DNA of 41,655 nt from an uncultured Bacteroidales bacterium (lineage in GTDB: Bacteria > Bacteroidota > Bacteroidia > Bacteroidales > WCHB1-69). The stretch spans positions 1 to 41,655 of the forward strand of contig CAJOQK010000070.1 in assembly GCA_905236885.1 (NCBI GenBank). Reading direction: 5' to 3'. This document shows positions 1-41,655 of the stretch, one piece after another. Each line of letters begins with the position of its first letter. Position 1 is the first letter of the stretch. The position numbers and the translations under genes are program-made. A model generated the notes under the pieces. That model worked only from the letters and a program-made list of their open reading frames with translations. It searched no databases and was not told where the DNA came from.

Positions 1-888
1 GAGTGTCGGCGGCAGATAGATGCATTCCAGCAGTCAGATGCGGCCTTGCCCTTGGATCGTTTGGCTGTTTTGGCAACCATTCCCTCTCAGGAGATGTTCT
101 TTTTAGAAAATGAACTGAATTCAGTGGAAAGCCGGTTGCAGGCGGCTAAGGGGGGCTTGAAACAGGCGGAGGCCACATGGCAGAAACAGATGCAATCCCG
201 TACGGAAACAGGAGAGGGGGAGACTTTAGAAACTTTGAAGGTCCGTTGCGAACAGCTTCGGCAGGCCATTGCGGAAAAACAGGCGCAGAAAGGTGGCTTA
301 GCGCAGCGGCTGTCTGCCAATGAAAAGCAATTGTGTCTCTACGCAGAAAAGATGCATGAAACAGAAATACACCAACAAAAGTTTATGCAGTGGGATGCCA
401 TGTGCAGGATTTTTGGCGACCGCGAAGGCAAGACTTTCCGGGTCATCGCGCAGAGTTTTGTCATGCGGGAACTGCTGGTACATGCCAACGCCTACCTGCA
501 TCAATTTTCGGAACGTTATGAGTTGTTGTGTCAAAGTAATCTGACCATTTTGGTGAAGGATCTTTATTACGGCGGTCTGGTCCGTCCTGTGGACATGGTG
601 TCTGGAGGAGAGAGTTTTGTGGTTTCTTTGGCTTTGGCCTTAGGGCTTTCCTCCCTGCACCGCAACCATCTTTCCGCCGATATTTTGTTTATCGATGAGG
701 GTTTCGGCTCATTGTCTTCGGATTTGCTTGAGGTTGTTGTAAGCACCCTTTCACGGTTGCGGGAGGCAGGTGGACGCAGGGTGGGCATCATCAGCCATAT
801 CGATGCGCTGCGTGAGCGTATTCCGGTTAAAATTCTCGTGGAAAAAACCAATCATACCAGTAGTAGAATCTCAATTATCAATCAGTGA
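1..888 (+). CDS. sbcC: Exonuclease SbcC-like / SMC-family ATPase, C-terminal part (5' end outside window)
   Basis: Frame open from base 1; coiled-coil region then VSGGESFVVSLALALGLS signature and ILFIDEGFGSLSSDLLEVVVSTL Walker B/D-loop, typical of the SbcC C-terminus. Confidence 0.85.
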   Translation, partial: ECRRQIDAFQQSDAALPLDRLAVLATIPSQEMFFLENELNSVESRLQAAKGGLKQAEATWQKQMQSRTETGEGETLETLKVRCEQLRQAIAEKQAQKGGLAQRLSANEKQLCLYAEKMHETEIHQQKFMQWDAMCRIFGDREGKTFRVIAQSFVMRELLVHANAYLHQFSERYELLCQSNLTILVKDLYYGGLVRPVDMVSGGESFVVSLALALGLSSLHRNHLSADILFIDEGFGSLSSDLLEVVVSTLSRLREAGGRRVGIISHIDALRERIPVKILVEKTNHTSSRISIINQ

Positions 889-1499
889 TGCTATTAAATG
901 ATTTACAATATTATAGGATAGTTTTGGCTTCCAAATCCCCTCGTCGCAGGGATTTGCTTGCAGGCATGGGTGTTGTGTTTGAGACGGTGCAAAGCGACGA
1001 AGCGGAACAGACGGATTCTCTTTGGAGTGCGGAAGAGGTTGTCTGTCATCTGTCGCAGCGGAAGGCTGAAGCTGTTTTCCGGCAGATTTCCGCAGCATCT
1101 CAGCCGCAGTCAGCGCCGTTACTTGTGATAGGCGGCGATACGATTGTGGTGTCGGATGGACGAATATTGGGCAAGCCCAATGGAAAGGAGGAGGCTCTGC
1201 GGATGTTACGGCAGCTTTCTGGAAGCAGTCACATGGTCTATTCCGGCATTTGTGTGAAGACTGCAAAAACCGTAATGACAGCCTTTGATACGACCATTGT
1301 TACCTTTGAACCCCTTCAGGAGGAAGAATTGGCATATTATATAGATCATTTCCAACCTTTTGACAAAGCAGGCTCCTATGGCGTGCAGGAGTGGATTGGC
1401 TATCGTGGCATCTCCAGTATCAAAGGCTCCTTCTATACGGTGATGGGGCTGCCCACACATCTTTTGTGGCGGCTTCTAGAGTCAACCATTCATAATTGA
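888..1499 (+). CDS. maf: Maf-like nucleotide pyrophosphatase
   Basis: LASKSPRRRDLL N-terminal motif and GGDTIVV motif, about 200 aa; ATG overlaps the sbcC stop (TGATG). Confidence 0.9.
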   Translation: MLLNDLQYYRIVLASKSPRRRDLLAGMGVVFETVQSDEAEQTDSLWSAEEVVCHLSQRKAEAVFRQISAASQPQSAPLLVIGGDTIVVSDGRILGKPNGKEEALRMLRQLSGSSHMVYSGICVKTAKTVMTAFDTTIVTFEPLQEEELAYYIDHFQPFDKAGSYGVQEWIGYRGISSIKGSFYTVMGLPTHLLWRLLESTIHN

Positions 1500-1762
1500 T
1501 GTTAGGAGATTTCTAAAAATTCCACTTTAGAAAACTAATTTCAAATTTGCGGTTTTTATTGAAAAAATATGCCAAAAAAAATCCCTTTTTTTCCCCTATA
1601 ATCTGAAAAAAGTCGTATATCGCTCTCATTCTTTTGCCGTAGCAATGCTTTTTGGTACTTTTTATCCATTCATAATAAATTGATATACAATTAATTAGTT
1701 ATTCTAAAAATCATTTCCGGAACAGTTGGAAACCGTCCGAAATTTTTTTTCTAAAAAAGTTA

Positions 1763-1786
1763 TTATCAATATTTTTGTATTGATAA
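1763..1786. repeat. Perfect 9-bp inverted repeat TTATCAATA-(TTTTTG)-TATTGATAA upstream of rpsL
   Basis: Read directly: arms 1763-1771 and 1778-1786, 6-nt spacer; immediately upstream of the -7 like box. Confidence 0.85.
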
Positions 1787-1800
1787 AAGTTGTACATTTG
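1774..1800 (+). promoter_or_regulatory. Candidate Bacteroidetes promoter for the str/S10 super-operon (TTTG ... TACATTTG)
   Basis: TACATTTG at 1793-1800 matches the TAnnTTTG -7 consensus; upstream TTTG at 1774-1777, though the 15-nt spacing is shorter than usual. rpsL starts 56 bp downstream. Confidence 0.55.
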
Positions 1801-1855
1801 CAGTCCCTAAAAAGGGATAAGTTTAACGTAAAAATTAAGGAAAAATTAAAAGGAA

Positions 1856-2236
1856 ATGCCTACAATACAGCAGTTAGTAAGAAAAGGAAGGAACCAAATG
1901 AAGTACAAGAGCAAATCTCCCGCTTTGGATGCTTGCCCTCAGCGTCGTGGAGTTTGCGTAAGAGTTTATACCACAACGCCTAAAAAGCCGAATTCGGCTA
2001 TGCGTAAAGTGGCTCGTGTGCGTCTTACTAATCAAAAGGAAGTCAACGCCTACATTCCGGGTGAAGGCCATAATCTGCAGGAACACTCCATCGTCATGAT
2101 TCGTGGAGGCAGGGTTAAGGATCTTCCGGGCGTGAGATATCATATTATCCGTGGTGCTTTGGACACCTCCGGTGTGGATGGCCGTAAGCAGCGCCGCTCC
2201 AAATACGGTGCCAAGAGACCCAAGGCTGCAAAATAG
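1856..2236 (+). CDS. rpsL: 30S ribosomal protein S12
   Basis: [12 protein letters not shown]...[18 protein letters not shown]...[18 protein letters not shown]-type S12 sequence. Confidence 0.98.
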
Positions 2237-2282
2237 TGTATAATTAATATAATGTATATATAAGCGTTTTTAGTCATATCGT

Positions 2283-2750
2283 ATGAGAAAAACAAGACCA
2301 AAGAAAAGAATTATTTTGCCGGATCCCAAATATCAGGATGTGCAAATCACAAAATTCGTGAATAACATCATGCTGAAAGGGAAGAAAAACATTGCTTTCC
2401 AGATTTTCTACGATGCTATGGATGTGGTGTCCGAGAAAACAGGAGAGGATGGGGTTGCTGTGTGGAAACAGGCTTTGGCTAATGTGACCCCTTCGGTGGA
2501 GGTGCGTAGCCGTCGTATTGGTGGTGCCACTTTCCAAATCCCTTCTGAAATCCGTCCGGAAAGGAAGCAGTCCGTCGGCATGAAGAATTTGATTAATTTT
2601 GCCCGCAAGCGTCATGAAAAGTCAATGAGCCAGAAATTGGCCGCCGAAATCATGGCCGCCTACAAAAACGAAGGCGCCGCTTTCAAGCGTAAGGAGGATA
2701 TTCACCGTATGGCCGAAGCCAACAAGGCCTTCTCACATTTCAGATTTTAA
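2283..2750 (+). CDS. rpsG: 30S ribosomal protein S7
   Basis: [27 protein letters not shown]...[16 protein letters not shown]; downstream of rpsL. Confidence 0.97.
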
Positions 2751-2767
2751 TCCAGGGATACTGACAG

Positions 2768-4867
2768 ATGAGTGCGCTCTCCAACATCAGGAATATCGGC
2801 ATCATGGCTCACATTGACGCGGGTAAAACCACGACAACGGAGCGCATTCTCTATTATACAGGAAAAAATTACAAGATTGGGGAAGTTCATGATGGCGCCG
2901 CCACCATGGATTACATGGCGCAGGAGCAGGAAAGGGGCATTACCATCACATCAGCGGCCACGACCGTCTTTTGGAAGAACAATGATAATAACTTTAAAAT
3001 CAATATCATTGATACTCCGGGTCATGTCGATTTCACTGTTGAGGTGGAGCGCGCGTTGCGCATATTGGATGGTGCGGTCGCTCTGTTCTGTGCTGTGGGA
3101 GGTGTGCAGCCCCAGTCTGAAACCGTCTGGAAACAGGCGGACAAATACGGAGTTCCCCGTATCTGCTATGTGAACAAGATGGACCGTACAGGTGCCAATT
3201 TCTTTGGGGTTGTCGAGCAGATTAAGGAGCGGTTGGGCGCTTCACCTGTGCCTTTGCAGCTTCCCATTGGTTCTGAGGAGAGTTTCCAAGGCGTGGTGGA
3301 TTTGGTTACCAACAAGGCCTATGTTTGGGACGAGGCCTCACAAGGTAGCATCTATGAGGAGGTGGAGATTCCGGAAGAGATGGCTGACGAGGTGTACAAA
3401 TACCGCATGGCTTTGATAGAGGGGGTCGCAGAGGAGAGTGAAACCTTGTTGGACAAGTTTATGGAAAGTCCGGAAAACATCACCGAACAGGACATCTGGC
3501 AGGCGGTCCGTAAGGCCACCATAGAACAGAAAATAACGCCGGTCTTGTGTGGTTCCTCTTTCAAAAACAAGGGAGTTCAGCTGCTGTTAGATGCCATAAC
3601 CCTTTATCTGCCCAGTCCTGAGGACAAGGCTGCGGTACGTGGTTTCCATCCTGGCAGCGATGTGGAGGATGAAACCCGCGAACCTCGTGAAGACGAACCT
3701 TTTTCAGCATTAGTTTTCAAGGTGATGACTGATCCCTTTGTGGGTAAGATTGCATTTTTCCGGGTCTATTCCGGCTCCCTGAAGGCGGGTGAGACGGTTT
3801 GGAACTCCTATTCCCAAAAACGTGAGCGTGTCACCCGAATTTTTGAGATGCATGCCAACAAGCAGTTGCCGTTGGAAAGCATCTCTGCCGGCAACATTGC
3901 TGTTGCGGTAGGATTGAAAAAATCTCCAACCGGCACCACAATATGTGACGAAATGCACCCGATTATATTGGAATCTATGGATTTTCCGGAACCGGTTATT
4001 TCTATTGCCATTGAACCGAAAACCCAGGATGACATTGATAAGTTGGATGATACTCTCCAAAAACTGGCCGAAGAGGATCCTACTTTCAAGGTTAAGGTGG
4101 ATGAGGATTCCGGTCAGACTATCATCAGTGGTATGGGCGAGCTTCATCTGGACATTCTTTTGGACAGAATCAAAAGGGAGTATGGTGTGGATTGCAATTC
4201 CGGTAATCCGGTGGTTTCCTACCGTGAAGCCATACGGGCTGCGGTTCATCATCGTGAAATCCATAAGAAACAGACCGGTGGACGTGGGCAGTTTGCTGAC
4301 ATTGAGTTCGAACTGGCTCCGGCAGACGAAGGGGTTAACGGATTGCAGTTTGTCAACAAGGTGGTTGGAGGCAACATTCCGAAGGAATTCATGCCGGCCA
4401 TCCAAAAGGGGATGGAACGTGCCATGACGACCGGTCCGGTGCTTGGCAACAGTGTTCTGAATGCAAAAGTTACCATTTTGGACGGCTCATTCCATCCGGT
4501 GGATTCCGATGCAAATTCATTTGAAATTTGCGCCTATAAGGGTTTCCGCGATGCAGCGAAAAAAGCGAATCCTACTTTGCTGGAACCGGTTATGGATTTG
4601 GAAGTGCTGCTTCCTGAAGAGTATTTGGGCAGTGTCTCCGGTGACCTGAACCGTCGCAGGGCCGTCATTCTTGGCACGGATGCGGAGCAGGGACAGAGCG
4701 CAATTCATGCCTATGTGCCTTTGGCTGAAATGTTCGGCTACATCACCTCGTTGAGAACGCTGACCTCCGGCAGGGGAACCGCCACCATGAAATTTGACCA
4801 TTATGAGGAACTGCCCTTATCAAAGATAGAGGAATTGACAGATAACAGAAAATTCAGATTTAAATAA
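2768..4867 (+). CDS. fusA: Elongation factor G
   Basis: 699 aa; [51 protein letters not shown]. Confidence 0.98.
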
Positions 4868-4883
4868 TTAAATTTTATAAAAC

Positions 4884-5198
4884 GTGAGTCAGAGAATAAG
4901 AATTAAATTGAAATCTTACGATCACACCTTGGTGGACAAATCCGCCGAGAAGATTGTGAGGACCGTTAATGCGGTAAAAGACGACAAAGTGGTTGTCGTC
5001 GGGCCTATTCCACTGCCGACGCAGAAGAAGATTTTCACGGTAAACCGTTCCACTTTCGTTAACAAAAAATCAAGGGAACAGTTTGAACTCTCCTCCTACA
5101 AGCGTTTGCTGGATATTTACGGAACCACGGCAAAAACCATCGATGCTTTGATGAAACTCGAATTGCCGAGCGGTGTCGAAGTGGAGATCAAGGTCTGA
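4884..5198 (+). CDS. rpsJ: 30S ribosomal protein S10 (GTG start)
   Basis: [25 protein letters not shown]...[29 protein letters not shown]. Confidence 0.97.
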
Positions 5199-5254
5199 GT
5201 AACTCCGGGACGGAATTAGTAAAGAAGTAAATTAAAAAGGTAAAAAAATTAGAA

Positions 5255-5884
5255 ATGTCTGGTTTAATTGGAAAGAAAATCGGTATGACCAGTATCTTTG
5301 ATGCCTCTGGGAAAAACCTACCATGCACGGTGATAGAGGCTGGTCCTTGTGTCGTCACACAAGTAAAAACCATCGAGAAGGATGGATATGATGCCATTCA
5401 GTTGGCATATGACGAAAAAAAGGAAAAGAACACTACCAAACCCATGATGGGGCATTTTGCGAAGGCAAACTCCACCCCAAAGAGAGTTTTGCGTGAATTC
5501 ACCCGTTTTGAGCAGGGTTCCCGCAAAAGTTTCGGTGAGGTGCTGACTGTGGACGTGTTCGTTGAAGGAGAGTTTATTGATGTCTCCGGAGTGAGTAAAG
5601 GAAAGGGATTCCAGGGCGTGGTGAAAAGACACGGATTCGGCGGTGTTGGTGATAAAACTCACGGCCAGCACAACCGTTTGAGAGCTCCCGGTTCCATGGG
5701 TGCCTCCTCCTATCCTTCAAGGGTGTTGCCAGGAATGCGTATGGCAGGAAGAACAGGCGGTCAAAAGGTTAAAATCCAGAATCTGCAGATTGTCAAAATT
5801 ATTCCGGAAAATAATTTGTTAATTGTCAAGGGATCTGTTCCCGGTTGTATAGGAACCTATTTAAAATTGGAGAGATGGAGCTAA
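5255..5884 (+). CDS. rplC: 50S ribosomal protein L3
   Basis: [16 protein letters not shown]...[15 protein letters not shown]...[15 protein letters not shown]. Confidence 0.97.
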
Positions 5885-6510
5885 AAGTATATAAAACAGA
5901 CGGAAGTGAAACCGGCAGAACTGTTGTTCTGAGTGATGAGATTTTCGGTGCCGAACCGAATAACCATGTGATATGGTTGGATGTAAAACAGATCATGGCA
6001 AACAAGCGTCAGGGAACCCATGATTCCAAAGAGAAATCCATGCTTTCTGGAAGCACCCGCAAACTGCACAAGCAAAAAGGCGGTGGCGGTGCCCGTATCG
6101 GCAGCATCAAGAGCCCCCTCTTTCCCGGCGGTGCGCGCGTGTTCGGTCCCCATCCCCGTGACTACAGCTTCAAACTGAACAAAAAGGTGAAACGGTTGGC
6201 CCGCATCTCCGCCTTGTCCATTAAGGCGAAGGACAGTGCCATTACGATTATTGAAAACTTTGATTTTGAGGCTCCTAAGACAAAGAATTACGTCAATATT
6301 CTGAAAAATGTAAATTTATTCGATAAAAAAACCTTATTGGTTCTGAGCGAATTGAATAAAAACGTATATTTGTCCTCTAGAAATATTTTGAAGACGAAAG
6401 TTGTAAATGTTTGTGATTTAAATACATACGATATTTTAAATGCACAACATCTGCTCATTTGTGAGTCCGCAGCTTCCAAATTCAATGAATTGTATAGTGT
6501 TAATGCGTAA
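5875..6510 (+). CDS. rplD: 50S ribosomal protein L4
   Basis: [19 protein letters not shown]...[34 protein letters not shown] at 5875 overlaps the rplC 3' end (ORF track start 5845 is upstream of the likely start). Confidence 0.93.
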
Positions 6511-6522
6511 AAAAGATCAGTG

Positions 6523-6813
6523 ATGAATGTAATAATAAAACCGCTTGTGACGGAAAAAATGACCGGTATCAGTGAAAAGACCAACCGTTACGGGTTCATA
6601 GTGGACCGTCGTGCCGACAAGCAGCAGATTAAGGAAGCTATAGAAAAATTATATGAGGTGAAGGTTGAGAGCGTGAACACGCTCATCCAGCGCGGAAAGG
6701 TTGTCAACCGTTACACCAAAGCGGGCTTTATCAGAGGAAAAAAGAGCAGCTTCAAGAAAGCGTATGTTCAGTTAAAAGGAAATGATACCATTGATATTTT
6801 CAGTGGCATTTAA
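6523..6813 (+). CDS. rplW: 50S ribosomal protein L23
   Basis: MNVIIKPLVTEKMTGISEKTNRYGFIVDRRADKQQIKEAIEKLY. Confidence 0.95.
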   Translation: MNVIIKPLVTEKMTGISEKTNRYGFIVDRRADKQQIKEAIEKLYEVKVESVNTLIQRGKVVNRYTKAGFIRGKKSSFKKAYVQLKGNDTIDIFSGI

Positions 6814-6836
6814 AAAAACAGAAAGAAGATTAAAAG

Positions 6837-7661
6837 ATGGGATTAAGAAAATTTAAACCAGTCACACCAGGACAAAGATTCAAGTTAATTAGTGACTTTA
6901 GTGACATTACATGCAAGACCCCCGAGAAGAGTCTGCTGGTGTCTTTGAAAAGGACGGGTGGAAGAAACAACACCGGTAAGATGACCATGCGCTACATTGG
7001 CGGCGGTCACCGTAAAATCTATCGTATAGTGGATTTCAAAAGGGATAAGGACGGCATTCCCGCCACCGTGAAAACCATTGAGTATGACCCTAACCGTTCG
7101 GCGCGCATAGCTCTGCTGTTTTATGCGGACGGTGAAAAAAGATACATTGTCGCCCCTCATGGGTTGAAAGTGGGTCAGACTGTGATGTCCGGCAAGGATG
7201 CGGCTCCCGAAGTTGGCAATAGCCTGTTCTTTTCGGATATTCCTCTGGGAACCATTGTCCATAATATTGAAATGCAGCCGGGAGGCGGCGCTAAAATTGC
7301 CCGCAGTGCGGGTTCGTATGCTCAGCTGATGTCAAGGGAAGGCAAGTATGCCATCATCAAACTCCCTTCCGGAGAAACCCGCAAAATCCTCTGCACATGC
7401 AGGGCGACTGTCGGTATGGTTTCCAACATCGAGCATAACCTTGAGGTTTCCGGTAAGGCGGGACGTTCACGTTGGATGGGGCGCCGTCCGAGAGTCCGTG
7501 GCGTTGTGATGAATCCTGTGGACCATCCGATGGGTGGTGGTGAAGGCCGTGCCTCCGGAGGTCATCCTCGTTCCCGTAAGGGCTTGATCGCGAAGGGATA
7601 CAAGACCAGAAGACCGAAAAAGGCTTCGAATCAGTTTATCATAGAAAGAAGAAAGAAATAA
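6837..7661 (+). CDS. rplB: 50S ribosomal protein L2
   Basis: 274 aa; [15 protein letters not shown]...[35 protein letters not shown]. Confidence 0.98.
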
Positions 7662-7676
7662 TAAAGATTTGAGACA

Positions 7677-7955
7677 ATGGCTAGATCGTTAAAAAAAGGT
7701 CCGTTTATCCAATATAAACTGGAAAAAAGAGTGATCGAAGCGCAAGCATCGAACAAAAAAGTAGCTATTAAGACATGGTCCAGGGCTTCCATGATTTCTC
7801 CGGATTTTGTCGGCCAAACCATTGCGGTGCACAACGGGAACAAATTCATCCCCGTTTACATCACCGAGAACATGGTCGGCCATAAATTAGGGGAATTTGC
7901 TCCCACACGTATTTTCAGAGGCCATGCAGGAAGTAAAGACAAAGGCAAAAAATAA
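7677..7955 (+). CDS. rpsS: 30S ribosomal protein S19
   Basis: [19 protein letters not shown]...[46 protein letters not shown]. Confidence 0.97.
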
Positions 7956-7967
7956 AAGGAGAAGGAT

Positions 7968-8390
7968 ATGGGTGCAAGAAAAAGATTGGCAGCTGAAGCC
8001 AGAAAAGAGAAGAACAAGCAGTTGTGCATTGCACATCTGAACAATAACAACACCTCACCTCGCAAAACCCGCCTGATGGCTGACCTGATTCGGGGAAAAG
8101 AGGTTGAGTATGCTTTGAACGTGTTGAAATACAGTAAAAAGGAGTCTTCGGAAAAAATCCGCAAGTTATTGTTGTCCGCCATTGCCAACTGGCAGGCGAA
8201 AAACGAGAACGCGCGCGTTGAGGAGAGCCACCTTTTTGTGAAGGAGATCTACGTGGATGGCGGACGTATGTTGAAACGCCTGAGAACCGCACCTCAAGGG
8301 CGCGGCTACCGGATTCGGAAGCGTTCCAACCACATCACTGTAATATTAGATAGTAAAAACGATAACAACATTCAAACAACAGAAGAGTAA
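7968..8390 (+). CDS. rplV: 50S ribosomal protein L22
   Basis: Family sequence ([24 protein letters not shown]...[21 protein letters not shown]-type) and S10-cluster position. Confidence 0.95.
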
Positions 8391-9119
8391 ATGGGACAGA
8401 AAGTAAATCCGATAGGACTGCGTTTAGGTATCACCAGGGGATGGGAATCCAATTGGTATGGTGGTAAGAGATTTGAAAACAAATTGGTCGAAGATGTAAA
8501 GATCAGAAATTACGTAAATGCCCGTTTACAGAAGGCAAGTGTCTCCAAGATATACATTGAGCGTACCTTGAAGCTGGTGATCATCACCATTCACACGGCA
8601 CGTCCGGGTCTGATTATCGGCAAGGATGGCGGCGAAGTCAAGAAGCTGAATGAGGAGTTGAAGAAAATAACCAACAAGGAGGTGCAGATCAACATTTCCG
8701 AAATCAAGCGTCCGGAACTGGAAGCCGTGCTGGTTGCCCAGTCCATCGCACGTCAGATTGAAGGCCGTATGTTCTATCGTAGGGCTATCAAGACCGCAAT
8801 CGCATCCAGCATCAGAGCCGGTGCGGAGGGCATCAAGATAACCATCTCTGGACGTATTGGCGGTGCAGAAATGGCCAGAACCGAGCACTTCAAGGAGGGA
8901 CGCACCCCGTTGCATACCCTGCGTGCTGACATTGACTACAATCAGACTGAGGCACATACAACCTACGGTCGTTTGGGTGTCAAGGTGTGGATTTGCCGTG
9001 GACTGGTTTACGGCAAGCGTGACCTTTTCCAGAGCAGCACCGACAGTCGTGCAAGCAAACCGCAGGCTCCAAAGAGAATGAGAGGTGAGGGTCGTCCGAG
9101 AAGAGAAAGAGCTAATTAA
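8391..9119 (+). CDS. rpsC: 30S ribosomal protein S3
   Basis: [28 protein letters not shown]...[20 protein letters not shown] domain. Confidence 0.97.
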
Positions 9120-9158
9120 TCAAAAAAGAGAGTTTGTCATTAAAAAATATCAGAAGAG

Positions 9159-9587
9159 ATGTTACAACCAAAAAAGACGAAATACAGAAGGGTCCAAAAG
9201 GGCAGAATGAAAGGGAACACCAAAAGGGGTGCTGAGATAGCATTCGGTTCCTTTGCCCTCAAAGCACTTGAACCCAAATGGATCACTGGTAGACAAATTG
9301 AGGCGGCCCGTCAGGCCATCACCCGTCACATGAAACGTGAAGGCCAGTTGTGGATCAGAATTTTCCCTGACAAACCCATCACCCGCAAACCGTTGGATGT
9401 CCGTATGGGTAAAGGTAAGGGTAGTCCCGAGTTCTTTGTGTTTCCTGTCACACCGGGCAGAATCATGTTTGAGGCTGAAGGCGTTCCCTTGGAGGTGGCC
9501 AAAGAGGCCATGCGTTTGGGCGCACAGAAGCTGCCGATTGCCACCAAATTTATTGTCAGAAGAGATTATTCAGAAGAAACAGTTTAA
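9159..9587 (+). CDS. rplP: 50S ribosomal protein L16
   Basis: [39 protein letters not shown]...[26 protein letters not shown]. Confidence 0.97.
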
Positions 9588-9597
9588 TTAAAAAGCA

Positions 9598-9807
9598 ATG
9601 AAACAGGTAGTTATTTCGGAATTATCCGTGAAGGAATTATATGAAAGATTGGATGCTGAGAAAACCCAATTGACCAAGCTGAAATTGCATCATGCGGTTT
9701 CTCCCATTGAAAATCCGAATCTGATCAAAGAGTACAGAAGAACCATAGCAAGATTGAAGACGGAAATCCGTAAACGTGAGCTTGCTGCATTGAAATCCCA
9801 AAATTAG
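9598..9807 (+). CDS. rpmC: 50S ribosomal protein L29
   Basis: 69 aa; [55 protein letters not shown]. Confidence 0.95.
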
Positions 9808-9817
9808 ATCAAGAGAG

Positions 9818-10072
9818 ATGGAAAGAAATTTTAGAAAAGTCAGAGAAGGTGTGGTCGTCAGCAACAAGATGACCAAGTCCATCGTTGTGGAAGTTGAGCG
9901 TAGGTTCAAACATCCGAAATATGGCAAGTTCATGAGAAAGACCTCTCGTTTCATGGCACATGATGAAAATCAGGAATGCCATATTGGAGATACAGTTAGA
10001 ATTATGGAAACCAGACCTTTGAGCAAAAACAAGTGCTGGCGTTTAGTTGAAATTATAGAAAGGGCTAAGTAG
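9818..10072 (+). CDS. rpsQ: 30S ribosomal protein S17
   Basis: [84 protein letters not shown]. Confidence 0.97.
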
Positions 10073-10074
10073 GA

Positions 10075-10443
10075 ATGATACAGCAAGAGTCAAGATTATC
10101 CGTGGCCGATAACAGCGGCGCGAAGGAAGTTTTATGTATCCGTGTGTTGGGCGGTACCAAAAAGCGTTATGCAAGGATTGGTGACAAGATAGTTGTCACC
10201 GTGAAGGATGCCATCCCTTCGGGAAATATCAAGAAGGGAACGGTCTCAAAGGCGGTTGTGGTCCGTACCAAAAAGGAGATTCGCAGAAACGACGGTTCCT
10301 ATATCCGTTTTGACGACAATGCAGTGGTGCTGCTGACCGCTGCGGACGAGTTGCGTGGAACCCGTATCTTCGGCCCTGTGGCCCGCGAATTGAGGGAGAA
10401 ACAGTTCATGAAGATTGTTTCTTTGGCACCGGAAGTGTTGTAA
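10075..10443 (+). CDS. rplN: 50S ribosomal protein L14
   Basis: [48 protein letters not shown]. Confidence 0.97.
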
Positions 10444-10485
10444 ACCGTTTTTCGGTAGTTGTAACAAAGGAAAAATAAGAAGGTA

Positions 10486-10800
10486 ATGAAGATACATATC
10501 AAAAAAGGAGACATGGTCAAGATCTTGTCGGGAGATGACAAGGGCCAAACAGGTAAAGTCCTTAAAGTGGATGTGAAAAACTACAGGGCTTATGTGGAAG
10601 GGAAGAACATGCACACCAAACATGCCAAGCCAAGTGCCAAGAATCCTCAGGGAGGCATGGTCAAGCAGGAGGGCAGCATCCATATTTCCAACCTCATGTT
10701 AGTGGATGCCAAGGGGAATGCAACCCGCATTGGCCGCCGGATGGGCGAAAACGGAAAATTAGTTAGATATTCAAAAAAGACAGGGGAGGACATTAAATAA
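10486..10800 (+). CDS. rplX: 50S ribosomal protein L24
   Basis: [47 protein letters not shown] motif. Confidence 0.95.
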
Positions 10801-11357
10801 TGGCATACATACCGAGATTAAGAGAAAAATATGTGAAGGAGATTGTTCCCGAGCTGCAGAAACAGTTCGGTTTCAAATCCGTGATGCGCGTACCCAAAAT
10901 CACCAAGATTTGCTTGAACCAGGGTATTGGCGCCGCTACTGCCGACCGCAAACTGATTGATATCGGCATCAGTGAGATGACCATGATTGCCGGTCAGAAG
11001 GCCGTGGCAACCACATCCCGAAAGGATATTTCCAACTTCAAGTTGAGGAAGGGAAACCCGATTGGAGTGAGGGTCACTTTACGCGGCGAGCGGATGTATG
11101 AGTTTTTGGACCGTCTGGTATCCGTGGCTATCCCCCGAATCCGTGATTTCAGGGGAATCAGCGACAAGGGTTTCGACGGAAGAGGCAACTATTCCATGGG
11201 TATCCAGGAGCAGATTATCTTTCCGGAGATTGATATTGACAAAATCAATAAAATCAACGGTATGAATATCACTATCGTCACTACTGCCCACAATGACCAG
11301 GAGTGTTTGGCGCTGTTAAAAGAGTTTGGATTACCTTTCAAAAATCAGAAAAAATAG
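10800..11357 (+). CDS. rplE: 50S ribosomal protein L5
   Basis: [44 protein letters not shown]; start overlaps rplX stop (TAATG). Confidence 0.97.
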
Positions 11358-11361
11358 AGAT

Positions 11362-11667
11362 ATGGCAAAAGAGTCACTCAAAGCAAAAGAAATCAAAAGA
11401 GCTAAATTAGTTGCTAAGTACGCTGACAAACGTGCTGAATTAAAGAAAATCATCAATAGCCAGACAGCGGATTATGAAGCTAAAGAGGCGGCTATAATCG
11501 CTTTGCAGAAATTACCGTTGAACTCCAATCCCATCAGGCTGCATAATCGTTGCAAACTGACAGGTCGTCCCAAGGGTTATATGAGAACCTTCGGTATTTC
11601 GAGAATCAATTTCCGTGAAATGGCTTCGAAAGGTTTAATCCCCGGCGTGAAGAAAGCAAGTTGGTAA
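11362..11667 (+). CDS. rpsN: 30S ribosomal protein S14 (Zn-independent, 101 aa)
   Basis: [30 protein letters not shown]...[40 protein letters not shown]; start taken at 11362, after the rplE stop. Confidence 0.95.
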
Positions 11668-11686
11668 TATTAATAAAGGAACAGAA

Positions 11687-12085
11687 ATGAATACGGATCC
11701 GATAGCAGATTATTTGACAAGAATCAGAAATGCCGTGATGGCGAACCATAAAGTGGTGGAAATCCCCACTTCCAAGGTGAAACGGAGAATAACCGAAATC
11801 CTTTTCGAGAAGGGTTACATTTTAAATTATAAATTTGAAGATGACAGGCGTCCGGCTATGATTAAGATAGCATTGAAATATCATCCGGTTTCCAAACAGT
11901 GCGCAATTACCAACCTGCAGCGCATAAGCCGTCCCGGTCTCCGCAAGTATGTGGGAGCCGATGAGCTTCCCCGTGTGTTGAACGGATTGGGCATCGCAAT
12001 CATCTCCACCTCCCGTGGCCTGGTCACGGACAAGGAGGCGCGTGCCATGAATGTGGGTGGTGAAGTCATGTGTTATGTTAGCTAA
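11687..12085 (+). CDS. rpsH: 30S ribosomal protein S8
   Basis: [45 protein letters not shown]...[26 protein letters not shown]. Confidence 0.97.
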
Positions 12086-12100
12086 TAGGAGGAAAAGAAA

Positions 12101-12661
12101 ATGTCAAGAATAGGAAAATTACCCATTACAATACCGTCAGGAGTCACCATCTCCCAGGATGAGAAAACACACGAAGTGACAGTCAAAGGTAAGTTAGGTG
12201 AATTGAAACAGTATGTTGATCCCTGCATCACCCTGAATATGGAGGATGGTGTGCTGCACCTTGTGTGCTGCGATAACCAGAAGCGCCACAATGCGATGCA
12301 TGGCCTTTACAGGGCGTTGCTGGCCAATATGGTGAAAGGTGTTTCCGAAGGGTTCACCGTCACACAGGAATTGGTCGGAACCGGATATAAGGCTCAGGCT
12401 ACAGGACAGCAGCTGGATCTTTCCTTGGGATATTCACACGACATCATTTTTGACTTCCCTTCGGAAATCAAAGTTGAAACAGTGACAGAAAAAGGAAAAA
12501 ACCCGCTGATTAAATTGACCTGCTGTGACAAACAGCTTCTTGGACAAGTGGCTGCAAAAATCAGGTCATACCGCAAACCTGAACCCTACAAAGGGAAAGG
12601 TATCCGCTTTGAAGGCGAGGTGGTCAGAAAGAAAGCCGGTAAATCCGCAGAAAAGAAATAA
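12101..12661 (+). CDS. rplF: 50S ribosomal protein L6
   Basis: MSRIGKLPITIPSGVTISQDEKTHEVTVKGKLGEL...PEPYKGKGIRFEGEVVRKKAGKSA; SD-like AGGAGG at 12087-12092. Confidence 0.97.
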   Translation: MSRIGKLPITIPSGVTISQDEKTHEVTVKGKLGELKQYVDPCITLNMEDGVLHLVCCDNQKRHNAMHGLYRALLANMVKGVSEGFTVTQELVGTGYKAQATGQQLDLSLGYSHDIIFDFPSEIKVETVTEKGKNPLIKLTCCDKQLLGQVAAKIRSYRKPEPYKGKGIRFEGEVVRKKAGKSAEKK

Positions 12662-12688
12662 TGTCGAAACATATAAAATCCAAATAGG

Positions 12689-13051
12689 ATGGCAACAAAG
12701 AATTGTAAGACTAACAGAAGACTTAAAATCAAGAATAGAATCAGACAGACGGTCAAAGGTACTGAAGCACGTCCGAGATTGTCTGTTTTCAGAAGCAATC
12801 GTGAGATTTATGCCCAAATCATCAATGATGAAAAAGGGGTTACTTTGGTTGCCGCTTCCTCCAAGGCTGATTTGAAGGGAGCCGAAAAGACGAACAAAGT
12901 GGAACAGGCCAAGTCGGTCGGCAAATGTTTGGCGGTAAAGGCCAAGGAAGCCGGTATTTCAACGGTCGTGTTTGACCGTAACGGATATTTGTATCACGGA
13001 CGGGTGAAATCGTTGGCTGATGCGGCAAGGGAAGAAGGTTTAATTTTCTAA
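12689..13051 (+). CDS. rplR: 50S ribosomal protein L18
   Basis: [38 protein letters not shown]...[25 protein letters not shown]. Confidence 0.96.
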
Positions 13052-13063
13052 AGCAGAGGAAGA

Positions 13064-13576
13064 ATGTCGACAATTAAAAGAGTAAAGACGAGCGAAATCG
13101 AATTTAAAGAGCGTTTGGTGAGTGTCCAAAGGGTGACCAAGGTGACCAAGGGTGGACGTACCTTCAGTTTTTCGGCCATCGTTGTGATTGGCAATGAAGA
13201 CGGAATCGTTGGATATGGCTTGGGAAAGGCCAAGGAGGTGAATATTGCCGTTCAGAAGGGTGTTGATGATGCCAAGAAGCATCTGGTGAAGGTGCCGGTC
13301 ATAAACGGAACCATTCCCCATGCCCAAGAGGGCAAATATAGCGGTGCATTGGCCTATATTCGTCCCGCCACACCCGGTACCGGTGTGATTGCCGGAGGTG
13401 CCATGCGTGCAGTTTTGGAGAGTGTAGGTGTGAAGAACGTGCTGGCCAAGTCCAAAGGTTCCTCCAATCCCCACAGTGTGGTGAAGGCCACGATTGACGC
13501 CTTGACCAAGCTGAAGGATCCTTACACCGTCGCCCAGTTACGTGGCGTGGAGTTATCAACAGTGTTTAACGGTTAA
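13064..13576 (+). CDS. rpsE: 30S ribosomal protein S5
   Basis: [47 protein letters not shown]-type S5 sequence. Confidence 0.96.
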
Positions 13577-13590
13577 GAAAGGAATTCGAT

Positions 13591-13770
13591 ATGAAGAAAA
13601 TCAGAATAACCCAGGTTCGCAGCATTATCAGCAGACCGAAAGTGCAGAAACTGACCATGGCCGCTTTGGGCATCAAAAAAATGAACCATTCGGTGGAGGT
13701 GGAAGCCACACCCCAGATTTTAGGTATGGTGGAGGTGGTGAAGCACCTGGTGAAAGTGGAAGAAATTTAG
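13591..13770 (+). CDS. rpmD: 50S ribosomal protein L30 (59 aa, below ORF-track cutoff)
   Basis: Manual translation from ATG 13591: MKKIRITQVRSIISRPKVQKLTMAALGIKKMNHSVEVEATPQILGMVEVVKHLVKVEEI*. Confidence 0.93.
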   Translation: MKKIRITQVRSIISRPKVQKLTMAALGIKKMNHSVEVEATPQILGMVEVVKHLVKVEEI

Positions 13771-13798
13771 TGTTAATTTGAAAGGACGATTAAAAGAT

Positions 13799-14245
13799 AT
13801 GAATTTACACAGTTTAAAACCGGCAGAAGGATCAACAAAGCATTCCAAGAGAATAGGCAGAGGTCAGGGTTCAGGCAAAGGCGGAACCTCCACAAGAGGA
13901 CACAAGGGAGCCCAATCCCGTTCCGGATATTCCCGTAAGGCGGGTTTTGAAGGCGGCCAGATGCCTTTGTACAGAAGGGTGCCCAAATCCGGATTCAAGA
14001 ATATCAATCGCGTGGAATATACACCAATCAATCTTTCAACGCTGCAATATCTTTTTGAAAAAAAGGGTATCAGCTCCATTGATAAGGATGTTTTGATTCA
14101 ATCGGGACTGGCTTCGAAAAAGGATTTGATAAAAGTGCTTGCCAATGGCGAACTTAAGGCCAAACTGGAGGTTAAGGCGAACGCTTTCTCCCAAAAGGCA
14201 ATTGAAGCGATTGAAGCACAAGGTGGAACCGCAATAAAACTGTAA
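13799..14245 (+). CDS. rplO: 50S ribosomal protein L15
   Basis: MNLHSLKPAEGSTKHSKRIGRGQGSGKGGTSTRGHKGAQSRSGYSRKAGFEGGQMPLYRRVPKSGF. Confidence 0.96.
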   Translation: MNLHSLKPAEGSTKHSKRIGRGQGSGKGGTSTRGHKGAQSRSGYSRKAGFEGGQMPLYRRVPKSGFKNINRVEYTPINLSTLQYLFEKKGISSIDKDVLIQSGLASKKDLIKVLANGELKAKLEVKANAFSQKAIEAIEAQGGTAIKL

Positions 14246-14246
14246 A

Positions 14247-15632
14247 ATGAAGAAACTAATAGCAACCATAAAAAACATCTATCATATAGAGGAGTTACGT
14301 CAAAAAATTCTCTATACCTTGGGTATTATTTTGATATTCAGGGTGGGTTCTTACATCGCACTGCCCGGAATAGATGTGAGCGCATTGTCACGTACGGCTT
14401 TTACTGCCAATTCTCGTGAGGGACTGTTAGGACTGTTGGACATGTTCTCCGGCGGTGCCTTCTCCAATGCCTCAATCTTTGCCTTGGGTATTATGCCCTA
14501 CATCTCCGCCTCCATCGTGGTGCAGCTGCTGATGCTGGTGGTGCCCTATTTCCAGCGTTTGCAAAGGGAGGGCGAGAGCGGACGTAAGAAAATCAACCAA
14601 ATTACCCGTGTGCTGACCATTTTTGTCACTTTGATTCAAGCTCCGGCCTACATAACCAGTCTGGAACGTCAGGTGGGAGCCAATTCCGGTGTGTTCCACA
14701 CGCTGGCAGGTGATCCTGTGGTTGGAGGCGCACTTCCCGCTTCGTTCATGGTAATTTCCATTATTGTGCTGGTATGCAGCACGCTGTTCATCATGTGGCT
14801 AGGTGAGCGCATCACTGACAAGGGCATCGGTAACGGTATCTCCCTGCTGATTATGATTGGTATCATTGCCCGTCTGCCTTTTGCCCTCTCTGCGGAGTTT
14901 GTATCCAAAGTGGCTGAAAGCGGAAATGGTGGTCTGGTGACTTTCCTGATAGAGATTGTGGTTTTGATTGCGGTGATTCTGGTCTGCATCCTGCTGGTAC
15001 AGGGTACGCGAAAGGTTCCTGTACAATATGCAAAGCGCATGGTCGGCAACCGTCAGTACGGCGGTCAACGCAACTATTTGCCCATTAAGGTGAACGCTGC
15101 CGGTGTGATGCCCATCATCTTTGCACAGGCTATCATGTTCCTGCCTTTGACGATTGCAGGTTTCACCACCAACAGCAACACCATGAGTGCATTTGGTGCC
15201 GCCATGACTAACAGCAACGGATTCTGGTATAATTTGGTTTATGCCATCCTGATTATCCTGTTCACCTATTTCTATACCGCTATCACTTTCAATCCTCAGC
15301 AGATTGCCGAGGATATGAAGAAAAACGGTGGGTTTATTCCGGGTGTCAAGCCTGGCAAAAAAACCATGGAGTTCATTGACAGCATCATTTCAAGAGTCAC
15401 CCTGCCGGGTTCCATTTTCCTGGCTTTTGTGGCCATTATGCCGGCTTTTGCCCGTCTGTTCGGCATCAACCAGCAGTTCGCCCAGTTCTTTGGTGGCACA
15501 TCGTTGCTGATTATGGTGGGTGTGATTCTGGATACGTTACAGCAGATTGAAAGCCATCTGTTGATGCGTCACTATGACGGCCTGACCAAATCCGGTCACA
15601 TTAAAGGACGTACACCGCTACCAACCATGTAA
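14247..15632 (+). CDS. secY: Preprotein translocase subunit SecY
   Basis: 461 aa polytopic protein; RVGSYIALPGID, GGAFSNASIFALGIMPYISASI, QREGESGRKKINQITR. Confidence 0.97.
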   Translation: MKKLIATIKNIYHIEELRQKILYTLGIILIFRVGSYIALPGIDVSALSRTAFTANSREGLLGLLDMFSGGAFSNASIFALGIMPYISASIVVQLLMLVVPYFQRLQREGESGRKKINQITRVLTIFVTLIQAPAYITSLERQVGANSGVFHTLAGDPVVGGALPASFMVISIIVLVCSTLFIMWLGERITDKGIGNGISLLIMIGIIARLPFALSAEFVSKVAESGNGGLVTFLIEIVVLIAVILVCILLVQGTRKVPVQYAKRMVGNRQYGGQRNYLPIKVNAAGVMPIIFAQAIMFLPLTIAGFTTNSNTMSAFGAAMTNSNGFWYNLVYAILIILFTYFYTAITFNPQQIAEDMKKNGGFIPGVKPGKKTMEFIDSIISRVTLPGSIFLAFVAIMPAFARLFGINQQFAQFFGGTSLLIMVGVILDTLQQIESHLLMRHYDGLTKSGHIKGRTPLPTM

Positions 15633-15652
15633 CTTGACAATTGGGTAAAGGG

Positions 15653-16435
15653 ATGATACATTTGAAATCGGAAAGGGACATTGAGAAAATGAAGGAGAGC
15701 GCTGACATTGTCGGTCGGACTTTAGGCGAGGTGGCCAAGCTCATTCGCCCGGGTGTCTCTTTGAAAACATTGGATAAAGTGGCCGAAACCTTCATCCGTG
15801 ACAATGGAGCTGTTCCATCGTTCAAGGGATACGAAGGTTTTCCGGCTTCCCTCTGTTTGTCCGTCAACGATGTGGTTGTTCACGGTATTCCCAAGAATCA
15901 GGAATTGAGGGATGGTGACATTGTTTCCGTAGACTGCGGTGCCTGCAAGAATGGTTTTCACGGCGACTATTGCTACACCTTTGAAGTTGGTCATGTGACC
16001 GAGGAGATACATAATCTTTGTGTCAGGACAAAGGAATCTCTCTACAAAGGTATTGCAGAGGCTGTGGAAGGAAAACGTGTGGGCGACATCGGCCATGCCA
16101 TACAAACCTATGTGGAGTCATTTGGCTATTCGGTGGTGCGCGAGATGGTTGGGCACGGTTGTGGCCGCCACATGCACGAAAAACCGGATGTGCCCAATTA
16201 CGGTTCCATCGGTAAGGGAGCCAGGCTGACAAAAGGGATGGTGATTTGCATAGAACCCATGATTAACATGGGAGTCCGTAATATCCGTGTGGACAAGGAC
16301 GGCTGGACCACACGTACTGCGGACGGCCTTCCTTCGGCTCACTACGAACACATGGTGGCCATCCGCGAGAACGGATCAGAATTGTTATCCACCTACCGTT
16401 ATGTGGAGGAAGTGTTAAACAAAAAAACAGCATAA
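15653..16435 (+). CDS. map: Methionine aminopeptidase type I
   Basis: MIHLKSERDIEKMKESADIVGRTL...SVNDVVVHGIP...DCGACKNGFHGDYCYTF...GHGCGRHMHEKPDVPNYG; start chosen at ATG 15653. Confidence 0.95.
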   Translation: MIHLKSERDIEKMKESADIVGRTLGEVAKLIRPGVSLKTLDKVAETFIRDNGAVPSFKGYEGFPASLCLSVNDVVVHGIPKNQELRDGDIVSVDCGACKNGFHGDYCYTFEVGHVTEEIHNLCVRTKESLYKGIAEAVEGKRVGDIGHAIQTYVESFGYSVVREMVGHGCGRHMHEKPDVPNYGSIGKGARLTKGMVICIEPMINMGVRNIRVDKDGWTTRTADGLPSAHYEHMVAIRENGSELLSTYRYVEEVLNKKTA

Positions 16436-16660
16436 ATGGCAAAACAGGCATCCATCATTGAGCAGGACGGAATTGTAAAGGAATCGTTGGGAAACGCATT
16501 GTTCCGTGTGGAGTTGGAAAACGGCCATGTGGTGACCGCACATATCTCAGGGAAGATGCGGATGCACTACATCAAGATTCTGCCGGGAGACAAGGTGAAA
16601 ATGGAAATGTCCATCTATGATTTGAGCAAAGCGAGAATAATTTTCAGATACAAAAATTAA
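16436..16660 (+). CDS. infA: Translation initiation factor IF-1
   Basis: 74 aa; [73 protein letters not shown]. Confidence 0.97.
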
Positions 16661-16676
16661 AGGGATATACATAATT

Positions 16677-16793
16677 ATGAAAGTAAGAGCATCAGTAAAG
16701 AAGAGATCAGACGACTGCAAAATCGTCCGCCGCAAGGGAGTGGTGTATGTGATTAACAAGAAAAACCCGAAATTTAAACAGAGACAAGGTTAA
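16677..16793 (+). CDS. rpmJ: 50S ribosomal protein L36 (38 aa, C-minus type; below ORF-track cutoff)
   Basis: Manual translation: [38 protein letters not shown]. Confidence 0.94.
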
Positions 16794-16826
16794 AAAATAA
16801 CATCAAAAAACATAAAGTATAGCAAT

Positions 16827-17201
16827 ATGGCAAGAATTGCGGGTATTGACTTACCCAACAACAAGAGAGGAGAAATCGGATTAACGTATATCTACGGCAT
16901 TGGCAGAACCACCGCTCAAAACATTTTGAAGCAGGCCAATATCTCTTTTGACAAAAAAGTGCAGGAATGGAACGATGAAGAATTGGCTGCCATCCGCGGA
17001 ATCATCGGTGAGATGAAGATAGAGGGAGCCTTGCGTTCTGAGGTACAAATGAACATCAAGCGGTTGATGGATATCGGTTGTTACCGTGGCATCCGCCATC
17101 GTCTCGGTTTACCTGTGAGAGGACAATCGACAAAAAACAACGCCAGAACGCGTAAAGGAAGAAAGAAAGTCGTTGCCAACAAGAAGAAAGCGACGAAATA
17201 A
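16827..17201 (+). CDS. rpsM: 30S ribosomal protein S13
   Basis: [34 protein letters not shown]...[28 protein letters not shown]. Confidence 0.97.
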
Positions 17202-17230
17202 TAAGATAGCATAAACAAGGTTTAGGTAAT

Positions 17231-17620
17231 ATGGCAAAAACAACGAAAGTAACAAAGAAAAGAGTTGTAAAGGTAGACGCTTTTGGAAAAGTGTTTGTAC
17301 AGGCATCTTTTAACAATGTGATTGTGACGATCACCAACAATTCCGGACAAACCATATCCTGGTCCTCGGCGGGAAAAATGGGCTTCAGGGGTTCCAAAAA
17401 GAACACTCCTTATGCCGCCCAGATGGCCGCTCAGGATGCGGCGAAGGTCGCCTATGATTTGGGATTGAGAAAGGTCAAAGTTTATGTGAAGGGACCGGGA
17501 GGCGGAAGGGAATCCGCAGTCCGCACCGTGGCAGCCGCTGGCATTGATGTGACCGAAATCATTGATGTTACTCCATTGCCCCACAATGGTTGCAGACCTC
17601 CCAAAAGACGTCGCGTATAA
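17231..17620 (+). CDS. rpsK: 30S ribosomal protein S11
   Basis: [43 protein letters not shown]...[15 protein letters not shown]. Confidence 0.97.
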
Positions 17621-17658
17621 TTTATGTATTTTATTAACAAAAAGAATTATAGATAGAT

Positions 17659-18273
17659 ATGGCAAGATACATAGGCCCAAAATCGAAAATAGCAAGGAAA
17701 TTCAAAGAACCCATTTACGGTCCTGACAAATATTTGGAGAAAAAGAACTATCCTCCCGGGCAGCATGGCGTGAACAAAAAGAGAGGACCCGGAAAAGTTT
17801 CGGAGTACGGTTCGCAGCTGCAGGAAAAGCAGAAGGCGAAATATACCTATGGTGTGCTGGAACGCCAGTTCAGGAACTTGTTCCACAAGGCTTCCGCCAA
17901 GAAGGGTATCACTGGTGAGATTCTTCTGCAGATGATTGAGTTCCGTCTGGACAATCTGGTCTACCGTTTGGGAATCGCCCCCACAAGGGCTGCCGCCCGC
18001 CAACTGGTTTCCCACAAGCACATTGTGGTGAACGGTAAGGTGATGAACATTCCTTCCGCCATCATGAGGGTGGGGGATGTGATTGGTGTGCGCGAACGTT
18101 CCAAATCCTTGGAGGTAATTACCGATTCTTTGGGTCGTCATAATGCCAGCCAGTACGGATGGCTTGAGTGGGATGAAAACCTAATGGCCGGTAAAATCAC
18201 CATGGTTCCTGAAAGAGACGCCATTCCTGAGAACATCAACGAACAGCTGATTGTGGATTTGTATTCAAGATAG
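17659..18273 (+). CDS. rpsD: 30S ribosomal protein S4
   Basis: [37 protein letters not shown]...[32 protein letters not shown]. Confidence 0.97.
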
Positions 18274-18299
18274 TCGTCATAATAAATAGTTTTAATATT

Positions 18300-18815
18300 A
18301 TGGAACAGAAAAAAACTTTCACCGAGGAAGAATTCAAAAGGCTGGTAAAAAATGATTTCTATCAGTCTTTGGACAGCACTTCCCAGTTATTCATTGGTGA
18401 TATCCATTTTCATGCAGCCTCCACCTACAAGGGTGAGACGCTGTTGAATAAGAATCCTGATTTGGAAAATGCATACACATTTGCATTTAATGCCTTAAAG
18501 GAGAACCAAAACAAAGTAAAGTATCAAAATGAGGAATATGATATTCTCCCTTCAAAACCAGCAGGTGGATATTCTTCATCAAACAATAATAGTTTTAACA
18601 TTAAAAAAAGTGAAAGAGTTATGAGAGATTCCAATATTGAAATTATGACTTATGCCAGGACCATTTTGAATGCTTTGGACAATATCGATGAAATAGTTGA
18701 AAACCATCAGGATGTGGAGTTCTATGACAGCTATATCCGTGACATTTCCGAAAGTATGAAAAGGTTTTCATCCAAGTTGATCGAGCGTCTGGACAATAAG
18801 AACAAAAACATGTAG
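18300..18815 (+). CDS. Hypothetical protein, 171 aa, no family recognised, located between rpsD and rpoA
   Basis: ATG 18300, complete ORF in the 600-bp gap between rpsD and rpoA; same strand; acidic/charged, Asn- and Ser-rich centre, no signal peptide or TM segment evident. Confidence 0.8.
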   Translation: MEQKKTFTEEEFKRLVKNDFYQSLDSTSQLFIGDIHFHAASTYKGETLLNKNPDLENAYTFAFNALKENQNKVKYQNEEYDILPSKPAGGYSSSNNNSFNIKKSERVMRDSNIEIMTYARTILNALDNIDEIVENHQDVEFYDSYIRDISESMKRFSSKLIERLDNKNKNM

Positions 18816-18872
18816 TTTTTTGCATGTGTGTGGTAGGTAAAAAAGAAAAATAATTATTTAAAAAAACAGAAT

Positions 18873-19874
18873 ATGGTTATAATACCTTTTCAGAAACCAG
18901 AGAAAGTACTGATGCTTGAGTCATCCGATTCTTTTGGCGTGTTTGAATTCCGTCCATTGGAACCCGGTTATGGAACAACCATCGGCAACGCTTTGAGAAG
19001 GGTATTGCTTTCATCCTTAGAAGGGTTTGCTATCACTTCTATCAAGATTGAAGGTGTGCCCCATGAGTTTTCCTCCATTCCGGGCGTAATGGAAGATGTT
19101 ACAGATATGATTTTGAACATCAAACAGGTTCGTCTGAAGGGGAAAATTGAAGATCAGACTGAGGAGAAAGTTCGTTTTGTCATTACAGGCAAGGAAGAGT
19201 TCAAGGCTGGTGACATGAACAAATTCTTAAATAGTTTCCAGGTACTCAATGAGGATCTGCATATCTGCAGCATGGAACCCAATGTGAAACTGGATATGGA
19301 GATTACCATTGACAAAGGACGCGGTTACGTGAGTGTTGAGGATAACCGGATGTTGCACAACGAACCTGACGTGATTGCCATTGACTCCATCCATACGCCC
19401 ATCAAGAATGTGATGTATCGTGTGGAGAACTATCGTGTGGAGCAGAAGACTGATTTTGAAAAGTTGATTTTTGAAATCACGACCGATGCTTCCGTACATC
19501 CCAAAGAGGCGTTGAAAAAGGCGGCCAAGGTGCTAATCCATCATTTCATTCTCTTCTCGGAGGATCGTATCACCATGAATGGTGACGAAATAGTGCTCAA
19601 TGACGAGTTTGACGAAAATGCGTTGCATATCCGTCAGATTCTGAAAACCAAACTGACGGATTTGGATCTTTCGGTCCGGGCGTTGAACTGCTTGAAATCC
19701 GCTGACTTGGAGACTTTGGGCGATTTGGTGACCATTCAGCGCAGCGCTTTGCTGAAATTCCGCAATTTCGGTAAGAAATCGTTGAATGAATTGGAAGAAT
19801 TGGTGAAATCCAGAGGCTTGGATTTCGGTATGGATATTTCAAAATATAGGTTGGATTTAGAAAAAGAAAATTAA
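18873..19874 (+). CDS. rpoA: DNA-directed RNA polymerase subunit alpha
   Basis: [60 protein letters not shown]-terminal domain [20 protein letters not shown]. Confidence 0.98.
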
Positions 19875-19875
19875 G

Positions 19876-20406
19876 ATGAGACACGGTAAGAAAGTAAATC
19901 ATTTAGGCAGGACGTATGCACATCGGCAGGCTATGCTGTCAAATATGGCATCCTCTTTAATACTCAGCAAAAGAATTAATACTACAGTGGCCAAGGCCAA
20001 AGCTTTGAGAAAATATGTGGAACCGCTGATTAACAGGTCAAAGGATGATTCCACCCATTCCCGTCGTATGGTGTTCAGCTATTTGCAGAACAAAGAGGCG
20101 GTGACGGAACTGTTCCGTAATATTTCCCAAAAGGTTGCGGACCGCCCGGGAGGATACACCCGTATTCTTAAAACCGGTTTCCGTATCGGTGACGGTGCCG
20201 AAATGTGCATGATGGAACTGGTGGACTACAACGAAGCCTATACCCAGAGCAAGGGTGCAAGAAAGGCCAAAGCCAAAGCGACCCGTCGTGGTGGTCGTAA
20301 AAAAGCGGCTGAAACAATGGAGACACCGGTGACGGCTGAAACCGCTGAGGCTCCGGTGGCAGAAGAAGCACCGGCCACAGAAACCCAAGCTGCTCCCGAA
20401 GCTTAA
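19876..20406 (+). CDS. rplQ: 50S ribosomal protein L17 with acidic Ala/Glu/Thr-rich C-terminal tail
   Basis: [29 protein letters not shown]...[29 protein letters not shown], then [32 protein letters not shown]. Confidence 0.96.
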
Positions 20407-20474
20407 TTGCTTCGAAGAACTGGTTTGGCCGCTAAAATCTGTAGCGGAATAAAACTATAAAAATTTATTTTCAT

Positions 20475-20508
20475 AATCAGGAGGGGACTTTTCCCTCCTG
20501 ATTTTTTT
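20475..20508 (+). terminator. Intrinsic terminator at the end of the ribosomal super-operon
   Basis: AATCAGGAGGG-GACTTTT-CCCTCCTGATT (11-bp perfect stem, 7-nt loop) followed by a T run. Confidence 0.93.
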
Positions 20509-20516
20509 GAGGTCCC

Positions 20517-23500
20517 CTACACCTTGTAATATTTCAATTCCCTCATTTTTTCCAACGCCTTTTTCACATCGGGAATGCCAGACAGGGTGAGGGTGAGCTT
20601 GCCCGGTTCCTCTTTCATGCGGCATTGCTGCGGATGCTGCTGCAGATATTGCAGGATGTGTTGGAACTGTTCGCTTTCATAATAGGCGGAGTGTTCGTCC
20701 ATGACAAAATATCCGGTCATGCGCTGCTGTTTGAGCACCACTTTTTCAAATCCGATTTCCTTGGCTAACCAGCGAAGCTTTAAACTGTTGAACAAATCCA
20801 CAGTGGGTGGCGGCAGCGGGCCGAAACGGTCTTCCATGCGGGCTTGGAAGGCAGGAATCTCCTCTTCTGATTTCAAAGAATTCATCTCCTTGTACAGGAT
20901 AAGCCTTTCGTTGCTGTTGCCGATGTAACTGTCAGGAATCAGCACTTCCAGGTCGGTTTCCAGGGTGCAGTCCTTGACGTAGGAGATGTCATCGCGCACC
21001 TGCATCTCTGCTGAGGTGTTGTTGAGCTCCACAATGGCCTCCTCAAGTATTTTCTGGTACATTTCGTAGCCGATTTCGGTGATGAATCCGCTCTGTTCGG
21101 CGCCTAACAGGTTGCCCGCCCCACGGATGTCGAGGTCACGCATTGCGATGTGGAAGCCGCTGCCGATGTCCGAGAACTCCTCAATGGCCCGCAGTCGTTT
21201 CTGGCTGGTTTCCGGCAGAGTGTGCAGGGGAGGGGCCAGCAGATAGCAGAATGCCTTTTTGTTTTTGCGGCCCACCCGTCCGCGCAGCTGGTGCAGGTCG
21301 CTCAGTCCGTAGTTCTGGGCCTCGTTGATGAAGATGGTGTTGGCGTTGGGGATGTCCAGTCCGGATTCGATTATGGTGGTGCAGACAAGGATGTCATACA
21401 TGCCGTCAATAAAGTCAATCATGATGCGCTCCAGGGCGTTCCCCTCCATTTGTCCGTGGGCCACAGCAATGCGCTGCTCAGGAAAGTTCCGTTGGATCAT
21501 GCCTGCCACCTCCGACAGGGTCTGTACGCGGTTGTGGACGAAGAACACCTGTCCGCCACGTGAAATCTCTTGGGAAATGCCTTCTTTGATGAAGGTTTCG
21601 TCAAAAGTATGCACTTCGGTCTGGACCGGATGCCGGTTCAACGGGGGCGTTTGGATGATGGAAATGTCCCGTGCACCCATCAATGAGAACTGCAGGGTGC
21701 GGGGAATGGGAGTCGCGGTCATTGTAAGTGTGTCCACATTCACCTTCAGAGAGCGCAGTTTTTCTTTTGCCTCCACACCGAATTTCTGTTCCTCATCAAT
21801 GACAAGCAATCCCAAATCCTTGAATTGTATCTCTTTCCCTAAAATTTTGTGGGTGCCGATCAATATGTCTATTTTCCCAGTTGAAACCTCTTCCAAAATC
21901 TGTTTTTTCATTTTGGCGGTTGTGAAGCGGTTGAGGTAGGCAATTTTGCAGGGGAAAGCCTGCAACCGGTCGCTGAAACTGTGGAAATGCTGCAGGGCAA
22001 GCACGGTTGTCGGGACCAGCACGGCCACCTGCTTGCTGTCGCAAACCGCCTTGAAGGCTGCACGGATGGCCACTTCTGTTTTACCGAAGCCCACATCCCC
22101 GCAAATCAGCCGGTCCATGGGAAAGTCCGCCTCCATGTCCTTTTTTACCTCTCTGGTGGCTTTCAGCTGGTCGGGTGTGTCCTCGTACATGAAGGAGGCT
22201 TCCAGTTCCTGTTGCAGGTAGGTGTCTTGTGAGAAGGCAAAGCCCTCCGCATTTTTCCGTTCCGCGTAGAGTCTGGTCAGGTCAATGACCATCTCCTTCA
22301 CCTTCTCCTTGGTGCGCTCCTTGATTTTGTTCCAATGGTTGCTGCCAAGCCGCGAAAGGGTGGGAGGCAAGCCGTCTTTCCCGCTATATTTGGAAATTTT
22401 ATGCAGGGAATGGATGCTTATGTAGAGGGTATCGTTGTTTTGGTAGAGAAGTTTGATCACCTCCTGCGGATGGCCGTTCACCTCCATTTTTTCAAGTCCG
22501 GCGAATTGTCCCACGCCATGGTCAATATGGGTGATGTAGTCGCCGATTTGAAGGCTGTACAGGTCTTTCAGCAGCAGCGCGTCCTTGTTTTGGAATTTAT
22601 CCTCAATCCGGTATCGGTGGTAGCGGTTAAAAACCTGATGGTCTGTGTAAAAAGCGATACCGTCCTCTTTGTCGGTGAAACCTTCATGCAGTGAGAAACC
22701 GGCCATCCGGACCATCTCCTTTTCATAGATTTCCCTTTCGCTGGCCGAAAGTCGGCTGTATTTGGGATGGGTTTGCAGAATTTCCGCAATCATCTGCCGG
22801 ATGCGCTTGCGCTGGTTTGCGTTGTCGGAACCAAAATAATTGGTGATGCCCTTTTCATAGTGCTCTATCCACTGGTCAACCAGCAGGTCGAAGTTTTTGT
22901 TGAAGCTGTCCTGCGGAATGGTGTTGAAGGTGATGGTTTCCGTGATTTTGCCAGAGTGTTTGCCAGCCATGAAGACCATGGGGAAATGGAGGATTTCGTG
23001 CAGAAAATCGCTTTCGTCCAGAAAACTCTCCCGATATGATTTTTCGCTTAAATCATTAAAATAAAGTTTGTAGTCGTTGATTTGGGAGGTGATGGCACTG
23101 AGGTCGTCCAGCCAGATGGTGCAGCGGCAGGCTGCGTTGTCCGCTTTGTCGTTACTGAGGTTTCCGTGGTCGTCTGTGAGTTTTGCCAGCATGGCAGGCA
23201 GGCTCTCCTTCTGGTGCGGGTCGTCCATGTCGGTTTTGCCAATCAGGGTCAGGCTCTCCACTTTGCGGATAGAGGCCTGGGTGTGGATATCAAACTGCCG
23301 GATGGACTGGATGCTGTCTCCGTCAAAGGCGATTCGGTAGGGGTGTTCGTCCAAAAAGGAGTAGAGGTCAATGATACCACCTCTTACGGCGTAGTCGCCG
23401 GGCTGGCAGACATAGTCGCTGTATTCAAAGTCATAGCCGGAGAGAAAACCGGTGATCTCATCCATTGGGACATTTTCTCCAACATGCAGCTTCAGACTGT

Positions 23501-23936
23501 CTTTTTCAAGGTTTTGTGCGGAAATCTCCTTCTCGCAGACGGCTTCCGGATAGGAGATTATGAGCAGCGGTCTTCCCAACTGGGCGACGGTTTGTGCGCG
23601 CAGCAGGGTTTGGAATGCGTCGGTTTCCTGCCGGTCCGCATGCTTTTTGTAGGATGAGGGGAAAAAGAGCACCTGTTTGTCGCGGCTGTCCTTGTTCTCC
23701 TCATTGGACAATATTTCAAGGTCATGGTATAAAAAAGCGGCCTTTTCCTTGTCGGAAAGCAGGAGCAGAAATGTTTGGTCTTGGGCGGCCTCAAAGCAGT
23801 TTTTCAAAAAGAGCGCGGTTGCGCTTCCACACAACCCTTTGAGTGTCACCCGGCTCTCCGGATTCTGCAACAGACGTGCCAAATCGTTTGCCTTGGCTGT
23901 CGCGACAGGCAGGCGGACAATTTCTTCTTCCTTCAT
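20517..23936 (-). CDS. mfd: Transcription-repair coupling factor
   Basis: 1139 aa; GDYITHIDHGVGQFAGLEKM (RID), ICGDVGFGKTEVAIRAAFKAV, TATPIPRTLQFSLMGARDISIIQTPP, ESGLDIPNANTIFI. Confidence 0.97.
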   Translation of the reverse strand: MKEEEIVRLPVATAKANDLARLLQNPESRVTLKGLCGSATALFLKNCFEAAQDQTFLLLLSDKEKAAFLYHDLEILSNEENKDSRDKQVLFFPSSYKKHADRQETDAFQTLLRAQTVAQLGRPLLIISYPEAVCEKEISAQNLEKDSLKLHVGENVPMDEITGFLSGYDFEYSDYVCQPGDYAVRGGIIDLYSFLDEHPYRIAFDGDSIQSIRQFDIHTQASIRKVESLTLIGKTDMDDPHQKESLPAMLAKLTDDHGNLSNDKADNAACRCTIWLDDLSAITSQINDYKLYFNDLSEKSYRESFLDESDFLHEILHFPMVFMAGKHSGKITETITFNTIPQDSFNKNFDLLVDQWIEHYEKGITNYFGSDNANQRKRIRQMIAEILQTHPKYSRLSASEREIYEKEMVRMAGFSLHEGFTDKEDGIAFYTDHQVFNRYHRYRIEDKFQNKDALLLKDLYSLQIGDYITHIDHGVGQFAGLEKMEVNGHPQEVIKLLYQNNDTLYISIHSLHKISKYSGKDGLPPTLSRLGSNHWNKIKERTKEKVKEMVIDLTRLYAERKNAEGFAFSQDTYLQQELEASFMYEDTPDQLKATREVKKDMEADFPMDRLICGDVGFGKTEVAIRAAFKAVCDSKQVAVLVPTTVLALQHFHSFSDRLQAFPCKIAYLNRFTTAKMKKQILEEVSTGKIDILIGTHKILGKEIQFKDLGLLVIDEEQKFGVEAKEKLRSLKVNVDTLTMTATPIPRTLQFSLMGARDISIIQTPPLNRHPVQTEVHTFDETFIKEGISQEISRGGQVFFVHNRVQTLSEVAGMIQRNFPEQRIAVAHGQMEGNALERIMIDFIDGMYDILVCTTIIESGLDIPNANTIFINEAQNYGLSDLHQLRGRVGRKNKKAFCYLLAPPLHTLPETSQKRLRAIEEFSDIGSGFHIAMRDLDIRGAGNLLGAEQSGFITEIGYEMYQKILEEAIVELNNTSAEMQVRDDISYVKDCTLETDLEVLIPDSYIGNSNERLILYKEMNSLKSEEEIPAFQARMEDRFGPLPPPTVDLFNSLKLRWLAKEIGFEKVVLKQQRMTGYFVMDEHSAYYESEQFQHILQYLQQHPQQCRMKEEPGKLTLTLSGIPDVKKALEKMRELKYYKV

Positions 23937-23942
23937 TTGTAT

Positions 23943-24866
23943 TTATTTGAGAAGTTCCCAAAAACTTTCCGGCAGGCGGATATTGGGGACATGGAGGGCT
24001 GCGCGGAACAGCGGGGCAATTTCCTCCTCCAGGAACCCTGCGATGCCACAGCCGATTCGGGTCACCAGAAAAGTCAGATCCGGATGGCCTTGTGCAAAAT
24101 CAATGAATTCATCCACGTAGGGGACAATGGTCTCCACGCCGCCCTGCATTGTGGGAATTGCGTAGCTTTGTCCCTGAAGTCCTACACCTTGCCCCATGAC
24201 AGCCCCGAATTTCTTGACGGCAATGTAGGCCGCACCTCCGCCGTGCATGCCGGCCAGATTGCTTCCGAAAACAAATATCTCGTTTGCCTTCAGGGTGTTT
24301 ATCAGGTCTGGAGCGGTGCGAAGCAGCGGGGAGAAGAGCAGTTTTTCGCACTGCTGCTGCAAATGTTTCTGCCGGTCAGGATGTGCGGGCGTGTTCCAAA
24401 TCGTAGGTTCAAACGCCAGATCTTTCCACAGTTGCAATGAGGCTTTGAGCAGGATTTCGTCATGGTCAAAAGCCAGAGGCGGCAGGGTGTCAATGGGGAA
24501 CCATCTGGCCTGTCGCGCATCGTCACCACCGCTTACCGCCGAAGGTTCTGTCAGGGTGTAATAGGCGATGGAGACTACCCGTTCCCTCGGATCGCGCTGT
24601 ACGGCTGAAAATGTGCCGGATGGCAGCAGTCGGGAAACCTCCAGTCCGGTTTCCTCCTTCAATTCGCGACGGGCGGCCTCGGCAGCGGTTTCGCCAATGT
24701 TCATGAAACCTCCCGGAAAAGCCCACATGCCCTTGCAGGGTTCGTCACCACGTTCAATCAGCAATAACTGCAGTTTTCCCCCTTTGTCGCTGAATACCAC
24801 GCAGTCCGCTGCAATGGCCGGATGGGGATATTGATAGGTATAGCTCATGTTTTTGTTTTTATGCAA
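23943..24866 (-). CDS. Two-domain protein: N-terminal Nudix hydrolase + C-terminal macro-like 'FVFGSNLAGMHGGGAA' domain
   Basis: Nudix box GGFMNIGETAAEAARRELKEETGLE fits GX5EX7REUXEEXGU; C-terminal half EIFVFGSNLAGMHGGGAAYIAVKKFGAVMGQGVGLQGQSYAIPT...VTRIGCGIAGFLEEEIAPLF. Confidence 0.85.
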   Translation of the reverse strand: MHKNKNMSYTYQYPHPAIAADCVVFSDKGGKLQLLLIERGDEPCKGMWAFPGGFMNIGETAAEAARRELKEETGLEVSRLLPSGTFSAVQRDPRERVVSIAYYTLTEPSAVSGGDDARQARWFPIDTLPPLAFDHDEILLKASLQLWKDLAFEPTIWNTPAHPDRQKHLQQQCEKLLFSPLLRTAPDLINTLKANEIFVFGSNLAGMHGGGAAYIAVKKFGAVMGQGVGLQGQSYAIPTMQGGVETIVPYVDEFIDFAQGHPDLTFLVTRIGCGIAGFLEEEIAPLFRAALHVPNIRLPESFWELLK

Positions 24867-24894
24867 ATAAAGAAAACTTCAAATGTTGTATTTT

Positions 24895-25698
24895 TTACAG
24901 CTGTCGCACGGGGAATTTGAAATAGGTGTCGGGATAGGGCTCGTTCCGTAGGGTGAAGTGCCACCATTCGTTTTCGTAAGGTTTGAAGCCGTGCTTCAGC
25001 ATGACTTTGCGCAGCAGCATCCGGTTTTGGAACTGAATGTCGGTGAGAGTGTCGTTGGTGCGGTATTTTAGGGTCTGCAGGTTGCCGCCGCAGTCGGGAT
25101 GGCTCTCATGACCAAACCAGTCAAAAGTGCCGCCCATGTCCACCTCTTTTTCGCTGTTCATGTCAAAAAGGGTGAGGTCGACAGTGGAACCGCGAGAATG
25201 GCCGCTGTGATGGGCGATGTAGCCCAATTTGAACAGCAGGGATTTATTGATGTTTGGGTAGAAATATCTCCTCATCAGGGTGTCGCCCAAGTCTTTTCCC
25301 CAACGTGCAAAATGATCGACCGCCATCTGTGGACGGTATGCGTCAAAAATCTTCAAACGGTAGCCTTGTGCTTTCAGGTCATCGCTTACGGCACGCAGGC
25401 TGTCTGCCGCTTCCCGGCTCAGTAATGCTGTGGGCTGCAGGTATCCGTCAATGCGCCTGCCTACAAAATTGTAGGTGCTGTAGTACCGGATTTCCAAAAT
25501 TGCATCAGGCACCACATCGGTCAGATTGACAAAGCCGCTTATGCCGTTGGTGTCATAAACGGTGTTTTCGGTGTCTCCGCAGGTCAGATTTTCAGATGTG
25601 GAGGGTGCTGCTGTATCGCCGCTGTCGTTTTTGTTGCCGCAACCGGCATTTATTGCCAGTATACAAACCAATGCGCTAAAAAACAATTTTTTTTTCAT
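24895..25698 (-). CDS. VanX/DdpX-like D-alanyl-D-alanine dipeptidase (M15D), predicted lipoprotein
   Basis: Signal plus lipobox MKKKLFFSALVCILAINAGC; IFDAYRPQ, SGHSRGSTVDLTLFD and ENEWWHFT zinc/active-site motifs. ATG 25698 preferred over the TTG of the ORF track. Confidence 0.88.
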   Translation of the reverse strand: MKKKLFFSALVCILAINAGCGNKNDSGDTAAPSTSENLTCGDTENTVYDTNGISGFVNLTDVVPDAILEIRYYSTYNFVGRRIDGYLQPTALLSREAADSLRAVSDDLKAQGYRLKIFDAYRPQMAVDHFARWGKDLGDTLMRRYFYPNINKSLLFKLGYIAHHSGHSRGSTVDLTLFDMNSEKEVDMGGTFDWFGHESHPDCGGNLQTLKYRTNDTLTDIQFQNRMLLRKVMLKHGFKPYENEWWHFTLRNEPYPDTYFKFPVRQL

Positions 25699-25765
25699 AA
25701 ATTTATCGTTTTGCAATTTATTTGATTTAAATGTCTGTTTCTACGATAGTCATTTCCAGCCGCAT

Positions 25766-28138
25766 TTATTTGAAACGGATGTTCCAGGATATGGATGGCA
25801 GGATGGGAAAGAGGGACATCTGGTAGGCGGTGCTTTGCAGGGAGAGCTGGCTCAAATCGCTGTTTTGCATTGAGGTGTATATATTGATAAAGAAGGGATT
25901 TTTCCGGTTATATGCATTGTATACGGAAAAATTCAGACTCTGTTCCCATTTTTCACTGCGACGGAACACCCATTGGATGGAGAGATCCAGACGATGGTAT
26001 GGAGGCATGCGGTAGGCGTTGGTCTTGCTGTATTCAACCACTAAATTGTGTCCTATGAAATAGTAGCCGATAGGGACGGTCATGGTGTTTCCTGTGGCAT
26101 AGACCCATACGGCGGAGGCTGTCAGATTGGGCAGTATGTCATAGCTCAGCAGAAGGGAGATGTCATGTCTCCTGTCGTTTTTGGCACAGAAGACCTCGCC
26201 ATTGTTAATCTCATTGAATTGCCGGAACGACCAGGACAGGGTGTAGCTGAGCCATCCGGTCAGCCGTCCCGATTCCTTTTGCACAAAGCATTCCACTCCG
26301 TACGACCAACCATCGCCTTGGGTGTAGGGTTGGCTGTATCCGTAAGCCGCTTCCGTGAAGGGGGAGAATCCTTCCCTGTACTCTGTCAGATTCCGCATAA
26401 ATTTGTAATAGGCTTCCAAAGAGGTTGTAAGCTGGTGGTTGAGGAAGTTTTGGAACCAGCCGACTGCTACCTGGTCACAGGATTGTGGCAGCACATCCGC
26501 CGTACTCGGAATCCAGGCGTCAGTCGGTAAGGAGATGCAGGAAAGGGTCACCTGCTGCACATATTGGTAATTGTGGTTATAGGATGCTTTCACTGATTTG
26601 GTGGAGTCAATGGTCACGCGCATGGAGAGACGTGGCTCCAGTCCGGCATAGTCCTTCACTTTGGAGCCTGCAGTATAGAAAACGCTGTCAATTACTTGTC
26701 CTATTTCATTCAGCAGGTAGGCGGTGTGAGGGCCGATCTGCTGAAAATAGGAGGCTCGCAATCCCATATTGAGCTTGATTTTTTTGCTGATGTCAACATT
26801 GTCGGAGGCGTAAAGCGCCGCTTCGTGGGCAAAGAGGGTTTCCCTGTCCTGCAGGTCCATCGGCATGCTGCCAGACATGGCTTCGTAGTGGTTGGGGTTG
26901 AACTGGTGGAAAGTGTATTCCCATCCGAACCTGAAGTTGTTGTTTTTGAGCGTCCTGTCGGACAATTCCCATCGTGCGGTGTAGTCGCGGATGCCTGAGG
27001 AGATGAGCATTTCGTAGATTTCCATGTGCATCCTGGTGTCAAAATTGTAGTCCGAAAGTCCCGCATGCAGGAACATTTCACGGTCGGCGTTGAAAAAGTG
27101 CCACCATTGCAGGGATGCGGTGGAGTTGGACCAGGAAAAAAGTGCATCCAGCGCACCCTCTCCGGAGCGGAATCCATAGGTGTCGGAGCCGTGGTACAGG
27201 CTGAGGTGGAGCTGGTCTTTGTCCTTGATTTTCCAGCTGAGTTTGCCGTTGAGGTCGTAAAAAAAGAATTTCAACCCTCTGAGGGAGGATGTTGGGCTGA
27301 GGAAGGGTTGTATCACGGCGTCGATGTAGGTGCGTCGAGCTGTGAAAAGGAAAGAGGCTTTTTCACGGACAATCGGACCTTCCAGGCTTATGTTGGAGAA
27401 AATAAGTCCTATGCCTGCTTTTCCCTTGAAACGCCGCATGTCTCCCGATGGGGTGGTGACCTGCAGGACGGAAGAGAGCCTGCCGCCATAGGCTGCCGGA
27501 ATATCCCCCTTCATCATTTCCGCAGTCTGCACTGCGTCGGTGTTGAAGACTGAGAAGAAACCGAACAGATGTCCGGCGTTGTAGATGCTGCCGTGATCCA
27601 ACAATATCAGGTTTTGGTCCAGTCCGCCGCCCCTGACATGGAAACCGGAGTTGCCCTCACCGGAACTCTGTATGCCAGGCAGCAGCTGGATGCTTTTTAT
27701 CACGTCTGTCTCGCCGAAAAGGGCCGGTGCGTTGCGGATGGCCTGTACATGAAGCAGGGTTCTCCCCATCTGGTTTTTTTCAATATTGTTTATGTTTTCC
27801 CGATTGTCATAAATGGTGAATTCTGACTGTTCTGTAATTACCGGTGCAAGTTGGATGGTTATCTGCCGGTTCCCTGTCAGGTGAACCGGTATCCTTTGGG
27901 TCCGGTATCCAACAAAGGAGCAGATAAGGGTGTAGCTGCCGGTGTCGGTCCGGATGCGGAACCGCCCTGCATTGTCGCAGGTGGCTCCCGTACGGGATTC
28001 CTCCAAAAACACATTGGCACTGGGCATGCTTTCATGCGTCAGTGAGTCCCTAACTGTGCCGCTAAGGATAACCGATTGTGCTTTAGTGTGTCCCATAAAG
28101 AGAACACAAAAAAAGAATCCAAGCAAAAACTTTTTCAT
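25766..28138 (-). CDS. TonB-dependent receptor with N-terminal carboxypeptidase-regulatory-like domain
   Basis: MKKFLLGFFFCVLFMGHTKAQ signal; GTVRDSLTHESMPSANVFLEESRTGATCDNAGRF; plug motif HVRGGGLDQNLILLDHGSIYNAGHLFGFFSVFN; beta-barrel C-terminus. Confidence 0.9.
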   Translation of the reverse strand: MKKFLLGFFFCVLFMGHTKAQSVILSGTVRDSLTHESMPSANVFLEESRTGATCDNAGRFRIRTDTGSYTLICSFVGYRTQRIPVHLTGNRQITIQLAPVITEQSEFTIYDNRENINNIEKNQMGRTLLHVQAIRNAPALFGETDVIKSIQLLPGIQSSGEGNSGFHVRGGGLDQNLILLDHGSIYNAGHLFGFFSVFNTDAVQTAEMMKGDIPAAYGGRLSSVLQVTTPSGDMRRFKGKAGIGLIFSNISLEGPIVREKASFLFTARRTYIDAVIQPFLSPTSSLRGLKFFFYDLNGKLSWKIKDKDQLHLSLYHGSDTYGFRSGEGALDALFSWSNSTASLQWWHFFNADREMFLHAGLSDYNFDTRMHMEIYEMLISSGIRDYTARWELSDRTLKNNNFRFGWEYTFHQFNPNHYEAMSGSMPMDLQDRETLFAHEAALYASDNVDISKKIKLNMGLRASYFQQIGPHTAYLLNEIGQVIDSVFYTAGSKVKDYAGLEPRLSMRVTIDSTKSVKASYNHNYQYVQQVTLSCISLPTDAWIPSTADVLPQSCDQVAVGWFQNFLNHQLTTSLEAYYKFMRNLTEYREGFSPFTEAAYGYSQPYTQGDGWSYGVECFVQKESGRLTGWLSYTLSWSFRQFNEINNGEVFCAKNDRRHDISLLLSYDILPNLTASAVWVYATGNTMTVPIGYYFIGHNLVVEYSKTNAYRMPPYHRLDLSIQWVFRRSEKWEQSLNFSVYNAYNRKNPFFINIYTSMQNSDLSQLSLQSTAYQMSLFPILPSISWNIRFK

Positions 28139-28157
28139 GCTACTGTTTTTGAAACTG

Positions 28158-28165
28158 CAAAAATA
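28158..28165 (-). promoter_or_regulatory. Candidate -7 box (TATTTTTG) for the TonB-dependent receptor gene
   Basis: Plus strand CAAAAATA, reverse complement TATTTTTG = TAnnTTTG consensus, 20 bp upstream of the ATG; no well-spaced -33 box. Confidence 0.35.
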
Positions 28166-28236
28166 GCAAAAAAAGAGATGCAAACTCCAATTGAAAATTT
28201 ATTTTTCCTTTTTTCTGTTTATATTGAAAGAATTTG

Positions 28237-28244
28237 TATTTTTG
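28237..28244 (+). promoter_or_regulatory. Candidate -7 box (TATTTTTG) for the T9SS-sorted protein gene
   Basis: TATTTTTG matches TAnnTTTG, 52 bp upstream of ATG 28297. Confidence 0.45.
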
Positions 28245-28296
28245 CAAATTGTTTTATATAATTGGAAAATAATTTAAATAACTAAATTTCAAAAGT

Positions 28297-30018
28297 ATGA
28301 GAAAATTAAGCTTATTATTGGCATTCTTTGCGGCATGTGTTTGCGTGCAAGCCCAGAACTTTTATGAAGGTTGGGAAACGTATAACCATAGGATCGAATT
28401 GAGCAACTGGACGGTGAATGATGTGGTGACTTTGCGTCAGGCATGCGGAAAACAGGAGAAAGGATGGGTCATCAATGTGGCAGGAAACAGTGTCCTTTCG
28501 CATAATATTGATGCGCCCACCAACGGTGACACCAACAAAAACATTGTCACATTCGCCTGTGGAGGAGCCCCTAACAAAGGTACTGATTCCTGGCTGATTT
28601 CCCCTCAAATCAAAAACATTGAGGATGGTTCCTACCTGAGTTTCCATTTCATCAACTTTACCGGTAGTGAAAACAACAACCTCTATGTGCTAGTTTCCAC
28701 TACGGACAAGTCCACATCCTCCTTCAAGGTGCTGGATTCTTTTCCTGCCTACCGTAACAATGAATGGGCAGCTTACACTTACTCGTTGGCCGATTATGTT
28801 GGCAAGGATATCTATGTGGCGTTCCGCGCCTATTTTCCGCCTTCATCCGCCATGGTTGAGTTCGGAGCCCTCTACGGGTTGGACCTTATCCGTGTAGGTA
28901 GTGTCAATGAGTATGACATGCAGTTGATTGAGATGCTCTCTCCTGAGGTTCCGATGCAGAATGTGGACACGGCAGTTCCCATGACTTTCGTCGTGAAGAA
29001 CAACGGTCATGAAGTGAACGAGTTTGACCTTTGGTACATGCAGACCTCCAAAGGTTCCAGCTACATTTATGCAAAAAACTACAAGGTGAAACGTACTATC
29101 AAGACCTTGGACACCCTGCATATCAGTTTCCCGGAAAAAACAAAATTCGTCAAAGGCGGACGTGATACCGTTTGGGCTTGGGTGGATGTTCCCCAAGACA
29201 TTGACAGGAGCAACGATACCTTGCCCAAAACCATTGTAGACAACGTAAGTCCGGGAAATATCCCATATATCAACAGTTTTGATTCAGCCGCTGATATTTC
29301 AGGTATCCGTATTTATAATATTTTCAGGGATGAGTCCGCATGGAGGGATGTGATTACACCGGTGTATGCCCGTACCGGAACCGGCTGCATGGAATATGCC
29401 GGCAACACACAGTACAATGCCAACGACTGGTTCTTCACAAAACTGCTCTATTTCCCTACTGCCAACAAGAAATATGAGCTGACCTACTGGTACGGCACTT
29501 CGGATGAATCAAAACCGCAAAAGCTTGTCTCCGCATGGTCTTACCAGCAGAAATACCAGTCCCTGATGTGGGAGCTGGCATGGCATGAGAATATAAACAA
29601 CCAGGTGGCCAAGGATCAGACAGACGTGAATCGCGGTTATGTGGAGGGAAAAGCCCGTTTTACAGTGGAAAAGCCGGGTTACTATTATATCGGTTTCCAT
29701 GCAACCAGCGATGCTTCCAATGCAAAATTGTATCTGGATGATATTGATATCCATCTTGCAGTGGATGTGCAGGAAGCCGCCATTGATGAAACCGTGAACG
29801 TCTATCCCAATCCTGCACAGGACCAGTTCACCGTTTCTGCAGCCCATGCAATCCGTGAGGTGGAGGTGTACAGCACCACTGGTCAGAAAGTGTACCGGAC
29901 AATGGTTTCCGACAATCAGGTCACTATTTCTGCAAAGGATTTGGCCACAGGTCTTTACGTTGTGAAAATCCAGACCGAAAAGGGTAATGCGACGCAAAAG
30001 CTGAACATTGTCCGTTAG
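28297..30018 (+). CDS. Secreted protein with T9SS type A C-terminal sorting domain, choice-of-anchor/cleaved-adhesin-like repeats
   Basis: Signal MRKLSLLLAFFAACVCVQAQ; C-terminus VNVYPNPAQDQFTVSAAHAIREVEVYSTTGQKVYR...DLATGLYVVKIQTEKGNATQKLNIVR. Confidence 0.88.
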   Translation: MRKLSLLLAFFAACVCVQAQNFYEGWETYNHRIELSNWTVNDVVTLRQACGKQEKGWVINVAGNSVLSHNIDAPTNGDTNKNIVTFACGGAPNKGTDSWLISPQIKNIEDGSYLSFHFINFTGSENNNLYVLVSTTDKSTSSFKVLDSFPAYRNNEWAAYTYSLADYVGKDIYVAFRAYFPPSSAMVEFGALYGLDLIRVGSVNEYDMQLIEMLSPEVPMQNVDTAVPMTFVVKNNGHEVNEFDLWYMQTSKGSSYIYAKNYKVKRTIKTLDTLHISFPEKTKFVKGGRDTVWAWVDVPQDIDRSNDTLPKTIVDNVSPGNIPYINSFDSAADISGIRIYNIFRDESAWRDVITPVYARTGTGCMEYAGNTQYNANDWFFTKLLYFPTANKKYELTYWYGTSDESKPQKLVSAWSYQQKYQSLMWELAWHENINNQVAKDQTDVNRGYVEGKARFTVEKPGYYYIGFHATSDASNAKLYLDDIDIHLAVDVQEAAIDETVNVYPNPAQDQFTVSAAHAIREVEVYSTTGQKVYRTMVSDNQVTISAKDLATGLYVVKIQTEKGNATQKLNIVR

Positions 30019-30037
30019 ACGGTTTTGTAAAAGAGTG

Positions 30038-30066
30038 AAAAAAAGCAGCGAAAGCTGCTTTTTTTT
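30038..30066 (+). terminator. Intrinsic terminator after the T9SS protein
   Basis: AAAAAAAGCAGC-GAAA-GCTGCTTTTTTTT hairpin with GNRA-type loop and T run. Confidence 0.9.
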
Positions 30067-30137
30067 ATGCATGCGCCTAATCTTCTTATTTGCTTTTTTA
30101 TTACTTTTGCAACATTTACACATTAAATGATATTGTT

Positions 30138-32537
30138 TTGGAAATAAAAAGAACATTTGATTTGTTGGATTGGATGTCAGAGAAATATGAAAAAGACGAC
30201 ATCTTGGCGTCCAAGTCCAATGGAGAATGGTTTAAATTCAGCATTACCGATTATTGCAAGTATTCCGAAATTATGAGCTATGGCTTTTACGAGCTGGGAC
30301 TCAAGAAGGGTGATAGAGTGGTTACCATCACCAACAACCGGCCTGAGTTCAACATAATTGACATGGCGTTGAGCATGTTGGGTGTGATTCATGTGCCGAT
30401 TTACCCCACACTGAGCAAAAACGAATACACCTACATAATCAATCATTCGGATGCGAAGGTGGTGATTATCGGCAATAAAACCATTTACAACAGGGTAAAA
30501 CCTGTTTTTGACACCTTTGAACATCATCCGTTAATCTATACGTTGGATAAGATTGAGGGGGAGGAGGTGCTGTTTTCGGTTTTCAAGCAGGGAATTTTTT
30601 GCCGTACAAAGGATGCGGCACTTGTGGCGGAAATCCGCAGGAGCATACAGCCGGAGGATGTGGCTACCCAAATCTACACTTCCGGAACTACCGGAACGCC
30701 AAAGGGTGTGGTGCTGACCCATGCGAACCTTGTCAGCAATTTCATGGCCCATGCCAAGGTGCAGCCAATGGATTCCCATTGCCGTGTCCTTAGTTTTCTG
30801 CCGCTTTGCCATGTGTTTGAACGGAGCATGAATTACCATTACCAGTATTTGGGCATCAGTATCTATTATGTGGACAATATGGGGCTGATTATGCAATATG
30901 CGCAGGAAATCAAGGCGCACGGCTTCTGTACGGTGCCTCGTGTGCTGGAGGTGATGCATGACAAGATTCTGGCGGCCGGAAAGGATATGAGCGGCATCCG
31001 CAAAATGATTTTCAATATGGCCGTCAAGCATGGTTATCGCTACGATTTCCATAAGAATATATGGTACAATTTGTGGCAGCGGATATACAATGTGCTGGTA
31101 TATTCAGAAATCCGAAAAAAATTCGGTGGTAACGAAATGATCATAATAAGTGGAGGTTCCGCACTGAACGAAAAACTTGCACGTCTGTTCCACGCCATGG
31201 GATTGCGTGTCTATGAGGGATACGGCCTTTCCGAATCCGGTCCGGTCATTGCGGTCAACAATCCGGTTGATGGAAGGGTGAAATTCGGCACAGTGGGGCC
31301 GCCATTGCCAATTCTTCAGCTGAAAATTGCCGAGGATGGGGAAATCATCGTCAAAAGTCCCTCTGTGATGCAGTGCTATTACAAAGATGATGATTACACA
31401 AAACTGGCCATTGATGATGAGGGTTGGTTCCACACCGGAGATGTGGGTGTTTTGGTGGACAACACCTATTTGAAAATCACAGACAGGAAAAAGGAGATTT
31501 TCAAGCTCTCCGCCGGAAAATATGTGGTTCCGCAGTATATTGAGAATAAAATGAAGGAATCGGAGTTGATTGAGAATGCGATGGTGGTTGGGGAAAACGA
31601 GAAATTCGCCTCCGCACTAATCTCTCCAAATTACAATTATCTGCATTTTTGGGCGAACAAGCATAAACTGCACTACAGGGACAATCTGGAACTGGTGCAG
31701 CTTCCGGAGGTGCAGCAACGTTTTCAAAAGGAGATTTTGCAGATTAACAAAGATTTGGCACCGCACGAACAGATAAAATGCTTCCAGCTGGTGACGGACG
31801 AATGGTCGCCCAACACAGGTGAATTGTCGCCCACGCTGAAATTGAAACGGGCTTTCCTGATGAAGAAATACAAGGATGAGATTGCCAAAATATACAACCA
31901 TGAACAGGAAAAGGAAAGCTCTCCCATGGCATTCAGCTTCAAACAGTTCAATCTTTCCCTGTTAAACTCAATCCAGGAGTTCTGGAATAAGGGCAGCGAA
32001 GCGAATGTCATTGAAGTTGAAGGCAAACGGTTCGTAAAATATATTTCACAGGAAAAAATTGAAAAGCGGGTGATGGAAATTGCGGTTGAGCTGAACAAAG
32101 CCTATGAAGGGCAAAGCCCTCTGATGCTGGTGGTGCTGAACGGTGCAATGATGTTTGCTTCCGAACTGATGAAACATCTGCATTTCCCGTTGGAGATGAC
32201 CTGCATAAAATATGTCTCCTATCAGGGCATGCAGGCGGGGAATACGGTCAAGGAGGTGATTGGTCTGCCGGAATCGTTGGAGAACCGTCGCGTGATTGTT
32301 GTGGAAGACATTGTGGACAGCGGGCAAACCATCCGTTTTTTGAGCGACAAGCTGAAGGCCTGTAAGGTGAAGGATGTGGAGGTGGTCACGCTGACTTTCA
32401 AAAGGGCGGCCTGTAAGGTTGATGTTCCCATCCGATATGTGGGGTTCGAAATCTCCAATGAATTCATCGTGGGGTATGGTATGGATTACGAACAAAAGGG
32501 AAGGCAATATCCGGACATTTATCAATATATGGCGTAA
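30138..32537 (+). CDS. Fusion protein: AMP-forming long-chain acyl-CoA synthetase (FadD-like) + hypoxanthine phosphoribosyltransferase domain
   Basis: AMP-binding motif IYTSGTTGTPKGVVLTH, YGLSESGPV, GWFHTGDVGVL, DRKKEIFKLSAGKYV; then LVVLNGAMMFASELMKHL, VIVVEDIVDSGQTIRFLSDKL (PRPP motif), FIVGYGMDYEQKGRQYPDIY in one uninterrupted frame. Start uncertain (TTG 30138 or ATG 30174). Confidence 0.88.
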   Translation: MEIKRTFDLLDWMSEKYEKDDILASKSNGEWFKFSITDYCKYSEIMSYGFYELGLKKGDRVVTITNNRPEFNIIDMALSMLGVIHVPIYPTLSKNEYTYIINHSDAKVVIIGNKTIYNRVKPVFDTFEHHPLIYTLDKIEGEEVLFSVFKQGIFCRTKDAALVAEIRRSIQPEDVATQIYTSGTTGTPKGVVLTHANLVSNFMAHAKVQPMDSHCRVLSFLPLCHVFERSMNYHYQYLGISIYYVDNMGLIMQYAQEIKAHGFCTVPRVLEVMHDKILAAGKDMSGIRKMIFNMAVKHGYRYDFHKNIWYNLWQRIYNVLVYSEIRKKFGGNEMIIISGGSALNEKLARLFHAMGLRVYEGYGLSESGPVIAVNNPVDGRVKFGTVGPPLPILQLKIAEDGEIIVKSPSVMQCYYKDDDYTKLAIDDEGWFHTGDVGVLVDNTYLKITDRKKEIFKLSAGKYVVPQYIENKMKESELIENAMVVGENEKFASALISPNYNYLHFWANKHKLHYRDNLELVQLPEVQQRFQKEILQINKDLAPHEQIKCFQLVTDEWSPNTGELSPTLKLKRAFLMKKYKDEIAKIYNHEQEKESSPMAFSFKQFNLSLLNSIQEFWNKGSEANVIEVEGKRFVKYISQEKIEKRVMEIAVELNKAYEGQSPLMLVVLNGAMMFASELMKHLHFPLEMTCIKYVSYQGMQAGNTVKEVIGLPESLENRRVIVVEDIVDSGQTIRFLSDKLKACKVKDVEVVTLTFKRAACKVDVPIRYVGFEISNEFIVGYGMDYEQKGRQYPDIYQYMA

Positions 32538-32875
32538 TGGAGACAACAAGACAACAAAAAATTGCGCGGCTGGTGCAAAAGGAGATGGCTGATCTTTTCC
32601 AACAGGAACGTACCCTATATCAGGGAAAAGGGATGCTTACTGTCACACAGGTGAAGGTGAGCCGTGACATGTCATATGCACGTATTTATGTGAGTGTGTT
32701 CGGTGTGAAGGAGAAACAGGAGGTGATTCAAATCCTGTCGGACAACCAAAGGGAAATCCGTTTCCGGCTTGGACAACGTGTGAGGAACCAGTTGAGGATT
32801 ATTCCCGAATTGAGTTTTGTATTGGACGACACATTGGACTATATTGAAAATATTGACCAGTTGCTGAAACAGTGA
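32537..32875 (+). CDS. rbfA: Ribosome-binding factor A
   Basis: RQQKIARLVQKEMADLFQQE...LTVTQVKVSRDMSYARIYVSVF...RNQLRIIPELSFVLDDTLDYIENIDQLL; overlaps preceding stop (TAATG). Confidence 0.93.
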   Translation: METTRQQKIARLVQKEMADLFQQERTLYQGKGMLTVTQVKVSRDMSYARIYVSVFGVKEKQEVIQILSDNQREIRFRLGQRVRNQLRIIPELSFVLDDTLDYIENIDQLLKQ

Positions 32876-34107
32876 AACTGCCCTTTTTTGTCGCACGGCG
32901 TTATTTTTTTGCCAGAAAGTCCAGACAGCTGATACAGCTGATTTCTTGGGTTTCCCTTTTGAGCATCACCGTCTGTACGGCGGCACTGTTCATTGTGCTT
33001 TCTGTGTTTAACGGCCTTCAGGGGTTTGTCACGGACAAGTTTAACGGTTTTCATGCCGATTTGGAACTCTCCTCCAGGGAGGGACGTGATTTTGTGCTAA
33101 CGTCGGAGCAGTTGGCGGCATTGCGTGGTATTGAAGGGGTTGAGTACATGTCAGAGGTATGCACTGACATGGCGGTGATAGTTTGTGAGGACCGGCAGTT
33201 CATTGTCAATCTGAAAGGGGTGGAGGCGGACTATGCCCGCCTAAAACAGATTGACACTACGGTCTACTCCGGGCAATTCCTGCTGCAGTTCGGCGAATAT
33301 CCCCTGGCAGTGCTGGGAAGGGGGGTGGAGCAGGTGCTGCAGGCTCCAATTGCTGATTTTGTAACCAACAGCCTGCGTGTCTATTATCCCAAGCGCGGTG
33401 CGTCGCTTTCGGCAGCAAATCCTATGCAGAGCTTGAACAGCGAAAGTCTGACGCCTGTTGGAAGCTTTTTTTCCGCCACGGATTATGATGAAAATTATGT
33501 CTTTGCGCCAATCTCTTTTGTCCGCAGGCTTACAGGTCGTCAAAACGAGCTGACGTCATTGGAATTCAGGTTGTCCCCATCGGCTTCCTTACGACAGGTT
33601 ACAGCGGCTGTGGAGGCGTTGGCAGGTGAGGGTTTTGTGCTGAAAGATGCCTTCCAGCAGGAATCGGAGCTGTACAAGGCAATGCGCACGGAAAAATGGG
33701 CGATATTTGCCATTCTTTCTTTTATCCTGCTGATTGCCTCCTTCAACATGATTGGAATGATGGCGTTGCTGGTTCTGGATAAAAAGCAGGATTTGGGAAT
33801 TTTCCGTGCCATGGGTGCGGATTTGCCATTGATTCGCAAAATTTTCATTGCGGAAGGGATGCTGATTGGCGGTATCGGCGCGGTTTCCGGCCTGCTGATT
33901 GGTTTTGTCTGCTGCTATCTGCAACAGACATTCCATTTCATCCGTTTCGGAGAGGGTTATGAAGTGAGCTATTATCCGGTGGCCATGCATTGGTCGGATG
34001 TGGTGGGTATATTTGCCGTTGTGATATGTGTCCTGATTCCTGCGGTGTTATGGCCGGTCAGCCGTTTGTCCGGACAGCTGTTCAGGGAGCGCATGCGCCA
34101 TGAATAA
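32872..34107 (+). CDS. FtsX/LolC/LolE-type ABC transporter permease (GTG start)
   Basis: PFFVARRYFFARKSRQLIQLISWVSLLSI N-terminus, periplasmic domain, then FNMIGMMALLVLDKKQDLGIFRAMGA; four predicted TM segments. Confidence 0.88.
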   Translation: MKLPFFVARRYFFARKSRQLIQLISWVSLLSITVCTAALFIVLSVFNGLQGFVTDKFNGFHADLELSSREGRDFVLTSEQLAALRGIEGVEYMSEVCTDMAVIVCEDRQFIVNLKGVEADYARLKQIDTTVYSGQFLLQFGEYPLAVLGRGVEQVLQAPIADFVTNSLRVYYPKRGASLSAANPMQSLNSESLTPVGSFFSATDYDENYVFAPISFVRRLTGRQNELTSLEFRLSPSASLRQVTAAVEALAGEGFVLKDAFQQESELYKAMRTEKWAIFAILSFILLIASFNMIGMMALLVLDKKQDLGIFRAMGADLPLIRKIFIAEGMLIGGIGAVSGLLIGFVCCYLQQTFHFIRFGEGYEVSYYPVAMHWSDVVGIFAVVICVLIPAVLWPVSRLSGQLFRERMRHE

Positions 34108-34229
34108 TGGCGGTTTCCGGAAAATAATCTCTATTTTCGGGATTTTAATGCGCGGAAATTGGCAGAAATTATTTGTGCGTTTGAAAATGAAATAATCTTT
34201 TTTTGTGCAAACACGATATTTTTGAAAAG

Positions 34230-35153
34230 ATGAAGGATGAGAATATATTTTCCGTATCGGCTGAGATTATGGAAAAAATAGGATTTCAGGAGCAGAAGGG
34301 ATGCCAATGGATCACAGCCCCATTGTCACAGCCCTGGCTTCACAGTCGCTCCCGTTTTGCCCATAAGGGGGATTTCGGGCGGGCTCTGCTGATTGCCGGC
34401 AGCCGTGGCATGGCTGGGGCTTCGGTGCTGGCGGCACGTGCCTGTCTGCGTGGTGGCGCGGGGCTGCTGACGGTGCACGCGCCCAGTTGCAACTATGGCA
34501 TTCTGCAGACTGCAGTTCCGGAGGCGATGGTGGAATGTGATGTGGAGGAGGATTCGGTTTCCTCGCTTGATATAAAGAATTTGGAAAAATACACTGCCGT
34601 GGCCATCGGTCCGGGATTGGGAAAAACAGATGGGGCGAAGCAGGTGTTGAAGCAGCTGCTGCAGTTTTACCGCCGGCCGGTCGTGCTGGATGCCGATGCC
34701 CTGAACCTGTTGGCTGAAAACCCGACATATCTGGAGTTCGTGCCACCATATTCCATCCTGACACCACATCTGGGAGAATGGGAAAGGCTTATGGGAAAAG
34801 CCGGAGATGCTAAGGAACGGTTGGATGTGACCCGACAGTTCACCGCCAAGCACCAGTTGCTTGTGGTGATCAAGGGGGCTTATAGTGTGACGGTTTCTCC
34901 CGACGGAAGCTGTTTTTTCAATACTACGGGCAATCCGGGGATGGCCACTGCCGGTTGCGGGGATGTGCTGACCGGCATGCTGCTCTCATTGCTGGCACAG
35001 TCCTACAGTCCGGAACAGGCGGCGGTGCTCGGGGTGTACCTGCATGGCTTGGCAGGGGATTTGGCGTTGCGTAAACAGTCGCCTGAGAGCCTGCTTTCAG
35101 GTGATTTGGTGGAAAATATCGGGGAGGCTTTCCAAACGTTACGGGGAGAGTGA
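34230..35153 (+). CDS. nnrD: ADP-dependent (S)-NAD(P)H-hydrate dehydratase, single domain (no NnrE epimerase domain)
   Basis: RFAHKGDFGRALLIAGSRGMAGASVLAARACLRGGAGLLTVH; AIGPGLG; LDADALNLLAE; LTPHLGEWERL; GNPGMATAGCGDVLTGM. ATG 34230 preferred. Confidence 0.92.
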   Translation: MKDENIFSVSAEIMEKIGFQEQKGCQWITAPLSQPWLHSRSRFAHKGDFGRALLIAGSRGMAGASVLAARACLRGGAGLLTVHAPSCNYGILQTAVPEAMVECDVEEDSVSSLDIKNLEKYTAVAIGPGLGKTDGAKQVLKQLLQFYRRPVVLDADALNLLAENPTYLEFVPPYSILTPHLGEWERLMGKAGDAKERLDVTRQFTAKHQLLVVIKGAYSVTVSPDGSCFFNTTGNPGMATAGCGDVLTGMLLSLLAQSYSPEQAAVLGVYLHGLAGDLALRKQSPESLLSGDLVENIGEAFQTLRGE

Positions 35154-35155
35154 TC

Positions 35156-35875
35156 TCACGCCTTTTGATGTAGGCCGCATTCGCGATGTTCGGGACTTTC
35201 CCACCACCAGCGTCCGGCGCGGATATCCTCGTCGGGTTGGACCGCCCGCGTGCAGGGTTGGCAGCCTATACTGCGGAATCCCTGTTCCTGCAGTTTGTTG
35301 TAGGGGACATGATGGGTGCGGATGTAGTCCCATGTCTGTTCTTCGCTCCAGTCTATCAATGGGTTGATTTTAAGCAGCTGGTGCTGCTCATCCCATTCGA
35401 TTTTCTGCATTCCCTCGCGGGTGACCGACTGGCTCCGGCGCAAACCGCAAATCCAGGCGTCCAGCGTGCCGAAAGCCCTGGAAAGCGGTTCCAGTTTGCG
35501 GATTTGGCAGCATAAATGCCTTTTTTCCAAACTTTCATAAAAGAAATTCACGCCATTTTCCAGAAGTGTCTGCTGTAAAACTTCCGTATGTGGGACAAAA
35601 ATCTCCATTTTAATGTTGTAATGCAGGTTGGTGCGGTCCATCAGCTGGTAGGTCTCCGGAAAAAGTCGTCCGGTGTCCAGGGTGAAGATACGCGCTTTCG
35701 GGTCGACATGCAGTATCATGTCGGTCAAAACCTGATCCTCAATGCTCAAGCTGGAGGAGAGGGCGATACGGGTGCCGTAAACCTGCAGGAAATGCAGTAG
35801 TAACTCTTGTGTGGAAGACTCCGCAAATTCCGCATTCAAGCGGCTAATGTCTGATGAGGTGTATTTTTTATTCAT
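35156..35875 (-). CDS. cysH: Phosphoadenylyl/adenylyl-sulfate reductase, [4Fe-4S] APS-reductase type
   Basis: SLSIEDQVLTDMI, FTLDTGRLFPETYQL, KRHLCCQIRKLEPL, CGLRRSQS, SIGCQPCTRAV and RECGLH; the CC...CxxC set is typical of Fe-S APS reductases. Confidence 0.92.
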   Translation of the reverse strand: MNKKYTSSDISRLNAEFAESSTQELLLHFLQVYGTRIALSSSLSIEDQVLTDMILHVDPKARIFTLDTGRLFPETYQLMDRTNLHYNIKMEIFVPHTEVLQQTLLENGVNFFYESLEKRHLCCQIRKLEPLSRAFGTLDAWICGLRRSQSVTREGMQKIEWDEQHQLLKINPLIDWSEEQTWDYIRTHHVPYNKLQEQGFRSIGCQPCTRAVQPDEDIRAGRWWWESPEHRECGLHQKA

Positions 35876-35884
35876 GTGATTAAG

Positions 35885-35971
35885 AACTATGACAATGACT
35901 ATGACTATAAACTGTAAACTATTAACTCTTAAACTTTTAAACCTCTTAAACTCTTAAACCTCTTAAACTCT
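35885..35971. repeat. cysN-cysH spacer repeat: degenerate tandem GTTTAAGAG units (minus strand) plus 21-bp GTCATAGTCATTGTCATAGTT element
   Basis: Minus strand GAGTTTAAGAGGTTTAAGAGTTTAAGAGGTTTAAAAGTTTAAGAG...GTCATAGTCATTGTCATAGTT; the 21-mer recurs exactly at 37318-37338. Confidence 0.85.
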
Positions 35972-37255
35972 TCACATTCCTTGCCCCACAATCATTCCAG
36001 CCCCTATGGTCTCGTTGCTGTCCGGATCAATCAGTACAATTGAACCCATGGTTTTGTTTTGCAGGTAGCTGTCGTAAACCCATGGGGTGGAGGTGTGCAG
36101 TTTTATTTTAGCGATGTCGTTCATTTGCAGTGTGGTACATTCAGTCTGTTGCTCCAATGTGTTGATGTCCAACCTGTAGACAATCTCTTTGACCATGCAG
36201 GTACCTTCGGAGACACTGTTCTGCATCACATAGCGTTTTCCAAGTTGCATGGGGGCTTCGTTCAGCCAGCAGCACATCAGTTTCAAATCCCGGCTCATTT
36301 GGGGTTGTGCTTCGTTGGCATTCACCAATATGTCGCCCCTGCTAATGTCTATCTCATCCTCCAACAGCAGGGTGACCGATTCCGGTGTGTGTGCCACGCT
36401 CAGGTTTTCTTCGGCCTGCATGATGGCTTTAACCTTGGATGTCAGACCGGAAGGAAGCACTTTGACCTCATCCCCGATATGAACCACACCGCCTGCCATT
36501 CGTCCGGCATAACCCCTGAAATCGGGAAATTTGTCGGATATTGGCCGGATGACATATTGCACCGGAAAGCGCATGGGCTCTTTTTCATCCCCCGATTTGT
36601 GCAGGATGGGGACGGTTTCCAACAGTTGCATCAATGTTCCGCCATGGTGCCATGGCATGTTTCCCGAATCTTTCACCACGTTGTCCCCAAGTTTTGCCGA
36701 TATCGGCAAAAAATGCAGTTGTGCACGAATGCCGCCTTTGATTGCCATTTCACGGTATCGCGCTTCAATTGCACGGAATTTTTCCTCGGAAAAATCAATT
36801 AAATCCATTTTGTTGACACACACGACAATATGCGGAATGTCCAAAAGGGATGCAATGTAGGAATGGCGTAACGTCTGTTCTACCACCCCTTTACGTGCGT
36901 CAATAAGGATAACGGCCAAATCCGCAGTTGATGCACCTGTCACCATGTTGCGCGTGTACTGGATGTGACCCGGAGTGTCGGCGATGATGAATTTCCGTTT
37001 GGGTGTGGCGAAATAGCGGTATGCCACATCAATGGTGATGCCCTGTTCCCGTTCTGCACGCAACCCGTCGGTGAGCAGTGCAAGGTTTATTTCTTCATTG
37101 CCACGGTTGCGCGAGGCCTCTTCCACCGCTTCCAGCTGATCTTCAAAAATGGATTTGCTGTCGTACAGCAACCTACCGATCAGCGTGCTCTTTCCGTCAT
37201 CCACACTTCCTGCCGTGGTGAACCGCAGCAGTTCCATATCCAAATATCCGTTCAT
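35972..37255 (-). CDS. cysN: Sulfate adenylyltransferase subunit 1 (GTPase), no fused CysC
   Basis: MELLRFTTAGSVDDGKSTLIGRLLYDSKSIFEDQL, DTPGHIQYTRNMVTGASTADLAVILIDARKG, NKMDLIDF. ATG 37255 chosen. Confidence 0.95.
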   Translation of the reverse strand: MNGYLDMELLRFTTAGSVDDGKSTLIGRLLYDSKSIFEDQLEAVEEASRNRGNEEINLALLTDGLRAEREQGITIDVAYRYFATPKRKFIIADTPGHIQYTRNMVTGASTADLAVILIDARKGVVEQTLRHSYIASLLDIPHIVVCVNKMDLIDFSEEKFRAIEARYREMAIKGGIRAQLHFLPISAKLGDNVVKDSGNMPWHHGGTLMQLLETVPILHKSGDEKEPMRFPVQYVIRPISDKFPDFRGYAGRMAGGVVHIGDEVKVLPSGLTSKVKAIMQAEENLSVAHTPESVTLLLEDEIDISRGDILVNANEAQPQMSRDLKLMCCWLNEAPMQLGKRYVMQNSVSEGTCMVKEIVYRLDINTLEQQTECTTLQMNDIAKIKLHTSTPWVYDSYLQNKTMGSIVLIDPDSNETIGAGMIVGQGM

Positions 37256-37278
37256 ATTAATTCGTTTTTTTTCGTTGT

Positions 37279-37417
37279 CCGATGTAACATCGGCCCTACA
37301 AACTCTTAAACCTTTTAAACTATGACAATGACTATGACCATGATTTTTTTGCACAAGTGGTCGCCGCACGTGATGACCCTACAACATCTTAAACCTTTTA
37401 AACTCTTAAACCCTTCC
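37279..37417. repeat. cysD-cysN spacer: two copies of a short interspersed module (GTTTAAAAGGTTTAAGA + TTGTAGGG + palindrome) with the 21-bp element between
   Basis: CCGATGTAACATCGG palindrome 37279-37293 next to CCCTACAA 37294-37301; GGTCGCCGCACGTGATGACC 37359-37378 overlapping CCCTACAA 37377-37384; CTTAAACCTTTTAAAC next to both; 21-mer at 37318-37338. Confidence 0.85.
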
Positions 37418-37432
37418 TCTGCGACGGCCATA

Positions 37433-38335
37433 CTAAAAATATCCCTCCTTTTTACGGTCCTCCATTGATGTTTCACTGCGTTTGTCATCAGCTCTGCCGC
37501 CGCGTTCCGTGATTCGGGTGGCTGCTATCTCCGCTATGATGTCAGTGAGGTTGTGCGCCTTGGAAAGGGTTAGTCCTGTGCAACTTATATCTCCCACAGT
37601 GCGACAGCGTACCTGCTTGATTTCAACCTTTTCATTTGGTTTCAGTTTCATACAGGGTTCCGCCGCCAGCCATTGCCCGTTACGTAGGAAACAGGCCCTT
37701 TCATGGGTGAAATAGATGCTTGGAAGCGGAATGTTATTCTGGTAAATGTATTGCCACACATCCATTTCTGTCCAGTTGCTGATGGGAAAAACGCGGAAAT
37801 GTTCGCCCATATTCTTTTTTCCGTTGAAAATGTTCCATAGTTCCGGACGCTGGTTTTTGGGATTCCATTGTCCCAGTTCGTCACGGTGGGAGAAGAAACG
37901 CTCTTTGGCGCGGGCTTTTTCTTCATCCCTGCGTGCTCCGCCAATACAGGCATCAAACTGATAACGGTCGATGGTGTCCAACAGAGTTGTGGTTTGCAAC
38001 CTGTTCCGGCTGGCGTAATAGCCTTTTTCCTCCTTCACCCGTCCGGTGTCGATGCTCTCCTGTACGGAACCCACAATCAGCCTGGCACCCAATTTTTTGA
38101 CCAGTTCGTCCCGATAGGTGATGGTTTCGGCAAAATTGTGTCCGGTATCAATATGCACTAGGGGAAATGGGATTTTGGCAGGATAAAAGGCCTTGTAAGC
38201 CAGATACGTGACCACAATTGAATCCTTTCCTCCGGAGAAGAGGATGGCCGGTTTTTCAAATTGGGCGGCAACCTCCCGCAGCACATAAATGGATTCCGAT
38301 TCCAGTTCTTTCAGATGTGTCAGTTTGTAACTCAT
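37433..38335 (-). CDS. cysD: Sulfate adenylyltransferase subunit 2
   Basis: HLKELESESIYVLREVAAQFEKPAILFSGGKDSIVVTYLAYKAF, CIGGARRDEEKARAKERFFSHRDELGQWNPKNQRPELWNIFN. ATG 38335 chosen. Confidence 0.95.
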   Translation of the reverse strand: MSYKLTHLKELESESIYVLREVAAQFEKPAILFSGGKDSIVVTYLAYKAFYPAKIPFPLVHIDTGHNFAETITYRDELVKKLGARLIVGSVQESIDTGRVKEEKGYYASRNRLQTTTLLDTIDRYQFDACIGGARRDEEKARAKERFFSHRDELGQWNPKNQRPELWNIFNGKKNMGEHFRVFPISNWTEMDVWQYIYQNNIPLPSIYFTHERACFLRNGQWLAAEPCMKLKPNEKVEIKQVRCRTVGDISCTGLTLSKAHNLTDIIAEIAATRITERGGRADDKRSETSMEDRKKEGYF

Positions 38336-38364
38336 GGTATAAAATTGTAATGTCCAATACAATG

Positions 38365-39117
38365 TCAGCTGAAAATTCCTGACAGATATTTCCGGGTCAG
38401 TTCCTGTTGTGGCTGTTCAAAAATTTGTCGGGCGGGTCCGCTTTCCACCACTTCGCCCAAATACATGAAAACCACGTTGTCCGCAATGCGCAACGCCTGG
38501 TGCAGGGTGTGGGTCACCATAATGATGGAATATTGCGATTTGAGCGAAACAAATAGGTCTTCAATGGTTTTGCTTGAAATTGGATCCAATGCGCTGGTCG
38601 CCTCATCCGCCAGAATGTATTCGGGTTCCACCGCAAGGGAGCGGGCCAGACAGAGCCGCTGCTGCTGTCCGATAGAGAGCCGGGTGGCAGAAGTGCGCAC
38701 ACGTCCGCGCACTTCATCCCAAAGTCCCACCGCCTGGAGCTGTTTCTGTACATTATAGATGAGCTGACGGTGCTTTTTGTACATTCTGTTAATCCGGCAG
38801 CCATAGGCCACGTTGTCAAAAATTGACATGGGCAGGGGGCATGGACGCTGGCTGACCAGTCCTATTTTCCGGCGCAGTTCCGTGATTTCGTGGCCGCTGC
38901 CGATGATGTCCTTTCCGTCCACCAGCACCTTTCCTTCCAATCTGACATGCTCAGTGGAGTCAATCAGGCGGTTGATGGTGCGCAGTAGGGTGGATTTTCC
39001 GCATCCGGAAGGGCCTATGATGCAGGTTATCTGTTTTTCCGGAAGTGTCAGGCAGATGTCTTTCAGAATTTGGTTTTCTTTGATATAGACATTCAAATGT
39101 TGTATTTCGATAGCCAT
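38365..39117 (-). CDS. pstB: Phosphate-type (PstB-like) ABC transporter ATP-binding protein
   Basis: GPSGCGKSTLLRTINRL Walker A, PMSIFDNVAYGCRI, LSIGQQQRLCLARSLA signature, ADEATSALDPIS Walker B; ATG 39117 overlaps the pstA stop. Confidence 0.88.
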   Translation of the reverse strand: MAIEIQHLNVYIKENQILKDICLTLPEKQITCIIGPSGCGKSTLLRTINRLIDSTEHVRLEGKVLVDGKDIIGSGHEITELRRKIGLVSQRPCPLPMSIFDNVAYGCRINRMYKKHRQLIYNVQKQLQAVGLWDEVRGRVRTSATRLSIGQQQRLCLARSLAVEPEYILADEATSALDPISSKTIEDLFVSLKSQYSIIMVTHTLHQALRIADNVVFMYLGEVVESGPARQIFEQPQQELTRKYLSGIFS

Positions 39118-39971
39118 TACAGTTTGTTTTTTGAAAAACGGTTGGTGATAAAACGTCCGCTGATGCTCAATATCAGCACAATGATGGTTAAGACCAGTGC
39201 GGCGGCGTAAGCCCTGTCCACAACTTCTGGTATGGGACTTGTAAGCTGGAAAAACACGGCAAGGGGCAGGGTGGCGGCAGGCTGGGAGAGCGAGGTTGGA
39301 ATGCTGTCGGTATAGCCGGCGGTGAACATCACGCTGGCAGCGTCCCCGATGGCCCTTCCGATGGAGAGCAGGGTGGCGGTGGCGATGCCGGGCGCAATTT
39401 GCCGGACCACAACTTTGAGCGTTTCCCATCTGGTGGCGCCCAATGCATAGCTGGCATCAAGTATTTCCCGAGGAAAGTTGCGTGTCGCCTCGTCCATGGT
39501 ACGGATAAAAATGGGGATGATCAGCATGGTGATGACAATTATGCCGCCCAACAGGGAGGTTCGCAATCCGAAGAAAATCATGATTGTAAAGCCGAAAGCC
39601 CCATACACTATTGAAGGGACACCAAACAGCACGTCACAGGCTAACCGGAGCCAATAGGCTAATTTGGAGCTGGTTTTCAGGTAAACGTTGAGGTAGAACA
39701 CAACCGGAATCGATACCAGCAGCCCCAAAACGGTTGAAGCTCCGACAATGTAGAGGGAACCCACAATGGCGTTAGGGAAGCCGCCCTCTCCGCCCAGATA
39801 GGTTCCTGCGGTGGGCAGTTTGGTCAGCATGCTCCAGCTCATGGCTTTGCAGCCTTTGGAAAATATTGTCCAGATAACGCTGAAAACCAATAAAAACACA
39901 ATAGACATGGAAATCCACATCACGGTTTTGACCGCCCATTCTGAAACTTGTTTTTTGCGCTTTATATCCAT
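39117..39971 (-). CDS. pstA: Phosphate-type (PstA-like) ABC transporter permease
   Basis: AGTYLGGEGGFPNAIVGSLYIVGAS, GVPSIVYGAFGF, DASYALGATRWETLKVVVRQIAPGIATATLLSIGRAIGDAASVMFTAG. Confidence 0.92.
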   Translation of the reverse strand: MDIKRKKQVSEWAVKTVMWISMSIVFLLVFSVIWTIFSKGCKAMSWSMLTKLPTAGTYLGGEGGFPNAIVGSLYIVGASTVLGLLVSIPVVFYLNVYLKTSSKLAYWLRLACDVLFGVPSIVYGAFGFTIMIFFGLRTSLLGGIIVITMLIIPIFIRTMDEATRNFPREILDASYALGATRWETLKVVVRQIAPGIATATLLSIGRAIGDAASVMFTAGYTDSIPTSLSQPAATLPLAVFFQLTSPIPEVVDRAYAAALVLTIIVLILSISGRFITNRFSKNKL

Positions 39972-39973
39972 CT

Positions 39974-40867
39974 TTATTGCTGTGTTTTTTCCAAACGGTA
40001 AAGGATAATGCGAGACAATAAATTGAAAACCAATACTACAGCAAACAAAATCAGTGCTGCGAACATCAGTGCGGACTCGTAGAGGGGCATGGAGAGCATT
40101 TCACCATAATTGTTGGCAATCAGCGCGGGAATTGGATAGCCCGGATCCAAAATGCTTTTGGGAATACCTATGACGCAGCCGCATACCATTAATACTGCAA
40201 TGGTTTCACCCATGGCACGGGAAACGGCCAGCACGGTGGCCGCCGCAACACCTGACAGGGTTTTCCGCAGCACCACCTTGTGTGTGGTCTGCCATCGTGT
40301 GGCACCCAAAGCCAGGGAGGCCTCCCTCAATTCCATCGGAACGCTGGAGAATACCTCAATGAACAGGCTGACCAACAATGGAATGACCATGATTCCCAAT
40401 ACAATGCCTGCGGCCAGGATGGTGTATCCTGAAGAGAAATCCACAAAATGTGGGGCAAATCGGTTTGAAATCCAGGGCACAATCACCAGCACTCCCCACA
40501 CCCCGTAAATCACTGATGGAAGACCCGCCAGAATGTCCAGTGCGGGGAATACAAATTTTTTTACATGACTTTTGGCATATTCAGTAAGATATATGGCTGT
40601 AAACAATGAGATTGGAAAGGCCATGGCAATGGCCAGCACCGTCACCCAAACGGTTCCTATGATGAAGGGGAAAAAGCCGAATTCCCCTTTCATGGGCCGC
40701 CATTCACTGGAGGAGAGCAGGCTCCACAAGGATTTGTTTTCCAGCACAGGCGATGATTTCAGATATAGTCCTACGGCTATTGTCACCACCATCAGGATGG
40801 AGAACAGGCAGAGTCCGAGCATTACAGACTGCGCCAGTTTGTCCTTGACCATTCTTTTGTTGAACAT
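39974..40867 (-). CDS. pstC: Phosphate-type (PstC-like) ABC transporter permease
   Basis: FFPFIIGTVWVTVLAIAMAFPISLFTAIYLTEYA, LAGLPSVIYGVWGVLVIVPWI, ASLALGATRWQTTHKVVLRKTLSGVAAATVLAVSRAMGETIAVLMVCG. Confidence 0.92.
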   Translation of the reverse strand: MFNKRMVKDKLAQSVMLGLCLFSILMVVTIAVGLYLKSSPVLENKSLWSLLSSSEWRPMKGEFGFFPFIIGTVWVTVLAIAMAFPISLFTAIYLTEYAKSHVKKFVFPALDILAGLPSVIYGVWGVLVIVPWISNRFAPHFVDFSSGYTILAAGIVLGIMVIPLLVSLFIEVFSSVPMELREASLALGATRWQTTHKVVLRKTLSGVAAATVLAVSRAMGETIAVLMVCGCVIGIPKSILDPGYPIPALIANNYGEMLSMPLYESALMFAALILFAVVLVFNLLSRIILYRLEKTQQ

Positions 40868-40904
40868 AAGCCTCTTCCCTTGAAGTTTCTGTTGCTTGTT
40901 TTTG

Positions 40905-41655
40905 TCAGTTTTTCCCGTGCAGTTTGTCCAGCGCCTTCTCCAGTTTTTCCGAAGGGATGGAAATGTAGCCTACAGGCATGTTGTGCTGCTGCCCCTCAGT
41001 GAGCACATATTCCAGAAAAGCCACCACAATGGGGTTTGAGGGGACTCCGTGAGTGACCAGGTACAGGTCTCGGGCGGGTGGGGAGGGGTATTTGTCATCG
41101 GCCACAGCCTGCACAAAATCATCCTTATTGTCGTAAAAATATTCGTCGGGGGAGATGGTTCCGTCCCCGTTTCCGTCAATTGGGCAGACCATCAGTCCGG
41201 GATTTGGCTTGCGGCTCTTTTCATCGTAGGCGTAGCCGATGTTGTTCAGCCCGATACCAAGTTTGTCAGCCTGAATTGCGGAGGCCAGTCCGGGATCCGC
41301 ATATACGGCGGTGCCCAGCAGATCCTCCTGTTTTTTGCCCATCCATGCGGCAAAGGTTTCCGCTGCGCCGCAGGCATCGGAGCGGGTGTAGACATGAATC
41401 GGGGTTTTGTCGCTTGTGCCAAGCACCTGTCCCCAGGTGGTGTATTCGCCCGTGATCCAGATCTTGATGGCGGCCTCCTGGGAGATGCCGTGCTTCATCA
41501 GCTTGTCAGCCAAAGGGTTGTCGGCATTGATGGTGATAACCACCGCGTCCTTGGCCGAAGCGAACGGAACGGCACCCTTCTCCAATTCCGGGGGATAGAC
41601 CTCGCGGGAGACCATCCCGAGATCGACCACATCGGCCAGCACGTCGGTCATGCCC
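40905..41655 (-). CDS. pstS: PstS-family substrate-binding protein, C-terminal part (5' end outside window)
   Basis: VDLGMVSREVYPPELEKGAVPFASAKDAVVITINADNPLADKLM...WITGEYTTWGQV...IHVYTRSDACGAAETFAAWMG; upstream of pstC on the same strand. Confidence 0.82.
   Translation of the reverse strand, partial: GMTDVLADVVDLGMVSREVYPPELEKGAVPFASAKDAVVITINADNPLADKLMKHGISQEAAIKIWITGEYTTWGQVLGTSDKTPIHVYTRSDACGAAETFAAWMGKKQEDLLGTAVYADPGLASAIQADKLGIGLNNIGYAYDEKSRKPNPGLMVCPIDGNGDGTISPDEYFYDNKDDFVQAVADDKYPSPPARDLYLVTHGVPSNPIVVAFLEYVLTEGQQHNMPVGYISIPSEKLEKALDKLHGKN

Follow-up and report, generated by a model that had tools for sequence, protein, structure and literature searches.

What is a complete 171-aa open reading frame (ORF) doing between rpsD and rpoA, inside the alpha operon? 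The window analyzed here is one 41,655-base contig of a draft MAG from an uncultured Bacteroidales bacterium (2.2 Mb, 188 contigs), and its alpha operon reads rpsM-rpsK-rpsD-[ORF]-rpoA-rplQ: the canonical order (rpsM-rpsK-rpsD-rpoA-rplQ) is kept, and its contiguity is broken at rpsD-rpoA. An earlier note on this DNA, made from the sequence alone, had described a same-strand ORF breaking this junction, and we recover it at 18300-18815 (+), running from ATG to TAG, starting 26 bp past the rpsD stop and ending 57 bp ahead of the rpoA ATG, exactly as spaced in that description. The genes on either side are intact: rpsD (ribosomal protein S4; 17659-18273, +) is 90% and 89% identical to its counterparts in two congeners, and rpoA (RNA polymerase alpha; 18873-19874, +) is 93% and 92% identical. 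The last gene of the operon, identified from its translated sequence and its position, is rplQ (ribosomal protein L17; 19876-20406, +).

The congeners, which are the two nearest species, show the same junction without the ORF. In blastn against the matching contigs of both, the window aligns as a colinear block of 16.5 kb that ends at 18266 or 18279 and as a second block of 1.46 kb that starts at 18847 or 18851, with block identities of about 80% and 84%; the rest of the ribosomal cluster is colinear with both congeners, rpsD-rpoA being the sole interruption. Their spacer at this point measures 36 bp (G003) or 39 bp (G001), and the ancestral spacer can still be recognized around the insert by its first 6 bp and its last 26 bp. 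The left remnant, TCGTCA (18274-18279, +), is identical to the 6 bases that follow rpsD in G003, whose first alignment block stops at 18279, while the right remnant (18847-18872, +), which now forms the rpoA translation-start region, aligns over its 26 bp with the spacer of the same genome. Because both spacer ends remain recognizable, the gained piece is placed at about 18280-18846 (+), the gap between the two blocks, with ends uncertain by a few bases owing to the AT-rich spacer. It amounts to 567 bp and comprises a 20-bp leader, the ORF, and a 31-bp trailer. The ORF is carried on a sharply bounded insertion of ~567 bp that is missing from both scorable congeners, and the extra cistron claimed for this alpha operon occupies a site that is empty in them. 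The fourth genome of the genus (G002), in whose draft neither rpsD nor rpoA was matched, stands outside this comparison.

A wider survey of the rpsD-rpoA junction, which the earlier note had proposed as a check, revealed no extra gene in any other genome measured. The gap spans 25 to 127 bp (median, 78 bp) in 88 other genomes of the family, counted where both genes lie adjacent on one contig, -15 to 127 bp on 80 GTDB contigs that in part overlap with these family genomes, and 7 to 126 bp in 38 more genomes sampled from the order. In about 100 further genomes of the order the RpsD and RpoA proteins align as one continuous stretch, which implies that the gap is small there as well. Among the GTDB contigs, the nearest named relatives are two MAGs, RUG11939 (uncultured Bacteroidetes) and UBA1195 (Bacteroidales), whose RpoA is 93% and 92% identical. 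De novo birth of the gene from the old spacer alone was considered and rejected, since the spacers of relatives, at most 127 bp long, are too short.

By its composition the ORF looks protein-coding, and we predict that it is translated. Its frame has no stops and a codon score of +22 bits, compared to 6 to 19 stops and scores of -61 to +10 in the other frames, and its synonymous codon choice fits that of the host genes in the window (z = 4.6). Random inserts of the same composition (order-2 Markov) never yielded an ORF of at least 171 aa on the same strand (0 of 20,000), so that the frame is open and coding-like beyond chance, as in an ORFan. The AT-rich middle noted earlier is real: G+C falls to 31% at 18500-18699, and GC3 is 0.47 over the first 72 residues, 0.21 over residues 73 to 120, and 0.56 over the remainder. 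A structured RNA was sought and rejected, as no Rfam family reached its gathering score and the matches below threshold were chance-like. The folding signal of the insert is not compelling, with z-scores of -2.2 to -2.7 against +0.6 to -1.8 in 12 of 13 comparison gene segments and +3.2 in the other. Separately, we observed a 16-nt direct repeat (15 of 16 positions identical) at 18285-18300 and 18588-18603, in the same frame and 101 codons apart, which ties the ORF leader to the AT-rich center and may reflect chance or the trace of an internal duplication. As a basis for a fusion origin this repeat is too weak, given that 3 of 120 dinucleotide shuffles equaled it.

Searches for relatives of the predicted protein agreed with the earlier impression that it belongs to no recognizable family. 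Nothing meaningful was found in Pfam, NCBIfam, PHROGs, PADLOC, or the PDB, and a tblastn search of 50,697 phage records and 72,556 plasmid records returned nothing except one plasmid match at E = 6. Scans of viral and genome contigs, which relied on exact 8-residue seeds that distant relatives would escape, gave no homolog, and overlapping sets of 104 family, 393 order, and 396 phylum genomes gave matches at chance level only, the genome of origin aside; the coverage of GTDB in these searches was about half of its species. Where weak protein matches (E of about 0.002 to 0.7) were inspected at their loci, they proved to be coils, low-complexity segments, or frames with stops, and were set aside as chance-like. 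There is no second copy in its own genome by protein or DNA, which eliminates a duplicate of a host gene. Within the databases and genomes searched, the ORF is thus without a detectable homolog outside its species.

The predicted product is a hydrophilic protein of 20 kDa with a pI of 5.3, lacking cysteine and tryptophan. A single-sequence AlphaFold2 model reached a mean pLDDT of 46, at which only the helical trend can be trusted; it places helices at residues 9-21, 45-51, 53-72, 105-135, and 144-169 around an unstructured center. Together with the sequence, this low-confidence model bears out a Ser/Asn-rich center and a helical C terminus, two features that had been described for the protein beforehand.

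Could this protein be a lineage-specific ribosome, RNA polymerase, or assembly factor, as the earlier note suggested, one that binds S4, the 30S subunit, or the alpha subunit and has stayed in the operon so that dosages match? Its same-strand position between rpsD and rpoA, a layout suggestive of cotranscription, and its small, charged, helical product speak for such a role. However, the ORF is missing from both scorable congeners and from all other relatives tested, so that a factor of this kind would have to be dispensable elsewhere, and absence from close relatives, which the note itself had named alongside lack of translation as refuting the idea, was found in every testable relative. The sequence matches no known ribosomal protein or ribosome or RNA polymerase factor family, and there is no family, motif, or usable fold to suggest one. 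Many rRNA-binding proteins are basic, and this product is acidic. Since nothing at the junction is common to any relative, a ribosome or RNA polymerase role gains little from position alone, and the suggestion, with neither a conserved neighborhood nor a motif or fold pointer behind it, is unsupported; judged from sequence, the role is possible, and we regard such a factor as very unlikely. A newly acquired, species-specific protein wired into the alpha operon, modulating S4, the 30S subunit, or RNA polymerase alpha, strikes us as a long shot.

Other explanations concern how the DNA came to be there. A neutral or transient insertion, whose frame is intact merely through youth and which has no selected function and will decay, would fit the presence of the ORF in one genome only and its low-complexity, AT-rich center with a GC3 unlike that of the ends. 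An intact frame of 171 codons with host-like synonymous codons argues against this, although such codon use points to a past as a gene and not necessarily to a present function, and we consider a purely neutral passenger unlikely. The ORF could instead have arrived with a mobile element or phage, as its cargo or as what is left of it, a possibility that includes a defense or counterdefense gene; the literature often attributes orphans of such length to these sources, and the AT-rich center is in keeping with one. Yet the other five frames contain no transposase or other Pfam domain, the segment lacks the terminal repeats typical of an element and is present in a single copy, and PHROGs, PADLOC, phages, plasmids, and viral contigs hold no match. 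An insertion sequence, with its transposase, terminal inverted repeats, and several copies, was rejected on these grounds, as was a phage or antiphage defense gene given the absence of matches to phage and defense profiles or phage sequences, and we hold cargo or a remnant of this sort to be distinctly unlikely. It might also be suspected that a chimeric contig put a foreign gene into the operon, the source being a draft MAG in many contigs and no independent genome carrying the insertion. The insertion, however, is internal to a 41.7-kb contig with colinear operon on both sides and retains the spacer remnants, a one-gene, same-strand chimera with two precise joints in a spacer is itself unlikely, and the codon use of the ORF is host-like; an assembly artifact is highly improbable.

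We therefore favor, as probable, a real protein-coding orphan that this species, or a narrow lineage including it, acquired as one compact insertion of ~567 bp, whatever its function. The empty site, the colinearity around it, the coding statistics, the lack of homologs, and the single copy in its own genome all argue for this reading, and from its sequence the gene looks recently gained and lineage-specific. On the other side, the outer thirds of the ORF have a host-like GC3 that does not point to a foreign source; one MAG is the only carrier, and with no donor found, transfer is inferred from absence elsewhere. The inserted DNA would most likely have come from outside the sampled genomes, from a mobile element, a phage, or an unsampled species. 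Both breakpoints lie within the spacer, so that neither neighbor is damaged, and rpoA is still preceded by the final 26 bp of the ancestral sequence. The insertion was most likely tolerated because it is short, shares the strand of the operon, and introduces no terminator.

A consensus scan detected no terminator-like site between rpsD and rpoA and a strong terminator-like hairpin only after rplQ (20475-20503, +; 13 pairs and a T run). As no such site precedes the end of rplQ, the ORF is probably transcribed as a passenger cistron and translated from the alpha-operon mRNA, presumably from its own AT-rich start region, a layout that agrees with the earlier expectation that its position would tie its expression to the operon. 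Its product would be a small, acidic, mostly helical cytosolic protein with growth-linked levels, encoded by a gene that is probably accessory and nonessential.

Elsewhere in the window, an 815-aa ORF at 30090-32537 (+) runs without a stop from a long-chain acyl-CoA synthetase-like AMP-binding enzyme (residues 45-605) into a phosphoribosyltransferase (residues 654-800). G001 and G003 carry the phosphoribosyltransferase as an ORF of its own beside a second synthetase gene, and in G002 both parts fall within a single alignment in which stops are reported; the ORF in the window may be a lineage-specific gene fusion. The gene at 23943-24866 (-) encodes a NUDIX domain in its N-terminal half (residues 17-139), and its C-terminal half of about 160 aa has no Pfam match at 1e-5. 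A 573-aa protein encoded at 28297-30018 (+) carries a type IX secretion C-terminal sorting domain (Por_Secre_tail), the rest of the protein having no assignment.

An insertion this clean and coding-like, restricted to one species, would mean that even the alpha operon can accept a new cistron without visible damage. The empty site in close relatives makes this a tidy case for how young genes enter core operons, and the same case bears on whether a strong borrowed promoter helps young genes to persist. If modulation of S4, the 30S subunit, or RNA polymerase alpha were true, this would be a rare instance in which a very young gene has become part of the machinery of transcription and translation.

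Bacteria commonly harbor orphan genes whose source is unclear (PMC2447361, PMC2395238), and the present ORF resembles ORFans, or taxonomically restricted genes (PMC2447361, PMC1559721, PMC2395238), in being short, coding-like, and without detectable homologs, and in its unclear origin, possibly by transfer from an unsampled source. It differs from them in lying inside a core ribosomal-protein and RNA polymerase operon, at a point where close relatives have a well-defined empty site. A candidate S4 leader has been published ahead of the same three genes, rpsD-rpoA-rplQ, in Bacteroidia (PMC7247131); if present upstream, it would place the orphan under S4 feedback too, but no S4 leader in the window was matched with Rfam 15, and such control is only possible. 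Published insertions likewise brought new genes into the same conserved ribosomal cluster without destroying the neighbors, but the cases considered in that study, which concerns other phyla, involve known genes (tusDCB, bfd-bfr, nrdHEF, and ilv-leu), mostly between operons, and 65% of its rearrangements leave operons intact, whereas here one orphan sits within the alpha operon. Orphan genes and ribosomal-cluster insertions are already known, and what stands out here is the unusually conserved insertion point, which makes this locus a further example at such a point and not a new kind of system.
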